A DNA stretch of 64,000 nucleotides, taken from Muribaculum sp. An289. Its GTDB lineage: Bacteria > Bacteroidota > Bacteroidia > Bacteroidales > UBA932. Below are positions 1 through 64,000 of this stretch, piece after piece. Positions within the stretch are counted from its first letter, which is position 1. Each line of letters begins with the position of its first letter. The translations under genes were made by a program, and so were the position numbers. The notes under the pieces are model-generated. The model did not search any database. It saw only the letters and a program-made list of their open reading frames with translations, and had not been told where the DNA came from. The stretch is from assembly GCF_002159555.1 (NCBI RefSeq), contig NZ_NFIV01000005.1, positions 124,001-188,000 of the forward strand, read 5' to 3'.

Positions 1-102
1 AAGGACATCGCCCGTCGCCGTCAACGATTCCGCGATGTTGCGCGCAATCCCAAGGTCGGTAAGAAAATGCTGTCCCAATGCTTTTTTTGCCCTGACTTCC
101 AT
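1..102 (-). CDS. rsmA: RsmA/KsgA 16S rRNA dimethyladenosine methyltransferase, N-terminal part
   Basis: Reading leftward from the ATG at 102, 34 codons are visible before the window ends. They begin MEVRAKKALGQHFLTD, the hallmark N-terminus of the KsgA/RsmA family, which dimethylates two adjacent adenines near the 3' end of 16S rRNA during small-subunit maturation. The KKALGQHFL segment directly precedes the SAM-binding Rossmann fold, which lies outside the window. A TAnnTTTG box lies 23 bases upstream. The family call rests only on this short but characteristic segment. Confidence 0.88.
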   Translation of the reverse strand, partial: MEVRAKKALGQHFLTDLGIARNIAESLTATGDVL

Positions 103-124
103 TGTCGAAAATTTTTCCCGATGA

Positions 125-132
125 CAAAAATA
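125..132 (-). promoter_or_regulatory. Bacteroidetes -7 box for rsmA
   Basis: On the minus strand this reads TATTTTTG, matching TAnnTTTG, 22 bases before the rsmA ATG. No clear TTG -33 element is seen at the usual spacing. Confidence 0.5.
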
Positions 133-178
133 GGAAGTTATTTTGATTTTCCGTCATACCCATACATGGCATGGCCAA

Positions 179-550
179 TCATTTTGGCAATTGGTGGAGT
201 TCGACTGGTGGGATAAGAGCTCCTGTACATTCTATGCGTAAGTTTCTTTTTGTTTCTGTATTATTTTCGCTGACCGATACAAAAATGTCATTGCCTTTTT
301 TCTCAATTTTAAACCAGTCCCCGATAATGTAGTCATTAAATTTTCCGTTTTCATGGGCAAAAAAAGTACTGTCATCAGTTATCGCAGTCGAAAGATAAAA
401 TAGGATTTCTTTCTTTTCGTCCAATTCAAATAAGGCAGTTTGCTCTTGGTAGTCCACAGTTATGTCATATTTTTTAAATGAATACCATTTATCCATTATA
501 CATCCGGAAAGCAGAACGCATAAGGAAATAAAAACCAATGCTCGTTTCAT
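179..550 (-). CDS. Small lipoprotein next to a C10 protease; candidate protease inhibitor
   Basis: A 123-residue protein with a lipoprotein signal peptide: basic start MKR, hydrophobic core, lipobox LLSGC with the lipidated Cys at 17. The mature part has alternating polar and hydrophobic residues typical of a beta-rich fold and no recognisable domain. It starts 24 bases after the stop of the C10 cysteine protease, so the two are probably co-transcribed. In Bacteroides fragilis and streptococci, C10 proteases are often encoded beside small Spi/staphostatin-like inhibitors that protect the producer. Size, export signal and position fit such a role, but this is inference from context; I see no sequence signature proving it. 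It could simply be an unrelated envelope lipoprotein. Confidence 0.7.
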   Translation of the reverse strand: MKRALVFISLCVLLSGCIMDKWYSFKKYDITVDYQEQTALFELDEKKEILFYLSTAITDDSTFFAHENGKFNDYIIGDWFKIEKKGNDIFVSVSENNTETKRNLRIECTGALIPPVELHQLPK

Positions 551-574
551 TTTGTTAGATTATTAATTAGATTA

Positions 575-1927
575 TTAAAGTGAGTACGTAATTGGCCTGT
601 AGTGCCAAACATAATTGCCTGGGTTATAATTGTCTGATGGAGCGGTGTCAATTTCGTCTTCGTCTATACGTTCCGATGTATCAAAGATACCTTGAATATA
701 ATAACCGTCTGACGTACCATTCCATCCCCAGTTGCAGTGGAACATCTTTTGTTGCTCTTTCAGTTTGCCGGTCGATGCGTAGTAGATGTTTCTGACGAAA
801 AGCCCGTCAATCACCCATGAATGTCCGTTAAATCTGGCATCCCATGCGCCGATATAAACAGGAAGTCCTCGGTTTATTTGATTTATTACTTGTTCTTTAG
901 TTCTTTTATTAAAGTTAATATACTTGTGTACATTTTTGTAGCCGTAATTCTTGAATGTGCGCTTAGCGCCATCATCATATCCGTATGACCCTTTTTTCCT
1001 GTATCTGATCCGGCAGTTTTCACGTTTGCCTACTTCTTTGGAAAAAGCTGACACGAGTTTTTGTGCTTCCGGGCTTCCTTTATAGTTGATATCCCTGTAA
1101 TTATATACGGTCTTCATCAAGTCCCAGTCATAGGGGTGCCCGTCAAAACTGTCCTTTGGGGCGATTTCGTTGTATGCCAGTATCTGTGCGGTCGCTATGG
1201 CCACGCAACCGGCAGGAATGTCCGGATTGTTTAGAAAATCGTTGAATGGTGATCGTTGCATCCATTTAGTTTCAAGGAAAGGACCTACTTTGCTGACCAC
1301 GACCGTGTCATAAAGCCGTGTATGTTGCTCATTGCCGCCGTCTTCTTCTTCATCGTCCGGAAGTTTTATGGTAAGGTCTCCCGAATATATCTTTGAAAGA
1401 ATGGCGGCCGGGACGAATATTTTTCCCATGTCGTTGAAATACGGATCGTCCGTAATGTAATCCACAGGCTCGTCTATAGGTGAAATGCTTTGCAGGTATT
1501 CATCCGCAGCCATAAAGTCTTCTGGGGAAATCTGCCCTGCCTCGGTAACGCAGAATACAGGGTTTGCGGCGGAAGTCATGGCCGAGAGGACGGCATAGCC
1601 GTTATTATCTTTGAAATTTACTATGTATAATACAGTATCGGTAAGTCCCCCGGTAACAGGAGTTGCTCCGGCTTTGGTTATAGCTAATTCTTCTTTTGTT
1701 AGTACCTCCACGTTGTCCTTGTCATATTCAGGGGCTCCGGATTTTGTGACTCCATACAGGTCTTGGAGTAGCCTGTCCAAGTAATTTAGGGCTTCAGCTT
1801 TGGTTATTGTGCCGATGGAGTTGTTTTCTGTGGTTTTTTCCACAGGGTTTTCCATTGTTGTCTCTTTCATGCAAGAGACAGCAGTAATGGCAAAGCCTAC
1901 CATTAAAATGGATGTTAATCTGTTCAT
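575..1927 (-). CDS. C10 family (streptopain-like) cysteine protease, lipoprotein
   Basis: A 450-residue exported cysteine protease of the streptopain/interpain family. Residues 1-19 form a lipoprotein signal ending in the lipobox TAVSC. Residues about 35-165 resemble the Spi-type propeptide (ITKAEALNYL and later NGYAVLSAM). The mature domain starts near 205. The catalytic Cys is in PAGCVAIATAQ (C241) and the catalytic His in NGHSWVIDG (H369), followed by FHCNWGWNG, which is typical of the family near the active site. The predicted role is secreted or surface protein degradation. The start is the ATG giving the clean signal peptide; the -7 box at 2050-2057 leaves a leader of about 115 nt. It probably heads an operon with the small lipoprotein downstream. 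Confidence 0.93.
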   Translation of the reverse strand: MNRLTSILMVGFAITAVSCMKETTMENPVEKTTENNSIGTITKAEALNYLDRLLQDLYGVTKSGAPEYDKDNVEVLTKEELAITKAGATPVTGGLTDTVLYIVNFKDNNGYAVLSAMTSAANPVFCVTEAGQISPEDFMAADEYLQSISPIDEPVDYITDDPYFNDMGKIFVPAAILSKIYSGDLTIKLPDDEEEDGGNEQHTRLYDTVVVSKVGPFLETKWMQRSPFNDFLNNPDIPAGCVAIATAQILAYNEIAPKDSFDGHPYDWDLMKTVYNYRDINYKGSPEAQKLVSAFSKEVGKRENCRIRYRKKGSYGYDDGAKRTFKNYGYKNVHKYINFNKRTKEQVINQINRGLPVYIGAWDARFNGHSWVIDGLFVRNIYYASTGKLKEQQKMFHCNWGWNGTSDGYYIQGIFDTSERIDEDEIDTAPSDNYNPGNYVWHYRPITYSL

Positions 1928-2049
1928 CGCGTTGGGATTTTAATTGGTAAAATGTAACTCTTCCGCTTGCTTTTCGATAACGCCAGGGCAAGTGCATGAA
2001 GAACTGACGGACTCGTGCTTCTGTTTTAGGCAGCATTCGATGACAGCAG

Positions 2050-2057
2050 CAAATATA
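2050..2057 (-). promoter_or_regulatory. -7 box for the C10 protease operon
   Basis: The minus strand reads TATATTTG, an exact TAnnTTTG match, about 120 bases before the protease ATG. It is back-to-back with the aspS promoter at 2093-2100, so the two promoters share about 40 bp. Confidence 0.55.
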
Positions 2058-2067
2058 ATGAAAATAA

Positions 2068-2100
2068 TTGTGAATAGCATCTGAATTTTCCCTAATTTTG
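2068..2100 (+). promoter_or_regulatory. aspS promoter (TTG, 22 bp, TAATTTTG)
   Basis: TAATTTTG at 2093-2100 matches the -7 box, and TTG at 2068-2070 lies 22 bp upstream as the -33 element. The position decides the aspS start: a possible ATG at 2104 region or a frame opening at 2098 would overlap the promoter, so translation most likely starts at the ATG at 2128. Confidence 0.6.
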
Positions 2101-2127
2101 CAGGATGTTTATGAGAAAATAAGAATT

Positions 2128-3903
2128 ATGTACAGGACACATACTTGCGGACAGCTCCGTATTTCGGATGTCGGAAAAACAGTTACCCTTGCCGGATGGG
2201 TACAGAAGGCAAGGAAGATGGGAGGAATGACTTTCATCGATTTGAGAGACCGTTATGGCATAACCCAGCTTGTTGCCTCGGACTCGGCTTCGCCGGAGTT
2301 GAACGAGGCGGCTCTCGGCCTGGGCCGCGAATATGTCATAAAGGCTACCGGCACTGTTGCCGAAAGGTCTAACAAGAACCCGAAAATAGATACCGGCGAT
2401 ATCGAGATAATGCTTTCGTCCATAGAGGTTCTCAACAAGTCGGAAGTTCCTCCGTTTACAATCGAGGATGTCAGTGACGGAGGAGAGGAACTGAGGGCTA
2501 AATACAGGTATCTCGACCTGCGCCGCAATCCTTTGAAAAAGGCTCTGATGCTCCGCCACCGCATAGCCCATGAGGTAAGGAATTATCTGGACGAGCAGGG
2601 ATTCCTCGAAATAGAGACCCCTTACCTGATTAAATCCACCCCTGAAGGCGCAAGGGACTTCGTAGTGCCTTCGAGGATGAACCCGGGACAGTTCTATGCC
2701 CTGCCGCAAAGCCCGCAGACTTTCAAGCAGTTGCTCATGGTGGCCGGTTACGACAGGTATTTCCAGATTGTACGCTGTTTCCGCGATGAAGACCTCAGGG
2801 CGGACAGGCAGCCGGAGTTCACCCAGATAGACTGCGAGATGTCTTTCGTGGAGCAGGAGGACGTGCTTGTGACTTTCGAAGGCATGATGAAAAGGCTTTT
2901 CAAGGCGATACACAATATAGACATCAAAGAAGTTCCGCGGATGTCATGGGCCGATGCCATGGACAACTACGGTTCGGACAAGCCGGACATCCGTTTCGGA
3001 ATGACCATCAAGGATGTGACTGAAAAGATGCAAGGCAAGGGTTTTTCCGTCTTCGATTCGGTACAGTATGTCGGAGGCATAGTCGTACCGGGATGTGCAT
3101 CCTATACCCGCAAGCAGCTTGACGAGCTCACCGAATGGGTAAAACGCCCTCAAGTCGGTGCGAAGGGACTTGTTTACATAAAACTCAACGAAGACGGTTC
3201 CGTCAAGTCTTCTGTCGATAAGTTCTATGCCCCTGAATACCTTATGGAGGTTGCCGGTGCGATGGGGGCCGCCGAAGGGGACCTGATACTTATGCTTTGC
3301 GGTCCGCGCCGCAAGACCCAGACCATGCTCGGCGTACTGAGGATTGAGATGGGGCAGAGGCTCGGTCTGCGCAATCCTTTTGATTTCGCCCCGCTTTGGG
3401 TCTGCGACTTCCCGTTGCTGGAATGGGATGACGAAACAGGAAGGTTCTATGCGATGCACCATCCGTTTACGGCTCCGAAACCCGCGCATCTTGACAAATT
3501 TTACAGCAACGAAAAATCCGACCTTGAGCAGGTCTGCGCCGATGCTTACGATTTCGTGCTGAACGGTACGGAGCTCGGAGGCGGTTCCATAAGGATTCAT
3601 GACTCGAAGGTGCAGGCGAGGATGTTCGAGATTCTCGGTTTCAGCAAGGAAGATGCGGAATACAAGTTCGGTTTCATCATGAACGCCTTCAAGTTCGGCG
3701 CACCTCCTCACGGAGGCCTTGCATTCGGTTTCGACAGGGTCTGCGCCCTGTTCGGAGGCCAGGAAACAATCAGGGATTACATAGCTTTCCCTAAGAACAA
3801 TCAGGGCCGCGATGTCATGATAGACGCTCCATCGTACATAGATGACGTACAGATGGACGAATTGATGATACGCTCGACCGCTCCACGTCAGGACAATGCC
3901 TGA
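2128..3903 (+). CDS. aspS: Aspartyl-tRNA synthetase
   Basis: Class II aspartyl-tRNA synthetase, 591 residues from the ATG at 2128, close to the 590 of the E. coli enzyme. It charges tRNA-Asp in the cytoplasm. An N-terminal OB-fold anticodon-binding domain (about 1-110, with [14 protein letters not shown] and FIDLRDRYG) is followed by the catalytic core. Motif 1 lies near KYRYLDLRR. Motif 2 is [18 protein letters not shown]. Motif 3 is in [13 protein letters not shown]. The bacterial insertion (GAD) domain lies between motifs 2 and 3. A frame opening 30 bases further upstream overlaps the -7 box, so I reject that start. The frame of the downstream gene opens just before the stop, but its likely start is about 100 bases later. 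Confidence 0.97.
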
Positions 3904-4003
3904 AGCGGATACTCTGTCTGAGACGGAGTCGGTCTCCGCCAGAAAGCCAAGAGGATTATTAACGGGAGAATTATTAACGGATAAAAGAAAATACGATATT
4001 GTT

Positions 4004-4450
4004 ATGCTTGAAAAACAGATACAGAGCGACATGGTAGCCGCGATGAAGGCAAAAGAGACCGTACGTCTCGCGGCTTTGAGAGGGATAAAGGCGGAAATAC
4101 TGCTGGCAAAGACTTCCGAGGGCGGTACCGGTGAAGTCACAGATGCCGACATAATAAAGATAATCCGCAAACTTGTAAAGCAGCGCAAGGAAAGTGCTGA
4201 AATCTATGCCGGACAGAACCGTCAGGACCTTGCCGACAACGAACTCGCCGAAGCTGCCGCCATGGAGGTTTATCTTCCGGCGCAGAAAAGCGAGGCCGAG
4301 ATAGAGGCCGAACTTCGTAAAATCATAGAGGAAACGGGTGCAAAAAACCCCGCCGACATGGGCAGGGTTATGGGTGTGGCCATGAAAAGGCTTGCTGGCG
4401 AGGCGGATGGAAAATTAATCTCCGCACTTGTCAAGAAGCTTCTCGGCTAA
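4004..4450 (+). CDS. YqeY/GatB-family protein
   Basis: From the ATG at 4004 (MLEKQIQSDMVAAMKAKE) the product is 148 residues, the normal YqeY length. It matches the family throughout: N-terminal amphipathic helices, RLAALRGIKAEI, LVKQRKESAEIY, then the C-terminal GatB-like helical domain with MGRVMGVAMKRLAGEADG. The family is linked to tRNA-dependent amidotransferase domains, but no enzymatic role is established. The frame opens upstream to 3896, but the extra 36 residues are unlike the family and run through the aspS end. Its 3' end overlaps the convergent mrp gene by 36 bases. Confidence 0.9.
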   Translation: MLEKQIQSDMVAAMKAKETVRLAALRGIKAEILLAKTSEGGTGEVTDADIIKIIRKLVKQRKESAEIYAGQNRQDLADNELAEAAAMEVYLPAQKSEAEIEAELRKIIEETGAKNPADMGRVMGVAMKRLAGEADGKLISALVKKLLG

Positions 4451-5503
4451 ATCCGTAAAAGCTTTCCCGTCAGGGCCATCGTTCAGGGCGGCAGGTGTTC
4501 CGGCATCTCCGCCTTCTCTTATGCTCTGGACGATAGGAATCTGTCCGAGAAGGTCGATGCCGTATTGCTCGGCCATACGTTTTCCTCCGTCTTTCCCGAA
4601 AATGTAATATCTGTTTTCCGGCAATTCGGCAGGTGTGAACCAGGCCATGTTCTCCACAAGTCCGTATACGGGTTTCCGGATGTTTTCATTCCTGAACATG
4701 TTCACTCCTTTTTCCACGTCCGACAGGGCCACGTCCTGAGGGGTCGTCACTATGATTGCTCCGGACAGCGGAATGTCGTGTACGAGGGAAATATGTATGT
4801 CTCCCGTGCCTGGAGGGAGGTCGATGAGCAGGAAGTCGAGTTCTCCCCATCTTACCTGGAGAATCAGTTGTTTGAGGGCGTTGCATGCCATCGGGCCCCT
4901 CCATATCAGAGCCTGCCCCGGTTGGGCGAAGTAGCCGATGGACATCCATTTCACGCCGTATTTTTCTATCGGAAGTATCAGGTCGATGCTTTCCGGCTCT
5001 CCGTCGGCGTTAATCCGTTGCGCCTCAATGCTGTCCGGTATGGTGCCCTCGGTGCCTGTCATTTTCGGTACCGAAGGCCCGTAGACGTCAGCATCGGCAA
5101 GTCCGACCCTGTATCCGAGCCTTGACAGGGCGATTGCGAGGTTTACGGCCACGGTGGATTTTCCTACGCCTCCTTTGCCGGAAGAAACCGCTATGATTTT
5201 TCCGATATGCTCTATTTCTTCCATGCCGAGGTCGAGCCCGGTCTGTTTTTTCGTCGGCTTACGTTCCTTGACGATGGTCCTTACCTCCGTTTCACATTGC
5301 GGCGCCGTGCGTTTTACGGCGGATTTGCATGCTGCTATCAGGTAGTCCGCAAGCGGGTCGCGGCCCTGGAATGCGAGGGTGACGGTCACCTTGTTGTCCG
5401 TAATATCGACTCCCTTGACAATGCCGAGGGAGAGGATATCGCGATCTTTCGCAGGGTGCTCGACTTCCCGCAATGCGAGAAGTATTTGCTCTTGCGTAAT
5501 CAT
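4415..5503 (-). CDS. mrp: Mrp/ApbC-type Fe-S carrier P-loop ATPase
   Basis: A 362-residue protein with an N-terminal MIP18/DUF59-like domain (about 1-80) and a Mrp/NBP35 P-loop NTPase domain. The deviant Walker A is SSGKGGVGKS at 107-116. LADADVYGPSVPKM and LLIDLPPGTGDIHISL (Walker B region) follow. Members carry or insert Fe-S clusters. The C-terminal CxxC seen in many Mrp proteins is not present: the equivalent stretch reads ENMAWFTPAELPENRYY. It starts two bases after the S46 peptidase stop, so both are probably on one transcript, and its end overlaps yqeY convergently. Confidence 0.93.
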   Translation of the reverse strand: MITQEQILLALREVEHPAKDRDILSLGIVKGVDITDNKVTVTLAFQGRDPLADYLIAACKSAVKRTAPQCETEVRTIVKERKPTKKQTGLDLGMEEIEHIGKIIAVSSGKGGVGKSTVAVNLAIALSRLGYRVGLADADVYGPSVPKMTGTEGTIPDSIEAQRINADGEPESIDLILPIEKYGVKWMSIGYFAQPGQALIWRGPMACNALKQLILQVRWGELDFLLIDLPPGTGDIHISLVHDIPLSGAIIVTTPQDVALSDVEKGVNMFRNENIRKPVYGLVENMAWFTPAELPENRYYIFGKDGGKRMAEQYGIDLLGQIPIVQSIREGGDAGTPAALNDGPDGKAFTDLAEKLLDKCGD

Positions 5504-5505
5504 TA

Positions 5506-7587
5506 TTATTCGACTATTGTCATTTCATCCAACAGATAACCGGCACCGCCGAATTTGTCCACGATGAAGAGTACGTATCTTATGTCTACGTTGATGCATC
5601 TCTGGAGTTCAGGCTCGAAGATGATGTCTCCGCTCATCGCTTCCCAGTTGCCGTCGAATGCAAGTCCTATGAGCTCGCCCTTGCTGTTCATGATAGGGCT
5701 TCCGGAATTTCCGCCTGTGATGTCGTTATTGCTTATGAAGGCGACAGGCATCTTGGTCTCCCCGTTCACTTCCATCGCATAACGGCCGAAATCCTTGGCA
5801 TCGTAAAGTTCTTTCAGTTTCTCAGGAACCACGAATTCCCAGTTGTCAGGGTCTTCTTTTTCCATCACTCCGTCAAGGGTGGTATAGTAGTTATAGAGGA
5901 CGGCATCGCGAGGAGAATACGACTTGACACTTCCGTAGGTAAGCCTCATGGTGAGGTTGGCGTCAGGGTAGATAGGCTCTCCGTTCTTCATTTCGAGCAA
6001 GCCTGCCGTGTATTCCTTCTTGCCTTCATAGTATTGGTCGTATACGTCGTCGATTTGTGCCACTACAGGGATTATGGTCGTCTGCAATTCGGAAACGATT
6101 CTCGTTGCGATGTCGTTCTTGACGGTTTCTTTATCGGCAGCCGCTATTTTTTCAGGAGAAGTGAAGCAGCTTTCGGAATACATCCTGTTTACGAGTTCTT
6201 CAGTCCCGTATTCATTGAAAATAGGAAGCCAGTATGTCGTGTCCACGTTGTCCTTGTATATTTCAATCATCCGTTCGGCGACTTTTTTGTCGGTGGACAA
6301 AGAATAGTCTTTGAAGAAATTGTCGATGGCTTCCTGAGGCGCACCGGCACCCGCTATCGAAGCAATCTGCACGAGTTCTATCTGGCCTATTGTTTCCATG
6401 AAGTACCTGTAGACATAGTTGGCGCCGGACATCTGCGCTACTGCCGAATTGATTTTTTCAAGCGCTTTTCCGTATGCCTCTTTACGGCTCTGTTTTGCGT
6501 TGACCCACTCGGTAAACTCGGCTTCTTCGGCCTTCTTGCGCTCTATGATTCCGAGTTTGGCGAAGGACTCGTTCATGCCTATCCATTTTTTCCACCCGTT
6601 GGAGGAACCTGCATACTTGCTTGCATACTGGATTTTTACTTTAGGGTCGGCGAGCATGTCTTCCATGATGATTTTCTGGCGTTCGCCCCTTACGTAGATG
6701 CTGATTGCATTGTTGATGTCCCTTGTCATTTCGAGTTCCGAAGCGGCCATGTACCTGTTGGTCGTGCCAGGGAAACCTATAATCATTGTGTAGTCCCCTT
6801 CCTGTATGCCTTTGAGGGAGATTGCAAGATGTCTTTTAGGAGTGAAAGGAACATTGTCCTCGGAGTATTCCGCCGGGTTGTTGTCCTTGTCTGCATATAC
6901 GCGGAACATCGAGAAATCACCGGTATGGCGAGGCCACATCCAGTTGTCGGTATCGGCCCCGAATTTTCCTATCGAGGAAGGCGGTGCGCCGACGAAGCGG
7001 ATGTCCTTGAATGTTTTGGTAACTATCAGATAATATGCGTTGTTATTGTAGAAGCTCTTCACTCTGGCATCGCAGTGAGGGTTCTCGGCAACAGCCTTTC
7101 CCACAAGCCTGTCGATGGCTGCCTGTACTGTCGAGTCCGCATCCATGCCTTTCTTTGCGGCGGTCTTGCGTGCTTTTTCGATGTCTTTCGTCACGTCCGT
7201 CATGCTTTCCACAAAGGTTACGGTAAGGCCTTCGCAAGGCAGTTCCTCATCGAGGTTCATTGCCCAGTAGCCGTTGTTGAGGTAGTCGTGCTCGACGGAG
7301 CTCAGTTTCTGGATGCTGGAGTAGCCGCAATGGTGGTTCGTCACCAGGAGCCCGTTCGGAGAGATGATTTCCCCGGTACATCCCCCGCCGAATTGTACGA
7401 TGGCATCCTTCAGGGAAGTGTTGTTGATGCTGTAAATGTCTTCGGCGCTCAGTTCGAGGCCCATTTCCTGCATCGTTCCGATGTTCATTTTCTTGAGCAG
7501 CGGGAGCAGCCACATTCCTTCGTCAGCTATCGCCGGAGTGAAGGCGAGCGCGAGTGCTGCAATTGAAATCGATAGTTTCTTAATCAT
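5506..7587 (-). CDS. S46 family dipeptidyl-peptidase, DPP7-like
   Basis: A 693-residue exported peptidase; residues 1-21 are a signal peptide ending near TPAIA. It has the chymotrypsin-fold signatures of S46: the catalytic His in LLVTNHHCGYSSIQ (H86) and the catalytic Ser in GGNSGSPIMNSKGE (S628). The S1-pocket position in FDGNWEAMSGD is Gly (G646). In this family Gly at that position goes with DPP7 (hydrophobic P1), whereas DPP11 has Arg for acidic P1 residues, so DPP7 activity is expected. It would release dipeptides in the periplasm, fitting an asaccharolytic, peptide-using lifestyle. It leads an operon with mrp. Confidence 0.93.
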   Translation of the reverse strand: MIKKLSISIAALALAFTPAIADEGMWLLPLLKKMNIGTMQEMGLELSAEDIYSINNTSLKDAIVQFGGGCTGEIISPNGLLVTNHHCGYSSIQKLSSVEHDYLNNGYWAMNLDEELPCEGLTVTFVESMTDVTKDIEKARKTAAKKGMDADSTVQAAIDRLVGKAVAENPHCDARVKSFYNNNAYYLIVTKTFKDIRFVGAPPSSIGKFGADTDNWMWPRHTGDFSMFRVYADKDNNPAEYSEDNVPFTPKRHLAISLKGIQEGDYTMIIGFPGTTNRYMAASELEMTRDINNAISIYVRGERQKIIMEDMLADPKVKIQYASKYAGSSNGWKKWIGMNESFAKLGIIERKKAEEAEFTEWVNAKQSRKEAYGKALEKINSAVAQMSGANYVYRYFMETIGQIELVQIASIAGAGAPQEAIDNFFKDYSLSTDKKVAERMIEIYKDNVDTTYWLPIFNEYGTEELVNRMYSESCFTSPEKIAAADKETVKNDIATRIVSELQTTIIPVVAQIDDVYDQYYEGKKEYTAGLLEMKNGEPIYPDANLTMRLTYGSVKSYSPRDAVLYNYYTTLDGVMEKEDPDNWEFVVPEKLKELYDAKDFGRYAMEVNGETKMPVAFISNNDITGGNSGSPIMNSKGELIGLAFDGNWEAMSGDIIFEPELQRCINVDIRYVLFIVDKFGGAGYLLDEMTIVE

Positions 7588-7639
7588 TTTTGTATTGTGT
7601 TTGTTAATAATAAAAATTTCAGTCCGTTCTCTACTGGTG

Positions 7640-7672
7640 GCCGCAATTGCGGCAAAGCAATCTTCAAAGATA
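7640..7672 (-). promoter_or_regulatory. S46 peptidase promoter with adjacent 14-bp palindrome
   Basis: The minus strand has TATCTTTG at 7665-7672 with TTG 22 bases upstream. Just downstream, at about +6 to +19, lies the perfect palindrome GCCGCAATTGCGGC (7640-7653). Its position suits a repressor site or an early-transcript hairpin. Confidence 0.5.
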
Positions 7673-7704
7673 ATCAGAAAAATCGTTCCGGATGCAAAAA
7701 ACGC

Positions 7705-8307
7705 TTAGAAAAGGAGATTTTCACCAAAAAGGGTGAAACTGAGCCTGTGGTAAGGGGTGATACCGTGCTCCTGAATGGCCTTTTTGTGCTCTTTTGTCGG
7801 GTATCCCTTGTTTCTGTCCCATCCGTATTGGGGGAATTCCGCCGACAACCGTTCCATGAATTCGTCCCTGTGGCATTTTGCCAGTACGGAAGCCGCCGCT
7901 ATCGAAGCGTATTTGGAGTCCCCTTTGACTATGCAGACATGTGGAATGCCACCGTATGGTTTGAAACGGTTTCCGTCTACGAGTACCAGTTCCGGCGTTA
8001 CCGACAGCATTCCCAGAGCCCTGTGCATGCCGGTAATGGAGGCGTTCAGTATGTTTATCCTGTCGATTTCTTCTGCTTGCACGGCACAGACTCCCCATGC
8101 AATCGCCTCGCTTTCGATTATCGGGCGGAGAATGTCCCGGTTCTTGCGGCTCATCTGTTTGGAGTCGTTCAGGAGCGGGTGTGTAAAGTCTTCCGGAAGA
8201 ATCACCGCCGCTGCATATACCGGACCGGCGAGACAGCCTCTTCCCGCCTCGTCGCAGCCTGCCTCGACCGTGTTTTCTCTGAAGTGTTTTGCCAGTATGT
8301 TTTTCAC
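7705..8307 (-). CDS. rnhB: Ribonuclease HII
   Basis: 200 residues; removes RNA primers and misincorporated ribonucleotides from RNA-DNA hybrids. The catalytic motif [20 protein letters not shown] spans about residues 18-37, with Asp19 and Glu20 as metal ligands. [13 protein letters not shown] and VDGNRFKPY are further RNase HII blocks, and [14 protein letters not shown] carries the C-terminal conserved stretch. Length is normal. It lies 44 bases downstream of the XRE regulator on the same strand, so they may share a transcript. Confidence 0.96.
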
Positions 8308-8351
8308 TTTCCGGAAAATTTTCCGCGAAAATACATATTTTAGAATTTATT

Positions 8352-8723
8352 TTATCTGTTTTTCATCGATTTGAGCATCGAAATGATTTCATCTTTGGCC
8401 TTTACCAGCTCTTCGAGGTTCCGGATGGTCTTTTTCAGCTCGGCGTTCTTTTCCATCAGCTCCCCGATGCTGCGTTCGTATTCCTCTTTCAGCATGCCGT
8501 CGTCCGTTTCGGGCATACTGTATCCGAAAAGCAGTTTTGCCGGTGTCGTTCCGAGTATCTCGGCGAGCAGGAGCACCTTTTTATTATAAAGGCCGGTTTT
8601 CCCGTTCTCGATTTTCCTGTAGGAGGTCACGGAGATATTGAGCTGTCCCGCAACGTATTCCTGGGACAGTCCCAATTCTTTTCTCCTATTGATAAGGAAG
8701 TTCCTTGTTTCTTTTTCCTCCAT
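8352..8723 (-). CDS. XRE-type helix-turn-helix regulator with C-terminal coiled coil
   Basis: 123 residues. Residues 8-68 form a Cro/cI-type HTH: INRRKELGLSQEYVAGQLNI then SVTSYRKIENGK. The C-terminal half (about 78-120) is a charged, leucine/isoleucine-spaced helix that should form a coiled coil, probably for dimerisation. It sits upstream of rnhB and divergent from a small HTH-like gene across a 211-bp shared promoter region. Its target is unknown; autoregulation of the shared region is a simple guess. Confidence 0.85.
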   Translation of the reverse strand: MEEKETRNFLINRRKELGLSQEYVAGQLNISVTSYRKIENGKTGLYNKKVLLLAEILGTTPAKLLFGYSMPETDDGMLKEEYERSIGELMEKNAELKKTIRNLEELVKAKDEIISMLKSMKNR

Positions 8724-8743
8724 CGTCCAAAAACAAATCCGAA

Positions 8744-8751
8744 CAAAAATA
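8744..8751 (-). promoter_or_regulatory. -7 box for the XRE regulator
   Basis: The minus strand reads TATTTTTG, 20 bases before the ATG at 8723. Confidence 0.5.
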
Positions 8752-8900
8752 GAGCATAATGGTTCTTAGTGAGGATAACTTCAGGTTTCTGTGTAGTAAC
8801 CAAAGGTTATTATTTCGCCACAAATCTTCAAAAAAAGATATTTTTTCCGCTGCGGATGCGGATATATCTTTTTTAATGCATGCGGATATTCTGCCGAAAG

Positions 8901-8908
8901 TATATTTG
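8901..8908 (+). promoter_or_regulatory. -7 box for the small HTH-like gene
   Basis: TATATTTG lies 26 bases before the ATG at 8935. With the opposing box at 8744-8751 it makes a divergent promoter pair within 8724-8934. Confidence 0.5.
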
Positions 8909-8934
8909 CACGGTAACAATCTTAAATAATTATT

Positions 8935-9147
8935 ATGGAAAAAAGTTTCGACAGGCTGGAATATCTATTGTCCGAAGAATTGTTCTTTTTACGGCCCGGA
9001 TTCAGTACGGCCATGCTTTGCCGGGAGGCCGGCGGCAGGGAGGAGGATTTCGACGATTATCTCATGCGTAATTTCGGGATAACGCTCCGGGACATGGTTT
9101 TGCTTTATGCCGAGACGTATTTCCGGGGCGTTTTGGATGGAAAATGA
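8935..9147 (+). CDS. Small protein resembling one AraC-type helix-turn-helix half
   Basis: 70 residues. The segment STAMLCREAGGREEDFDDYL followed by MRNFGITLRDM resembles a single HTH of AraC proteins (recognition-helix region followed by a Phe-Gly-Ile/Met-Thr turn), but the second HTH and any effector domain are absent. It is not a fragment of a longer reading frame: it has its own -7 box at suitable distance and a stop well before the EF-G leader. It may be a small DNA-binding or partner protein. No function can be assigned. Confidence 0.6.
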   Translation: MEKSFDRLEYLLSEELFFLRPGFSTAMLCREAGGREEDFDDYLMRNFGITLRDMVLLYAETYFRGVLDGK

Positions 9148-9189
9148 CGATTTTACTATATATAGGTGTGGTTATTTGGAAAAAAATCA

Positions 9190-9197
9190 TAACTTTG
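9190..9197 (+). promoter_or_regulatory. -7 box and long leader of the EF-G paralogue
   Basis: TAACTTTG lies 58 bases before the ATG at 9256, leaving an AT-rich leader of about 50 nt. A TTG at the expected 19-22 bp spacing is not evident, which would fit an activator-dependent promoter. Confidence 0.45.
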
Positions 9198-9255
9198 CAA
9201 AGATTGTCTGTTTTTATTTGAAAATAGGAAATTAAAAATATTTAAAATATCTGAG

Positions 9256-11409
9256 ATGAAAAGTTATTCTACGAACAACATCAGGAACATTGTCCTTCTC
9301 GGCAGCAGTCGTTCCGGAAAAACCACCCTTGCCGAGACCATGTTGTATGAAGGCAAGGTTATCGACCGCAGAGGCTCGGTAGAAGCGAAGACCACGGTAT
9401 CCGACAATACGGAAGTCGAGCAGCTCTACCAGCGTTCGATATATTCGACCCCGCTCTATACCGAGTTCAACAACAACAAACTGAATTTCGTCGATACTCC
9501 GGGTTCGGACGATTTCATCGGCGGTGTCATCTCCGCTTTCAAGGTCTGTGATTCGGGAGTGCTTCTCGTCAATGCGCAGCAGGGAGTCGAAGTGGGCACG
9601 CAGATTTTCGCACGTTACGCCGACGAGCACAAAAAACCGATGATAATAGCTGTGAACCAGCTCGATTCGGACAAGGCAAACTGGGAGTCCACCCTCGATT
9701 CGATGAAGCAGAATTTCGGAAGCAAGCCGGTCGTAATGCAGTTCCCTCTGGCTGTCGGTGCGGATTTCAACGGTTTCGTGGACATATTGAAGATGAAAGC
9801 CTATACTTTCAAGGATGACAGCGGCGCACGCGAAGAGATCGAGATACCTTCGCAGTTCGTCGACGAGGCCGAGACTATGAGGGCTTCCCTGATGGAAATG
9901 GCGGCAGAGGCCGACGAAGCCCTGATGGAAAAATTCTTCGAGGCCGGCGAGCTCACGGAAGAGGAAATGTACCGCGGAATGAAGATAGGGTTCCTGAACG
10001 GTTCGATATATCCTGTATTCACGCTTTCGGGCAAGAAGGATATCGGTGTCAAGAGGCTGATGGAGTTCATTATCGATGTCGCTCCGTCTCCTGCTGAATA
10101 CACTGCCATGACTACCGAAGGAGTGGAAGTTAAGTGCGATGCAGAAGGCCCTGTCTCCCTGTTCTTCTACAGGACGGCGGTAGAGCAGCACCTCGGCGAA
10201 GTTTCATACTTCAAGGTAATGTCCGGGAAAGTGACCGAAGGCATGGATCTCGTTAACCCTGAAACAGGGGCAAAGGAGCGTATCTCCACAATATATGCGG
10301 TTGCAGGAAAGAAGAAGGAGAAAGTTTCGGAAATGTTTGCAGGCGACCTCGGATGTACTGTCAAGCTGAAGAGCGTGAAGACAAACCAGACCCTGTCGCA
10401 GCCTAACTGCGATTATGCATTCGAGCACATACAGTTCCCTCAGTCCAAGTTCCGTACGGCAATCAAGCCGGCCGATGAAAAGGACTCTGAAAAACTCAGT
10501 GAAATCCTCAACCGTGCATCCGCCGAAGATCCTACCATAGTAGTAGAATACGCAAAAGAGCTCAAACAGACCATCCTCAGCGGACAGGGCGAGCTTCATA
10601 TCAACATCCTCAAATGGCACATCAACAATGTGCACAAGATGGAAATCGAGCTCCTTCCTCCAAGGATTTCGTACAGGGAGACCATTACCAAGGTCGCTGC
10701 CGCAAACTACAGGCACAAGAAACAGTCCGGCGGTGCAGGCCAGTTCGGTGAAGTGCATCTTCTTATCGAGCCTATCGTCGAGGGCGTAGAGGCAGGAAAC
10801 AAATTCAAGGTCGACGGCCGCGATCTCGTCCTCAATATCAAAGGCAAGGAGGAGTTCAACCTCGAATGGGGCGGAAAACTCGAATTTTATAACTGCGTAG
10901 TCGGAGGTGCAATCGATGCCCGTTTCATGCCGGCTATCCTCAAAGGTATCATGGACAAGATGAGCGAAGGTCCTCTTACGGGTTCTTACGCGCGTGATAT
11001 CAGGGTGTTCGTATATGACGGAAAGATGCACCCGGTAGACTCGAATGAAATCTCTTTCGTGCTTGCTGCAAGGAACGCCTTCAAGGAAGCCTTCCGCAAG
11101 GCCGGCCCTAAGATTATGGAGCCTATCTACAATGTCGAGGTGCTTACACCTTCGGAATATATGGGAGCCTGCATGTCGGATATGCAGAACAGGCGTGCCA
11201 TCATAGAGGGCATGGGTACGGCGAAGGGCTTCGACGTGCTCAAGGCAAGGGTTCCTCTTGCAGAGCTGTACAAATATTCGACTACCCTGTCTTCACTCAC
11301 TTCCGGCGCGGCTACGTTCACAATGAACTTTGCTGACTATCAGCCGGTACCGGCCGATGTACAGGAAAAACTGCTCAAGGCATACATGGAAAGCGAGAAG
11401 GACGAATAA
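9256..11409 (+). CDS. EF-G paralogue (EF-G2 type) with degenerate GTPase motifs
   Basis: 717 residues with full EF-G domain order: G domain (about 1-270), domain II, III, IV (with the GGAGQFGEVHL stretch) and V. The nucleotide-binding motifs depart from canonical EF-G. The P-loop is GSSRSGKT (16-23) rather than AHIDAGKT. The G3 motif is DTPGSDDF (80-87), so the catalytic His of DTPGHVDF is Ser. G4 is NQLD (134-137) rather than NKxD. Bacteroides species have a second EF-G reported to support translocation without GTP hydrolysis and to matter during carbon limitation and gut colonisation; this gene fits that paralogue by length and motif loss. It stands alone, not in a str-type cluster with rpsL/rpsG/tuf, so the housekeeping fusA is presumably elsewhere. 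A strong hairpin follows the stop. Confidence 0.9.
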   Translation: MKSYSTNNIRNIVLLGSSRSGKTTLAETMLYEGKVIDRRGSVEAKTTVSDNTEVEQLYQRSIYSTPLYTEFNNNKLNFVDTPGSDDFIGGVISAFKVCDSGVLLVNAQQGVEVGTQIFARYADEHKKPMIIAVNQLDSDKANWESTLDSMKQNFGSKPVVMQFPLAVGADFNGFVDILKMKAYTFKDDSGAREEIEIPSQFVDEAETMRASLMEMAAEADEALMEKFFEAGELTEEEMYRGMKIGFLNGSIYPVFTLSGKKDIGVKRLMEFIIDVAPSPAEYTAMTTEGVEVKCDAEGPVSLFFYRTAVEQHLGEVSYFKVMSGKVTEGMDLVNPETGAKERISTIYAVAGKKKEKVSEMFAGDLGCTVKLKSVKTNQTLSQPNCDYAFEHIQFPQSKFRTAIKPADEKDSEKLSEILNRASAEDPTIVVEYAKELKQTILSGQGELHINILKWHINNVHKMEIELLPPRISYRETITKVAAANYRHKKQSGGAGQFGEVHLLIEPIVEGVEAGNKFKVDGRDLVLNIKGKEEFNLEWGGKLEFYNCVVGGAIDARFMPAILKGIMDKMSEGPLTGSYARDIRVFVYDGKMHPVDSNEISFVLAARNAFKEAFRKAGPKIMEPIYNVEVLTPSEYMGACMSDMQNRRAIIEGMGTAKGFDVLKARVPLAELYKYSTTLSSLTSGAATFTMNFADYQPVPADVQEKLLKAYMESEKDE

Positions 11410-11438
11410 CGGTTGCCGTATGCATCCATGTGAAATCG

Positions 11439-11475
11439 AAGGAGGCCGTGCGTTTGCGCATAGCCTCCTTTGATT
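11439..11475 (+). terminator. Terminator after the EF-G paralogue
   Basis: AAGGAGGC (11439-11446) pairs with GCCTCCTT (11463-11470), with an inner TGCG/CGCA stem, followed by TGATTTT. The stem is strong but the U-tract is weak. Confidence 0.65.
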
Positions 11476-11487
11476 TTCCGACGAAGA

Positions 11488-11520
11488 TTGTTGGAAAATG
11501 CAGTTTTATCAGTAAATTTG
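11488..11520 (+). promoter_or_regulatory. Promoter of etfB-etfA-acd
   Basis: TAAATTTG at 11513-11520 with TTG at 11491-11493, 19 bp upstream. The ATG of etfB follows 40 bases later. Confidence 0.55.
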
Positions 11521-11559
11521 CAAGTTGGGATATAGAAGATTAACTAATAATTAATTAAT

Positions 11560-12453
11560 ATGGGTTTAAAAATAGTAGTATTGGCAAAACAGGTTCCCGA
11601 TACGAGGAATGTCGGGAAAGATGCCATGAATGCCGACGGGACAATCAACCGCGCCGCTCTTCCGGCCATATTCAATCCGGAGGACCTCAATGCGCTGGAG
11701 CAGGCACTCCGTTTGAAAGAGTCCCACCCGGGTTCTACCGTCACATTGTTGACAATGGGGCCGGGCCGCGCTGCGGAAATCATCCGCGAAGGGCTTTACA
11801 GGGGTGCCGATGGAGGATATCTGCTGACTGACCGTGCCTTTGCCGGTGCCGACACGTTGGCTACTTCCTATGCCTTGGCTACGGCGATTAAGAAAATAGG
11901 CGAATACGATATTATAATAGGTGGCCGTCAGGCAATCGACGGTGATACGGCTCAGGTCGGCCCTCAGGTTGCCGAGAAGCTCGGACTTGCCCAGGTGACT
12001 TATGCCGAGGAGATACTTTCTCTTGACGAAAAGGCACGCAAGATAACCATCAAACGTCACATAGACGGAGGTGTCGAGACTGTCGAAGCCCCTCTTCCTT
12101 TGGTAGTTACCGTGAACGGAAGCGCCGCTCCTTGCCGCCCGCGCAACGCGAAACTGTTGCAGAAATACAAAAGGGCCCTGGGGGTACAGGAAAAGGCCGC
12201 TATTACCCAGAACGGGGAATCCCTCCCTTATGCGGAACTGTATGGACAGCGCCCGTATCTGAATATCGTTGAATGGAGCGCTGCCGATGTCGATGCCGAC
12301 CTCTCCCAGTGCGGACTCAGCGGTTCCCCTACGAAAGTGAAGACCATCGAAAGCATTTCTTTCCAGGCCAAGGAGAGCAAGACCATGACCGGAAGCGACA
12401 GCGATGTAGAAGGCCTTATTGTCGAACTTTTAGCAAACCATACTATCGGATAA
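11560..12453 (+). CDS. etfB: Electron transfer flavoprotein beta subunit
   Basis: 297 residues; the AMP- and partner-binding subunit of the FAD-containing ETF heterodimer, which passes electrons from acyl-CoA dehydrogenases. It begins with the family signature MGLKIVVLAKQVPDT and contains NPEDLNALEQALRLKE, TLLTMGPGRAAEIIREGL, and GRQAIDGDTAQVGPQVAE, which corresponds to the ETF-beta adenine-nucleotide site. It is somewhat longer than the usual 250-260 residues through its C-terminus. etfA starts two bases after its stop and the acyl-CoA dehydrogenase follows, so this is one operon. Confidence 0.95.
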   Translation: MGLKIVVLAKQVPDTRNVGKDAMNADGTINRAALPAIFNPEDLNALEQALRLKESHPGSTVTLLTMGPGRAAEIIREGLYRGADGGYLLTDRAFAGADTLATSYALATAIKKIGEYDIIIGGRQAIDGDTAQVGPQVAEKLGLAQVTYAEEILSLDEKARKITIKRHIDGGVETVEAPLPLVVTVNGSAAPCRPRNAKLLQKYKRALGVQEKAAITQNGESLPYAELYGQRPYLNIVEWSAADVDADLSQCGLSGSPTKVKTIESISFQAKESKTMTGSDSDVEGLIVELLANHTIG

Positions 12454-12455
12454 TC

Positions 12456-13475
12456 ATGAACAACGTATTTGTATATCTTGAGATAGAAGGCACTACGGTT
12501 GCCGATGTCAGCCTTGAACTGCTGACCAAAGGCCGTAAACTTGCTACCAGGCTCGGATGCCGGCTCGAAGCTATTGCGGCCGGAAGCGGGCTCGATGGCA
12601 TAGAAGCGCAGGTAATGCCATACGGCGTGGACACGCTGCATGTTTTCGATGCTCCGGGACTCGCTCCTTATACATCGATGCCTCATGCTTCAATCCTGAT
12701 TAATCTTTTCAAAGAGGAAAAACCCCAGGTCTGCCTTATGGGCGCTACGGTTGTAGGCCGTGACCTCGGCCCGCGTGTTTCTTCGGCGCTTACAAGCGGC
12801 CTTACCGCCGACTGTACTGCCCTTGAAATAGGAAACCACGAAGACAAGAGGGCCGGCAAAGTCTATAAAGACCTGCTTTACCAGATCCGTCCGGCTTTCG
12901 GAGGAAACATCGTGGCAACGATTATAAATCCCGAGCACCGTCCTCAGATGGCGACTGTCCGCGAGGGCGTGATGAAAAAGGAAATCCTCGACCCTGCCTA
13001 TAAGGGTGAAACAATCAGGCACGATGTGGCGAAATACGTCCGCGATACCGATTATGTAGTCAAAGTGATAGACCGCCATGTCGAAAAAGCCAAGCACAAT
13101 CTCAAAGGCGCCCCTATCGTTGTGGCCGGAGGTTACGGAATGGGCTCGAAAGAAGGTTTCGACATGCTGTTCGAGCTTGCCAAGGAACTCCATGCGGAAG
13201 TCGGTGCGAGCCGTGCCGCCGTGGATGCCGGTTTTGCAGACCATGACCGCCAGATAGGCCAGACAGGAGTGACCGTCCGTCCGAAACTCTATATAGCCTG
13301 CGGCATAAGCGGACAGATCCAGCATATCGCCGGAATGCAGGAGAGCGGCATCATCATTTCCATTAACAATGACCCTAATGCCCCGATAAACAGCATAGCC
13401 GATTATGTAATCGAAGGGTCGGTGGAAGAGGTGATTCCTAAAATGATCAAATATTACAAATCACACACGAAGTAA
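12456..13475 (+). CDS. etfA: Electron transfer flavoprotein alpha subunit
   Basis: 339 residues from the ATG at 12456, two bases after the etfB stop; the same frame opens further upstream inside etfB, but that extension is low-complexity and is rejected. The N-terminal half has the ETF-alpha domain (MGATVVGRDLGPRVSSAL, LTADCTALEI). The C-terminal FAD-binding domain carries VVAGGYGMGS, VDAGFADHDRQIGQTG, and PKLYIACGISGQIQHIAGM, with NDPNAPI near the end. It binds the FAD of the ETF heterodimer and should serve the acyl-CoA dehydrogenase encoded next. Confidence 0.96.
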   Translation: MNNVFVYLEIEGTTVADVSLELLTKGRKLATRLGCRLEAIAAGSGLDGIEAQVMPYGVDTLHVFDAPGLAPYTSMPHASILINLFKEEKPQVCLMGATVVGRDLGPRVSSALTSGLTADCTALEIGNHEDKRAGKVYKDLLYQIRPAFGGNIVATIINPEHRPQMATVREGVMKKEILDPAYKGETIRHDVAKYVRDTDYVVKVIDRHVEKAKHNLKGAPIVVAGGYGMGSKEGFDMLFELAKELHAEVGASRAAVDAGFADHDRQIGQTGVTVRPKLYIACGISGQIQHIAGMQESGIIISINNDPNAPINSIADYVIEGSVEEVIPKMIKYYKSHTK

Positions 13476-13478
13476 GCC

Positions 13479-15185
13479 ATGGCAAATTTTTATAAAGACA
13501 TACCGGAATTGAAATTCCATCTCGACAATCCGATGATGGAACGTATCTGCGAATTGAAGGAACGCGGATACAGGGATAAGGACGAATACGACTATGCTCC
13601 GCAGGATTATGCCGATGCGATGGATTCGTATGACAAGGTTTTGGAAATCACCGGCCAGATTACGGGAGATGTGATTGCGGCCAATGCCGAAGGTGTGGAT
13701 GAGGAAGGTCCGCATCTTTCCAACGGCAGGGTGGAATATGCCAGCGGCACAAAGGAAAATCTGGATGCGATGGTAAAGGCAGGACTCAACGGGATGACTA
13801 TGCCGCGCCGTTTCGGTGGGTTGAATTTCCCGATGACCCCTTATACCATGTGCGCCGAGATTGTAGCCACTGCCGATGCCGGTTTCGGCAATATCTGGTC
13901 GTTGCAGGACTGTATCGAAACCCTGTATGAATTCGGAAATGAAGACCAGCACAGCCGTTTCATCCCGCGTATATGTGCAGGCGAGACTATGTCGATGGAC
14001 CTTACCGAGCCTGATGCCGGCAGCGATTTGCAGAGCGTGATGCTGAAGGCTACGTATGATGAAGCCAACCAGTGCTGGAGACTGAACGGGGTAAAACGAT
14101 TCATAACCAACGGCGATGCGGACATCCACCTCGTGCTTGCCCGTTCCGAGGAAGGTACGAAGGACGGCCGCGGGCTTTCTATGTTCATCTATGACAAACG
14201 CGACGGAGGTGTGGATGTGCGCCGTATCGAAAACAAACTCGGCATACACGGTTCCCCTACCTGCGAGCTCGTTTACAAGAATGCACGTGCGGAACTTTGC
14301 GGAAACCGCAAGTTCGGACTTATCAGATATGTGATGTCCCTTATGAACGGCGCCCGTCTCGGTATTGCCGCACAGTCGGTGGGTCTGAGCCAGGCTGCCT
14401 ACAATGAGGCGGTGGCATACGCAAAGGACCGCAAGCAGTTCGGAAAGGCCATCATAGAGTTCCCGGCGGTTTACGACATGCTTTCATCGATTAAGGCCAA
14501 ACTGGATGCCGGACGTGCCCTTCTGTATCAGACTGCACGTTATGTGGACATTTACAAAGCATTGGACGATATAGCCCGTGAAAGGCAGCTTACTCCGGAA
14601 GAACGTCAGGAGCAGAAAAAATATTCGAAACTTGCAGACGCGTTCACTCCTTTGGCAAAAGGAATGAATTCCGAATATGCCAACCAGAATGCTTATGATT
14701 GCATCCAGGTACACGGTGGAAGCGGTTTCATGCTCGAATATGCCTGCCAGAGGATTTACCGCGATGCCCGTATTACCAGCATTTATGAAGGCACGACCCA
14801 GTTGCAGGTGGTTGCGGCAATACGTTATGTGACCAACGGTTCTTATCTGTCGATTCTCCGTGAATATGAACAGATTCCTGCAAACGCGGAAATGCAGCCG
14901 CTTCTTGAACGCGTGAAGGCAATGACCGACAAGTTCGAGGCATGCATGAATCTTGTAAAGGATGCGGACAATCAGGAACTTCACGATTTCCTGGCAAGGC
15001 GCCTTTATGAGATGGCCGCTGTATGCGTAATGTCGCACCTCATCATTCAGGATGCCACCCGTGCTCCGGAAATGTTCGCCGGTTCCGCAAGGATTTATGT
15101 CAATTATGCGGAAGCGGAAATCGAAAAACACGACATGTTCATACATGATTTTTCACCAGAGTGCCTGAATGATTATCGCAAGTAA
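13479..15185 (+). CDS. Acyl-CoA dehydrogenase
   Basis: 568 residues, longer than the roughly 380 of short-chain enzymes because of an extended C-terminal helical domain common in Bacteroidota homologues. The substrate/flavin stretch MSMDLTEPDAGSDLQSVMLK lies at 171-190, GARLGIAAQSVG at 291-302, DRKQFGKAI near 317 and VHGGSGFMLEY at 411-421. The catalytic base is expected at E437 in IYEGTTQLQ. It starts three bases after etfA and would hand electrons from a CoA thioester to EtfAB. The chain length of the substrate cannot be read from sequence; a butyryl-CoA or branched-chain role from amino-acid breakdown is plausible. Confidence 0.94.
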   Translation: MANFYKDIPELKFHLDNPMMERICELKERGYRDKDEYDYAPQDYADAMDSYDKVLEITGQITGDVIAANAEGVDEEGPHLSNGRVEYASGTKENLDAMVKAGLNGMTMPRRFGGLNFPMTPYTMCAEIVATADAGFGNIWSLQDCIETLYEFGNEDQHSRFIPRICAGETMSMDLTEPDAGSDLQSVMLKATYDEANQCWRLNGVKRFITNGDADIHLVLARSEEGTKDGRGLSMFIYDKRDGGVDVRRIENKLGIHGSPTCELVYKNARAELCGNRKFGLIRYVMSLMNGARLGIAAQSVGLSQAAYNEAVAYAKDRKQFGKAIIEFPAVYDMLSSIKAKLDAGRALLYQTARYVDIYKALDDIARERQLTPEERQEQKKYSKLADAFTPLAKGMNSEYANQNAYDCIQVHGGSGFMLEYACQRIYRDARITSIYEGTTQLQVVAAIRYVTNGSYLSILREYEQIPANAEMQPLLERVKAMTDKFEACMNLVKDADNQELHDFLARRLYEMAAVCVMSHLIIQDATRAPEMFAGSARIYVNYAEAEIEKHDMFIHDFSPECLNDYRK

Positions 15186-15300
15186 TATATTGCCTCAGGT
15201 TATCCTCGCCCGGATTTTATCAAGGGGGGATTTTGTTGTAATATAAATGCTTATACAATGTAAGAGGCTGGGAGTCTTTCATGGCTCTCGGTCTCGTTGC

Positions 15301-15319
15301 GTTTCGGTACGGCCGAAAC
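15301..15319 (+). other. Hairpin between acd and a lipoprotein gene
   Basis: GTTTCGG (15301-15307) pairs with CCGAAAC (15313-15319). There is no U-tract, so it is either a weak terminator of the etf operon or a leader structure of the next gene. The rest of the 187-bp gap shows no recognised element; no TAnnTTTG box was found. Confidence 0.35.
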
Positions 15320-15372
15320 GGATTCTGACGGCATCGGTTTAATTTTTATTTTAATTATAAACTTATAGTATC

Positions 15373-17643
15373 ATGAACAGTTTTTCATTCCGCTGTAATA
15401 TTACGGCAAAGGTAAAAACAGTGGTGGCCGTAATGATGGCCGCATCGCTTGTTTTAAGTTGTAACAAAAACGAACCCGAAGCCGAACCACCGGGACCGGA
15501 TCCCGAAGCAAAATTCTACGCCATCACTTTTGAAGAGTCCGGGCTATATTCGGTGGCCGTGCAGGATTCGGCAAAGGCCGGAGAGAGTGTGGAAGTTACT
15601 GTCGGGCTTACGGACCCGGCCATTCGTGTTACATCGATCATGTACAATGATTCGGAATGCAAGAGGGTGTCGTATGATGAATCTTCCAATTCTTATGTCT
15701 ATTCTTTTACCATGCCTGAAGAGGATGTGCTCCTGACCGTGAATACCAGCAGTCTGCGTTTCGGTATCGTTTGTGAAACCAATGAATTGTGGCAGTATTC
15801 CGGAGCATCGGAGGCCATTGCCGGAGACCAGGTGGATTTCAGTATTACGGTTGTGGACAATACGTATGGAATCATATCGGTGTCTTATGGCGAAGGGGAG
15901 GACGAGACCTGCACTTTGGTAGGGAACCCGGAGATAAGCAATACTATGGCAACTTACAATTTTACTTTTACCATGCCGGAAAAGGATGTGACATTGTCAC
16001 CTGTGGCAGGCACTCCGGTAAACAGGATTTACAGGCAGTATTATGAGGACGGTACGATGACCATCCGTGTCCAGAACCATTACCGTGTGGATTTCAATGA
16101 TCCTACGGCGGACGAGTACGGCAATGTCACCGACCCGGATGACCCTTATTGGCCTGGGGCAAGGATTGTCGAGAGTGCCAAGGGCGAGACTGTCCTCTTC
16201 CTTGTCGATTTCGCATTGGGTTACGATTCCCCGGACTATCATCAGAACAATCCTGACGGCTTCATTACCGTGACCGGGCTTTATACCGGGGCGGCAGTTC
16301 CTATTGCCTGGACTCTGGATCCGTTAATGGGACTTCAAGCATGGGGCTTTACGATGCCGGCGGAACCGGTACTGATAGAGTCGAAGACAACGGAATTGTC
16401 CACCTACGCGGGAGAGGAATTCGTAGGGGACTATGATGGCTTCTATATCCATTATGGTGTCGGCTATTCAAGCACCGTCCAGACAGCCGTGGCTCCCGAT
16501 GTGGATTTCGACCTGGGGGCGAATACGGTATTCAACCTAAAGTCTTCTTCTTCCGACCGCACGCCGGGCTATGAGTACGATATCATGGGGCTTTATACAT
16601 ACGATGAAAACACAGGAATAATCGAGTACGATTTTGATTCCTGCCGCGACGAGCAGGGCAGGGACAAGGACGGTTTCGGCATAAGCGGTACTTATGGTTC
16701 AGAAGCCTGGATTGTCAGTGTCGTAGACCTTGAAGACGGAGGCCTTTCAGAAAATTTCCGTTATTATTTTTCCATGAAGGAGTCGGCCGGCGTGACGGGA
16801 TTCATTTCCGCATCGAATGAAAACGGGAACCGTTTCCTTTTCCAGGTAGCCGCTTCGGCAGGTACGCAGTACTGGTATTATGATGCTTCGGGAGCGAGGA
16901 CTCTGTATAAGGCGGAAGCCGATTTTTCAGGGAAAGACATAAATGAAGAAGGCGCGGTTTCGAAGATAAATGATGAGTCCGGGGAAACGCTTGTCAAGTA
17001 TTCGTTTGCTAACGGCGTTCCGGTGTTCATGCTTAAAGGCGCAGAGGCAGGTACATATTCCGGGGAGAGCGGAGAACTAGTGCTTGATGGATTCGGTGAA
17101 GGGTCTTTGGCCGGAACTCAAGGGACTTATGACGTTGATGGCAACATAGTCGTATTTACCGATGCGTCCTCCGTTTCCACTACGATGACGATAGACAAGG
17201 TATCCCATACCTATGCCTTGATAGGAGGTGAAGGCGAATGGGACGGTCCTACCGAGTTCTCCCTCATTACCGAGACCGGAGTAGGCGGACCTTCAAACAA
17301 GGTGTTCATTACCGTAACACTTGATTCGGGAGAAAAAGGACAGGCAAAGATACAGGCGAGATTTTTCGGCCCGTACAATTCGGACGACCCTTACGCCTAT
17401 GGTTCTGAGGAACTTATCAATGATACCCAAGCCTATGTATACGATTCTTCAGCCGAGACCCTTATCATAAGCAATGTGCTTCAGGGCAAGAGCGGTGCCT
17501 GGGGAAGTGAGCGCAAGGATATCGTATTCGAAGTGTCTCCGGACAAGGGAAGCCTTACATTTACCATGGACTGGATAATCTCCACGGCTAATCCTAACAA
17601 GTATGTGGGCGTGACAGGCCTCAGCCTTACGGCGGTGGAGTAA
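15373..17643 (+). CDS. Large surface lipoprotein with InlB-B-like repeats
   Basis: 756 residues. The signal peptide (about 1-29) ends in the lipobox SLVLSC, followed by a Glu/Pro-rich linker. The N-terminal third contains three related modules, each ending in a strand like FTMPEEDVLLTV, FTMPEKDVTLSP and FTMPAEPVLIES; this FTMP-D-V pattern is typical of divergent InlB B-repeat/beta-grasp modules on bacterial surface proteins. The C-terminal part (about 370-756) is acidic, Gly- and Tyr-rich and beta-strand-like, without a domain I recognise. It is probably a surface-anchored adhesin or binding protein. The decayed TPR regulator lies about 120 bases downstream in the same direction. Confidence 0.8.
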   Translation: MNSFSFRCNITAKVKTVVAVMMAASLVLSCNKNEPEAEPPGPDPEAKFYAITFEESGLYSVAVQDSAKAGESVEVTVGLTDPAIRVTSIMYNDSECKRVSYDESSNSYVYSFTMPEEDVLLTVNTSSLRFGIVCETNELWQYSGASEAIAGDQVDFSITVVDNTYGIISVSYGEGEDETCTLVGNPEISNTMATYNFTFTMPEKDVTLSPVAGTPVNRIYRQYYEDGTMTIRVQNHYRVDFNDPTADEYGNVTDPDDPYWPGARIVESAKGETVLFLVDFALGYDSPDYHQNNPDGFITVTGLYTGAAVPIAWTLDPLMGLQAWGFTMPAEPVLIESKTTELSTYAGEEFVGDYDGFYIHYGVGYSSTVQTAVAPDVDFDLGANTVFNLKSSSSDRTPGYEYDIMGLYTYDENTGIIEYDFDSCRDEQGRDKDGFGISGTYGSEAWIVSVVDLEDGGLSENFRYYFSMKESAGVTGFISASNENGNRFLFQVAASAGTQYWYYDASGARTLYKAEADFSGKDINEEGAVSKINDESGETLVKYSFANGVPVFMLKGAEAGTYSGESGELVLDGFGEGSLAGTQGTYDVDGNIVVFTDASSVSTTMTIDKVSHTYALIGGEGEWDGPTEFSLITETGVGGPSNKVFITVTLDSGEKGQAKIQARFFGPYNSDDPYAYGSEELINDTQAYVYDSSAETLIISNVLQGKSGAWGSERKDIVFEVSPDKGSLTFTMDWIISTANPNKYVGVTGLSLTAVE

Positions 17644-17672
17644 ACGAAAATATCTCAAGTGACCGTCATCGT

Positions 17673-17710
17673 GTGGCGGGCGGAGTCCGGATACGGATTC
17701 AGCCCGCCAC
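17673..17710 (+). terminator. Strong hairpin after the lipoprotein gene
   Basis: GTGGCGGGC (17673-17681) pairs with GCCCGCCAC (17702-17710), with an inner TCCG/CGGA stem. There is no T-run, so termination efficiency is uncertain. Confidence 0.55.
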
Positions 17711-17764
17711 ATTGCTTGTGAAACATCTTTTTGTCAAATTTGCATAATCAGAAGTTTATGTGTG

Positions 17765-18795
17765 ATGTGCGAAGTGAAGGACAAAGTGTTTTTATATGCC
17801 GTCTTCATGATAATTTCCATTTCCATGGTAACAGGATGCGGTTGTGGGGAGTCCGCCGATTCCGCAAAGCCGGGCGGCGGGGGGGGAAGGATGTCTGGTC
17901 CGTCCTTACTGAAGAAGGCAGATGGAACGAACTGGTGACTCTGGCTTCGGCGGAATTTCAGAAAGATACGGCCGGAGGGTATTACGCAGAGGCTGTCTAT
18001 CCAGCCGCACATCTGGCACAGTCTTATCTTTTCATGGACAAATACGATTCATCTGCATATTATCTCGGGTACATGGAAAAATACCTGTCCGGCACGGCCG
18101 ATAGGGATGGCATTCCAAGCGCGGAAATGTACAAGTCCGGTCTGATATATTACAATACCAAGGCGATTATGGCAATGAAGACCGGCCTTGATTATACTTC
18201 GACATTGGAATATATGAACAAGGCGGCCGGGCTTGCTGAGCAGGAAAGGGATTCGGTCCAGCTCGGAAACATCCTTTCCAACATGTCCATGCTGTATTGT
18301 TCAAGGGGGGATACGGCGGGGCTTCCCTATGCTTTGAAAGTATACATTCTGGGCAAGTCGTTTGCGGACGACAACATACAGTGCCGCAACAATATACATT
18401 TGTCCGAGATATATTTTCTTTCTGAAAATTACGTGCAGTCTCTCAAATATGCCCTGGAAGCGGTTGAGTTGTGCAGGCGGTCCGGATACAAGGGGAATGC
18501 CCTTGCTTCCTACAGGCTTTGCGGGGACATATATTCGGCTATGGGCGATTCTGCCTTTGCTGATGACAGTTACCGTATGGCAGGAACCTATTATTCCCAA
18601 GCCAGTGACAGCGATATCATACAGTACCTTCATTCATACGCGGATTTCCTTTCCCGCAGGGGCGAATATTTTTCTGCAATGGAAATGTACGAAGAAGGTC
18701 TGGCCAAGGCGGACAGTACCGGGAATATCGAATTCCTTTCGGTTTTGCTGGAGGGACTGTCGGCCGTTTATGACAGCCTTTCGCTTACCGAAAAA
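17765..18795 (+). pseudogene. TPR regulator of the TPR-AraC family, frame-disrupted at a G8 tract and 3'-truncated
   Basis: From the ATG at 17765 the frame encodes a lipoprotein-like signal (MCEVKDKVFLYAV... then SMVTGC) and a Gly-rich stretch, then hits a run of eight G at 17879-17886 and stops at a TGA about 45 bases later. The frame that continues as TPR protein (KDVWSVLTEEGRWNELV onward) is offset so that one additional G would join the two. The TPR part matches the regulator at 40.9-42.4 kb (VRDLWVSLTRERRFAEL) and runs to YDSLSLTEK, where that relative goes on into a membrane helix and an AraC domain. Here homology ends at about 18,790 and the frame runs into terminators and, antisense, the tRNA-Ser gene. 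So it lacks any DNA-binding domain. Either a phase-variable locus or a decaying gene; the missing 3' end favours decay. Confidence 0.75.
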
Positions 18796-18820
18796 AAGTG
18801 CACCAAAAAAGCGGGAAAAT

Positions 18821-18851
18821 GGGACCAGCGAGGTCTTGCTGGTCCCTTTTT
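18821..18851 (+). terminator. Rho-independent terminator
   Basis: GGGACCAGC (18821-18829) pairs perfectly with GCTGGTCCC (18838-18846), followed by TTTTTC. It terminates rightward transcripts, such as that of the truncated TPR gene. Confidence 0.8.
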
Positions 18852-18869
18852 CGGTGCGGATACAAAAAA

Positions 18870-18894
18870 AACCGCGAGCACGTCGCGGTTTTTT
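18870..18894 (-). terminator. Terminator of tRNA-Ser, bidirectional
   Basis: AACCGCGA (18870-18877) pairs with TCGCGGTT (18883-18890); T-runs are present on both strands. It starts directly after the 3' end of tRNA-Ser on the minus strand. Confidence 0.8.
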
Positions 18895-18895
18895 G

Positions 18896-18982
18896 CGGTG
18901 AAAGGGGGATTCGAACCCCCGGTACCGTTACCGGTACGACAGTTTAGCAAACTGTTGGTTTAAGCCACTCACCCATCTCACC
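18896..18982 (-). tRNA. tRNA-Ser (anticodon GCU)
   Basis: On the minus strand the 7-bp acceptor GGTGAGA pairs with TTTCACC (one G-T), followed by discriminator G73 as usual for serine. The anticodon loop TTTGCTAAA in the stem CAGT/ACTG gives GCU. A long variable arm (GTACCGGTAACGGTAC) confirms class II. The T arm is GGGGGTTCGAATCCCCC. CCA is not encoded. Confidence 0.95.
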
Positions 18983-19153
18983 AAACTATTCTCACGATTG
19001 TCATCCTGTCTGTTCAGACGATACCATCGCCTCGCCTGTTCACCGGTGTCATCATTCTGCACCGATACCATCATCCTGTCCGCTCTCCGGAGCGTGCGTG
19101 CTGCCGGGGGATATAAACTGGCAATGCCGGACAGGAACTCACAATCGGGAATG

Positions 19154-19161
19154 CAAAGGTA
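19154..19161 (-). promoter_or_regulatory. -7 box upstream of tRNA-Ser
   Basis: The minus strand reads TACCTTTG followed by CA, overlapping the floA 3' end region. Transcription from here would carry about 165 nt of leader before tRNA-Ser; no known RNA was recognised in that leader, which contains GATGGTATCG twice. Confidence 0.5.
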
Positions 19162-19171
19162 TGAAAAATTT

Positions 19172-20128
19172 TTATTGTTTTGCAATATTTTCTCTCATTT
19201 CGGTATCGGCCTGTATGTTTTTCATCCTGTAGTAGTCCATAATGCCGAGATTTCCGTTCTTGAACGCCTCGGCCATAGCAAGCGGTACCTCGGCTTCGGC
19301 CTCTATGACCTTGGCACGTGCTTCCTGGGCCTTCGCTTTCATCTCCTGTTCCAAGGCGACTGCCATTGCGCGGCGTTCCTCGGCACGGGCCTGGGCTATG
19401 TTCTTGTCGGCATTGGCCTGATCCATCTGAAGATATGCACCTATGTTCTTCCCTATATCGATGTCGGCTATGTCTATGGACAGGATTTCGAATGCCGTGC
19501 CTGCATCGAGGCCTTTGCGCAGGACAACCTTGGAAATCGAATCCGGATTCTCGAGCACCATCTTGTGGCTGTCAGCCGAGCCTATGCTCGATACGATTCC
19601 CTCACCGACCCTTGCGAGGACCGTCTCTTCTCCGGCACCTCCGACAAGCTGCTTGATATTGGCCCTGACCGTGACACGTGCCTTTGCAATCAGCTGTATG
19701 CCGTCCTTGGCCACGGCGGTGACAGGCGGCGTGTTTATGACTTTCGGGTTGACGGACATCTGTACGGCCTCAAAAACGTCGCGCCCGGCAAGGTCTATTG
19801 CGGCTGCCATCTTGAAATCAAGGACAATGTTGGCCTTGTCGGCGGAAATCAGCGCATTGACGACTTTGGGAACATTGCCTTTCGCAAGATAATGCGCCTC
19901 AAGCTCGTTGGCATCGAGCCGCAGGCCGGCCTTCGTTCCGGTAATCATTGCCATTACGATGATTCTCGGCGGAACCTTCCTCCATCTCATCAGAATCAGC
20001 TGCAAGAGTGAAATCCTTACGCCCGATATCAGCGCCTGGAACCAAAGGGTCACGGGGAAAAACCAAAGGAAAACGATGAGCAGGATTATGCCTATCACGG
20101 CCCAAATTAGAATCAGTTCTGTTGCCAT
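19172..20128 (-). CDS. floA: Flotillin-like protein FloA
   Basis: 318 residues. An N-terminal membrane hairpin (about 5-50, [20 protein letters not shown] then an amphipathic stretch) anchors the protein to the inner face of the membrane. It is followed by the SPFH-like domain ([35 protein letters not shown]) and a C-terminal helical region rich in Ala/Glu ([18 protein letters not shown]) that forms coiled coils. Length and sequence fit the FloA/YqfA family, which organises membrane microdomains. The upstream nfeD gene is the standard partner. Confidence 0.95.
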
Positions 20129-20169
20129 TGCTTATGAAAATTAATGTGTTTCGTCTTCAAAAAAGCGGA

Positions 20170-20634
20170 TTATTCAGTTTTCCTGACAATAATCCGGTTG
20201 TCTTCTATCAGGGCGACCTCGACTTCCTCCCCCTCCTCGATAAATCCTTCGAGGGATTTTACTTCGTATGATTTTCCGCTGAAGACCGCCGTGCCCATCG
20301 GCGCAAGCCTCGAAAGGCAGTGCCCTTTGTCGCCAACCTCTATCCCGCAGTCGGCAGGGGCCGCCCCCGCCTTGCTTGTAATTCCGGCTTTTAACTGGAA
20401 CCTTTTCCATGTTTTTGCACGGAGGACATATATTGTCAAAGCGGTTACCAGAAGTACGTCGATAATCAGCACTATGGTGCTTGCCGGCTCGCCGAAGGTC
20501 TTGTCCGCATAGAAGTACGAACCGGCCAGGGCGCCGAGCCCGAGGATGCCCGTGATTGCGAATCCCGGTATCAGTATTATTTCAATCAGAAGGAGCAGAA
20601 GCCCCACGAAAATCAGTGTTACTATGTATATCAT
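20170..20634 (-). CDS. NfeD-family membrane protein
   Basis: 154 residues from the ATG at 20634 (MIYIVTLIFVGLLLLLIEII). A start 21 bases further upstream is possible but would overlap the preceding gene. Three or four membrane helices occupy about 1-80, and the C-terminal OB-fold domain spans about 95-154 (GTAVFSGKSYEVKSLEGFIE). Short NfeD proteins of this type are membrane partners of flotillin-like proteins; floA follows 41 bases downstream. Confidence 0.92.
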   Translation of the reverse strand: MIYIVTLIFVGLLLLLIEIILIPGFAITGILGLGALAGSYFYADKTFGEPASTIVLIIDVLLVTALTIYVLRAKTWKRFQLKAGITSKAGAAPADCGIEVGDKGHCLSRLAPMGTAVFSGKSYEVKSLEGFIEEGEEVEVALIEDNRIIVRKTE

Positions 20635-20638
20635 AAAA

Positions 20639-22495
20639 TTATTCCTGTTTTTCAACGCTTATGCCTTTGACATCGGCGGCAATCAGTTTTCCTGCAAGTT
20701 TTTCGGCTTCGGCTTTGGTCTTGAACGGCCCTACCATGTAGACGGTCCCGTTTTCGTTGAGTGTGCGTATGATATCCATCGAAGTGCCCGCCTTTATGAT
20801 TTCCGAAGCGGTTTCATCCAATGACCCGTCCGGAGAGAGTATGCATACCATGTATTCTGACGGCACCCCCTTGTGTTCCATTTCGCGCCCTTCTGCCACG
20901 GAGATTTTTTCCCCGTCATAGAAGGCATTGATGAAGGCGGAACCGAACCCTCTCGAACGTACCTTTCCGAGATTGGACCGGGCCTGGTCGTACGTCTCGA
21001 AAACCCCAACCGAATAAATGTATTTTCCTTTCGACGGGTTGCGCATGAATACCGGGCTGAGTCCTCCGAGGTCCTTTACTCCTGCAGGCGCTGCCGAAGC
21101 GAAAATCTGGATTTGGTATATGAGCCCGTCCGGCAGCCTGTTGTCTTCGGCAAAACGTCCTACCGGCAATATCTGGAATGAGTAATCGAACTGTTTTACA
21201 GGCTTTTCAACCATTATCTCGAAATCTCTTCCGGGCCTGTGTTTTTCGAAAACGAATCCTTCGGAAACAACCTGTTGGCCGGTGCCTTTATTCCCGATGT
21301 TTTCAAGGGCCTTGTCGGGATCGATTACTACGCCGTTGGCGAGAAAATCCATTTCGATTGCGGCGAGTTCCGCATTCAGCCTGTCGGATTCGGCCCTGAG
21401 CTGCACCATGGCCGCTTCGGAGGCTTCAATCCCGGAGCGTATGGAGGCCTGCATGTTTTCATCCGCAGAACTTGCGGCATATTTTTCCCTCATGGTTTTC
21501 AGCCCGCTTTCGATTTTGGAAAGCGAATCGCGCAGTGAACGTATTTCCTTCAGGACGGCCGAATATTTTTCCATCCCTTTTCCGGTCTGCACTGGATTTT
21601 CCTTCACGGCCGCCGTTGCTGATGTCGCCGGTTCCAACGATGCCGCGGCCTTCAATTCCGCAGGGTCCTGGATTTTTCTCTTTATCGCGAGAGGCTCGTA
21701 CTCCATGACATATACCCTTACACTGTCCCCGGTTCCATGTCCGCCGTCCGAAGCCCTGTCGGAAACAGTCATGCAGTACTTCCCGTTTTCGCTTATGGCG
21801 AACAGTATGTCGTTGAACGGACTCGAATACGGGAACCCGAGATTTTCCGGAACTCCCCATTTCCCTGTTTTTCCGTCCCTGTGGGAAACGTAGAGGTCAT
21901 AGCCGCCCATGCCGTAGAGCCCGTCGGATGCGAAATAGAGGCTTTTCCCGTCTGGGGACAGCATCGGGAACAGCACGTTTCCGGAAGAAAACGCTCCTTC
22001 ATCGACCGAGGAAGGATAGGTCCAAAGCGTATCGTTGAGGCGCTCGGTCGAAAAAAGGCCCCATTGCCCGTTTCCGGTTTTGTCCGTAAAGACGATGATG
22101 TCGTCCCCGTCGCGGTGGTAAAATGCCGAAGGAAAATCTTCCCGCCGGTTCTGTACCAGGCTGTTAGGGCAGATTCTCCAGCTCCTTTCGGCAAGAGGGA
22201 GGTACAGGAAGAAACTGTCTTTGTGAAAATTTTCCGCGGCCACCGTCTTTGGTGAAGATACGAACTCCGCGAGTGCTATTGCGTTGCGGCAACGAAGGAT
22301 TTTTCCCTGGAGAACGGCAAGGTCCGCACTGTCCGTCGCGGCCGCAGCCATGTCTTCAAGGCAACCGAGAGCTTCTTCAAACCGGTATTCTCCCATCAGG
22401 GAGTCGGCCTTTGCCGTATGTACGGCGGTCTGTGCGTGTCCCGGCATTATGAATGCTATAAAGGCGGAAAATACCGTTATTGACAATCTGTGCAT
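20639..22495 (-). CDS. Exported PD40 beta-propeller, coiled-coil and SPOR-domain protein
   Basis: 618 residues with a signal peptide ending near PGHAQ. About 30-75 is a TPR-like helical pair. WD40-like (PD40/TolB-type) propeller repeats follow at 115-270, e.g. LFPMLSPDGKSLYFASDG. A predicted coiled coil covers about 305-395. The C-terminal region has two SPOR-like modules (about 455-530 and 540-618), seen as LIYQIQIFASAAPAGVKDL and VYMVGPFKTKAEAEKLAGKL. SPOR domains bind denuded septal peptidoglycan, so a periplasmic cell-wall role is likely. It ends next to nfeD, so the three genes probably form an operon; the functional link to flotillin is inference. Confidence 0.82.
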   Translation of the reverse strand: MHRLSITVFSAFIAFIMPGHAQTAVHTAKADSLMGEYRFEEALGCLEDMAAAATDSADLAVLQGKILRCRNAIALAEFVSSPKTVAAENFHKDSFFLYLPLAERSWRICPNSLVQNRREDFPSAFYHRDGDDIIVFTDKTGNGQWGLFSTERLNDTLWTYPSSVDEGAFSSGNVLFPMLSPDGKSLYFASDGLYGMGGYDLYVSHRDGKTGKWGVPENLGFPYSSPFNDILFAISENGKYCMTVSDRASDGGHGTGDSVRVYVMEYEPLAIKRKIQDPAELKAAASLEPATSATAAVKENPVQTGKGMEKYSAVLKEIRSLRDSLSKIESGLKTMREKYAASSADENMQASIRSGIEASEAAMVQLRAESDRLNAELAAIEMDFLANGVVIDPDKALENIGNKGTGQQVVSEGFVFEKHRPGRDFEIMVEKPVKQFDYSFQILPVGRFAEDNRLPDGLIYQIQIFASAAPAGVKDLGGLSPVFMRNPSKGKYIYSVGVFETYDQARSNLGKVRSRGFGSAFINAFYDGEKISVAEGREMEHKGVPSEYMVCILSPDGSLDETASEIIKAGTSMDIIRTLNENGTVYMVGPFKTKAEAEKLAGKLIAADVKGISVEKQE

Positions 22496-22520
22496 AATGT
22501 CCCAAGTAGAAAATGGACAA

Positions 22521-22528
22521 CAAATGTA
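22521..22528 (-). promoter_or_regulatory. -7 box for the SPOR protein-nfeD-floA operon
   Basis: The minus strand reads TACATTTG, 26 bases before the ATG at 22495. Confidence 0.5.
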
Positions 22529-22559
22529 ATAAATAAGTTCATAATTATGGAAAAAAGTG

Positions 22560-22567
22560 TAAATTTG
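22560..22567 (+). promoter_or_regulatory. -7 box for secDF
   Basis: TAAATTTG, with a TTC 19 bp upstream as a weak -33, leaving a leader of about 70 nt before the secDF ATG at 22646. Confidence 0.5.
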
Positions 22568-22645
22568 TGCCCTATTTTACGAATAAAAGTGAAGGGACGA
22601 TTCGATTTTGAATATTAAAACAAGTAAAATTAAAATAAAGAAGTT

Positions 22646-25600
22646 ATGCAAAGCAAAGGAGCCATTACATTTTTGGCAGTGATTATCGCCTTGGCCTGCA
22701 TCTGGCAGCTGTCGTTTACTGCTGCCACCAAGATTCAGGAAGGCAAGGCAAACCGTTATGCTTCAGCGGCGGTAGAGGCAGAGAGGAACTCACCTTCTTT
22801 TGCCAATGTCCCGGAGGTGGACAAAGCTTATTATCTTGATTCGCTCAGGAAAGCGAAGAACAGTTTTTATATCGATTCCATCTCTGCGGAAAAAGTATAT
22901 TTATGGTATACTTACAAAGAGGTAAAAGAGCGCGAAATCAACCTCGGCCTTGACCTGAAGGGCGGTATGAACGTCATGCTCCAGGTCCAGCTGAAGGATC
23001 TCGTGAAGGCGCTGTCCGGTGACAGTCAGGATCCGAGATTCCTCGAAGCCCTTGACATTGCGGAGAGGAACAGCGTGGATTCCAGGCTCGATTTCATTAC
23101 TTTGTTTGCACAGGCATGGGATGAAGTGGCTCCGGGAGAAAGGCTGTCGCAGATTTTCGGAACATACGACATGCGTGACAGAATCCGTCCCGAGACTTCC
23201 AATGAAGAAGTGATAAAGGTCATTTCTGAGGAAGCCGAGAGCGCCGTATCCAACTCTTTCAATGTCCTCAGGAACCGTATCGACCGTTTCGGCGTTACGC
23301 AGCCTAATATCCAGAAGCTCGGCAACAGCGGACGTATCCTTGTCGAACTCCCTGGCGTGAAGGAACCTGAGCGTGTGAGGAAACTGCTTCAGGGAACCGC
23401 ATCCCTCGAATTCTGGACTACATACGAAAATGCGGAGATATTCCCTTATCTCCAGGATGCCAATGCAATGCTCGCCGAGCTTGCAGCCGATGATACCTTG
23501 GCCGCTGCATCCGTAGAGTCCGTAGAGGAAGAGGCTGCCGATGCGGTTGCCGATACCCTTCTCGAGAAGGTGACGTCGCAGAACCTCGATATGGAAGCAT
23601 ACGCGAAAGAGAACCCTCTTTTCGGCGTATTGCAGCCTTCTGCATACAACGGTACCCTTATGGAAGGTGCCTGCATAGGTTTCGCCCATTACAGGGATAC
23701 GGCAAAGGTCAATGAATATCTGAGCCTTCCTGAAGTACAGGCCCTGTTCCCGGCCGATTTCATTCCGATGTGGACTGTGAAACCTTCCGGAAGAATGGCC
23801 GACGGCAATTATTATGAACTCGTGGCAATAAGGGCTTCTTCACGTGACGGGAAAGCCCCTCTGGACGGAGGCGCAGTTACCGATGCCCGCGTATCTTACT
23901 CCAACACCAACGGCAGCCCTGAGGTAGACATGGTGATGAACGGAGAAGGTGCTAGGACATGGGCAAGGCTTACTGCCGACAACATAGGACATCAGATAGC
24001 AATCGTCCTCGACGGAATGGTATATTCTTACCCTGTTGTCAACGGCGAGATTACCGGAGGGCGTTCAGCCATCACCGGCAACTTTACCGTTACGGAAGCG
24101 GAAGACCTTGCGAATGTCCTGAAATCAGGTAAGCTGCCTGCTCCTGCAACTATCGTCCAGGAACAGGTCGTAGGACCTTCCCTCGGTAGCGAGTCCATCA
24201 ACGCCGGTCTCATATCGTTCATAATAGCATTCCTTCTCGTGCTGCTCTACATGCTCTTCTTCTATAATGGTGCAGGTCTGGCAGCCGATATCGCATTGCT
24301 GTGCAACGTGCTGTTCCTTTTCGGAGCCCTTGCTTCATTCGGTGCGGTACTGACCCTGCCTGGTATAGCCGGTCTCGTCCTGACCCTCGGTATGGCGGTC
24401 GATGCCAACGTCATCATTTATGAACGTATCAAAGAGGAGATAAGGGCGGGCAAAGGCCTTGCTCTGGCGATAAAGGAAGGTTACAGGAATGCATATTCGG
24501 CCATCATCGACGGACAGGTGACTACGATTATCACGGGTATCGTGCTTATAATCTTCGGTTCCGGTCCTGTACAGGGATTCGCAACCACTCTTATTATAGG
24601 TATCATCACTTCGCTCCTCACTTCAATCTTCATATCAAGGCTCATATTCGAGGCAAGGCTTGCGAAGAAGAAGAACATTACCTTCGACAACAAGTGGACA
24701 AGGAACTTCCTGCACAATACCAAGGTAAACTTCCTGTCAAAGAGGAAATATTCCTATACGATATCCGGAATCGTGATACTCATCTGCTTGGGCTCCATTA
24801 TTTTCAAGGGCTTCACATACGGTGTGGACTTCACCGGTGGACGTACTTTCGTCGTAAGGTTCGACCAGCCTGTATCCGCTGAGGAAATCAGGGAGGCGGC
24901 TACGGCAGAGTTCGGAGGAAGTGTCGAAGTCAAGCAGTTCGGAGGCGAAAGCCAGATGAAGATAACCACCAAGTATATGATAGAGGACGAATCCACGGAG
25001 ATGGATACTCAGGTAGAGCAGATGCTTTACGATGCCCTTCATCCGTTCTTCGCCGAGGATATCACATACGATGAGTTCAAATCCACTCTTGAGAACCCTA
25101 ACGGTATCATAAGCTCGGACAAAGTCGGTCCTACGATTGCAAACGACATGAAGCGGGATGCAATAATAGCCGTTGTCATCGCCCTTCTTGCAATCTTCGT
25201 TTATATCGCAATAAGGTTCCGTAACTGGACCTGGGGTGCCGGCGGTGTCATATCGCTTACGCATACGACGATTATCACAGTAGGTTTCTTCTCCCTGTTT
25301 ACAGGTGTGTTCCCGTTCAGTCTCGATGTCGACCAGTCGTTCATTGCGGCCGTGCTGACCATTATCGGTTATGCAATCAATGACAACGTTGTCATCTTCG
25401 ACCGAATCCGTGAGTACAGAAGGTTGTATCCTAAGAGGGCTCTCGAAGACAATGTGAACAATGCGCTCAACAGTACCCTTACCAGGACAATGAATACCTC
25501 CCTTACCACTATCATAGTGATGGTTGCCATTGCAATTTTCGGTGGCGAGGTAATCAGGGGCCTCTCGGTTGCGTTGGTAGTAGGTATCTCTGTCGGAACT

Positions 25601-25678
25601 TACGCTTCGATGTTCATCGGTACTCCTATCATGTACGATTTGAGCCGCAGAAAGATAAACAAGGAATCGGTTAAGTAA
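22646..25678 (+). CDS. secDF: Fused protein translocase subunit SecDF
   Basis: 1010 residues: SecD and SecF in one chain, as is usual in Bacteroidota. The SecD half has a first membrane helix at about 5-27, the D1 motif INLGLDLKGGMNVMLQV near 92-108, a large periplasmic P1 domain with an inserted Ala/Glu-rich stretch, then five helices from about 525 with the GMAVDANVIIYERIKEE signature. The SecF half starts near 690 with its own helix, then GVDFTGGRTFVVRF, and ends with the helices containing GYAINDNVVIFDRIREY. It uses the proton gradient to pull exported proteins from the SecYEG channel. A TAnnTTTG box lies upstream and a terminator downstream. Confidence 0.97.
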   Translation: MQSKGAITFLAVIIALACIWQLSFTAATKIQEGKANRYASAAVEAERNSPSFANVPEVDKAYYLDSLRKAKNSFYIDSISAEKVYLWYTYKEVKEREINLGLDLKGGMNVMLQVQLKDLVKALSGDSQDPRFLEALDIAERNSVDSRLDFITLFAQAWDEVAPGERLSQIFGTYDMRDRIRPETSNEEVIKVISEEAESAVSNSFNVLRNRIDRFGVTQPNIQKLGNSGRILVELPGVKEPERVRKLLQGTASLEFWTTYENAEIFPYLQDANAMLAELAADDTLAAASVESVEEEAADAVADTLLEKVTSQNLDMEAYAKENPLFGVLQPSAYNGTLMEGACIGFAHYRDTAKVNEYLSLPEVQALFPADFIPMWTVKPSGRMADGNYYELVAIRASSRDGKAPLDGGAVTDARVSYSNTNGSPEVDMVMNGEGARTWARLTADNIGHQIAIVLDGMVYSYPVVNGEITGGRSAITGNFTVTEAEDLANVLKSGKLPAPATIVQEQVVGPSLGSESINAGLISFIIAFLLVLLYMLFFYNGAGLAADIALLCNVLFLFGALASFGAVLTLPGIAGLVLTLGMAVDANVIIYERIKEEIRAGKGLALAIKEGYRNAYSAIIDGQVTTIITGIVLIIFGSGPVQGFATTLIIGIITSLLTSIFISRLIFEARLAKKKNITFDNKWTRNFLHNTKVNFLSKRKYSYTISGIVILICLGSIIFKGFTYGVDFTGGRTFVVRFDQPVSAEEIREAATAEFGGSVEVKQFGGESQMKITTKYMIEDESTEMDTQVEQMLYDALHPFFAEDITYDEFKSTLENPNGIISSDKVGPTIANDMKRDAIIAVVIALLAIFVYIAIRFRNWTWGAGGVISLTHTTIITVGFFSLFTGVFPFSLDVDQSFIAAVLTIIGYAINDNVVIFDRIREYRRLYPKRALEDNVNNALNSTLTRTMNTSLTTIIVMVAIAIFGGEVIRGLSVALVVGISVGTYASMFIGTPIMYDLSRRKINKESVK

Positions 25679-25748
25679 GCTTTCTCGTTGAATCAATTTA
25701 AGTAAGTTTTCTTACAGATTCAATTTTACTGATTATAATATTTTAAAG

Positions 25749-25790
25749 GATGACTCTTAAAGTCCTGTGGCTTTGGGGTCATCTTTTTTT
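25749..25790 (+). terminator. secDF terminator
   Basis: GATGAC (25749-25754) pairs with GTCATC (25778-25783) with an AAAG/CTTT inner pairing, followed by seven T (25784-25790). Confidence 0.75.
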
Positions 25791-25802
25791 GGTGCGGGGG
25801 AG

Positions 25803-25856
25803 GGAGCATTTGGGGCATTTGGGCCATCTGGAGCATCTGGGACATTTGGGGCATTT
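25803..25856 (+). repeat. 9-bp tandem repeat (six units)
   Basis: Six imperfect units of consensus GGGGCATTT run head to tail just after the secDF terminator. An open frame crosses them (repeated His-Leu-Gly), but there is no promoter or plausible protein, so I take it as non-coding. Confidence 0.8.
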
Positions 25857-26101
25857 GCGGTTTGCGGGCATCATTTTGGGAAATCATTGGAAATCATTTT
25901 TTGCGGGTTATTTTGGTGAATTATTCTTTTTGCAGGTCATCTTTGTTTGCGAAGTCATTTCTTTGCGGTTTACGGTTTTCGGCTTGTGCCCTTGTGCCGT
26001 ACTTGCCGTGTGCTTTGTCATGTGCCCCATGCTTGTCATGTTTTGCCTACTTGGCGTGTATTGTTTACGTACCGTGTACTACCAGTTTGCCGCATGGCCT
26101 G
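25857..26101. other. No gene seen; T/G-rich low-complexity DNA
   Basis: The stretch has recurring ATCATTTT and CTTGCCGTGT-like words and no frame with family resemblance, no promoter box with a gene and no RNA that I recognise. Confidence 0.5.
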
Positions 26102-26270
26102 TTTTTCACCCCATATCCATCGCTTCATTTTGGAGTAATTGATAATCAATAAGTTATAAAAATAGGGCTGCTTTTGGGTGCTTCCTGAGGTACCCAAAAG
26201 CAGGGGTGTTTTTGATAAAGCTCTGATTGTTAGTGTGTTATAAAGACAGCAGCTGGACGTGGGGTAAAAA
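26102..26270. repeat. Three-layer palindromic repeat, copy A
   Basis: Outer inverted repeats (26102-26121, TTTTTCACCCCATATCCATC, and 26250-26270, which reads as its imperfect complement) enclose two AT-rich boxes: 26136-26163 with TTGATAATCAAT, and 26213-26245. These boxes flank a central hairpin whose 12-bp stem is perfect (26168-26179 with 26192-26203, CTGCTTTTGGGT). The same layout recurs at 58,196-58,368 and 58,712-58,879. Confidence 0.8.
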
Positions 26271-26348
26271 ATTCCCGAAAAATTCCCGAAAATCCTCGCA
26301 ATTCTGGCAAAATCTGATTCCTATCCACCTCCTCCGGTTTTTCTTCTT

Positions 26349-26483
26349 TCATGCTTTGTCACTCCAGCCCTCATCGCCAACCACCGCGCATTCGTCCAGC
26401 GCATCGCGGCATACGGAACGGCTGCGCTTCCAGTACCCCTGCCTGCTGTAGCTGAACAGCCGGCACAGCGAAGACACGCTCAT
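26349..26483 (-). pseudogene. IS3-family transposase OrfB, N-terminal remnant
   Basis: A 44-codon frame starting MSVSSLCRLFSYSRQGYWKR, the typical beginning of IS3-group OrfB proteins, then a premature TGA. The catalytic DDE domain is missing. Its ATG overlaps the end of the OrfA-like gene, the normal IS3 arrangement for programmed -1 frameshifting. Confidence 0.7.
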
Positions 26484-26902
26484 TTCTTCGTGGCGCGACT
26501 TGAGTTCGCCGACCGTCCGGCACCTGCTTTTTTTAGCAGGTCTATCCCTTCCTCTTCCTTCAGCTGGCTGAGCATATACTCGTAACCTTCTATCTTTATG
26601 TTAGACATCTTGACCGCCGACTCCAGAGACCTGACCTTCGACTCCAGTTCGCGGATCCTTTCCTTGTCATCCTTTCTCGACATCTCTATCGCGTATTTGT
26701 CCCTCTCGTCAAAGATATCGATTTTACCGCTCCGGTATTGTTCCGACAGCTCCTTTATGCGCTTCAGCGACATCCCGTAGCGGCGGTGCAGCGTTTCGGC
26801 GGGGACACCGCTGTAGTACTCCCGCAGGACATGGGAGTCGCGCTTGCGTAAGAACTTCTGGAGACTCCGGTCCGAGTCGCTGCTTTCTTCTGATTTTCTC
26901 AT
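26480..26902 (-). mobile_element. IS3-family OrfA-like transposase subunit (IS relic)
   Basis: 140 residues from the ATG at 26902 (a TTG start at 26947 is possible). An HTH-like segment (REYYSGVPAETLHRRYGMSL) is followed by a leucine-rich coiled coil (RIRELESKVRSLESAVKMSN) and a tail ending EEGIDLLKKAGAGRS; this tail resembles OrfA proteins of Bacteroidota IS3 elements. Only a stub of OrfB follows, so the element cannot transpose on its own. I did not find intact terminal inverted repeats; palindromic repeats lie on both sides. Confidence 0.68.
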
Positions 26903-26945
26903 CGTTTTTTCCTCCTTTTTTGGTAAACCTTTTTCAGGACGGGAC

Positions 26946-27100
26946 AAAGTTTGGAGCGAGTTGTGTTTTGTTAAGTTGTTAATAATTAGTGAGTTATTAA
27001 AATTCAGCTCGCTTTGGGGTAGTATGCAAACATGGTCAAAAGCGAGTGATATTTTCTTAAATAATTGATAATCAATTGCTTATAAATATTTTTACTCGCT
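26946..27100. repeat. Two AGCGAGT-stem hairpin repeats (copies D1, D2)
   Basis: D1: AGCGAG at 26955-26960 pairs with CTCGCT at 27008-27013. D2: AGCGAGT at 27041-27047 pairs with ACTCGCT at 27094-27100. Each loop holds the AT-rich box (D2 contains AATTGATAATCAATTGCTTA). The left flank AAAGTTTGGAGCGAGTTGT is identical at 58,466. Confidence 0.75.
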
Positions 27101-27167
27101 TTAAACAAAATCGTCAAAACGAAATCGTCAAAAACAAATGCAGCAAAACTAATGCTACAAGGCTAAG

Positions 27168-28817
27168 CTAAGAGCCTTTATCGGGAACCGCTACAGGGCA
27201 ACTCGGGGTCGCGGCCCATTTTTCCAACGCTTCATGCAGTTGCCTGTCCGTTCTGAGCCGTACCTTCACTCCGGCCGGCTGGAAATAATATCTGACGACG
27301 ATTTCTTCTTCAATGAACGGTATTATCTGGTCCTTGTGATGGAGGATGATTTCCTCCTTGCTCAAATCGACGGCTTTTGCAAGCGAATCGGCCTGGGCTC
27401 CTACGAGATGTCCGAGACCTTCGTCCTCGATGGCTTTTTTCATCTCATCCAGAAGGGCCTTGGCCTGGCTGCGGTAATCGAATTCCTTCGATGCGGCGAA
27501 TCCGACAAAATCTTCGAAGTCTTTTTCACTCAGGCGAAAGTCTTCGGGTGCGGCTATGGAATCGTGCTTTGCCACATAGTCCAAAGTATATTCCTCGATT
27601 ATTCCGTTGAGGACGAGAGAGTATACTATGCGGCTGTATTCCTGTACTGGAATCTCTACGTCGGGGCTTATCCCGCCGCCGTCCTTTACCGTCCTTCCTC
27701 CGGCCGTTTTGAATTCTTTCCTGAGGGAGTCGGGAACGTATCCCACCGAGCCGTCCGACCGGCGGTTGCTGTAATCCAATGCCTGGACACATCTGCCGCT
27801 CGGAGTGTAGTACCTTGCCGTCGTCACTTTCAGCTGTCCGTTATAAGGGAGAGGCCGGATGGACTGTACAAGTCCTTTACCGTAGCTGCGTGTCCCCATT
27901 ATCAGTCCCCTGTCGAGATCCTGAATTGCCCCGGCCACGATTTCCGAAGATGAAGCGGAGGCCCCGTCTATGAGAACGAGCAGCGGCATTTCGGTGTCCA
28001 CAGGGTCGAGCCTTGTACGGTACTCGGCTACCGGGGCGTTGCCCCTGCCTTTTGCGGAAACTACCAAAGTATTTTTAGGCAGGAATATCGAAGCTATGTC
28101 CACGGCTTCGTTCATGGCTCCTCCTCCATTCCCGCGAAGGTCGAGTACCATTCTTTCCATGCCTTCCTTTTTCAGTGAAATGACTTTCTTCCTCATGTCT
28201 TCGGCCGCTCCTGCCGTGAATCCTGTCAGCCTGATGTATCCTGTGCTGTCATCTATCATTCCGGCATATTCTATGTCAGGGAGATGTATCCTTTCTCTCG
28301 TGACTTTGATGTCGACAGTATCCCCAGTGCGCACTTTCTTTATTTTAAAACGGACATCGGTGCCTGGTTTGCCCTTCATCCTGTTGCTGCATTCTGCCGA
28401 TTCGAGGTCGAAAACCTCTTCACCGTCGATGGTCAGTATCATGTCTCCGGGCTGTAGCCCCGCCTTTGTCGCCGGACTTCCTTCATACGGTTCATTGATG
28501 ATGACTCCCTGTCCCGGGCGTTTGTAAATGATGGCGCCTATCCCTCCGTAAGTTCCGGAAAGCATCATTTCAAGGCCTTCCTGGTCTTCTTCCGGAATAT
28601 AGACCGTGTATGGGTCGAGCCTGTTGAGCATGGCTTCGATTCCGTAAGTCAGTATCTTGTCCAGTTTTACGGTGTCTACATAGCTGTTTATCAGTTCTTT
28701 TATTATGGCATCCTCGATTTCCAAGGTCTCCCCGTTTTTAAAATTTTGGGATTGTCCCCAGGAGGAAAGCGGGAAACTCAGGGAGACTGCCAGTAAAATC
28801 AAACAGAATTTTCGCAT
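27168..28817 (-). CDS. S41 family carboxyl-terminal processing protease
   Basis: 549 residues from the ATG at 28817, giving a signal peptide (MRKFCLILLAVSLSFPLSSW). A longer frame to 28853 would begin at the predicted transcription start. Order: N-terminal helical region, PDZ domain (about 87-175, with YGGIGAII and AGLQPGDMILTIDGEEV), then the S41 protease core with LDLRGNGGGAMNEA, catalytic Ser in SASSSEIVAGA (S291) and the general base Lys in GTRSYGKGLVQ (K314). The long C-terminal helical part (about 390-549) is normal for CtpA relatives in Bacteroidota. It degrades or trims exported proteins in the periplasm. It is divergent from rdgB, with overlapping promoters. Confidence 0.93.
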   Translation of the reverse strand: MRKFCLILLAVSLSFPLSSWGQSQNFKNGETLEIEDAIIKELINSYVDTVKLDKILTYGIEAMLNRLDPYTVYIPEEDQEGLEMMLSGTYGGIGAIIYKRPGQGVIINEPYEGSPATKAGLQPGDMILTIDGEEVFDLESAECSNRMKGKPGTDVRFKIKKVRTGDTVDIKVTRERIHLPDIEYAGMIDDSTGYIRLTGFTAGAAEDMRKKVISLKKEGMERMVLDLRGNGGGAMNEAVDIASIFLPKNTLVVSAKGRGNAPVAEYRTRLDPVDTEMPLLVLIDGASASSSEIVAGAIQDLDRGLIMGTRSYGKGLVQSIRPLPYNGQLKVTTARYYTPSGRCVQALDYSNRRSDGSVGYVPDSLRKEFKTAGGRTVKDGGGISPDVEIPVQEYSRIVYSLVLNGIIEEYTLDYVAKHDSIAAPEDFRLSEKDFEDFVGFAASKEFDYRSQAKALLDEMKKAIEDEGLGHLVGAQADSLAKAVDLSKEEIILHHKDQIIPFIEEEIVVRYYFQPAGVKVRLRTDRQLHEALEKWAATPSCPVAVPDKGS

Positions 28818-28861
28818 ATCTTTGTCTTTCAAATTAATCTTTATGTAATGCAATAAACATA

Positions 28862-28869
28862 CAAAGTTA
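28862..28869 (-). promoter_or_regulatory. -7 box for the S41 protease
   Basis: The minus strand reads TAACTTTG. It decides the protease start: the ATG at 28817 leaves a 40-nt leader, while the upstream ATG at 28853 would be at the transcript 5' end. Confidence 0.5.
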
Positions 28870-28881
28870 CTCTTTTATATG

Positions 28882-28889
28882 TAATTTTG
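28882..28889 (+). promoter_or_regulatory. -7 box for rdgB
   Basis: TAATTTTG lies 23 bases before the rdgB ATG and 12 bp from the opposing box at 28862-28869. Confidence 0.5.
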
Positions 28890-28912
28890 TCCTTTAATAT
28901 TATTTTGACGAT

Positions 28913-29512
28913 ATGGAATTGGTTTTTGCGACAGGGAACAAGGGCAAACTGAGGGAGGCGGCAGAGATACTTGCTCCCGGGTTTACACTGCTGTCCCCGT
29001 CCGATCTGGGCCTGTCCGGCGATGTCGAGGAGACCGGGGCGACAATGAAGGAAAATGCGGCCATCAAGGCCAGGCATCTGTGGAACCAGGCCCACAGGAA
29101 CTGTTTTGCGGATGATTCGGGGCTTGAAGTGGATGCTTTGGACGGTGCTCCGGGCATTTATTCGGCAAGATATGCCGGTGAAGGGAAGGATTTCAGGAAA
29201 AATATCCTGAAAGTTCTGGAAAATCTGGAAAAGGCCAGTGATAAAAAGGGGATGCGTGCGCGTTTCAGATGCGTAATCGCTTTGATTTATGAGGGCAGGG
29301 AGTATTTTTTCGACGGGACTCTGGAAGGAAAGATAACCATGGTTCCGGCGGGCAGTGGAGGATTCGGTTACGATCCGATTTTCATTCCCGAAGGATACGA
29401 CAGGACCCTCGCGGAAATAAGCGAAGATGAGAAAAACAGCATCTCCCATCGCTACAAGGCACTTTTGCAGATGCGCCGGGAACTTTCCCGGATAACGGGA
29501 ACCGAATTGTAG
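28913..29512 (+). CDS. rdgB: RdgB/HAM1 non-canonical purine NTP pyrophosphatase
   Basis: 199 residues; hydrolyses dITP, XTP and related nucleotides to keep them out of DNA. Family signatures: the start MELVFATGNKGKLREAAEIL, FADDSGLEVDALDGAPGIYSARYAG and GFGYDPIFIPEGYDRTLAE, ending with SHRYKALLQM. Length is typical. recO follows 39 bases later in the same direction. Confidence 0.96.
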   Translation: MELVFATGNKGKLREAAEILAPGFTLLSPSDLGLSGDVEETGATMKENAAIKARHLWNQAHRNCFADDSGLEVDALDGAPGIYSARYAGEGKDFRKNILKVLENLEKASDKKGMRARFRCVIALIYEGREYFFDGTLEGKITMVPAGSGGFGYDPIFIPEGYDRTLAEISEDEKNSISHRYKALLQMRRELSRITGTEL

Positions 29513-29551
29513 GAGACGGCTGCCGGCGTTTAATGAATCCAAAGAAGTCCG

Positions 29552-30220
29552 ATGAAAAGGGAGGCTACCGATCTGATAGTGTTGCATGTCACGAAATTCG
29601 GTGACAGCGCCTTGATTGTGCATGCCCTTTCTCCGCTGTACGGACGGTGCGGACTTATTATTAAAGGTGTGGGGGCAGGAAAGAAAAACAGGCGGGCGGC
29701 GGCATTGTTCCAGCCTCTGAATGTTCTCGAAACGGTAGTGGACGAAAATCCGAAAAGCAGCCTGCTTTCTATTCGTTCCGCCGAGTTGAAATACAACCTG
29801 ACTTCCATCCGGGGAAATATCCTCAAAAATTGCATATCGGTGTTCCTCAGTGAGTTGCTCTACAGGCTCGTGTCCGAAGGCAGCCGCGAGGAGGGTCTGT
29901 TCGAATGGACTGAGAACATGATCTGCGCTCTTGAGGGGCTGGAATGCGATTTTTCTAATTTCCATATATATTTTTCAATCGGACTCTGCGGAATCCTCGG
30001 TTTCTCCCCAAACCGGGACTCGGGATACAGGTTTTCCGAGGCAAACGAGGCCTTGCTCGGGAAATTCCTTTCCAATGATTTTGCAGGGTGCATGGCCTTG
30101 CCTGCTACCGGGGAGATGCGTTCGTCGTTTATGGAAGATATGGTAAAATATCTTGAGTATCACATAGATAAACCATTGGAAATAAAATCATTGAAGATTT
30201 TGCACGAGTTGTTATGCTAA
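29552..30220 (+). CDS. recO: DNA repair protein RecO
   Basis: 222 residues, slightly short for RecO. The N-terminal OB fold (REATDLIVLHVTKFGDSALIV, then YGRCGLIIKGV) is followed by the helical RecO C-terminal domain (ISVFLSELLYRLV, YFSIGLCGILGFSPN). RecO loads RecA onto SSB-coated DNA together with RecR. The zinc-finger Cys set of some RecO proteins is not visible. Its end overlaps the start of the next gene by 7 bases, implying translational coupling. Confidence 0.88.
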   Translation: MKREATDLIVLHVTKFGDSALIVHALSPLYGRCGLIIKGVGAGKKNRRAAALFQPLNVLETVVDENPKSSLLSIRSAELKYNLTSIRGNILKNCISVFLSELLYRLVSEGSREEGLFEWTENMICALEGLECDFSNFHIYFSIGLCGILGFSPNRDSGYRFSEANEALLGKFLSNDFAGCMALPATGEMRSSFMEDMVKYLEYHIDKPLEIKSLKILHELLC

Positions 30221-31722
30221 AAGAATTGTTCAGGATATATCCCCAGCCGGCAAAGGCCCAGGCCAAGGTTCTTGAAGAACTTGTGGCAGGGGGAAGCAAT
30301 ACGTTGTTCGGGAAGACTTACGGTCTGGACAGCGTGCGTAGTGCGGAAGATTTTAGCAGAAAAGTCCCGTTGCACGATTATGATGCCCTGGAACCTTATA
30401 TCAAAAGGCTGCTTTCGGGTGAGAATTATCTCCTGTGGGGGCAGAAGTGCAGATATTTCGCAAAATCTTCCGGAACGAGTTCTTCGAAGAGCAAGTTCAT
30501 TCCGGTCACTCCGGACAATCTGCACAAATGCCATTTGCGGGGCTTCAAAATGATGCTGGCCTCTTATATCAGTTCGAATCACCGCAGCCGCCTGTTTTTA
30601 GGAAAATCGCTTACGATAGCCGGAACCCTCTCCTTTGACCCGAATACCGGGCTTTACAGCGGGGACCTTTCCGGGGTGCTCATGCGCAATTCGCCAAAGG
30701 CTGCCGACCTGTTCCGAATCCCTAAGCGCAGCGTGGCCCTGATTTCGGATTTCGACAGGAAAATAGCGGAAATAAACAGGTTGTACGCAAAGTCCGACGT
30801 TACATCCATAGCCGGGGTGCCGGCGTGGAACCTTCTGATGATAGAGAGGCTCATGGAACTCAACAATGTTTCCAATCTGTGCGAGTTGTGGCCGAATATG
30901 GAGTTGTTCATGCACGGAGGTACGGGGTTCGGCCCTTACCGTGAGACTTTCAGGAGGCTGATACCTTCCGAAAGGATGCATTATCTTGAAAACTACAATG
31001 CGTCGGAGGGTTATTTCGCTTTCCAGGACGATTTGTCCGATCCGGGGATGCTGCTCACTCTGAACAACGGTGTATATTATGAGTTCATACCGATGTCGAG
31101 GCTCGAAGAGGCACAGCGGGACGCCTCCCTCATCCGCTCCGGAGAGCCTGCCGCCGGGAAATATTACGGGTTCGATACTCTGGATACTGTCCGCACGGGT
31201 GTCGATTATGCCATGGTCATATCTACCAATGCCGGATTGTGGAGGTATCTGATAGGGGACTGCGTGAGGTTCACTTCGCTTAATCCGTACAAAATCATCA
31301 TTACTGGAAGGACGAAGCTGTTCATAAATGCTTTCGGTGAGGAGCTCATGATAGGCAATACCGACAGGGCCATAGAGATTGTGTCGGCCCGTTTCGGGGT
31401 GAGGGTAAGGGAGTATACAGTAGCTCCGGTGTTCCTTCCTTCGGGAGGGGCGCACCAATGGCTTATAGAGTTTATCGGCAAAGTCCCTGATACGGAGGCC
31501 TTTGCGGACGGGCTTGACAGGGAATTGCAGGAACTCAATTCGGACTATGAAGCGAAGCGGACCCATACCCATACCATGGAGCGGCTCCGACTGACGGTGG
31601 TACCTGAGATGACCTTCGTCAGGTGGATGGAGTCCCAGGGCAAGAAGGGAGGTCAGAACAAGGTGCCGCGCCTGAGCAATGACAGGAAAATAGTGGATGC
31701 CATTTTGGCAATGCTGCAATAA
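30214..31722 (+). CDS. GH3-family acyl-adenylate-forming protein
   Basis: 502 residues, matching bacterial relatives of plant GH3 auxin-amido synthetases, an ANL-type adenylating fold. The ATP-binding loop FAKSSGTSSSKSKFIPVT is at about 82-99, with LENYNASEGYFAFQ (A5/GYxAxE-like) and YLIGDCVRFTSLNPYKIIITGRTK (the A7/A8 region) further on. Bacterial members occur widely in Bacteroidota, but I know of no defined substrate. Overlap with recO suggests co-expression only. Confidence 0.88.
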   Translation: MLKELFRIYPQPAKAQAKVLEELVAGGSNTLFGKTYGLDSVRSAEDFSRKVPLHDYDALEPYIKRLLSGENYLLWGQKCRYFAKSSGTSSSKSKFIPVTPDNLHKCHLRGFKMMLASYISSNHRSRLFLGKSLTIAGTLSFDPNTGLYSGDLSGVLMRNSPKAADLFRIPKRSVALISDFDRKIAEINRLYAKSDVTSIAGVPAWNLLMIERLMELNNVSNLCELWPNMELFMHGGTGFGPYRETFRRLIPSERMHYLENYNASEGYFAFQDDLSDPGMLLTLNNGVYYEFIPMSRLEEAQRDASLIRSGEPAAGKYYGFDTLDTVRTGVDYAMVISTNAGLWRYLIGDCVRFTSLNPYKIIITGRTKLFINAFGEELMIGNTDRAIEIVSARFGVRVREYTVAPVFLPSGGAHQWLIEFIGKVPDTEAFADGLDRELQELNSDYEAKRTHTHTMERLRLTVVPEMTFVRWMESQGKKGGQNKVPRLSNDRKIVDAILAMLQ

Positions 31723-31773
31723 GGCATGGATTTTGACAGGAGTGAGGCTTTGGTTTAGAAAAACTGGCGTTTT

Positions 31774-32454
31774 ATGAGTTTTATGTCGATTTACCTGTTA
31801 GCAGGTCTTATTGCCGTAGTGGGCATGATCATACAGTGGCAGCTGCAAAGCCGTTTCAACAAATATTCACAGATTCCGATAAGCAGCGGAATGACCGGAG
31901 CCGATGTCGCGAGGAAAATGCTTGCCGACAATGGTATTTATGATGTGGAGGTCGTGCCTGCCAGGGGCATGCTGACCGACCATTATGATCCCCGTTCCAA
32001 ACGTGTGGCCCTTAGCGAAGGTGTCTATGGAAGCCGTTCGGTGGCTGCCGCGGCCGTTGCGGCCCATGAATGCGGCCATGCGGTGCAGCATGCTGTGGGA
32101 TATGCGCCACTGCGCCTCCGTTCGGCCCTTGTGCCGGTAGTGAGCGTATCTTCGAGGATAGTCCCTTGGGTACTGATTTTCGGCATACTCCTTATCAATG
32201 TTTTTCCTAATCTGCTGTGGTTCGGTATCGCGCTTTTTGCGCTGACTACGCTCTTCAGCATCGTCACCCTTCCTGTCGAAATCAATGCGAGCCGCAGGGC
32301 CGTGGCCTGGCTCGGGGATGCCGGCATTACCGACGTGACCAATCATGACAAGGCGGTGGATGCCCTCCGTTGGGCGGCTTACACCTATGTGATAGATGCG
32401 ATAGGTTCAATAGCTACATTGCTATATTATATAGGTATCGCGCGACGCGAGTAG
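31774..32454 (+). CDS. YugP-like zinc membrane metallopeptidase
   Basis: 226 residues. N-terminal membrane helix (MSIYLLAGLIAVVGMIIQW), zinc-binding motif HECGHAVQH near 107-115, then two or three membrane helices (VPWVLIFGILLINVFPNLLWFGIALFAL region) and EINASRRAVAWL, where the third zinc ligand is expected. It belongs to the DUF/YugP family of predicted membrane zinc proteases; the substrate is unknown. An ATG nine bases later is an equally good start. The 3' end overlaps the convergent lpxK by 33 bases. Confidence 0.9.
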   Translation: MSFMSIYLLAGLIAVVGMIIQWQLQSRFNKYSQIPISSGMTGADVARKMLADNGIYDVEVVPARGMLTDHYDPRSKRVALSEGVYGSRSVAAAAVAAHECGHAVQHAVGYAPLRLRSALVPVVSVSSRIVPWVLIFGILLINVFPNLLWFGIALFALTTLFSIVTLPVEINASRRAVAWLGDAGITDVTNHDKAVDALRWAAYTYVIDAIGSIATLLYYIGIARRE

Positions 32455-33456
32455 CTGTTCCCTGAACCTGTCTTTCTGTCCATCGAATAGAAAATTCACT
32501 TTTATAGGGAGATAGAATAGTTTGTTTTTTAGTTCGGAAGGGATGTCTTTGCGCTCCATTATGCGCTGGGCATCCTTTTCTGTCGTAAGCACGAGTGCCG
32601 TAGGGTTGGCCTTTGAAACCGAGGATATGTCCTTTATGTCCGACCTGGAATATCTGTGGTGGTCCGGATATTTAAGGCTCATCAGTACTTCATAATCCTC
32701 TGAAAGGTATTGTCTCATCGGCCTGTCGTCGGCGATGCCGGAAAACATTATGAGGCGGGGCGAATAGGCGTACCGCTGGTCCGCTTCCGGAAATACCGGT
32801 TCAGGACGGGAATATTCGATGGAAGTAAAATAAATGTTTTTCCCGCAGTCTTTGATTCCGGCTTCCTCCGTCCAGTCGGCGGCTTCCTGTTCCGTGATGT
32901 AAGGAGGGCATTTGGTCACTATGACGATATCCGCTGCCGAAAGTCTTGACGGGAGGTCTCTGAGGCGCCCGAAAGGAAGCAGCCTGTCCCTGTTCAACGG
33001 ACGGTTCCAGTCTATGAGAAGGATGGAAACCGACGGGCGGAGTCTGCGGTACTGGAAGGCGTCGTCAAGGATTATTACCTGCGGCCTCCTGTCGGCCTGC
33101 ATCGCTTCAATCATCTGGATGCCGTGCAGGCGCGATTTGTCTACGGCGACGACCGTTTTCGGGAATTTGCGCTTGATCTGTACGGGTTCGTCTCCGAAAC
33201 GGGTCGCACCGCTGTCCGTGGCAACGAAAGCGAATCCTTTTCCCTTCCGTTTATATCCCCTTGAAAGCACGCCGGTGCGCATTTCGTCCTGAAGCATGCG
33301 CAGCAGCATTTCGGTATGCGGGGTCTTGCCCGTCCCGCCGACGGTTATGTTGCCGACGGATATCGTGAATGTTTCCGCCGTTCTGGTCTTGATGATTCCC
33401 TTGTCATAAAGGAAATGTCTGATTTTCAATATTAGTGCGTAAGGTGACAGTGACAT
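32422..33456 (-). CDS. lpxK: Tetraacyldisaccharide 4'-kinase
   Basis: 344 residues; phosphorylates the 4' position of the lipid A disaccharide at the inner membrane. The N-terminal membrane-associated helix (SPYALILKIRHFLYDKGII) precedes the P-loop-like stretch VGNITVGGTGKTPHTEML at about 31-48. LSRGYKRKGKGF, GDEPVQIKRKFPKTVVAVDK and IILDDAFQYRRL are family blocks. It overlaps the zinc peptidase gene convergently and is followed upstream by dusB in the same direction. Confidence 0.95.
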   Translation of the reverse strand: MSLSPYALILKIRHFLYDKGIIKTRTAETFTISVGNITVGGTGKTPHTEMLLRMLQDEMRTGVLSRGYKRKGKGFAFVATDSGATRFGDEPVQIKRKFPKTVVAVDKSRLHGIQMIEAMQADRRPQVIILDDAFQYRRLRPSVSILLIDWNRPLNRDRLLPFGRLRDLPSRLSAADIVIVTKCPPYITEQEAADWTEEAGIKDCGKNIYFTSIEYSRPEPVFPEADQRYAYSPRLIMFSGIADDRPMRQYLSEDYEVLMSLKYPDHHRYSRSDIKDISSVSKANPTALVLTTEKDAQRIMERKDIPSELKNKLFYLPIKVNFLFDGQKDRFREQLLASRDTYII

Positions 33457-33480
33457 GTTTTTCCGGTTTTCAGTTTATTT

Positions 33481-34473
33481 TCACAGGGTGGTTTCCGTAT
33501 CACCCCATCTTTCTTCAATATAATCGAGTATGCTGTAAATCTCGTCGGGGGAGAGACTCGTTACCAATTTCAGTCTTGTTTCCTTGAAATCCGGAAGGCC
33601 TTTGAAATAGCAGGACAGATGTCTTCGCATTTCGAGTATTCCTACGCGTTCTCCTTTGATTTCAATCGATTTGGCAAGATGTTCCTTTGCGAGTCGGACC
33701 CTTTCCGGAACGTCCATGGGCGGCAGTTTTTCCCCCGTGTCCAGATAGTGTCTGATTTCTCTGAAAATCCACGGGTGTCCGAAGGTCGCGCGGCCGATCA
33801 TTATCCCGTCGACTCCGAATCTGTCGAAAGCCTCCTTAGCCTGTTCTGGAGATGCGATATCCCCGTTTCCGATTATGGGAATGCGCATGCGCGGGTTTTC
33901 CTTGATTTTTCCGATAAGTGTCCAGTCCGCTTCGCCCTTGTACATCTGGGCGCGGGTCCTTCCATGTACAGTGAGGGCCGATATGCCGGTGTCCTGGAGC
34001 CTTTCGGCGAGTTCCACTATTATTTTCGAGTCTTCATCCCATCCGAGGCGGGTCTTTACGGTTACCGGCAGGCTTACGTTTTTTACAATCGATTCGGTTA
34101 TCGCCACCATTTTGTCCGGTTCCCTCATCATTCCCGAGCCGGCCCCGCGTTTCGCTATCTTGTTTACCGGGCAGCCGAAATTTATGTCGATGAGGTCGGG
34201 TTTTGCGGCTTCGGCCATTTTCGCCGCCTCCGTCATCGCTTCCGGGATGTGCCCGTAAATCTGGATGCCGATCGGGCGTTCGTATTCGTAAATGACGAGT
34301 TTTTCGAGGGATTTCCGGGCATCGCGGATGAGGCCGTCCGAGGAGACGAATTCGGTGTACATCATATCCGCCCCGAATTTCTTGCATACATAGCGGAAAG
34401 ATGCATCGGTGACATCTTCCATAGGGGCGAGAAACAGGGGTTTTTCCCTCAATTGTATATCCGCAATCTTCAT
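33481..34473 (-). CDS. dusB: tRNA-dihydrouridine synthase (DusB type)
   Basis: 330 residues from the ATG at 34473 (MKIADIQLREKPLFLAPMED). The frame opens to 34605, but the extra 44 residues run across the rplM promoter and are rejected. FMN-binding TIM barrel: LAPMEDVTDASFRYVCKKFG, DINFGCPVNKIAKRGAGSGM (with the catalytic Cys), VKTRLGWDEDS, ALTVHGRTRAQMYKG, IPIIGNGDI and GIMIGRATFGHPW. It reduces specific uridines in tRNA. It lies 24 bases upstream of lpxK on the same strand. Confidence 0.94.
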   Translation of the reverse strand: MKIADIQLREKPLFLAPMEDVTDASFRYVCKKFGADMMYTEFVSSDGLIRDARKSLEKLVIYEYERPIGIQIYGHIPEAMTEAAKMAEAAKPDLIDINFGCPVNKIAKRGAGSGMMREPDKMVAITESIVKNVSLPVTVKTRLGWDEDSKIIVELAERLQDTGISALTVHGRTRAQMYKGEADWTLIGKIKENPRMRIPIIGNGDIASPEQAKEAFDRFGVDGIMIGRATFGHPWIFREIRHYLDTGEKLPPMDVPERVRLAKEHLAKSIEIKGERVGILEMRRHLSCYFKGLPDFKETRLKLVTSLSPDEIYSILDYIEERWGDTETTL

Positions 34474-34507
34474 TTTCAGAAAAACGGAGGCAAATTTAAG
34501 ATATTTT

Positions 34508-34538
34508 TTTGACAATTTAATGGAAATGTGTATCTTTG
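34508..34538 (+). promoter_or_regulatory. Promoter of the rplM-rpsI operon
   Basis: TATCTTTG at 34531-34538 with TTGAC starting at 34509, about 20 bp spacing: one of the best promoter matches in the window. It leaves a 5' leader of about 50 nt. Confidence 0.65.
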
Positions 34539-34597
34539 CACCCCTTTTATAAGGGAAAGATCGCAATTTTAGAGTTATTAACCAAAAAGTCAAGACA

Positions 34598-35050
34598 GTG
34601 GACACATTAAGTTACAAGACTGTATCGGCCAATTCGGCTACAGTAAACAAAGAGTGGCTCGTCATCGACGCCACTGATTTGGTCCTCGGTCGTCTTGCTT
34701 CGAGGGTTGCACTTATCCTCAGGGGGAAGAACAAACCTAATTTCACCCCTCATGTTGATTGTGGAGACAATGTCATAATCATCAACGCGGAGAAAGTGAA
34801 ACTTACAGGCAAGAAAATGACCGACAAGGTTTATGTGCACCATACAGGCTATCCGGGAGGACAAAGGACTGTCCCTATCGCCCAGATGTTGCAGAAAAAA
34901 CCTACAGAGGTGCTTAGGCACGCCGTAAAGGGCATGCTTCCTAAGAACCGTCTCGGTGCTAAGCTTTTAGGCAATCTTTATCTTTATGCCGGAAGCGAGC
35001 ATCCTCACCAGGCGCAGAAGCCGAGAGAAATTAAGTTGAACGAAATTTAA
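34598..35050 (+). CDS. rplM: 50S ribosomal protein L13
   Basis: 150 residues, GTG start. Family signatures: WLVIDATDLVLGRLASRVALIL near the N-terminus, HHTGYPGGQRT in the middle and RHAVKGMLPKNRLG towards the end. L13 is an early-assembly protein of the large subunit. rpsI follows 9 bases later, the conserved pairing. Confidence 0.98.
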   Translation: MDTLSYKTVSANSATVNKEWLVIDATDLVLGRLASRVALILRGKNKPNFTPHVDCGDNVIIINAEKVKLTGKKMTDKVYVHHTGYPGGQRTVPIAQMLQKKPTEVLRHAVKGMLPKNRLGAKLLGNLYLYAGSEHPHQAQKPREIKLNEI

Positions 35051-35059
35051 ACAGAGCAG

Positions 35060-35449
35060 ATGAAAGTAATTAACGCCCTTGGAAGACGTAAATCGGCAGT
35101 CGCTCGCGTTTATGTAAGCGCCGGTAACGGTACAATCATGATTAACGGCCGTCCTCTTGAGAATTATTTCCATGAGGATTCGCTCATTTATATCGTGAAA
35201 CAGCCGTTGGAGGTAACCGGAACCACCGCACAGTTCGATATCAAAGCAAATATCGACGGTGGCGGAATCAAAGGTCAGGCAGAGGCCATGAGGCTCGGTA
35301 TCGCAAGAGCACTTTGCGAAATCGACAGCGAGGCTTACCGTCACACTTTGAAGAGCAACGGTTTCCTTACCCGTGACGCACGCGAGGTCGAGAGGAAGAA
35401 ACCGGGCCGTCCTGGTGCCCGCAAGCGCTTCCAGTTCAGTAAACGTTAA
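35060..35449 (+). CDS. rpsI: 30S ribosomal protein S9
   Basis: 129 residues, ending in the strongly basic tail KKPGRPGARKRFQFSKR whose last residues contact the P-site tRNA. GRRKSAVARVYVSAGNG and GGGIKGQAEAMRLGIARAL are the S9 hallmarks. Co-transcribed with rplM. Confidence 0.98.
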   Translation: MKVINALGRRKSAVARVYVSAGNGTIMINGRPLENYFHEDSLIYIVKQPLEVTGTTAQFDIKANIDGGGIKGQAEAMRLGIARALCEIDSEAYRHTLKSNGFLTRDAREVERKKPGRPGARKRFQFSKR

Positions 35450-35547
35450 TCGTTTATTGCCGATTTGCCAATGTACGGTCGGGAACAAAATCCGAAGGAT
35501 CTGCATTTTTGTGGCTACCCCGGGTTTGCCTTGGCCGCGGAAAATTG

Positions 35548-35602
35548 AGGAGACCGGACTTGTCCGCTACTCCTGATTGATGAAAAGAGGCCCCGCAAGG
35601 GG
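35548..35602 (+). promoter_or_regulatory. Structured leader of rpsB
   Basis: In the 179-nt gap before rpsB there are two hairpins: AGGAG (35548-35552) with CTCCT (35570-35574), enclosing CGGAC/GTCCG (35555-35559 with 35562-35566); and CCCC-GCAA-GGGG (35591-35602), a GNRA-type tetraloop, 26 bases before the ATG. The layout would suit autoregulation by S2, known in other bacteria, but no known motif was recognised. Confidence 0.45.
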
Positions 35603-35628
35603 AAAAATTAGTAAAAACGAAATTAAAA

Positions 35629-36480
35629 ATGTCAAGAACGAATTTCCAAGATTTACTGGATGCAGGTGTACACTTCGGTCACCTGAAGAGGAAATGGAAT
35701 CCGAAAATGGCTCCGTATATTTTTATGGAGAAAAACGGAATACATATTATAGACCTGCATAAGACTGCGGTAAAGATAGATGAAGCGGCTACGGTACTCA
35801 AACAGCTTGCACATGCAGGCCGCAAAGTGCTTTTCGTAGCTACGAAGAAACAGGCAAAAGACGTTGTTGCAGAGTATGCACAGTCTGTCGGAATGCCGTA
35901 TGTTACCGAAAGATGGGCGGGCGGAATGCTTACAAACTTCCCGACCATACGTAAGGCCGTCAAGAAGATGAACACCATCGACAAGATGATGACCGACGGC
36001 ACATTCGATACCTTAGCAAAGCGTGAGCGTCTCCAGATTACACGCCAGAAGGCCAAACTGGAGAAGAACCTCGGTTCGATAGCCGACCTTACCCGCCTTC
36101 CGTCCGCAATTTTCGTAGTGGACGTCCAGAAGGAGATGAACGCCGTAAGGGAAGCAAACCGTCTGAATATCCCGGTTATCGCAATGGTTGATACTTGCTG
36201 CGATCCTACACCGATTGATTATGTGATTCCGGCGAATGATGACGCTACCAAATCCATCGAACTCGTGATGAAGGCTCTTTGCGAGGCTATCAAAGAAGGA
36301 CTTGCCGAAAGGAAGGTGGAGAAGGAAAAAGAGAATGCCGAGAATGCTGAAAACGCTGCTCCGGCACAGGGTGGAAAGAAACTCCGTTCACGCAGGCCTA
36401 AGAAAGAGGAAACTTCTGAAGATGCTGTAGAGACCGAAGCCAAAGAGGAGCCGGTTGAACAACATGTCGAAGCTGAATAA
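35629..36480 (+). CDS. rpsB: 30S ribosomal protein S2
   Basis: 283 residues, longer than the roughly 240 of E. coli because of a charged Lys/Glu/Ala tail (about 232-283) often seen in Bacteroidota. Core signatures: LLDAGVHFGHLKRKWNPKM at the start, RWAGGMLTNFPTIRK in the middle and NIPVIAMVDTCCDPT later. Followed by tsf 33 bases downstream. Confidence 0.97.
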   Translation: MSRTNFQDLLDAGVHFGHLKRKWNPKMAPYIFMEKNGIHIIDLHKTAVKIDEAATVLKQLAHAGRKVLFVATKKQAKDVVAEYAQSVGMPYVTERWAGGMLTNFPTIRKAVKKMNTIDKMMTDGTFDTLAKRERLQITRQKAKLEKNLGSIADLTRLPSAIFVVDVQKEMNAVREANRLNIPVIAMVDTCCDPTPIDYVIPANDDATKSIELVMKALCEAIKEGLAERKVEKEKENAENAENAAPAQGGKKLRSRRPKKEETSEDAVETEAKEEPVEQHVEAE

Positions 36481-36513
36481 CAAGTGGTAGAAACAAATTA
36501 AAGAAAATTTATT

Positions 36514-37350
36514 ATGGAAATCAAAGCAGTTGATGTTGCCAAACTCCGTAAGATGACCGGAGCGGGCATGATGGATTGCAAGAAAGCGCTTGTTGAGGCT
36601 GAAGGCGATTTTGAAAGGGCACAGGAGATTATCCGTGAGAAAGGAAAACTCGTAGCAGCCAAGAGGGCTGACCGTGAGACTTCGGAAGGTTCTGTAATAG
36701 CAAGGACTAACGCCGACCATACCAAGGCGATTCTGGTTTGTCTCGGATGCGAGACCGACTTCGTTGCCGGAAATGCGGAATTCAAGACTCTTGCCAACGC
36801 GATTGCCGATGCTGCCATAGCAAATCTTCCGGCAACCAAGGAAGAGCTCGAAGCTCTCAAGGTGGACGGCCAGACTATTCAGGAAGCCGTTACCCAGCAG
36901 ACTGGCAAGACCGGTGAAAAGCATGTGATTGCATATTACAGCAAACTCGAAGCTCCTTTCATCGCTACCTATATTCACATGAACGGTAAAGTCGCTTCCA
37001 TAGTAGGTTTTTCCAAACCGGTTTCGGCTGAAGCAGGTAAGGAAATAGCCATGCAGGTGACTGCGATGAATCCGGTGTCTGTCAATAAGGACGACTGCCC
37101 TAAGCATGTCATTGAAAAGGAACTCGAGATTTATCACGAGCAGATGAAACTCGACCCTAAGATGGCCGGCAAACCGGCACAGATGCTTGAGAGCATAGCA
37201 CAGGGCAAGCTTTCGAAGTTCTTCAAAGAGTATACGCTTGAAGACCAGATTTTCGTGAAAGACGGCAAGATTTCTGTGAAGGAGTACCTCAAATCGGTTG
37301 ATCCTGAGGTCAAGGTTACAGGTTTCGCACGTTTCTCATTGAATGACTAA
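36514..37350 (+). CDS. tsf: Elongation factor Ts
   Basis: 278 residues; nucleotide exchange factor for EF-Tu. The N-terminal UBA-like part has VAKLRKMTGAGMMDCKKAL. The core has VCLGCETDFVAGNAEF and the C-terminal part DQIFVKDGKISVKEYL. The usual rpsB-tsf order is kept and a strong terminator follows directly. Confidence 0.98.
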   Translation: MEIKAVDVAKLRKMTGAGMMDCKKALVEAEGDFERAQEIIREKGKLVAAKRADRETSEGSVIARTNADHTKAILVCLGCETDFVAGNAEFKTLANAIADAAIANLPATKEELEALKVDGQTIQEAVTQQTGKTGEKHVIAYYSKLEAPFIATYIHMNGKVASIVGFSKPVSAEAGKEIAMQVTAMNPVSVNKDDCPKHVIEKELEIYHEQMKLDPKMAGKPAQMLESIAQGKLSKFFKEYTLEDQIFVKDGKISVKEYLKSVDPEVKVTGFARFSLND

Positions 37351-37357
37351 ACCATAG

Positions 37358-37406
37358 TGGAGCGGCCGGTCAAGGCCTTGCAATCAGTGCCGGCCCTCCA
37401 TTTTTT
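37358..37406 (+). terminator. rpsB-tsf terminator
   Basis: TGGAG-GGCCGG pairs with CCGGCC-CTCCA (one bulged C), followed by six T at 37401-37406. The T-run abuts the first base of tRNA-Pro. Confidence 0.85.
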
Positions 37407-37479
37407 CGGGATGTAGCGCAGTTGGTAGCGCACTACGTTCGGGACGTAGGGGTCGGGCGTTCGAGTCGCCTCATCCCGA
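37407..37479 (+). tRNA. tRNA-Pro (anticodon CGG)
   Basis: Acceptor CGGGATG pairs perfectly with CATCCCG; C1-G72 is typical of bacterial tRNA-Pro. The anticodon stem CTACG/CGTAG encloses TTCGGGA, giving CGG. The T arm is GGGCGTTCGAGTCGCC. The discriminator is A; CCA is not encoded. Confidence 0.95.
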
Positions 37480-37489
37480 CATTACGAAT

Positions 37490-37530
37490 CAGGCAGCTGT
37501 CCGGAAACCGGGCGGCTGCCTGTGTTTTTC
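37490..37530 (+). terminator. Terminator after tRNA-Pro
   Basis: CAGGCAGC (37490-37497) pairs with GCTGCCTG (37515-37522), with an inner CCGG/CCGG stem, followed by TGTTTTTC. Confidence 0.8.
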
Positions 37531-37571
37531 TGGTGACAGTTTCGCTTCTGTCGTGTGTTTTTTGCGCGCGC

Positions 37572-37712
37572 GGTGCAGTCGCTTTGAAATGGTTATTGAT
37601 TATCAACGGGTTATGAAATCGGCTGCACATTTCGGGCTTTTAAAATCTTTGAAATGTGCAAGTGCTTTTGTAATTGTTTGATAATCAATAGGGTTTATGA
37701 TGAAGGCGCACC
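37572..37712. repeat. Palindromic box-hairpin-box repeat beside the transposase (copy F)
   Basis: A perfect 10-bp stem (TGCACATTTC at 37624-37633, GAAATGTGCA at 37651-37660) is flanked by two AT-rich boxes: TTGATTATCAACGGGTTAT (from 37596) and TTGATAATCAATAGGGTTTA (from 37678). Outer GGTGC (37572) and GCACC (37708) complete the three-layer inverted layout seen in copies A-C. Confidence 0.78.
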
Positions 37713-37720
37713 GAACGTGC

Positions 37721-37799
37721 CAGTTTTCCGGGACGGCAGTTTTCCGGGACGGCAGTTCTCGTGGGCATCAGTTTTCAAGGCCACAGTTTTCCGGCACCG
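37721..37799. repeat. 16-bp tandem repeat downstream of the transposase
   Basis: Two perfect copies of CAGTTTTCCGGGACGG (37721, 37737) are followed by three degenerate copies starting near 37753, 37769 and 37784. They fill the gap between repeat F and the 3' end of the transposase gene. Confidence 0.8.
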
Positions 37800-37819
37800 C
37801 CGGGTTTGTGGAGCGGGAT

Positions 37820-38701
37820 TTATAATATTTTCTTCAATATGGCGAGGTCGGTATTTGTCAGTCGCGAAAGTTGTTTTCCTGCGATGCCATATTTTTTATG
37901 GAGGATTTTTGCCAGACTGTAACGCTGTTCGATGCTTAATTCTTCAATGCGGTTCTTATGAAAATTTTCTTGACACAGGCCGGTTATTGAACCGTATAAT
38001 TCGTTGTCGCTGTATTTTGTTTTATGAAGGATGCCGTTATCCAATTCCATTTCCAGATTTTCATTGCGGGAGATTGCATAAAGGAGCCTTGCCGGTGTGC
38101 GGAAGATGTTTTCTACGGCCTCGGTGTCTACATAGCATTCGGGCAAAATCATATTTTCTTCAGAAATAAGGCAGTCGTCCAGCAGGTCGGTCTGGGAGTG
38201 CAGTAGTTCCCGCTTTGTCCTGTAGCTTAACGAGCCTACTTTTCGCACGGTTTTTCCAAAGCGGTTTCCCTCGTGGATTGTTTCTTCGCTTTTCTCCCTG
38301 AAGTACAATTTCTCCCTGAAGTATAATGAGGCGGAGCTCCATGTGTAGTTGCCGGGCATTATGCCGAGTCCGGCAGAAACCGGATTGCGGAGTACGTAAC
38401 CTATCGCTTTCATAAGGTAGCCCATATCTTCAATCGGTCTCATGGTTGTGCCGCTCCTGCTTAAATCTGCAAGGCGGGACAGTTTTCTTCTGTATTGGAA
38501 GATAAACTGTCTGCACGAAACCTTGTTTCCGCGGACAATGAAATGTACGTGGTTGCTCATTAGGCAGAATGCAAGAATCGTTATTTTGTGTTGTACGGCA
38601 CATACGGGTATGCAATTCATACCATCTATGTAATCTTGCCTGCTTCTGAAAATCACATCTTTCTCCAGTCCCTCGGTGCAAATGTGCCAATGATTTTCCA
38701 T
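37820..38701 (-). CDS. Y1-type HUH transposase, RAYT-like
   Basis: 293 residues from the ATG at 38701 (MENHWHICTEG). IS200/REP-associated tyrosine transposase fold: HUH motif in LMSNHVHFIV (H51, H53), and the presumed catalytic Tyr in AIGYVLRNPVSAGL (Y102), followed by YTWSSASLYF, typical of the RAYT/TnpA-REP group rather than minimal 150-residue IS200 TnpA. A long C-terminal extension (about 135-293) ends in an HTH-like segment, RYSLAKILHKKYGIAGKQLS, possibly for DNA binding. An in-frame tandem duplication (YFREK twice, 38,290-38,325) lies mid-protein. No TnpB partner is seen. It is flanked by palindromic repeat F, the layout expected of a single-copy RAYT that mobilises short palindromes in trans; that role is inference. 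Confidence 0.85.
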   Translation of the reverse strand: MENHWHICTEGLEKDVIFRSRQDYIDGMNCIPVCAVQHKITILAFCLMSNHVHFIVRGNKVSCRQFIFQYRRKLSRLADLSRSGTTMRPIEDMGYLMKAIGYVLRNPVSAGLGIMPGNYTWSSASLYFREKLYFREKSEETIHEGNRFGKTVRKVGSLSYRTKRELLHSQTDLLDDCLISEENMILPECYVDTEAVENIFRTPARLLYAISRNENLEMELDNGILHKTKYSDNELYGSITGLCQENFHKNRIEELSIEQRYSLAKILHKKYGIAGKQLSRLTNTDLAILKKIL

Positions 38702-38901
38702 GCTGTGGTTCTCCTGCTGTGGTTCTCCTGCCGGTTGAATGGTAAAAACGATAAATGCTGGCAAAAACGATAAATGACGGCAAACGATAGTGAGGCAAAG
38801 TTAAGCGGGATTTTCTTGTGTGGGGATAACGCTGTGGATGAATTTTTTACGGAAAAATAAAAATGTGGCCGATGATGTGGTCCGGTACTGCAATTTTTCC
38901 C

Positions 38902-38933
38902 TTACAGAAAGTCAAAAAAACTTCTTACTTTTG
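38902..38933 (+). promoter_or_regulatory. Promoter of the beta-barrel gene
   Basis: TACTTTTG at 38926-38933 with TTA at 38902-38904, 21 bp upstream. It rules out a start at 38933 and favours the ATG at 38954. Confidence 0.5.
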
Positions 38934-38953
38934 TGTGCATAATATTAGATTCT

Positions 38954-39682
38954 ATGAAAATGAAATTTTTGTTTTCCATTATGCTGGCGATGTTTGCGGC
39001 GTTTTCCATGTCGGTTTTGCCGGTCATGGCCGGTCAGCCGCAGGACGGGCCGGAAAAGAAGGAGAACCCCGACAAGGGATGGGGTATCGGGATTTCGGCG
39101 GGATATGCCTACAATATGCTTTCCATTCCTGATGCATACGATTATGACCGCCATTATTCTGCCGGTGACGGGTTTTATGTAGCCATTCCGGTGAAGTACA
39201 ATTTCAATGACTGGTTTGCGCTTTCGGGAGAGTTGGCCGCCGTATCGAAGAATTATTCTTCCTACAGGTCGATGCAGATGATGGCCTATCCTTGGGAAAA
39301 GGTAGAAAATTACTATCTGTCCGTACCGGTTTACGCGCAGTTTTCTTTCGGAAGAAAGAAGCTGCGGGGCTTTGTGAATGCCGGCATTTATGCAGGTGCA
39401 TGGCTTTACAGCCACAGGCAGGGTGAGTCTCTCGGGCCTTTCGATTCGGTACTGTATCCTTATGACGAGGTCGTGCCTTTCGATTCGCGCAGGGACAACC
39501 GCTTCGATGCCGGACTTCTTGCTGGCCTGGGCCTGAAGTACAGGGCGGCATCGTGTGTTGAGATATTCGCCGAAGCAAGGTACATGTATGCCCTTACGGA
39601 CATGCAGAAGCAGTACCGTGGACATATTCCGAGGTATAGCAATACAATGGTAGTCCAGGCCGGCGCCGTCTTCATGTTTTAG
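38954..39682 (+). CDS. Outer-membrane beta-barrel protein (PorT/OmpW-like)
   Basis: 242 residues from the ATG at 38954. Signal peptide MKMKFLFSIMLAMFAAFSMS and on to about VMAGQ. The mature part alternates amphipathic strands ending in aromatic residues (GWGIGISAGYAYNML, FYVAIPVKYNFNDWFALSGE, LSVPVYAQFSFG), with a terminal strand ending in Phe (VVQAGAVFMF), the usual barrel signature. It likely forms an 8-10-stranded barrel in the outer membrane. The S41-like lipoprotein follows 30 bases later and is probably co-transcribed. Confidence 0.82.
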   Translation: MKMKFLFSIMLAMFAAFSMSVLPVMAGQPQDGPEKKENPDKGWGIGISAGYAYNMLSIPDAYDYDRHYSAGDGFYVAIPVKYNFNDWFALSGELAAVSKNYSSYRSMQMMAYPWEKVENYYLSVPVYAQFSFGRKKLRGFVNAGIYAGAWLYSHRQGESLGPFDSVLYPYDEVVPFDSRRDNRFDAGLLAGLGLKYRAASCVEIFAEARYMYALTDMQKQYRGHIPRYSNTMVVQAGAVFMF

Positions 39683-39712
39683 GAGTTTTAACGTTTTTAG
39701 GATTTGGAAGTT

Positions 39713-40906
39713 ATGAAGAAAATTTTTCTTTTGATTTGCATATCGGCGGCTTTCCTGCCGTTCGTATCTTGCCAGAAACAGGAAGTCGATTTGCTGCCGC
39801 CTTCGGAGGAAGGGAATTTCACCACCTGGTCGGAAGTTTTTGAATCCTTCTGGAATGCGATGAATTACAATTATGTGTTCTGGGATATAGATGAAACGGA
39901 CTGGGACGCGGTATATGGCAGTTATGCTCCCCGGTTCGAGGCTCTCGGCGATTATACCATGAGCACGTTCGACGAGGCGGGAGAGCTGTTCCAGGAGATG
40001 ACATCCGGCCTTGTGGACCACCACTATCTCTTTGCGCTGAAGAGTACCGAATATTATATTTATTCCCAGCCGGCCCAGATAGAAATTCTTACCAGGGACT
40101 ATTATCATGAGGCGATGGACATACAGCAGCTCATCAATAATGCACAGGCGGAAGTGGCCAATGGCAGGATAACGCAGTTCAGCGGGGCTGCCGGATATGT
40201 AGGTGATTCCTATATGGTCGCAATGTCATATCTGATAGACAATGTGGCTTATATCTATTTTTCGGGATTCCACTGGACGTATCTGATGTATTATACCGAT
40301 AATCTCGAAAGTAACGCAATGTATCAGGTATACCGGAACTTCTTCGACATCATAGACAATACGCCGGGACTGAAAGGTGTGATAATCGATGTGAGGAACA
40401 ACGGTGGAGGCTATCTAAACGATTTGAATCTTATGCATTCGATGCTGATGAGCGAGCCGACACAGATAATGTGGATGAGGACGAAAAACGGTCTGGGACG
40501 TTATGATTACGGCCCGTGGACCCCTTGCATGGCATATCCGGCCGAGGACAGCCGTCGGATTCAGGTTCCGTTGGTGCAGCTTGTAGACCTCAATTCGGTT
40601 TCCATGTCGGAGATGTCTTCGCTGCTTGTGAAGGAACTGCCTAACGGTGCGGTAATAGGTGAAAGGACTTACGGAGGCCTGGGAGCCCTGATGGGCAATT
40701 TCGACTACAGTTATACCGGAGAGGTCGAAAACGCTTCGTACTGGATTTATACCACTACGACTATGGGCAAGGACATGCAGGGCAACAGGGTTGAAGGCAT
40801 AGGCGTTATTCCTGATGTGGAAGTGCTTTTCGACCGCGAATCCTTCATGGCTGGTACGGATGTACAGCTGGAAGCTGCATTGGACTATATCGAATCGGCG
40901 CAGTAA
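39713..40906 (+). CDS. S41-family lipoprotein, possibly altered active site
   Basis: 397 residues from MKKIFLLI. Lipobox FVSCQ near residue 21. No PDZ domain is evident; the N-terminal part (about 35-100) resembles the helical TSP/retinol-binding-like region of S41 proteins. The protease core has GVIIDVRNNGGGYLNDL and VDLNSVSMSEMSSLLVKEL with the nucleophile Ser before Glu. The block that normally carries the general-base Lys (GxRTYGKG) reads GERTYGGLGALMG, without Lys at that site. Related Bacteroidota lipoproteins often show this variant, so activity cannot be assumed. Six bases downstream the frameshifted TPR-AraC gene begins. Confidence 0.85.
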   Translation: MKKIFLLICISAAFLPFVSCQKQEVDLLPPSEEGNFTTWSEVFESFWNAMNYNYVFWDIDETDWDAVYGSYAPRFEALGDYTMSTFDEAGELFQEMTSGLVDHHYLFALKSTEYYIYSQPAQIEILTRDYYHEAMDIQQLINNAQAEVANGRITQFSGAAGYVGDSYMVAMSYLIDNVAYIYFSGFHWTYLMYYTDNLESNAMYQVYRNFFDIIDNTPGLKGVIIDVRNNGGGYLNDLNLMHSMLMSEPTQIMWMRTKNGLGRYDYGPWTPCMAYPAEDSRRIQVPLVQLVDLNSVSMSEMSSLLVKELPNGAVIGERTYGGLGALMGNFDYSYTGEVENASYWIYTTTTMGKDMQGNRVEGIGVIPDVEVLFDRESFMAGTDVQLEAALDYIESAQ

Positions 40907-40912
40907 CCGCAG

Positions 40913-42438
40913 GTGCGCTGTCTGAAATATAGGATTTTTGTATGGGGAGTGCTTGCGGCGGTTTTTGCTGCCGCAGGCATTTCTTCCTATGCTGCCGTGG
41001 GAAATGATGTCGCCCTGGATGGTGATATTGCCGAAGAGGAGGTCCGGGATTTATGGGTAAGCCTTACCCGTGAGCGCAGATTTGCCGAATTGGCTGAGAA
41101 AATACCTCTGTATCTGGCTTCTTTGCCGTATGGTGCGGCGGACGGGGATGGGAAAACCATTGACGAGGAAGTCCTGTTCGCCCGCGCGAATCTTGCGCAG
41201 GCTTACCTGTTTATGGAAGATTTCGGCCGGTGCGAGGAGGAATTGTCCCGTATCGGGAAAGTACTTCCGCAGGTTTCCGATTACCACATAGGATTGCAAA
41301 GGCTGAAAACGATACGAACAATATGTTTTACGGGGCAGTAATGGCGGCCCAGATGGGAATCGTAGCCGGAGATTACAGGATAGCCGAGGCTTATGCCGAC
41401 TCGGCGTCCCGTTATGTCGCTTCCAGGAAAAACAGTTCGCAGGAGGCTCTGTTGCAATTGCTGCATGGCGAAATATATTATGCGATGGGCGATTATGTCA
41501 AGGCGGATTCGGCATATTCCCGTTTTGCTTCCCGGCTGGACTCCCAGGAGCCCGGTCTGCGCCTGGAGTACATGTACAAGCAGGGATGTTTAGAGCTGGC
41601 ATGGGGCAACCCGGAAAGGGCACGCAGGCTTTTCGAGGACGGTCTTGCCCTTTCGTATTCTATCGACAATATCGAAGACCGCCATCATTTTCTTTCGGGC
41701 CTGTCGGATTTTTATTCATCGGTGGGCGACGACCGTACCGCCCTGTCGTATTATAAAGAATACCATCATCTTTTGGACAGTCTGTCGTTATTGACGAAAG
41801 AGCGCGATTTCCACAATCTTCTGATGAACTATCAGAAAATGGGTTATGAGGAGAAAGTCCACAGGCAGGAAATGGAAAATGAACGTGTCCGGTCAAAATA
41901 TGTGATAATATTTTCGGCCTTCATTTTAGTTTCTTCCCTTTCTGCCGGCCTGTGGTTTCTGTACCGCCGGAGGAACAGGATGTACAGGCAGCTGGTAGAG
42001 CAGCACCAGCGTTTCCTGCACCGTGCTGAAATCTCCGCTTGCGAAACAGCAGTCGGGCCGGGCACGGAGGACAATGAGAAAAGCAGGTCGCTGTTCATGG
42101 AGGCCGAAAAAATCATGTCGCGGGACAAGATATATAGGCAGAATGACCTGTCTTTGGAAAAACTGGCCGATATTTTACAAAGCAACCGTTCATACGTGTC
42201 TTCCGCCATAAACCAGTATTCGGGAATGTCCTTTACGCAGTGGCTTAATTCGTGGCGTATAAAAGAAGCCATAGCGAGATTGTCCGACCCTGCCGATACC
42301 GCTCCTCTGAAAGCCATATCGGATGAAGTCGGATTCAATACGATTGCGGTTTTCTACAAGGCGTTCCAGAAGGAAACCGGCTGCCCTCCCGCAAAATACC
42401 GTAAGGAAATGCGCAATATCGGGCATATTTCTTATTGA
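40913..42438 (+). pseudogene. TPR-transmembrane-AraC regulator, frameshifted near 41,298
   Basis: GTG start at 40913 gives a signal peptide (MRCLKYRIFVWGVLAAVFA...). The first frame encodes TPR-like helices to YHIGLQ and then stops at 41341. The second frame carries on the same protein from AENDTNNMFYGAVMAAQMG through TPR helices, one membrane helix (YVIIFSAFILVSSLSAGLWF) and a C-terminal AraC HTH (LSLEKLADILQSNRSYVSSA, then GMSFTQWLNSWRIKEA). One more A in the AAA at about 41297-41299 would join them into one protein of about 508 residues. Intact members are membrane-anchored one-component regulators that sense in the periplasm. This could be a true inactivating mutation or a sequencing error; a reinitiated cytoplasmic AraC fragment is also possible. 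Confidence 0.8.
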
Positions 42439-42470
42439 TTCTACAAATTTATTTATCAATAATTTTCTTT

Positions 42471-42502
42471 TTGCCCCCGTATGTTTCCGAGGTTTATCTT
42501 TG
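42471..42502 (+). promoter_or_regulatory. Promoter of the BACON-like lipoprotein gene
   Basis: TATCTTTG at 42495-42502 with TTG at 42471-42473, 21 bp spacing. The next in-frame ATG is at 42531, so longer upstream frames are rejected. Confidence 0.6.
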
Positions 42503-42530
42503 CCTGCGGAACAATAAAAATTTTTGGAAT

Positions 42531-43640
42531 ATGGAACGTTTTATCAAAGAAAATTTATGGGCCGCACTTGTTTCCGCCGCGCTGTTGCCGGTGGCGTGCG
42601 AAAAAGAGCCCGTAGTTGTCGAGCCGAGGCTCGATTTTGAAAACGCGGTTGTAGAGGCTCCGGTCGAAGGGGGTGTTCTGGAATTGCCGTACGTACTGGA
42701 GGGGGCAGGAGAGTCCCCGGTGCTGAAGGCGGTGTGTGACGAAGAATGGCTCGCTTTCGATTTTACGGAGCAGAACATGCTTAGAATCACTGTCAATGCG
42801 ACAGATACGCGGGAGAGGAGGACCGCGGATGCAAGGATAATCGTTCCGGGTCATGCCTTGGAAGCAGAGGTTACGGTAGAGCAAGGGGGTGGCGAATTGC
42901 CTGATTTTACCTTTACGTTTCATGATATTACAGAGAGCATCGCCACCCTTGATATTATTCCGTACGATACGGAGGCCGGTTATATAACCTTTCTCAGGCT
43001 TGCAGATGAGGTGGGGAACCTTTCGGATGACGAGTTGCATGAACTCGATGTACAGTATTGGATAGATTCTTATTATGGAATGTACGGGATAGAGGAGATA
43101 ATGCCTTTGGTCACCTTGTACGGGAACAAGTTCAATGAACGCATGTTCAGTCTTGTTCCGGATACGGAATACTGCATTTACGCATACGGGGTCGATGCAC
43201 AGGGAGAAAGACTGACACCTGTGACGAAAGCATGGTTTACTGCGGAAACGCTTGAGATGTCCGATACCTCTTTCGAGATAATGGTAACGAAAGGTACTGA
43301 AAATGAAAAAGGGCAGATACCGGTGCATATAACGTATAAGCCCGATGACAATGAGACGAATTACCTTACCGGATTTACCGTATGGTCGGAAGGAATGGAT
43401 ATGGATGCGCTGATCGAGCAGCAGCAGATTATCCTGAATGATTTCATAGTCAAGAATATGACTTTCGGGGCAATACCTCTGGAAGATGTGATAGCGCATT
43501 ATTATCCGGCCGGCGAGCAGTCGGACGATTTCACTCCGATGAAAGACTACGAATTTGTCGTATACTGCATGTGCGTGGCTCCTTGCGGGCTCATAAATTC
43601 GGAAGTCATTTATAAAACATTCGATACGTTCGTAGAATAG
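42531..43640 (+). CDS. Lipoprotein with N-terminal BACON-like domain
   Basis: 369 residues from the ATG at 42531. Signal peptide ends in the lipobox LPVACEKE. Residues about 28-120 resemble a BACON/Ig-like domain (APVEGGVLELPYVL, CDEEWLAFDF, RERRTADARIIVPG, AEVTVEQGGG). Two further beta-rich modules follow (FTFTFHDITESIATLDIIPY and TLEMSDTSFEIMV), each starting like fibronectin-type domains that answer the phrase structure of Bacteroidota surface lipoproteins. Probably a surface-exposed binding protein. A smaller relative lies 35 bases downstream. Confidence 0.8.
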   Translation: MERFIKENLWAALVSAALLPVACEKEPVVVEPRLDFENAVVEAPVEGGVLELPYVLEGAGESPVLKAVCDEEWLAFDFTEQNMLRITVNATDTRERRTADARIIVPGHALEAEVTVEQGGGELPDFTFTFHDITESIATLDIIPYDTEAGYITFLRLADEVGNLSDDELHELDVQYWIDSYYGMYGIEEIMPLVTLYGNKFNERMFSLVPDTEYCIYAYGVDAQGERLTPVTKAWFTAETLEMSDTSFEIMVTKGTENEKGQIPVHITYKPDDNETNYLTGFTVWSEGMDMDALIEQQQIILNDFIVKNMTFGAIPLEDVIAHYYPAGEQSDDFTPMKDYEFVVYCMCVAPCGLINSEVIYKTFDTFVE

Positions 43641-43675
43641 GAAGCTGTTCGTAAAAATTTTAAAAACAGAGAATT

Positions 43676-44128
43676 ATGAAAGAATTTGTAAAATATGCAT
43701 TTTTAATGTCGGTCCTTTTTCCGGTTTTTTCATGTGAAAGGATGGATATGCCGCCAAAACCTGAAATATCCATTTCGATTGACGTTCCCGAAATAGGGCA
43801 GACCTTTGCGAATGCGGTTTTCGAGGCGGAACAGGATACCGCGACATTTTATTGCGGGATTATCCACGAGTCGATGTATGTCGATGATGAGACAATAAAG
43901 ATGAACGATATGCTGCTGCTTGAAGATTTTGCTGAAAGGGAGGGCATATCGGTGGCGGAGGCGATAAGGAAGAATGTGGCCGTGGGACGGGCCGAAAAGG
44001 ATTATTCCGGCCTCTGCCCGGGACTTTCCTACTATGTCTATGCATACGAACTGGATACCGACGGCATGGCGACCGGTCCGGTTTATAAGGAAAAAAACGA
44101 TATTGAAATAGGAATATATCAAAAATAA
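43676..44128 (+). CDS. Small lipoprotein related to the preceding gene
   Basis: 150 residues, lipobox PVFSCERM. The mature part matches the last module of the upstream lipoprotein in pattern: a strand pair, an acidic helix region (LLLEDFAEREGISVAEAIRK) and LCPGLSYYVYAYELDTDG, comparable to VPDTEYCIYAYGVDAQG there. It is probably a duplicated and shortened relative, co-transcribed with it. Function unknown. Confidence 0.7.
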   Translation: MKEFVKYAFLMSVLFPVFSCERMDMPPKPEISISIDVPEIGQTFANAVFEAEQDTATFYCGIIHESMYVDDETIKMNDMLLLEDFAEREGISVAEAIRKNVAVGRAEKDYSGLCPGLSYYVYAYELDTDGMATGPVYKEKNDIEIGIYQK

Positions 44129-44259
44129 GCTACTTATAAGCATTTCTCAAAGAACGAGGTAATGACTTGGAAACAGTCACAAATTCTGCAATATGCGGTA
44201 AATTTCTGTCAAACAACTCTTGTCTTAGCGCAAAGATACGGAAAAGCAACCAAATTCTA

Positions 44260-44610
44260 TTACCGTTTCCCATATTTCTTTTCAAATAATTCTGTATTCT
44301 TCTCTCCCCATGCAATCATAGCATCGATGATGGGAATAAGCGTCATCCCCAACGGAGTGATAGCATACTCCGAACGAGGAGGCAGTTCAGGGTAGATGGT
44401 CTTCGATACGAGCCCGTCCTCTACCAGTTCCTTCAGTTGCAAGTCGAGCACACGAGGCGTGGCTTCGGGAAATATCTTGTGCAATTCACTGGGACGCAGG
44501 GCACGGTGGCGCAGTTCGTCCAAGATGCATGACTTCCACTTGGAATCAATCAGGCTCATGGTCAGCCGCAAGGGACAGTCCAAATCTACGGGTATCTTTC
44601 TTTCGTACAT
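44260..44610 (-). CDS. HxlR-family winged-helix regulator
   Basis: 116 residues. The HxlR pattern is clear: CPLRLTMSLIDSKWKSCIL at 12-30 with the conserved N-terminal Cys (C12), LRPSELHKIFPEATPRVLDLQLKELVEDG as the winged HTH, and YAITPLGMTLIPIIDAM. The Cys often acts as a redox or electrophile switch in this family. It is divergent from a gene set for an NTF2-like protein and two flavoproteins, so it most likely controls them. Confidence 0.93.
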   Translation of the reverse strand: MYERKIPVDLDCPLRLTMSLIDSKWKSCILDELRHRALRPSELHKIFPEATPRVLDLQLKELVEDGLVSKTIYPELPPRSEYAITPLGMTLIPIIDAMIAWGEKNTELFEKKYGKR

Positions 44611-44639
44611 GGTTTTATCTTTATTGAATGTTACGCCTG

Positions 44640-44743
44640 CAAAGGTAAGGATAATATATCGTAACGGGTATATACCGAATAATTTTTCAGTATATGAATA
44701 ATTTTTCGGTACTTGTGCAAACTGGAGGAATCACCTACCTTTG
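44640..44743. promoter_or_regulatory. Divergent promoters with duplicated candidate HxlR site
   Basis: Minus -7 box TACCTTTG (44640-44647) for hxlR and plus -7 box TACCTTTG (44736-44743, TTG at 44713-44715, 20 bp) for the flavoprotein operon. Between them GAATAATTTTTC occurs twice (44678-44689 and 44696-44707), 18 bp apart, bounded by ACCGAA (44674-44679) and TTCGGT (44705-44710). This is a good candidate operator. Confidence 0.6.
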
Positions 44744-44781
44744 CAGCATCAAAACAAGATAATCAATTAAACATTAGCATC

Positions 44782-45165
44782 ATGAGAGCAAATATCGAAG
44801 AGTACAAGGCAGTGGAAGAAGCTGCCATGAAGTTTGTGAAAAGTGTGGCAGAAGGCAACAGCAAGTATGCCCGCGAATTGTTTATTGACGAAGCCGTCTT
44901 ATTCGGCTACTTGGACGGGAAGCTGGAGCACGGCAGCATCGAGCAGTTCTACCACAATGTGGACACCGTAGGCGCAGGCGATGACTTCAAGGCACGTATC
45001 GACGTGGTGGACGTAGAAGAGACCCTCGCCGTGGTGCGCGTGCTGGAAGAGAAATGGGGAGGCCGTATCGACTTCACCGACTACCTGCTGCTGATGAAGA
45101 TGGACGGCGAGTGGCGGTGCGTGGCGAAGGCGTACAATCAGAATTCGAATACCATTCAAAAGTAA
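44782..45165 (+). CDS. NTF2/SnoaL-like (lumazine-binding type) protein
   Basis: 127 residues from the ATG at 44782. The pattern fits the NTF2-like cone fold: long N-terminal helix (VEEAAMKFVKSVAEGNSKYA), LFIDEAVLFGYLDGKL, then strands DVVDVEETLAVVRVLEE and FTDYLLLMKMDGEWRCVAKAY. Members of the putative lumazine-binding group are small enzymes or binding proteins; no active site can be assigned. First gene of the HxlR-controlled set, 12 bases before the first flavoprotein. Confidence 0.8.
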   Translation: MRANIEEYKAVEEAAMKFVKSVAEGNSKYARELFIDEAVLFGYLDGKLEHGSIEQFYHNVDTVGAGDDFKARIDVVDVEETLAVVRVLEEKWGGRIDFTDYLLLMKMDGEWRCVAKAYNQNSNTIQK

Positions 45166-45177
45166 GGAGGAAGCGTC

Positions 45178-45717
45178 ATGAAGATAACAGTTATTACGGG
45201 AAGTCCACGCAAGCATGGCAACAGCTTTGCCATGACGGACGCATTTATCAGGGAAGCGGAGACACTCGGCCACACGGTGCAACGATTTGATGCCGCACTG
45301 ATGAAGATAGGCGGTTGCCGTGCCTGCCAGACCTGCTTCAAGACGGGCAAGGCTTGTTCGTTCGACGACGATTTTAACCTTATCGCACCTGCCATTATGG
45401 AAGCCGATGCTGTTGTATTCACCATGCCAACCTACTGGTATTCCATTCCGGCACAGATAAAGGGTGTGATTGACCGCCTGTTTTCATTCGTGGTGGGCGG
45501 AAAGGATATCGCCGGAAAGAAATGCGGACTGATAGCCTGCTGCGAAGAAAACGACGTGACGGTAATGGACGGCATCCGTATGCCGCTGGAACGTTCTGCC
45601 GCTCTGCTGAAATGGGAGATGGCTGGCGAAGTGCTTATTACCGGAGTATTGAACGAAGGTGACATCAACAAGACGGACGGCTGCAAGCAAGCGGCTGAAC
45701 TGGCGCATAAATTCTGA
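45178..45717 (+). CDS. Flavodoxin-fold iron-sulfur flavoprotein (first copy)
   Basis: 179 residues. FMN-binding start MKITVITGSPRKHGNSFAMTDAF, then CRACQTCFKTGKAC with Cys at 47, 50, 53 and 60, the compact spacing seen in Isf-type [4Fe-4S] flavoproteins, and FTMPTYWYSIPAQIKGVIDRLF near the flavin. It should be an NAD(P)H- or ferredoxin-linked oxidoreductase; the substrate is unknown. The link to an HxlR regulator suggests a response to quinones, electrophiles or redox stress. Confidence 0.88.
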   Translation: MKITVITGSPRKHGNSFAMTDAFIREAETLGHTVQRFDAALMKIGGCRACQTCFKTGKACSFDDDFNLIAPAIMEADAVVFTMPTYWYSIPAQIKGVIDRLFSFVVGGKDIAGKKCGLIACCEENDVTVMDGIRMPLERSAALLKWEMAGEVLITGVLNEGDINKTDGCKQAAELAHKF

Positions 45718-45721
45718 ACGT

Positions 45722-46354
45722 ATGAAGGTATTGTTGATTAATGGCAGCCCGAATCAAACGGGCTGCACCTATACCGCCCTGCACGAAGTGGAAACCACCT
45801 TGCAGGCAAACGGTATTGAGACGGAATTGCTGTATTTAGGCAAGAAGCCCATAGTGGGCTGCATCGCCTGTGGAGCCTGCATGAAGACAGGACATTGTTT
45901 CCGCGACGACCTCGTGCAAGAGATACAGAAACGGCTGGATGAATTTGATGCCATCGTCATCGGTTCTCCGGTTTATTACAGTGCACCAACGGGGCAACTC
46001 GTTTCGTTCCTGAACCGCCTGTTCTTCGCCACGGAAAACCGCATGGCGGGCAAGCTCGGCGCATCAGTAGTATCGTGCCGCCGTGGTGGAGCCTCCGCCA
46101 CCTTCGAGCAATTGAATCAATATTTCACTATTGCGAATATGCCTATCGTAGCATCGCAATACTGGAACTCGGTACACGGCTTCACACCCGACGATGTGCG
46201 CAAGGACAAGGAAGGCTTGCAGACCATGCGCATCTTGGGGCAAAATATGGCGTGGTTGCTAAAGTGCATTGAAAGCGGACGGAAGAACGGCGTTCGCAAG
46301 CCGGAATATGAACCGAGAATGCGGACGCACTTCATCCAAGACAAATATGAATAA
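45722..46354 (+). CDS. Flavodoxin-fold iron-sulfur flavoprotein (second copy)
   Basis: 210 residues from the ATG at 45722, four bases after the previous stop. Same architecture: MKVLLINGSPNQTGCTYTAL, Cys at 47, 50, 53 and 59 in CIACGACMKTGHC, and VIGSPVYYSAPTGQLVSFL. A C-terminal extension (about 150-210) is rich in Arg/Lys and includes VASQYWNSVHGFTPDDV. The pair are ancient paralogues rather than a recent duplication, judging by low identity outside motifs. Confidence 0.88.
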   Translation: MKVLLINGSPNQTGCTYTALHEVETTLQANGIETELLYLGKKPIVGCIACGACMKTGHCFRDDLVQEIQKRLDEFDAIVIGSPVYYSAPTGQLVSFLNRLFFATENRMAGKLGASVVSCRRGGASATFEQLNQYFTIANMPIVASQYWNSVHGFTPDDVRKDKEGLQTMRILGQNMAWLLKCIESGRKNGVRKPEYEPRMRTHFIQDKYE

Positions 46355-46373
46355 CCAAACTTAACAAGAAAAC

Positions 46374-46640
46374 TTATAGATTTTTGAGTAGAGGATGTTT
46401 CCTGTCCGATTTTGAATTTAACCAACGGGAGGATAGCAAGCGGTTTTGGTCTGCATTTTCATTGACAAAAGACATTATGTCTTTTGTTATCCTTTTACTG
46501 TCCCGTGTAGCATCTTTCCAATAGTCATCTTCCCTGATATTGCATAAAGCAAGCAGTGTCAGTGCCGACATTTCATTTTGCTGGGGGATTGGCAGTCCCA
46601 GGTTTTTCAGTATTTCCTGCGCTTCGCTAATTTTTCCCAT
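46374..46640 (-). pseudogene. N-terminal fragment of a BsuBI/PstI-type restriction endonuclease
   Basis: 88 residues. The first 75 (MGKISEAQEILKNLGLPIPQ, QNEMSALTLLALCNIREDDY) match the N-terminal helical domain of BsuBI/PstI restriction endonucleases, which are over 300 residues long. The catalytic domain is absent; the end (SDRKHPLLKNL) is probably foreign. It directly follows the methyltransferase fragment, two bases apart, as in an intact operon. Confidence 0.75.
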
Positions 46641-46642
46641 AG

Positions 46643-47188
46643 TTATCGGATATTAAAATATTCTATCAGGATTTTATTGATATAATCAATAGAATAGTCG
46701 TTGTTCAGGATTATTTTTCTGCCGATTTCCTGAATGGTTCCAATGTCAGGCATTGGCATGATTTTAAGTTCGGTAGCACTTACATTTGTATTGCCGTTGA
46801 ACGTTCTGAAATAAGTGTCGAAAATATTGCTGTTAAGAAGGGCGGAAATTCCCATTACTTCATCTCTTTTCAGACGTCCTCCCGGCCTGTGCATGTAATT
46901 GAGTTTGTTTTCGATGCCGATTAGCTCGTATTTGGACATGTTGCCGAAATATGGTGCTGCAATCAGTCTGCTGTCATCATCTTTGGAACTGAATCTTCTT
47001 AACAGTATGTAATTTTTGTTAGGCAATAAATACGCTTTTGTGTTTTTATTGGCAATTATATACTGTCCTTTGTGTTTTTTGTCATTTTGCGCCGTTGTAT
47101 GAGAATATATATTGCCCAACCGTTCTGCGTATTCGGACGGCTTTTCTTTCTCTGTGGGCAAGTTTATATTCATATCCATAGAAGGCAA
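46643..47188 (-). pseudogene. C-terminal fragment of an adenine-specific DNA methyltransferase
   Basis: 181 residues with IANKNTKAYLLPNKNYILLRR, YELIGIENKLNYMHRPGG, GISALLNSNIFDTYFRTFNG and NTNVSATELKIMPMP: the target-recognition end of Eco57I/PstI-type N6-adenine methyltransferases. The SAM-binding and NPPY catalytic motifs are missing, so it cannot methylate DNA. With the adjacent endonuclease fragment it is a restriction-modification relic truncated at both ends. Confidence 0.78.
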
Positions 47189-47203
47189 ATATACGCATAA
47201 TCT

Positions 47204-48340
47204 TTATATTCCCAGCAACTTGCACACTTTCCGGTGTACCTCGGTGTTGTCAATCAGTCCGTGGAACTCTTCGGCGCCCGGGCCGTAAGCGAACAGAGGT
47301 ACCGGAACACCGGTGTGTCCGCCCGTAGACCATCTGAAATCGATGCCGCTGTCGCCCTTGTTGAAGTCGCTGTCGTTGGATGCCATGGTAAGCCCTCCTG
47401 TTTCATGGTCGGCGGTTACGATTACGAGGGTCCCCGGATGACTGTCAGCGAATCTTTTGGCTACAAGCATGACCGAGTTTATCTCCTCCATGTCCTTGAC
47501 AAGCGGGCCGTCCAGATGGTCGTGGCATGAAAAATCTATCTGCGACTCTTCCACCATCAGCAGGAAACCGTCCGGACTGTTCTTGCCGAGGATGTCCAAG
47601 GCGGCCTGGGTGCATTCAGCGAGCATTCCGGGCTTGCGTTCATCGGTGTCGGGGAAATGCTTTTTGAAAGGCAGGAAAATGATATTGTCCCACTCCTCGG
47701 GTATTGAAGAGATGAAAGAATAATCGTTCAGGACGACATTGTAGCCCATCGCTTTCAGAGAGTCGAGGCGTGCGTTGCCTCCGTTTTCATCGGGTGCGAA
47801 CATCCCGGAGCCTCCGGTGAAGACGACATCGAGTCCGGATGAAAGAAAATCATCGGCTATGCCTTCGTCATCATGCCTCGTGATGTTGTGGGCGTACATT
47901 GCGGCCGGAGTCGCGTGTGTGAACGAGCAAAGGGTCACAATGCCGCATTCCAGGCCGGCGGCCTCGCATTTTTCGGCAAAGTTCGGGACATTGCAGCTGT
48001 CGGCATCCATCCCGAGGGAGGAATTGTTCGTCTTGTGTCCGGTAAACAGTGCGGTGCCTCCTGCGGCCGAATCCGTAACACGGTTATTCGCCGAATGTGT
48101 CGTGACAAAGGCGGTCTGCGGGAACAGTCCGAATGCGTTGGTGTCGGGGCGGGCCGTCTCCAGGGCGGCCACCTGTGCCAGTCCCATTCCGTCGCCTACG
48201 ATGAATATTACATTCCTGACTTCCCGGTCGGTCTTTCCGTCCGTTGCGCTATCTGAAAAGGAATCGCTCCTTCCGGCACATCCGTAAAGTGCCATCAGGA
48301 GCGATAATAAGATAGCGGCTGAAAAAATATTATTTTTCAT
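47204..48340 (-). CDS. Alkaline phosphatase, lipoprotein
   Basis: 378 residues from the ATG at 48340, giving a signal peptide with lipobox LYGC (C21); an in-frame upstream extension is basic and rejected. Metal ligand Asp in VIFIVGDGMG (D50), the phosphorylated Ser in RVTDSAAGGTALF (S91), CGIVTLCSFTHATPAAMYAH, DFSCHDHLDG, VIVTADHETGGL and STGGHTGVPVPLFAYGPGA are the PhoA-type blocks with zinc and magnesium ligands. It releases phosphate from organic esters at the cell surface or periplasm. No Pho box was identified. Confidence 0.94.
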   Translation of the reverse strand: MKNNIFSAAILLSLLMALYGCAGRSDSFSDSATDGKTDREVRNVIFIVGDGMGLAQVAALETARPDTNAFGLFPQTAFVTTHSANNRVTDSAAGGTALFTGHKTNNSSLGMDADSCNVPNFAEKCEAAGLECGIVTLCSFTHATPAAMYAHNITRHDDEGIADDFLSSGLDVVFTGGSGMFAPDENGGNARLDSLKAMGYNVVLNDYSFISSIPEEWDNIIFLPFKKHFPDTDERKPGMLAECTQAALDILGKNSPDGFLLMVEESQIDFSCHDHLDGPLVKDMEEINSVMLVAKRFADSHPGTLVIVTADHETGGLTMASNDSDFNKGDSGIDFRWSTGGHTGVPVPLFAYGPGAEEFHGLIDNTEVHRKVCKLLGI

Positions 48341-48357
48341 TATGCCGTGTTTGCGGT

Positions 48358-49548
48358 TTATTTTAAAACACCGAGTTCTTTTCCTACCTTTACGAAAGCG
48401 GCTATGCACTTGTCAAGGTGCTCTTTCTCGTGTCCCGCGGAAATCTGTACGCGGATACGCGCCTGATCCTTAGGAACTACCGGATAATAGAAGCCCACTA
48501 CGTAGATGCCTTCCTGGAGAAGCCTGTCGGCCATCTGCTGCGACAGTTTCGCATCGTAAAGCATTACGGCGCAGATTGCGGACTGGGTAGGTTTGATATC
48601 GAAGCCTGCCTCGACCATCTTCTTGATGAAGTAGTCGGTGTTTGCATGGAGCTTGTCCTGGAGCGCGTTGGTTTCGGCCATCATGTCGAACATGCGGATT
48701 GCGGCTCCGGCAACCATAGGAGGTATGGAGTTGGAGAAGAGGTATGGCCTTGACCTCTGCCTCAGCATGGCGATGATTTCTTTCTTACCGGTAGTGAAAC
48801 CGCCGATTGCGCCTCCGAATGCCTTTCCGAGGGTACCGGTGATGATTTCAATTTTGCCCCTGAGGTTGTGGAGCTCGGTTACGCCCCTTCCTGTCGCGCC
48901 TACTACTCCGGCAGAGTGGGACTCGTCGACCATTACCATTGCATTGTACTTGTTGGCCAGCTCGTAAATCTTGTCGAGAGGGGCTACGTTTCCGTCCATC
49001 GAGAACACGCCGTCGGTAACGATGATACGGTGCCTCTGTGCCTGTGCGAGTTTGAGGCATTCCTCAAGTTCGTTCATGTCGGCGTTGGCATAACGGTATC
49101 TCTTTGCCTTGCAGAGACGTACTCCGTCTATGATGGATGCGTGGTTGAGCGCATCGGAAATTATTGCATCCTGTTCATTGAGAAGAGGTTCGAAAACTCC
49201 TCCGTTCGCATCGAAGCATGCTGCATACAGGATAGTGTCTTCGGTTCCGAAAAATTCGGCGATTTTCGCCTCCAGTTTTTTGTGGAGATCCTGTGTTCCG
49301 CAGATGAAACGTACAGATGACATTCCGTAACCGTGCGTATCGAGTGCTTCTTTAGCGGCTTTTATAAGCTCTTTATTGTCGGAAAGGCCGAGGTAGTTGT
49401 TGGCGCAGAAGTTGATTACTTCCTGTCCCGAAGCTACTTTGATTGCAGCTTTCTGAGGCGTTGTGATTATCCTTTCTTCCTTGTAAAGTCCGGCTTCCTT
49501 GATGGCGTTGAGCTCATCTGTGAGGAATTTTTGAAAATCTGTGTACAT
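48358..49548 (-). CDS. kbl: Glycine C-acetyltransferase (2-amino-3-ketobutyrate CoA ligase)
   Basis: 396 residues; cleaves 2-amino-3-ketobutyrate with CoA to glycine and acetyl-CoA in threonine breakdown. It belongs to the alpha-oxoamine synthase PLP family: INFCANNYLGLSDN, GYGMSSVRFICGTQDLHKKLE, DALNHASIIDGVRL, MVMVDESHSAGVVGATGRG, and the PLP Lys in ITGTLGKAFGGAIGG. The start MYTDFQKFLTDEL fits Kbl better than serine palmitoyltransferase or BioF homologues. No threonine dehydrogenase gene is adjacent. Confidence 0.92.
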   Translation of the reverse strand: MYTDFQKFLTDELNAIKEAGLYKEERIITTPQKAAIKVASGQEVINFCANNYLGLSDNKELIKAAKEALDTHGYGMSSVRFICGTQDLHKKLEAKIAEFFGTEDTILYAACFDANGGVFEPLLNEQDAIISDALNHASIIDGVRLCKAKRYRYANADMNELEECLKLAQAQRHRIIVTDGVFSMDGNVAPLDKIYELANKYNAMVMVDESHSAGVVGATGRGVTELHNLRGKIEIITGTLGKAFGGAIGGFTTGKKEIIAMLRQRSRPYLFSNSIPPMVAGAAIRMFDMMAETNALQDKLHANTDYFIKKMVEAGFDIKPTQSAICAVMLYDAKLSQQMADRLLQEGIYVVGFYYPVVPKDQARIRVQISAGHEKEHLDKCIAAFVKVGKELGVLK

Positions 49549-49603
49549 AATGTTAAGTATTTAAATCGTTATTTTTCTGTCTGTCGGAAAATTTTTTTAA
49601 ATG

Positions 49604-49611
49604 CAAAAATA
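49604..49611 (-). promoter_or_regulatory. -7 box for kbl
   Basis: The minus strand reads TATTTTTG followed by CA, 55 bases before the kbl ATG. Confidence 0.5.
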
Positions 49612-49631
49612 GTGCTATTTCACTTTCGTTG

Positions 49632-51767
49632 TCATTCATCTTTCAGCCATCTGTCCAGCCAGGAGAAATACTCTCTGTGCCAGAGGACTGCATTCTGCGG
49701 TTTGAGTATCCAGTGGTTCTCTTCAGGGAAGACGACAAGGCGCGAAGGGATTCCCATGAGCTGGGCAGCATTGTAGGCTGCCATTCCCTGGTCTACGGGT
49801 ACACGGAAGTCCATCCCGCCGTGCATGACCATGATAGGGGTGTCCCAGTTCTTTATGAACTTGTGGGCCGAATGGGCATAATGCCTTTTGGCGGCAGGAT
49901 TTTCATCCCACGGGGCACCTCCGTTGTCCCATGTAGGGAACCAGAGTTCTTCGGTAGTCATGTACATGTGCTCCTGGTTGAAGATTCCGGCGTGGGCGAT
50001 GAAGCAGTCGTAGGTCTTGTTGTGGTTCCCGGCCATATAGTAGACGGAGAATCCGCCGTAGCTTGCACCGCAGGCCGCCATTTTTCCCACATACGACTCT
50101 TTCTGCATCTCGTGGGCCGCCGTCAGGTAATCCTGCATGTTCAGTCCGCAATAGTCTTTGGAAATCTGTTCGCACCATTCCTGTCCGAAAGCCGTGGTAC
50201 CCCTTCTGTTAGGCATGATTACGATGTATCCCTGCTGTGCCATGAGGCGGTAGTTCCACCTGTAGCTCCATGCCTGGCTGAGTGTGCTTTGAGGCCCTCC
50301 GAGAAGTATCTCTATCGCCGGATAGACTTTCGACGGGTCGAAATGAGGCGGGTACATTACCCAGGTGAGCATCTTCTTTCCGTCCACAGTCGTCATCCAA
50401 CGGTCTTCCATTACAGGTGTGTCGAGTCTGTCGAGGATGTCCTTGTTTTCGAATGAAAGCTGGCTTACGGTATCTGCCTGGGCCGTTCCGTCCCAGTCGA
50501 TTGCGACTATTTCGGTCGGGAAAAGCATGCTCATGTAGGAGGTGATGATTTCCGCGCCCTTCCCGTTTTCCTTCACATATGCCGGGGTCATGAAATCGTA
50601 CCATAGCCTGTCCGAGGTGATTCTGGTGATGTTGCCTTCCATGTCTGCAACGAAGAGGGCCTGGAGGCCTTCAGCCAGTGAAGCGAAATAGATGCGGCCG
50701 CCGTCTTCTGACCATACCGGAGACGAGGCGTTGTATTTGAATGCTCCGGTAAGTTCGGTTATCCTGCCCGTAGCCATGTCCATGACCATCAGCCTGACCT
50801 TGTCGGCTTCGTAGCCGTCCCTCTCCATGCTGAGCCATGCAAGCCTGCTTCCGTCCGGAGACCATACTGGTTCGGTATCGTACCCCATCATCCCTTCACT
50901 CAGATTGGTGCATCCTGCTGTTGCTATATCATAAAGATATATGTCTGTATTCGTGGAGAATGCGTATGCCTTGCCGGCGAGTTTCCGGCAGGAATACGCT
51001 ATTTTGGTGCCGTCCGGACTCCATGAAAGCTGTTCTATGCCGCTGAACGGCTCTGTAGGGAGTTCGTAAAGTTCCTTTTCGCCTGCAAGCAGGTCGGTGG
51101 CGTCCTCCAGGCTTATCCTTTTGCTCCCTTCGGGCATTCTTGCGATGAACGTGTGCGGTATTTCTTCAACCCAATGGTCCCAGTGCCTGTACATCAGGTC
51201 TTCGGTGCGGTATGCCCTGGCCTTGTCGAGGTCGGGGTATGTGTCTGAAGGTTTCTGGAGATAGGACTGGACATAATGGGTGAACATTATGCTCTTTTCG
51301 TCCGGGGACAGTTTGAACTGCGCGATTCCCCCGTCCACATCGGTTATTTTGTGCGTTTTGCCCAAAGAAGGCCTCTCGCCGTCGCGGTATTCGGCCGTCC
51401 ACACCTGCCCGTCTGACAGATAGGCTATCTTTTTGCCTCCGTCGAGCCATACTACATTCGAATAATTCGCCTCGTCTTTTGTCAGCTGGGTGCGGCCCGT
51501 GCCGTCCGCATTCATCACGAAGATTTCGCTGTTGCCCCTGTTCTGGGCGATTCCAGTATAACCCACCGTGTACAGTATCTTGTTTCCGTCCGGCGATACT
51601 TCCGGTCCGGATACTTTCGAAAGGGTTACAAGGATTTCCGGGGTCATTTTACCGTCTGTAATCTCGATAGTGCTTTTGCCTATAATGCCCTCTTTTTCCG
51701 AAGGGGCGGCGCAACTAACCGTCAAGGCAGTCATGGCTATAAGCGATTTTGTAAAGAAATGGTTCAT
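49632..51767 (-). CDS. S9 family (prolyl oligopeptidase/DPP-type) peptidase, lipoprotein
   Basis: 711 residues. Lipoprotein signal ending near LTVSCAAP. The N-terminal beta-propeller (about 50-430) contains repeats such as VSGPEVSPDGNKILYTV and SWSPDGTKIAYSCR. The C-terminal alpha/beta-hydrolase domain has the nucleophile in CGASYGGFSVYYM (S569), Asp in GMDFRVPVDQG (D653) and His in ENHWILKPQN (H685). The sequence resembles DPP5-type peptidases of oral Bacteroidales. It would cleave dipeptides from exported or imported peptides, complementing the S46 enzyme at 5.5 kb. Confidence 0.93.
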   Translation of the reverse strand: MNHFFTKSLIAMTALTVSCAAPSEKEGIIGKSTIEITDGKMTPEILVTLSKVSGPEVSPDGNKILYTVGYTGIAQNRGNSEIFVMNADGTGRTQLTKDEANYSNVVWLDGGKKIAYLSDGQVWTAEYRDGERPSLGKTHKITDVDGGIAQFKLSPDEKSIMFTHYVQSYLQKPSDTYPDLDKARAYRTEDLMYRHWDHWVEEIPHTFIARMPEGSKRISLEDATDLLAGEKELYELPTEPFSGIEQLSWSPDGTKIAYSCRKLAGKAYAFSTNTDIYLYDIATAGCTNLSEGMMGYDTEPVWSPDGSRLAWLSMERDGYEADKVRLMVMDMATGRITELTGAFKYNASSPVWSEDGGRIYFASLAEGLQALFVADMEGNITRITSDRLWYDFMTPAYVKENGKGAEIITSYMSMLFPTEIVAIDWDGTAQADTVSQLSFENKDILDRLDTPVMEDRWMTTVDGKKMLTWVMYPPHFDPSKVYPAIEILLGGPQSTLSQAWSYRWNYRLMAQQGYIVIMPNRRGTTAFGQEWCEQISKDYCGLNMQDYLTAAHEMQKESYVGKMAACGASYGGFSVYYMAGNHNKTYDCFIAHAGIFNQEHMYMTTEELWFPTWDNGGAPWDENPAAKRHYAHSAHKFIKNWDTPIMVMHGGMDFRVPVDQGMAAYNAAQLMGIPSRLVVFPEENHWILKPQNAVLWHREYFSWLDRWLKDE

Positions 51768-51816
51768 TATTAATTATTTATTGTCGTTTGTAGTCGTTTG
51801 TGCGATTTTGACACCC

Positions 51817-51824
51817 CAAAATTA
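51817..51824 (-). promoter_or_regulatory. -7 box for the S9 peptidase
   Basis: The minus strand reads TAATTTTG, 50 bases before the ATG. Confidence 0.5.
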
Positions 51825-51845
51825 GAAAATATTGGTGAATGTTGT

Positions 51846-51853
51846 TATATTTG
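51846..51853 (+). promoter_or_regulatory. -7 box for rmuC
   Basis: TATATTTG lies 78 bases before the rmuC ATG; -33 not evident. It is divergent from the S9 peptidase box, 22 bp away. Confidence 0.45.
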
Positions 51854-51930
51854 ACCTGTTTAATATGAAAATACCCTTTGGGTTTTAAGAAACTTCTAAG
51901 AAGATTCTAAACGTTTGTTTGTGGAATTTT

Positions 51931-53106
51931 ATGGTTGCAGTTTATATAGCGGTCGGTTTGGTCTCCGTAATGACCGGCGCCGTACTGGCGTATTTCCTGA
52001 TGAAAGGACGTATCGACGATACGAAAAAATTTTATGAGGAAAACATGGAGACGATGCGTGCCCAGTTCAAGGCCGCCGCTTCGGAAATAGCTGAAAACAA
52101 TTCGAAGGTTTTCAGGGAAAATTCGGCAATGCAGATAGATGCTTTGCTGAAGCCCCTCCGCGAGAGTCTGGGAAGATTCGACAGGAGCCTGAACGATACG
52201 CGGGCCGAAAGCATAAGGTACAATGCCGAGCTCAAGGCTTCGATAGAGATGATTGTGAAGCAGTCGGCGGCAGTAGGTGAGGAGGCGGGAAAACTGGCCG
52301 ATGCCATCACCGGGCAGGTGAAGTTCCAGGGGAATTTCGGTGAGATGCTCCTTGACAGGCTTCTGGACAGCGCCGGGATGCGGCGCGGAGTGCATTATGA
52401 AGTGCAGGGCCGGATCCGCGACATGGAAGGGAATGCGGTAAAGACGGAGCAGGGCCGGGAACTCCAGCCCGATGTGCTGATATATTATCCCGACGATACG
52501 GCTGTCGTGGTCGACTCGAAGGTTTCCCTTACCGCTTTCAACAATTATATGAACGCTTCGTCGCAGCAGGAGCGGGAACGTTATGCGAAGGAGCATGTCC
52601 GGAGCGTGGCCTCCCATGTCGAGGAAATGGCGGCCAAGGATTACAATTCGTATCTTCCGAAAGAAAAACGTCTGGTGGATTTCAATATAATGTTCATGCC
52701 TGTCGAGGCGGCATTCCAGCTGATGATGGCTACCGACCCGATTTTGTGGCAGAATGCCAGGTCGCGGGGAGTGCTGATAGTCTCGCAGATGAACCTTCTC
52801 GTCTTCCTTCAGATGATTGGCATGGGCTGGAAACAGGCCTTGCAGGAGAGGCATATAGCCGAAGTCTACCGTATGGCAGGCGGCATACATTCGCAGCTTA
52901 CGGGGTTCCTCCAGTGCATGGACAAGGTCGGGGATGCCCTGGATTCGGCCGGAGACGCCTATAAGGATGCGCTGAAACGGCTTAACGGTTCAAACCAGTC
53001 GGTCATCAGCAAACTGAAACGCCTCGAAGAGTACGGCGTGAAAACCGAAAGGAAGGGCAAGGGACTCCCGAAGCGTTTTACGTCCGTGGAGGATGCGGAG
53101 CTTTGA
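51931..53106 (+). CDS. rmuC: DNA recombination protein RmuC
   Basis: 391 residues from the ATG at 51931 (a TTG start 12 bases earlier is possible). N-terminal membrane helix (VAVYIAVGLVSVMTGAVLAYFL), a long coiled coil (about 30-130), then the RmuC nuclease-like domain: KFQGNFGEMLLDRLLDSAGM, QPDVLIYYPDDTAVVVDSKVSL and FMPVEAAFQLMMATDP. RmuC limits inversions at short repeats in E. coli; the mechanism is not settled. Confidence 0.93.
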   Translation: MVAVYIAVGLVSVMTGAVLAYFLMKGRIDDTKKFYEENMETMRAQFKAAASEIAENNSKVFRENSAMQIDALLKPLRESLGRFDRSLNDTRAESIRYNAELKASIEMIVKQSAAVGEEAGKLADAITGQVKFQGNFGEMLLDRLLDSAGMRRGVHYEVQGRIRDMEGNAVKTEQGRELQPDVLIYYPDDTAVVVDSKVSLTAFNNYMNASSQQERERYAKEHVRSVASHVEEMAAKDYNSYLPKEKRLVDFNIMFMPVEAAFQLMMATDPILWQNARSRGVLIVSQMNLLVFLQMIGMGWKQALQERHIAEVYRMAGGIHSQLTGFLQCMDKVGDALDSAGDAYKDALKRLNGSNQSVISKLKRLEEYGVKTERKGKGLPKRFTSVEDAEL

Positions 53107-53158
53107 CGATTTCCGCCGCAAGTCCACCGAGCTTTTTGTCAGCTGAAGCATCCCGAGC

Positions 53159-53959
53159 TCAGCCCAGCATCTTCTCCACTGCTTCCGGATGGCTGTCGAG
53201 GAAGGCGGCCATGGTTTCACTGCCGATGTTGCATATTTCCTTGAATTCCTTGAAGCTGAATTCGTTGTATTTGTCACTGACACGCGGTTCCACTATGAAG
53301 TCACAGAGTGCGCGGCCTTCTTCCGAACTGTGATGGACTATCGTGTGTATGGTCTGTGCTATCAAATCGGCCTTGTTCTCAAGTTTCGGCGGCTCAAGGG
53401 GCGAAGGGTTGACATCCACTCCGATCAGGTATTCGCAGGAACCCCGTAAGGCTTTGGCCGGCAGGTTGTCGATGAGCCCGCCGTCAACATATATGCCGTC
53501 TCCGATTTTTACCGCCTCGAATACTCCCGGGATTGATGATGAGGCTATTACCGCATCATGCAGGTGTTTGCCGCTGCTGAAATACCGGCCTTCGCTTGTA
53601 ATCAAGTCGGTGGCGCATACGGTAAGCGGCTTGGGAAGGCGGTCGAAATCGTCATCCGGCATGTATTTCCGGAAAACCTCGTAAACGTTTTTATGGGAGG
53701 ACAACCCGAGCTTGGAAATGCCGATTACCGGTGTAATCACCGTGAAAAGACTGTCGAATTTTTCCTTTACAACGATGTCGTAAATCTCTTTGCCGCGGTA
53801 TCCTGCCGCATAGAAGATGCCTATTATCGCTCCCATGCTCGTCCCGGCAACGGCCGTTGGCTCGATACCTCTTTCTTCGAGTGCCATGAGCGCCCCGATA
53901 TGGGCATAGCCTTTCGCTCCCCCTCCGCTGAGCACTATTCCGGTCTTATGCTTTTTCAT
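53159..53959 (-). CDS. Patatin-like phospholipase
   Basis: 266 residues. Oxyanion loop SGGGAKGYAHIG at 11-22, nucleophile Ser in AGTSMGAIIG (S41) and catalytic Asp in IYVDGGLIDN (D159): the complete Ser-Asp dyad. No signal peptide, so a cytoplasmic or membrane-associated lipid acyl hydrolase is expected. Its start overlaps the end of the thioesterase gene by 14 bases, so the two are translationally coupled. Confidence 0.93.
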   Translation of the reverse strand: MKKHKTGIVLSGGGAKGYAHIGALMALEERGIEPTAVAGTSMGAIIGIFYAAGYRGKEIYDIVVKEKFDSLFTVITPVIGISKLGLSSHKNVYEVFRKYMPDDDFDRLPKPLTVCATDLITSEGRYFSSGKHLHDAVIASSSIPGVFEAVKIGDGIYVDGGLIDNLPAKALRGSCEYLIGVDVNPSPLEPPKLENKADLIAQTIHTIVHHSSEEGRALCDFIVEPRVSDKYNEFSFKEFKEICNIGSETMAAFLDSHPEAVEKMLG

Positions 53960-54434
53960 TGTGTTCCTTTTCAGTTTCGCATCCCAAGAAAAACATGTTT
54001 TTCCTTACCTCGTCCTGGGGGTAGGTAAAATAGGTGCAGGTCGCTTCCGTGCAGAGTTTTCCCGAATGGTCATAGAGCCTGGCTTCTATGATTGCGATAT
54101 TCCTCCGCATTTCTTTCAGCGAGGCCCTTATCTCTATCGTCCCTTCGTCCGTCTTTACCGGGCGGCGGTAACGTGTCTCCATCTTCGATGTCACTCCGGT
54201 GGTCTGGAGCTTGCGTGTCACCACCCAGGCGCAGATTTCGTCCAAAAGCACAGCCTGTATGCCTCCGTGGAGCGTGTCCAGCCATCCCTGGAATTCGGGT
54301 CTCGGCTGCCAGATACTCACTATTTCATCCCCGTCTTCGTAAAATTCCATCCGGACTCCGGCAGGATTGTCCGGGGAACAGCCGAAGCACAGGTAACCGT
54401 CGACATTGCACCAAGGGTTCAGAATCTTGTCCAT
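53946..54434 (-). CDS. PaaI-type hotdog-fold thioesterase
   Basis: 162 residues. Hotdog-fold pattern of the PaaI/YiiD group: FQGWLDTLHGGIQAVLLDEI (active-site helix with His-Gly-Gly and Asp/Glu), TGVTSKMETRYRRPVKTDEG and IAIIEARLYDHSGKLCTEAT. The N-terminal stretch with CFGCSPDNPAGVRMEF is typical of these enzymes. It hydrolyses an acyl-CoA or similar thioester; the substrate is unknown. Coupled with the patatin-like gene, hinting at lipid turnover. Confidence 0.88.
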   Translation of the reverse strand: MDKILNPWCNVDGYLCFGCSPDNPAGVRMEFYEDGDEIVSIWQPRPEFQGWLDTLHGGIQAVLLDEICAWVVTRKLQTTGVTSKMETRYRRPVKTDEGTIEIRASLKEMRRNIAIIEARLYDHSGKLCTEATCTYFTYPQDEVRKNMFFLGCETEKEHNEKA

Positions 54435-54579
54435 AAAGAAAAATTTTTATCAAAGCAGTAAAATTAGTAAGAATTTTCAAAATCCGGTAATTCGGTACGG
54501 GTTTCGGGCGCGGGTTTGTCCGTTTTGCGAAAAAATTAGTAATTTAGGCGCAATTATGAAAAATTAATCGAATTGCTTT

Positions 54580-55170
54580 ATGTTGTCGGGTTTGAATTTT
54601 CAGGAAATACTCTCTTCCTTTCTCGTGTTGTTTGCGGTGATAGACATTACCGGGGCGATACCTATCATTATGGGTATCAACAGTAACGGCCAGAAAGTCA
54701 AGGCGGGGAAGGCGGCCGTCATTTCGTTGATAATATATGTTGCGTTCCTTTTTGCCGGGGACTGGCTGCTGAAGCTTTTCAATACCGACATAGAGTCTTT
54801 CGCCATTGCCGGCTCGCTGATTCTTTTCGCTTTGGCCGTGGAAATGATTTTCAGTATAGAGATTTTCCGCAATGACGGGCCTTCGGGATATTCGACAGTG
54901 GTGCCGGTGGTCTTTCCTCTGATTGCAGGGGCGGGCGGGCTTACGACGGCGCTTTCCCTCAGGGCCCAGTATGATGTTTCCAACATAGTGATTGCTTTGG
55001 TGCTCAACATGATAGTGGTTTATTTCGTTATCAGGTATGTGGACAAGGTCGAGCACATCATCGGAAAAGGGGGCATCTATATACTCCGCAAGTTCTTCGG
55101 TGTCATCCTGCTTGCGATGGCCGTAAAGATGTTCATCGAGAACCTGACACTCCTGATAAAGAATTTTTAA
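54580..55170 (+). CDS. MarC-family integral membrane protein
   Basis: 196 residues with six hydrophobic helices, starting MLSGLNFQEILSSFLVLFAV. The MarC signatures are present: DITGAIPIIMGINS in the first loop and VVPVVFPLIAGAGGLTTALSL in the second half. The family is widespread; despite the name, no resistance role is established. Confidence 0.92.
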   Translation: MLSGLNFQEILSSFLVLFAVIDITGAIPIIMGINSNGQKVKAGKAAVISLIIYVAFLFAGDWLLKLFNTDIESFAIAGSLILFALAVEMIFSIEIFRNDGPSGYSTVVPVVFPLIAGAGGLTTALSLRAQYDVSNIVIALVLNMIVVYFVIRYVDKVEHIIGKGGIYILRKFFGVILLAMAVKMFIENLTLLIKNF

Positions 55171-55190
55171 ACCCTGCACGGTCCTGACGT

Positions 55191-55660
55191 ATGCGCGAAT
55201 TATCCCGGATATTCCTGATCGCTGTGGTTTTCCTCATAGTGCGCGTGGGTACCCTGTCGGCTGCCGACGAGCCGGCCACGCAGGACACGACGGATGCCCT
55301 GCTGGAACTTTTGGAGCGCGAACCGGGAAATGTCGATACGCTATCGCAGCTGTATGCGATATACATGAGGCAGGGCGATTACGGGGAGGCGCAGCGTTAT
55401 GCCCTCAGGATATCGGAAGTGGCGCAGGAAAACGGGGATATGCATACGGAGATGCTGGCGGACAGTTATATCGGGCAGTCTTGGCTTGCAATGGACGGTT
55501 ATGACTCGGCATATAACTATCTGAACGCCGCCGTCACACTTTGGAACAGTCTTGACAGTACGGCACGGACGGACGAAAGTTACAATGCAATTTATACGGC
55601 TTACAACGGACTGGGAATCTATTCCGTCACCATTGACATGGATTTCGGCAAGGCGATAGA
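55191..55660 (+). pseudogene. N-terminal fragment of a TPR regulator (third family copy)
   Basis: Signal peptide MRELSRIFLIAVVFLIVRVG and TPR helices (LSQLYAIYMRQGDYGEAQRY, MLADSYIGQSWLAMDGYDSA, YNGLGIYSV) in the pattern of the TPR-AraC genes at 17.8 and 40.9 kb. At about 55,660 the TPR homology ends (FGKAIDYF) and the sequence continues in another frame as a different protein family. Membrane helix and AraC domain are missing. The frame itself ends at 55730. Confidence 0.65.
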
Positions 55661-55985
55661 TTATTTTTGTCTGGCTGGCCGGCTCAAAAGGTTCTGGATT
55701 GAACCGTTGTGCGGCATATTGGAAAAATGATGAACCTTCGGTAGACGTGTTGTCATACGAAAACGGCCTGTCCCAGCGTATCTTTATAGTGGATGGCAAC
55801 GTGATAATGACCGGATGCGAGGGCTTTTATCCGAACAATGTAGTCAAATATTGGGTGAACGGCGAGCCGACAGCGGTTACCGACGGCTCGACCTCATGTG
55901 TGCATGGCTCGTCGGCGCTGATTTAGGCGGTACAGCCTTTGAGTCCGCGAGTATTTTTGTAGCAACGGCCGCATCGGCTGGTTAA
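55661..55985 (+). pseudogene. Fragment of a beta-propeller-like exported protein
   Basis: In frame 1, LAGSKGSGLNRCAAYWKNDE, then LSQRIFIVDGNVIMTGCEG and NVVKYWVNGEPTAVTDGS repeat the pattern A-x-Y-W-x-N-G-x-x-x-x-L-T-x-G with I-x-V-x-G-x-x-V-x-x-x-G between, known from Bacteroidota propeller-like proteins. A stop at 55924 is followed in a shifted frame by GGTAFESASIFVATAASAG, continuing the repeat, so there is a further frameshift near 55,920. Both ends are missing. Confidence 0.55.
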
Positions 55986-56057
55986 GTAATTGGTAATTAG
56001 ATATTTGTGTGTACTATTGTTGTGGCCGACAGCAGGAAAAACTGTTGCCGGCCACAA
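55983..56057. repeat. AT box plus hairpin repeat (copy G)
   Basis: AAGTAATTGGTAATTAGATA (from 55984) matches the box variant at 58,495-58,518. It is followed by TTGTGGCCG (56020-56028) pairing with CGGCCACAA (56049-56057). Confidence 0.6.
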
Positions 56058-56122
56058 ATTATAAATATCCTGTGGCCGGCACTTCCGATTCCTGTAGCAG
56101 CGGGAAAGTTTGCCCTTTGGAC

Positions 56123-56380
56123 GGGAAAGTGCACCAATTTTCCATGAATCCGAGGCACTTTTCCCCGGGATGAAATAGGACAATCGCTTCTGCTGCCATT
56201 CTGCCTGCATTCCTCGTCCGTCCTATCGGGGGAAAGTGAACCGAATTTCCACGAATCAGTGGCACTTTCCCCTGGGATGAAATAGGGCAATCGCTTCTAC
56301 GGCCCTTCTGCCTGCATTCCTCGTCTGTTCTATCAGGGGAAAGTGAACCGTTTTGCCGCGAATCCGCGGCACTTTCCCCG
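56123..56380. repeat. 107-bp tandem palindromic repeat
   Basis: Three hairpins with stems GGGGAAAGTG/CACTTTCCCC (56123-56166 degenerate, 56228-56272, 56336-56379) recur at 107-bp spacing. The spacer of each unit begins GATGAAATAGGACAATCGC (56169) or nearly the same (56276). No coding sense found on either strand. Confidence 0.85.
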
Positions 56381-56459
56381 GGGGAATGTTACTTTCCCAC
56401 GCAAAAGTCTTGGTAGAGCAAATTGAATAGATTCATTTGCATTGCTCTCGACTTCTGCG

Positions 56460-56467
56460 TATGTTTG
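56460..56467 (+). promoter_or_regulatory. -7 box at the DUF2284 gene
   Basis: TATGTTTG ends five bases before the ATG at 56472. If used, the transcript would be nearly leaderless, or translation starts at the next ATG, 56502. Confidence 0.4.
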
Positions 56468-56471
56468 CCCT

Positions 56472-57113
56472 ATGGAAAAAGAGTTTTCGGTTGTCTGCCC
56501 GATGGCGGATTATATGAGAGGGTTTCGGGATGCAGGCCGCTTCAAAGAGTATTGCAAGGTGTGCGGCCAATATGGAACATGCTGGGCCTGCCCTCCGTTT
56601 GATTTTGATACGGACGGGTATCTTGCCCGGTATGAAAATATCTTGCTTGTAGCTGTAAAAATAGATGTGCCCTGCCGGTCGGAGAAAATGTCGGAGTTAG
56701 TGAAAAGTGATGATTCGGAAATATTGCCGGCAAACGATGGAATCGCTGACATAGCCATTGAAAGGAGTATGAAGCTTTTGGAGCAGACGAGGGTTGTTAT
56801 GGACAGGGAACTTCTCGAAAAGGAGGCCCAGTTACATGGCAGGGCCTTTTTCGCCGGGACATGTCTGCTGTGTGGGCGGGGAGCCGGGCAGGGAACGAAA
56901 CGGGGAGCGAAACAGGGAGCGGAATCCGGCGGCGGATGTACGCGCCGGGAGGGTTTGCCGTGCCGTTATCCTGACAAAGTCCGTCCCTCCCTCGAATCCA
57001 TGGGGTTCGATATCGGAAAGACGGCAAAGGAACTTTTCGGTCTTGAATTGAAGTGGGCTTCCTATGGCATGTTGCCGGAATATTACGTACTTGTCGGGGC
57101 GGTGATGTACTGA
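56472..57113 (+). CDS. DUF2284 predicted metal-binding protein with repeat-expanded Cys loop
   Basis: 213 residues from the ATG at 56472. Cys-rich N-terminal part CKVCGQYGTCWACPP and the second cluster CLLCGRG then CTRREGLPCRYPDKVRPSLE are the DUF2284 metal-binding signatures; the C-terminal part ends LPEYYVLVGAVMY, also typical. Between CLLCGRG and CTRREG there are about 18 extra residues (Gly, Lys, Arg, Gln, Ala, Glu), encoded by four 12-bp tandem units (56879-56926). Homologues have only a few residues here. The function of the family is unknown; an Fe-S or other metal site is likely. Upstream lies the 107-bp repeat array. Confidence 0.85.
   Translation: MEKEFSVVCPMADYMRGFRDAGRFKEYCKVCGQYGTCWACPPFDFDTDGYLARYENILLVAVKIDVPCRSEKMSELVKSDDSEILPANDGIADIAIERSMKLLEQTRVVMDRELLEKEAQLHGRAFFAGTCLLCGRGAGQGTKRGAKQGAESGGGCTRREGLPCRYPDKVRPSLESMGFDIGKTAKELFGLELKWASYGMLPEYYVLVGAVMY
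56879..56926 (+). repeat. 12-bp tandem repeat inside the DUF2284 gene
   Basis: Units GGGAGCCGGGCA, GGGAACGAAACG, GGGAGCGAAACA, GGGAGCGGAATC. Multiples of three keep the frame, so copy-number change alters only the length of the Cys-loop insertion. Confidence 0.85.
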
Positions 57114-57197
57114 TTTCGACAAAAATTATTATCTTGCAGATATTTTAATACTGTCTGTCGTTAATAAAATAACAAATGTATTATTTTGATGTCGCTT

Positions 57198-58139
57198 ATG
57201 AACCGTATATGTGAATTGTTCGGCATACGTTATCCCATAATCGCCGGAGGTATGGTATGGTGCAGTGGCTGGAGGCTGGCTTCCGCCGTAAGCAATTGCG
57301 GAGGGCTCGGCCTGATAGGTGCGGGCTCCATGCATCCTGAGACCTTGCAGGAGCATATCCGCAAGTGCAAGGAGGCTACGGACAGGCCTTTCGGAGTGAA
57401 TGTGCCTTTGCTTTACCCTGAGCCGGAGACAATAATGAGGATAATTACTGAAGAAAAAGTGCCGGTAGTTTTCACTTCTGCCGGGAATCCCAAGACATGG
57501 ACGGGATTCCTTCATGAGCATGGCATCAAAGTGGCTCACGTTGTTTCTTCATCAAAATTTGCCCGGAAATGTGAAGAAGCCGGGGTAGACGCGGTCGTGG
57601 CCGAAGGCTTTGAAGCCGGAGGCCACAACGGCCGCGAAGAAACAACAACGATGTGTCTGATTCCTCAGGTGCACGGCTCTGTGGGCCTGCCGCTTATAGC
57701 GGCCGGCGGCATCGGAAGCGGTGCTACGATGCTGGCTGCCATGGTGCTTGGCGCCGAGGGAGTGCAGATAGGCACCCGTTTCGCGCTCACGGAGGAAAGT
57801 TCCGCAAGTGAAGGGTTCAAACGCTTCTGTACAGGCTTGGGAGAAGGTGATACTTTTCTGATGCTTAAAAAAATAAGTCCTACACGGCTTGCCCGTAATC
57901 CATTCTTCGAGCAGGTGTCCGAGGCTGAAAGCCGCGGGGCCGGACGTGAAGAGCTTGCGGAACTTCTCGGCCGGGGACGTGCTAAGAAAGGCATCTTCGA
58001 AGGCGACCTTGAGAACGGGGAACTCGAAATCGGCCAGAATGTTTCCCAGTTCAAGGAGATTCTCTCGGTATCCGCCGTTATGGAAAACATAGTCGGAGAG
58101 TACAACCGGCTTGCAGCAGGGTTGGAGAGGCTCGGGTAA
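57198..58139 (+). CDS. Nitronate monooxygenase / FabK-like FMN enzyme
   Basis: 313 residues from the ATG at 57198 (ATG at 57189 is an alternative). FMN-binding TIM barrel: MNRICELFGIRYPIIAGGMVW at the start, GGLGLIGAGSM, VVFTSAGNP, VVAEGFEAGGHNGREETTTM, LIAAGGIGSGATMLAAMVLG and EGVQIGTRFALTEES. This matches the 2-nitropropane dioxygenase-like family, which includes nitronate monooxygenases and FabK enoyl reductases; sequence alone does not settle which. It lies 84 bases after the DUF2284 gene in the same direction. Confidence 0.88.
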   Translation: MNRICELFGIRYPIIAGGMVWCSGWRLASAVSNCGGLGLIGAGSMHPETLQEHIRKCKEATDRPFGVNVPLLYPEPETIMRIITEEKVPVVFTSAGNPKTWTGFLHEHGIKVAHVVSSSKFARKCEEAGVDAVVAEGFEAGGHNGREETTTMCLIPQVHGSVGLPLIAAGGIGSGATMLAAMVLGAEGVQIGTRFALTEESSASEGFKRFCTGLGEGDTFLMLKKISPTRLARNPFFEQVSEAESRGAGREELAELLGRGRAKKGIFEGDLENGELEIGQNVSQFKEILSVSAVMENIVGEYNRLAAGLERLG

Positions 58140-58195
58140 CTCACGCCTTTGGCGCTGTTTCCGGATTAGCAGATAATTCCGGTCGGAATCTTCCG

Positions 58196-58368
58196 TTTTC
58201 TACCCCACAGCTAGCTATTGCTCTTGTAAAAGCATTGATAGTAAATGGTTTATAGAAATCACATCTGCGCTTGGGTGCTTTCTGAGGCACCCAAAGCCAG
58301 CTTGTGCTTTTGTAAATCGTTGATTATTAATCATTCCGAAAGAGGACGGCTGGCTGTGGGGTGGAAAG
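58196..58368. repeat. Three-layer palindromic repeat, copy B
   Basis: Outer arms TTTTCTACCCCACAGC (58196) and GCTGTGGGGTGGAAA (58353). Boxes at 58225-58259 and 58308-58342 (TTGATTATTAATCATT). The central hairpin 58265-58300 has TTGGGTGC paired with GCACCCAA. Same order and spacing as copy A. Confidence 0.78.
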
Positions 58369-58465
58369 TCTGCCGGTAAAATCCGATTCGCCTACCAGTC
58401 CCACCAGTCCCTCCTCTCCCGCATTCCCTCAGCAAAGATGTTGTTTCCCTGGTCGCCAGAAAACG

Positions 58466-58535
58466 AAAGTTTGGAGCGAGTTGTATTTTTTCTAAATAAT
58501 TGATAATTAGATATTTGTAAATAATTCACTCGCTT
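58466..58535. repeat. AGCGAGT-stem hairpin repeat (copy E)
   Basis: AGCGAGT (58475-58481) pairs with ACTCGCT (58528-58534), the loop carrying AATTGATAATTAGATATTTG. The left flank is identical to D1 at 26,946 for 19 bases. Confidence 0.75.
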
Positions 58536-58711
58536 CAAGTAGGTTCGGTTCCCATTTCCCGCTCCCTGTTTCTTTGCGCTGCTCCTGGGTGCTACTTTTG
58601 GATGTTGCTTCTTTGTGTTGCTTCCGGCTGCTGGTTTTTTTGCGCTGTTCCTGTCAGCCGTCCCCAGATGCTGCTTTCTGGGCCGATTTTGCCGGCCGAT
58701 TTCCCGGCAGA

Positions 58712-58879
58712 TTTTTCCACCCCATATCCATCTGTTGCTTTTGTAATGTATTAATAATCAATGGTTTATCAAAATTGCTCCTGCTTTTGGGTATGTCAGG
58801 AAGTACCCAAGCGCAGGATGGTTTTTAGTAATTTATTGATTGTCAGCGGTTTATTAAAATGTCGGATGGACATGAGGTG
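58712..58879. repeat. Three-layer palindromic repeat, copy C
   Basis: Left arm TTTTTCCACCCCATATCCAT (58712) is nearly identical to copy A. Boxes at 58741-58775 and 58826-58860. The central hairpin 58780-58817 has CCTGC...GGGTA paired with TACCC...GCAGG. The right arm (GGATGGACATGAGGTG, 58864) is more diverged. Confidence 0.78.
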
Positions 58880-59152
58880 CAGTTGCCGGTGCAGTTGATG
58901 GTGCAGGTTGATGTCGATTGATGCAGGTTGATGCCGACCAGTGCCAATTGGTGCAGCTGATGGTGCATGCTGGTGGCAAGCTGCGCAGAGATTTGGGGAT
59001 AATGTGAAAAATCGCGTGTAAAAATATCCGGATAATGTGAAAATTTTATATATTTTGGTGTCGGATAATGTGAAACCATTGCGCCGGTTTCTTATTGGGC
59101 ATAAAGGGAGGTATGAAAAAATAGCCCTAATCTGGTTCAGCATTTTCAGAAA
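58870..59152. repeat. Degenerate tandem repeats, including a 33-bp-period array
   Basis: From about 58,878 to 58,975 words like GGTGCAGTTGATGGTGCAG repeat irregularly. At 58997, 59030 and 59063 the 13-mer GGATAATGTGAAA occurs exactly every 33 bp with unrelated 20-bp spacers. No gene seen; on the minus strand the array would read as an 11-residue repeat starting FTLS, but the frame has no start context. Confidence 0.7.
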
Positions 59153-60277
59153 CTAAAACGCTTGCCTCCGCAGCCATTCACTCATAAAGCGGTCGTAAAT
59201 TATATACCCACAAGGAGTCTGGTAAACCAGCTCGTTTTCCAATAATTTTTTCAACGCCGCACTCACACTGCTTGCCGCCCGAAGTCTGTAGGCACTGATA
59301 AAATCTCCGGCCAGAACCTCCTTGACACAACCCTCCTTGGCGATTGCTTTCAACAGGCGTACCTGACCTGAAGAATATGCTTTCAAGAGATTTGCATAAG
59401 TGTAGCTGTACTCGGATAAAATCTGCTCTGTGGCGTATGCTACAAGTTCCATATCCACATCACGGTCATACCCGTACAGGCGGTTGAGAAGGCACTGAAC
59501 ATACCAGGTATGTCCATTGTATTTTTCATAAATCGAATTGAAAATATCCTGAGACAGTTCCAGATTATGTGCAGAAAAATGCCCTGTAGCGAAAATTGCG
59601 TATTCATCCTGTTGTATCGGTCCGATTGTGAGCGGTTGCGTACTTTGATAGAACGGCCTTTTCGACGAGGTGAACATTTCCTGCATCAGATGCTGCCTGC
59701 TGCCGGCAAAGATGAAGTTCACATTGGGTAGGAACTGGATATAGGAGCGCAACAAAGCCTCGACCCCTTTCTCCGGATATTCTGCAATCTGCTGGAACTC
59801 GTCTATGGCGACATAGCACCGTTTTTTTGACGAGCCCAGATACTCGAATATCTCTTTCAAGGTGTTTTCTTCCTCGGCCGGAGCTACATCTATCGTCACC
59901 TTGGGAGCACCCGTCAATTCGTCAAAAGTAAGCACAGGACGGCAGCTGCGGACAAACCGGCTTATCCGACTCAAAGCCTTTTGCGGGGCTGAGTCCAACT
60001 GCCCCAGCACTGTACCGGCAAACAATCGTACAAAATCGCCTAATGACTGGGTTGAGTATATATCCAAATAGAAAGTGACAATATCAGGTTGCCGCTCTTT
60101 CAGCCGGTAGAATGCATTACGTATCAGTCCTGTTTTTCCCATACGGCGGGGCGCTATCAATGTCAAGTTACGCCCATTGTGAAGTGCATCGAGAATAGTT
60201 CTGGTCTCCTGCTCTCTGTCGCAAAAGAATTCAGGGCTGTAATATCCCGAAATGAGAAAAGGGTTATTAGGCTTCAT
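59153..60277 (-). CDS. AAA-type (archaeal ATPase-like) ATP-binding protein
   Basis: 374 residues. Walker A APRRMGKT at 42-49 after the N-terminal NPFLISGYYSPEFFCDREQE, Walker B in CYVAIDEFQQI (D159, E160), and FAGSRQHLMQEMF as sensor-1-like segment. The C-terminal part (about 290-374) resembles a winged helix ending YQTPCGYIIYDRFMSEWL. This family of single-gene ATPases is very common in Bacteroidota, often in many copies near repeats; their role is unknown. A minus-strand TAAATTTG box at 60299-60306 lies 22 bases upstream of the ATG. Confidence 0.88.
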   Translation of the reverse strand: MKPNNPFLISGYYSPEFFCDREQETRTILDALHNGRNLTLIAPRRMGKTGLIRNAFYRLKERQPDIVTFYLDIYSTQSLGDFVRLFAGTVLGQLDSAPQKALSRISRFVRSCRPVLTFDELTGAPKVTIDVAPAEEENTLKEIFEYLGSSKKRCYVAIDEFQQIAEYPEKGVEALLRSYIQFLPNVNFIFAGSRQHLMQEMFTSSKRPFYQSTQPLTIGPIQQDEYAIFATGHFSAHNLELSQDIFNSIYEKYNGHTWYVQCLLNRLYGYDRDVDMELVAYATEQILSEYSYTYANLLKAYSSGQVRLLKAIAKEGCVKEVLAGDFISAYRLRAASSVSAALKKLLENELVYQTPCGYIIYDRFMSEWLRRQAF

Positions 60278-60298
60278 GTTGTTCCTATTATCTCGTTA

Positions 60299-60306
60299 CA
60301 AATTTA
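60299..60306 (-). promoter_or_regulatory. -7 box for the AAA ATPase
   Basis: The minus strand reads TAAATTTG, 22 bases before the ATG at 60277. Confidence 0.45.
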
Positions 60307-60337
60307 TCGTAATGCAAATATCGTAATAAATTAAAAA

Positions 60338-60589
60338 ATGGCAAAATTATCCGATAAATATATTCTTATCCAGTGTGAGTTGAGACCGACCTTTGATTTT
60401 CAGCAGGAAATCCTGTCGCATGGGGATGAGGTCGAGGTGCTTGCTCCGGAACATTATGATAATGTTCTGTCGAAGGTGGCTGGGGTGAAAAGTGCATTGT
60501 GCCCCGTGGAGCATTTCGATTCTATTTGGCGCGGGGCCCGTTGCAAGGATTGCGGCAGAAGGCGGTACTGCCCGGACCCGATAGCGTGA
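60338..60589 (+). CDS. Short protein resembling the C-terminal end of a WYL regulator
   Basis: 83 residues. The stretch FDFQQEILSHGDEVEVLAPE is what is usually found at the C-terminus of WYL-domain regulators, after the WYL fold, which is absent along with any HTH. A Cys-rich end (CKDCGRRRYCPDP) could bind a metal. It has its own ATG soon after the divergent ATPase promoter. It is either a regulator remnant or a small stand-alone protein. Confidence 0.5.
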   Translation: MAKLSDKYILIQCELRPTFDFQQEILSHGDEVEVLAPEHYDNVLSKVAGVKSALCPVEHFDSIWRGARCKDCGRRRYCPDPIA

Positions 60590-60682
60590 TTTGTACCGTA
60601 TAGTCCCGGGACAATGTAGGCTGCTAAGTGTCGGAAATCATGTTCCCGGGTTTGCAGAGATTACTGAGAAGTTGTTTAAAAT

Positions 60683-61279
60683 TTATTTTGAGGTTTTCTT
60701 TGATGAGCGGTTCTTCGGATTCCTCAGGCGGCTCAGCGAGGTCTCGGCAATACCCAGATAGGAGGCGATTGCCTTGATGGGTACCTGCTGTATCAGCTCG
60801 GGCCTCCGTAATATTAAGGCATCGTACCGCTCGGATGCATCTCCTGCCAGAATCGTCCGTTTGCGTTCGATAGTCCAGATCTGCCCGAGAAACCACTCGG
60901 TCATCCAGCGCATGAAAACTGGCGACCGCTCGGCCATTTTCAGAAATTCGGCCATCGGAATGACTGTCACGACCGTCTCGAAAAACGCCTCCATGGTTAT
61001 CTGTGCAGGCAGACCCAGGCTAAGCGATGCTGTCGATGCAACGAAATCCCCGGGAAAAGCGAAATAAATCGTATTTTCCCGTCCATTGGCGAAAAATACG
61101 CCGCGTACCATTCCGTCTCTGACGATGTACACGTTTTCATCGACGTCCCCGGTTTTTATTATAGGCATCCTGGCCTTGAAGCGCAGTTCCTTTCCTTTTT
61201 TCATCAAGGCATCGAATTCCCTGTCAGGAAAAGGAACCCGATGGGTCAAGTATTTTTTCAACTCTTTCAATGACATCAT
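60683..61279 (-). CDS. Crp/Fnr-family transcription regulator
   Basis: 198 residues. Cyclic-nucleotide-binding-like beta-roll at about 20-115 (IIKTGDVDENVYIVRDGMVR, FAFPGDFVASTASL) without the Cys set of FNR or the Arg-Ser motif that binds cAMP in Crp. C-terminal HTH VPIKAIASYLGIAETSLSRL at about 166-185. A TAAATTTG box (minus, 61349-61356) and a palindrome in the leader suggest autoregulation. It is divergent from the fimbrillin-type genes and may control them. Confidence 0.9.
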   Translation of the reverse strand: MMSLKELKKYLTHRVPFPDREFDALMKKGKELRFKARMPIIKTGDVDENVYIVRDGMVRGVFFANGRENTIYFAFPGDFVASTASLSLGLPAQITMEAFFETVVTVIPMAEFLKMAERSPVFMRWMTEWFLGQIWTIERKRTILAGDASERYDALILRRPELIQQVPIKAIASYLGIAETSLSRLRNPKNRSSKKTSK

Positions 61280-61323
61280 AGGCCGGTTCTTTTCACGCTT
61301 TTATAGACAATTTTCCCAATTTA

Positions 61324-61356
61324 CTGACATTTGTCAGCATATTTTCCGCAAATTTA
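61324..61356 (-). promoter_or_regulatory. Crp/Fnr gene promoter with 14-bp palindrome
   Basis: Minus -7 box TAAATTTG (61349-61356); the perfect palindrome CTGACATTTGTCAG (61324-61337) lies about 12 bases downstream of it, in the early transcript. Candidate operator in the 206-bp intergenic region to the fimbrillin-type genes. Confidence 0.5.
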
Positions 61357-61485
61357 TCATTTTCTCGGAAATATTATACTTTTACATCGCTAACCGGCTG
61401 AAACCCCCACGGAGGTTCTGAGTTATATCGGCTGATTATTCATTTTGACCGTTTCGTAATAACTCAGGAAACAGACATTAATTTT

Positions 61486-62607
61486 ATGAAAAAATTACTT
61501 GATCTTTTGACTGCGGCCGCCGTTTCTACCGTGATGATGTTCGCGGCTGCGTGCAATCCCGAGAAATTGCCGGATGACCGTTTTCCGGACGATGAAGACT
61601 CCACGGTCGTAGTTACCCCGAAGGATACGACAGCTTTCCCTGACGGACCGATGACATGGGAGGACAATGAAGAAAACAGCGATGGAGACAATGCCTCTTT
61701 CCGTATTTTCGCCTCTGAAGACATTACCCTTACGGCTTGCGGCGACGGAGCGATTGAAAAAGAAGGGGAGGCCTGGACTCTTACCGGCGGAAACGAGGTT
61801 GAAGTAGGTGTCATGGTTCCAGGCGACAAGTTTTTCGTGGACATGTTGGTGGAAGGTTATGCGGAGTTGCTTGAAGAATACAGCTACGATGCCGATGCCA
61901 AATGTTACACCGGCCAGATCCGGCTCCGTTCGGATGTCACCTTGACACCGGAATACATGGATGTTCCTGAACCGCAGGTGGGTGATTATTACTATGCGGA
62001 CGGTACATGGTCCACTGAACTCAATTCAAGCAAGCAATGCATCGGCATCGTTTTCGCCACAGGGCGCAACGAGCATGATTCACAGCAATATGCGGAGCTT
62101 ACCGATGTCCGCGGATATGTTGTTGCCGTAAGGAATTCCGACCCTGAAAAGCCGAGGAATGTTTTCGGATGGACTGACAAGGTAGATGTCTCGGATTTGG
62201 ACGGAGACCTGGAAATCTTTGCCGGATACACCAGAACCCATAATATGGAGCAACAGCCAGAGTACTCCTACGACAACTTCTGGGCCTGCTGGTCGGCTAC
62301 CCACCATATCCATCCTGCCCCTGCCATGAGCAGCGGCTGGTACCTGCCGGCTTTCGGCGAATTTAATGTGCTGTTCTCAGTCTACCACAACGTCATACGC
62401 GAGAAAATTCTCTCTGTTGAAGGCGGAGAGGACATGGACGGTGAGAACAATCTCGGAACCTATTGGGCTATGAGCGTCGTGTCGGGTACTGATGATTTCT
62501 CCCTTGTAGACTTCAGGGCCTCAATGTCATACGAGACATTTGCGGACCGCTGTCGTACCAATTCCTACATGTACATGAATTATACCCGTCCTGTTTTAAC
62601 TTTCTAA
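61486..62607 (+). CDS. Lipoprotein of a fimbrillin-type locus
   Basis: 373 residues. Signal peptide ends in the lipobox MFAAACNP. An acidic linker (about 25-70) is followed by a beta-rich domain and a C-terminal domain (about 170-373) with GDYYYADGTWSTELN, CIGIVFATG and SSGWYLPAFGEFNVL. This combination is typical of Bacteroidales cell-surface lipoproteins encoded with fimbrillin-like proteins. The next gene, which shares the GDYY and VGVVFQT phrases, begins 12 bases later, so the two are paralogues in one operon. Confidence 0.78.
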   Translation: MKKLLDLLTAAAVSTVMMFAAACNPEKLPDDRFPDDEDSTVVVTPKDTTAFPDGPMTWEDNEENSDGDNASFRIFASEDITLTACGDGAIEKEGEAWTLTGGNEVEVGVMVPGDKFFVDMLVEGYAELLEEYSYDADAKCYTGQIRLRSDVTLTPEYMDVPEPQVGDYYYADGTWSTELNSSKQCIGIVFATGRNEHDSQQYAELTDVRGYVVAVRNSDPEKPRNVFGWTDKVDVSDLDGDLEIFAGYTRTHNMEQQPEYSYDNFWACWSATHHIHPAPAMSSGWYLPAFGEFNVLFSVYHNVIREKILSVEGGEDMDGENNLGTYWAMSVVSGTDDFSLVDFRASMSYETFADRCRTNSYMYMNYTRPVLTF

Positions 62608-62619
62608 TACTATATTGAC

Positions 62620-64000
62620 ATGAAACTGTATTATTCGCTATATACTTTTTTGGCTGCTGCGTTTCTGATGACCGCATGCAGCGAGGACATACTGTCCGAC
62701 AAAATCAGTCAAGAGTCCGACGGAACTCTGCATCTCCGTGTCAGCGCATGCGATTTTATCGAGGATTCCGGGACAAAAGCCGCGGACAACGGTTCAGAAC
62801 TCGCATTTGAGCAGGGAGACCGTGTCGGTGTCCTGATACTCCGTGAAGGAGAGCCTGTAGGTACCAACAACCTGCCTTATGTGTATGACGGTGCGGCCTG
62901 GAAATTCGATACTCAGACGGCCCAGGCCGAAAATACCGGAAAACAGGCATGGTCCGAAACTGAAATCGCCACTTTCATTGTGTATTACCCTTATGATGCG
63001 GCAGCCGATGGCATCTACGATATAGAAGGGCTGAAAGCGGCATTCCAGCCGCAGCCTGACCAGCAGACAGAGGAGGCCTATCGCCGCTCCGACCTCATGG
63101 CTTGCACAGCCACTGTCAGCAATCTTGTACTGGATGTGCGGCTGAGTCATCTCTATGCCTCTTTCTCGCTGCTTCCGTCTGTAGAATATACTCTGACCGA
63201 TGGTAAGAACACACGCATTCAGGGATTGCTTGAGCAGATTAACATCTCTGTCGGAGACCAAAGCAACCTCATGCCGTTCAAGGCTGAGGACGGCAGCTTC
63301 CGTTATATACTGCCTGACGGATTTTCCGGTGATATCAGATGGTTCTATTCATGCGGTACGGCCCCCTACGGAGGCAGCAGGACATTGGATAAAGTCGAAC
63401 CAAACACGCGTTATTCGCAGGTTGACTGCATGGATGGCGGCGAATACGGTTACGATAAGGCAAAATTAGGTGATTATTATTGCACGACGGATAACGGCAG
63501 TGTCGGATATCTGCTTCCGACCGAAGCGGCCTATCTGCTTGACGAGCATCACTGTGTAGGTGTCGTGTTCCAGACAGACCTCTCACGCATAGGTGATGCC
63601 GAGAAAGAAGCTCTGGGAGGGCAGGCCCATGCCCTTGCTCTTGCCGTCCGCAATTCGCCATGCTACGGAGGCTACTACTATGCTGCGTGGTGGGGACAGT
63701 ACGGCTATCCTGAAGAAGATGTCAAGGACTGTGCGACAAAAGTAGACCAATACACCGATATCAGCGGGCTGCACAATACAGAATCCATCCTGACGACACG
63801 GGCTACCGAGATTAACGAGCTGGGATTGTACCAGGCGTTTAAAGGTGTCAGGGACTGGCGGAACACCGAGCCGCTTCCGGACAATACTACCGACTGGTTC
63901 CTGCCATCGGCAGGACAGTGGTGGGACGTGCTGCAAATCATGGGTAAAGCCCCGGCACTCGCTGATCCGGCCGAGCAGACCAATACAGAATACCCTTACG
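62620..64000 (+). CDS. Fimbrillin-like lipoprotein, open at the right edge
   Basis: The frame opens with ATG at 62620 and runs 460 codons to the end of the window without a stop. Lipobox FLMTACSE (Cys near 20). TKAADNGSELAFEQGDRVGV at about 53-72 and the following WSETEIATFIVYYPYD region are the signature start of fimbrillin/Mfa-like domains. The C-terminal part repeats the module of the preceding gene (KLGDYYCTTDNGSVGYLLPT, CVGVVFQT, TDWFLPSAGQWWDVLQ). It is probably a fimbrial or surface subunit anchored as lipoprotein and later processed. Confidence 0.82.
   Translation, partial: MKLYYSLYTFLAAAFLMTACSEDILSDKISQESDGTLHLRVSACDFIEDSGTKAADNGSELAFEQGDRVGVLILREGEPVGTNNLPYVYDGAAWKFDTQTAQAENTGKQAWSETEIATFIVYYPYDAAADGIYDIEGLKAAFQPQPDQQTEEAYRRSDLMACTATVSNLVLDVRLSHLYASFSLLPSVEYTLTDGKNTRIQGLLEQINISVGDQSNLMPFKAEDGSFRYILPDGFSGDIRWFYSCGTAPYGGSRTLDKVEPNTRYSQVDCMDGGEYGYDKAKLGDYYCTTDNGSVGYLLPTEAAYLLDEHHCVGVVFQTDLSRIGDAEKEALGGQAHALALAVRNSPCYGGYYYAAWWGQYGYPEEDVKDCATKVDQYTDISGLHNTESILTTRATEINELGLYQAFKGVRDWRNTEPLPDNTTDWFLPSAGQWWDVLQIMGKAPALADPAEQTNTEYPY

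Follow-up and report, generated by a model that had tools for sequence, protein, structure and literature searches.

RAYT/REP systems have been described mainly from Proteobacteria, and RAYTs are regarded as single-copy, vertically inherited genes (PMC8049555); the members that have been studied provide the model for a mechanism of binding, cleavage and rejoining (PMC8266576). TIRYTs are Y1 proteins with long inverted repeats at their flanks, some of these double-palindromic, which can form moderately abundant families (PMC3733652). Among the published subclasses, no REP-like repeats were found near members of subclass 2.1, and subclass 2.6, or RAYT group 5, comprises proteins of Bacteroidetes with a median length of 179 amino acids and the motifs WQ and YIH[QN]NP (PMC6006769). 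Here we describe a RAYT-like gene and its adjoining palindromic element, F, in a stretch of 64,000 nucleotides from Muribaculum sp. An289 (contig NZ_NFIV01000005.1, positions 124,001 to 188,000), referred to as the window. The gene and F probably represent a cognate pair which serves F-type elements only and which would have come from a Coprenecus-like donor, while the type 1, type 2 and GGGGAAAG repeats are other systems in the same genome.

The transposase and element F

The gene and the parts of the element lie in the window as follows.

37820..38701, minus strand: RAYT-like Y1/HUH transposase gene, 293 aa from the ATG, with H51, H53, Y102 and a C-terminal helical extension
about 37571..37714: element F, with an outer stem CGGTGC/GCACCG, two boxes that pair mutually and an inner hairpin; putative cognate element of the RAYT lineage
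37596..37606, plus strand: F box 1, TTGATTATCAA, a perfect box
37624..37660: F inner hairpin, TGCACATTTC, a 17-nt loop and GAAATGTGCA; the stem is common to RAYT-flanking elements in Coprenecus
37678..37688, plus strand: F box 2, TTGATAATCAA, a perfect box complementary to box 1

The reading frame of the window RAYT is open and the catalytic residues H51, H53 and Y102 are all present, as well as invariant in 46/46 aligned relatives, in agreement with the Y1 transposase of the preliminary description. The scores of the protein fall below threshold both for Pfam Y1_Tnp (21.8 bits, cut-off 23) and for NCBIfam NF047646, the REP-associated tyrosine transposases (29 bits, cut-off 80), which marks it as a divergent relative, hence the label 'RAYT-like'. 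Single-sequence and profile searches of the PDB with the window protein gave no convincing match, and kinship is seen by fold only. The predicted structure (mean pLDDT 87.9) has as its best PDB match 4er8, the E. coli RAYT with a REP hairpin (Z 13.9 over 148 residues, rmsd 2.9), followed by the IS608 transposase at Z 8.0; on this model the protein is RAYT-like by fold, which supports the earlier assignment to the RAYT type. Its relatives have a median length of 283 aa, most carry the Y motif YVLRNP (37/46 aligned relatives), and a W between HUH and Y is found in only 10/46.

Element F lies about 105 bp beyond the RAYT stop codon and is present on one side of the gene only. The box–hairpin–box layout with a perfect stem, as first noted, is confirmed: both boxes are perfect, and the inner stem comprises 10 bp with no mismatch around its 17-nt loop. 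As single-stranded DNA the element is predicted to form a single long rod with the two boxes paired together (fold z -2.9; 3/200 shuffles as good). At about 145 bp, with dispersed copies of 163-165 bp, F is larger than the 20-40 nt REP/REPIN unit, and the canonical GT[AG]G is absent from its hairpin foot. By analogy with studied RAYTs, we infer binding, cleavage and transposition of F by the window protein. Single-stranded F would fold to a long hairpin with its boxes paired and the GCACATTT/AAATGTGC stem at the tip; the protein would bind this F-type hairpin in single-stranded DNA, Y102 would cleave near the hairpin foot and the cleaved strand would be rejoined elsewhere. Copies would in this way spread in trans, the gene itself seldom moving.

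Association of F with one RAYT lineage

The closest relatives of the window RAYT, 55-60% identical, are found in the Coprenecus group, and these carry the F stem 88-393 nt from the gene. Across RAYT loci the GCACATTT/AAATGTGC stem occurs near the gene in 6/6 members of the window RAYT clade versus 0/75 others (Fisher 3e-9), that is, gene lineage and hairpin are inherited together. With F adjoining the gene, the stem present throughout the clade and 10 copies of the F-type pattern GCACATTT..AAATGTGC in the genome (0 for a control pattern), the window RAYT has a palindromic family of its own at its flank, and the sequence comparison supports F as the cognate flanking element of this lineage. In the tree the window RAYT is sister to L171 (support 99/96), the F-hairpin clade (100/93) lies inside a Coprenecus-dominated clade (100/98), and the window RAYT is set apart from C8, C31 and C35a of its own genome (95/96). 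This nesting among Coprenecus RAYTs, away from the others of the same genome, suggests joint horizontal acquisition; the simplest reading is that gene and hairpin were acquired together from another genus, with differential loss as the alternative. Both the transfer and its direction are deduced from sequence relationships, and none of the window genes neighbouring the RAYT was matched in the Coprenecus loci.

A survey of 250 genomes of the family extends this association. All seven genomes with a RAYT at least 57% identical to that of the window have F hairpins (7/7, with 2-10 each), whereas only 6/243 others have two or more. Beyond this species and the Coprenecus group, F-type hairpins are nearly absent, and the sister species G001 and G002 have neither a close RAYT (>=57% identity) nor F hairpins. 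F hairpins without a close RAYT occur in ten other genomes, eight of them of the genus Coprenecus; six genomes of that genus have 2-9 F hairpins in this situation, and G165 has 9 with no RAYT hit at E 1e-20. Such cases may stem from gene loss, from gaps in the assembly or from another mover, the absence of a RAYT being uncertain because most of the genomes are metagenome assemblies in which gene-adjacent repeats break contigs. A parallel is provided by E. coli strains which lack a RAYT and still keep REPINs (PMC8049555). The link between gene and hairpin loses strength when only the two genera are considered (rank test p 0.006), and the wider RAYT–hairpin association in large part tracks phylogeny. 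Outside the fixed 8 bp, pairing of the stem is maintained despite changed bases (45/46 versus a shuffle mean of 38).

The dispersed copies bear on an alternative which we regard as unlikely, namely that F copies are passive passengers in a GGGGAAAG mosaic, that the RAYT is inactive or domesticated and that the link between the two reflects old ancestry only. In all six dispersed copies that were read (163-165 bp) the outer stem is extended and has GTAG at its foot, and all six lie in the same GGGGAAAG mosaic, with AAGTGAAC-like and CTTTCC-like flanks and further homology; they therefore do not count as independent and may have travelled with the mosaic. These common flanks, together with the persistence of F hairpins in genomes without a close RAYT, are what passive carriage would predict. 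Against it stand the intact catalytic residues and open frame of the window RAYT, the retention of the hairpin at non-syntenic positions and across genera, and flank pairs of up to 98% identity beside RAYTs other than that of the window, which imply recent copying or conversion at those loci.

Comparison with the sister species offers hints of movement or loss. At the tsf/tRNA-Pro locus of G001 the tRNA is directly followed by the gene corresponding to window 47201-48513, and a stretch of about 9.7 kb that contains F and the RAYT (window 37500-47200) is missing at this position, so that a clean empty site of F is not readable. A search for empty sites over ~560 kb of G001 gave two spacers without elements and without exact borders: one which carries a type-1 element here measures 378 bp versus 36 bp in G001, and one with an F-type and a type-1 element measures 1369 bp versus 96 bp. 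These differences suggest that elements have moved or been lost since the split from G001, and neither the G001 spacers nor the tsf/tRNA-Pro locus yielded an F insertion with exact borders. At C35a, an upstream element missing in G002 lies between short repeats, an arrangement that fits deletion or insertion alike.

Several hairpin families and several RAYTs in one genome

The box pattern, allowing up to two mismatches, has 217 matches in the genome versus 5 when the pattern is reversed as a control. The window repeats nevertheless fall into several families, with the box in common and different stems. Those of the families other than F, and a second RAYT with its elements, are located as follows.

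26108..26262: type-1 box–hairpin–box element of related layout but another family, not assigned to the window RAYT
26950..27103: type-2 box–hairpin–box element of related layout but another family; no RAYT was found for type 2
58204..58367: type-1 element, other family
58714..58880: type-1 element, other family
G000:C31:65146-65885: C31 RAYT (L062), broken frame, with type-1 elements on both sides

The similarity of F to the other copies in the preliminary description holds for the layout and the boxes, which recur in the 26-kb and 58-kb repeats, but not for the stem sequence. Copies of type 1, whose arms are CCCAYAGCCAGCC and whose tip is TTGGGT..ACCCAA, number 55 here; G001 lacks them, and G002 yields a single match that looks like chance. 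Type 2, CTCGCTTTTGA..AAAAGCGAG, has at least 5 exact copies in the genome, several of them no more than a few hundred bp from a type-1 element; these families were counted by sequence pattern. A 155-aa ORF (26480-26947, minus strand), for which no Pfam or NCBIfam match reached cut-off, is enclosed by a type-1 and a type-2 element (window 26108-27103), and the two types lie close together elsewhere too, as if ends of one composite. A separate array at window 56123-56380 repeats a 107-bp unit in tandem, with GGGGAAAGTGAACCG..CACTTTCCCC hairpins, and is represented by 5 exact copies genome-wide; repeats like these also lie at the flanks of a RAYT fragment on C32 and of its G002 relative.

The RAYT type had been described as single-copy in other bacteria, but this 2.3-Mb genome contains some seven RAYTs, whether genes or remnants, and several of them have an element of their own: the window gene, C8, the C31 gene, two on C35 and two fragments on C32. 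One C35 RAYT is flanked by a long palindrome that recurs next to its G001 and G002 orthologs, the second has a further, different repeat at its flank, and a C32 fragment is flanked by GGGGAAAG repeats. The C31 gene, with its type-1 neighbours, is likely a former mobiliser of type 1. Such pairing is common among 70 RAYT loci from this group of Bacteroidales, collected from public genomes by a scan with the closer-relative alignment A2: matching flanks on both sides (>=40 bits) were found at 36/70 loci versus 0/150 cross-locus and 0/59 far-flank controls, and in 22/42 clusters after clustering at 75% identity. RAYT pairs at least 60% identical usually have flanking sequence in common, in part through shared ancestry of the locus, and pairs below 50% almost never do. 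On these alignments, stems are specific to RAYT lineages.

It was originally proposed that the window RAYT mobilises the whole repeat group, with the box as common recognition site of all box–hairpin–box repeats of the genome. The strong enrichment of the box and the box and layout common to types 1, 2 and F speak in favour of this, but we consider it rather improbable: the repeats at 26 and 58 kb are mostly type 1, which lies on both sides of another RAYT, that of C31, the stems appear lineage-specific, and single boxes are frequent in genomes without a RAYT. The TTGATNATCAA box alone gives 107 matches in G003 and 75 in G007, both lacking a RAYT of this family, but 1 in G033, which has 12 RAYTs. 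The number of boxes per genome showed no association with RAYT presence, and was dropped as a test once sites had been inspected, because those of the RAYT-less genomes are single boxes, not box–hairpin–box elements. The comparison of repeats with transposase presence that had been suggested as a check thus fails by box counts, and gives a strong association when made with the specific hairpin.

The inspected boxes (L111-L140; G003, G007 and G026) lie close to the start of genes or inside coding regions. Single palindromic TTGATNATCAA boxes often have TTAC/GTAA adjacent, and several are found just upstream of genes; in Bacteroidales without this RAYT family they possibly represent a separate regulatory site. 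The idea that the hairpins themselves are host regulatory or terminator structures beside a RAYT by chance draws on this position of single boxes, but the lineage-specific pairing of flanks (6/6 versus 0/75 for the F stem; 36/70 versus 0/150 for flank pairing) already contradicts it, and the type-1-bearing spacer, 378 bp here and 36 bp in the sister species, also speaks against it; the idea is highly improbable.

Comparison with known systems

Several RAYT lineages with distinct hairpins are present in one 2.3-Mb genome, and one gene–hairpin pair has apparently crossed genera. Cognate and non-cognate pairs form a natural series here, in which hairpin recognition by the protein can be put to a direct test. 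More tentatively, and with the balance leaning slightly against it, in this Bacteroidales RAYT-like branch each gene lineage and its large double-stem element might be a unit transferred between genera, reseeding families in the recipient; if true, such intergeneric units would contrast with the published picture of single-copy, vertical RAYTs.

Judged by the published descriptions, the window RAYT does not fit subclass 2.1, on its Y motif, or subclass 2.6, on Y motif, length and W. Subclass 2.6/group 5 resembles the present system in its Bacteroidetes hosts and in atypical flanking secondary structures that recur at other genomic positions, but the proteins here have a median of 283 aa, the W is not conserved and the motif is YVLRNP. 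The TnpA proteins of IS200/IS605 have in common the Y1 HUH fold and hairpin substrates, but their fold match is weaker (Z <=8.0), and no compact IS of the IS200/IS605 layout, in which two short ends enclose the gene, was found here. REPtrons, in which RAYT/TnpA-REP is combined with REP/REPIN (4er8), are alike in the HUH motif with a single Tyr, in the predicted fold (Z 13.9), in flanking palindromes that recur in the genome and in having one element family per gene. They differ in the element, which here measures ~145-165 bp and has an outer stem, boxes and an inner hairpin as against a REP of 20-40 nt, and which at F lacks the GT[AG]G foot, as well as in the protein, which here has a median of 283 aa with an extra helical C-terminal part and is encoded by several divergent genes per genome. 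TIRYTs, mostly of subclass 2.1 (PMC6006769), have Y[IV]HLNP/YIELNP where YVLRNP is found here, and their GGGGWSAS motif is absent from F; with long palindromic flanking repeats and a long C-terminal extension, the TIRtron is nevertheless the nearest described arrangement. The locus is thus most likely REPtron/TIRtron-like, a RAYT-like transposase with a non-autonomous palindromic element of its own lineage.
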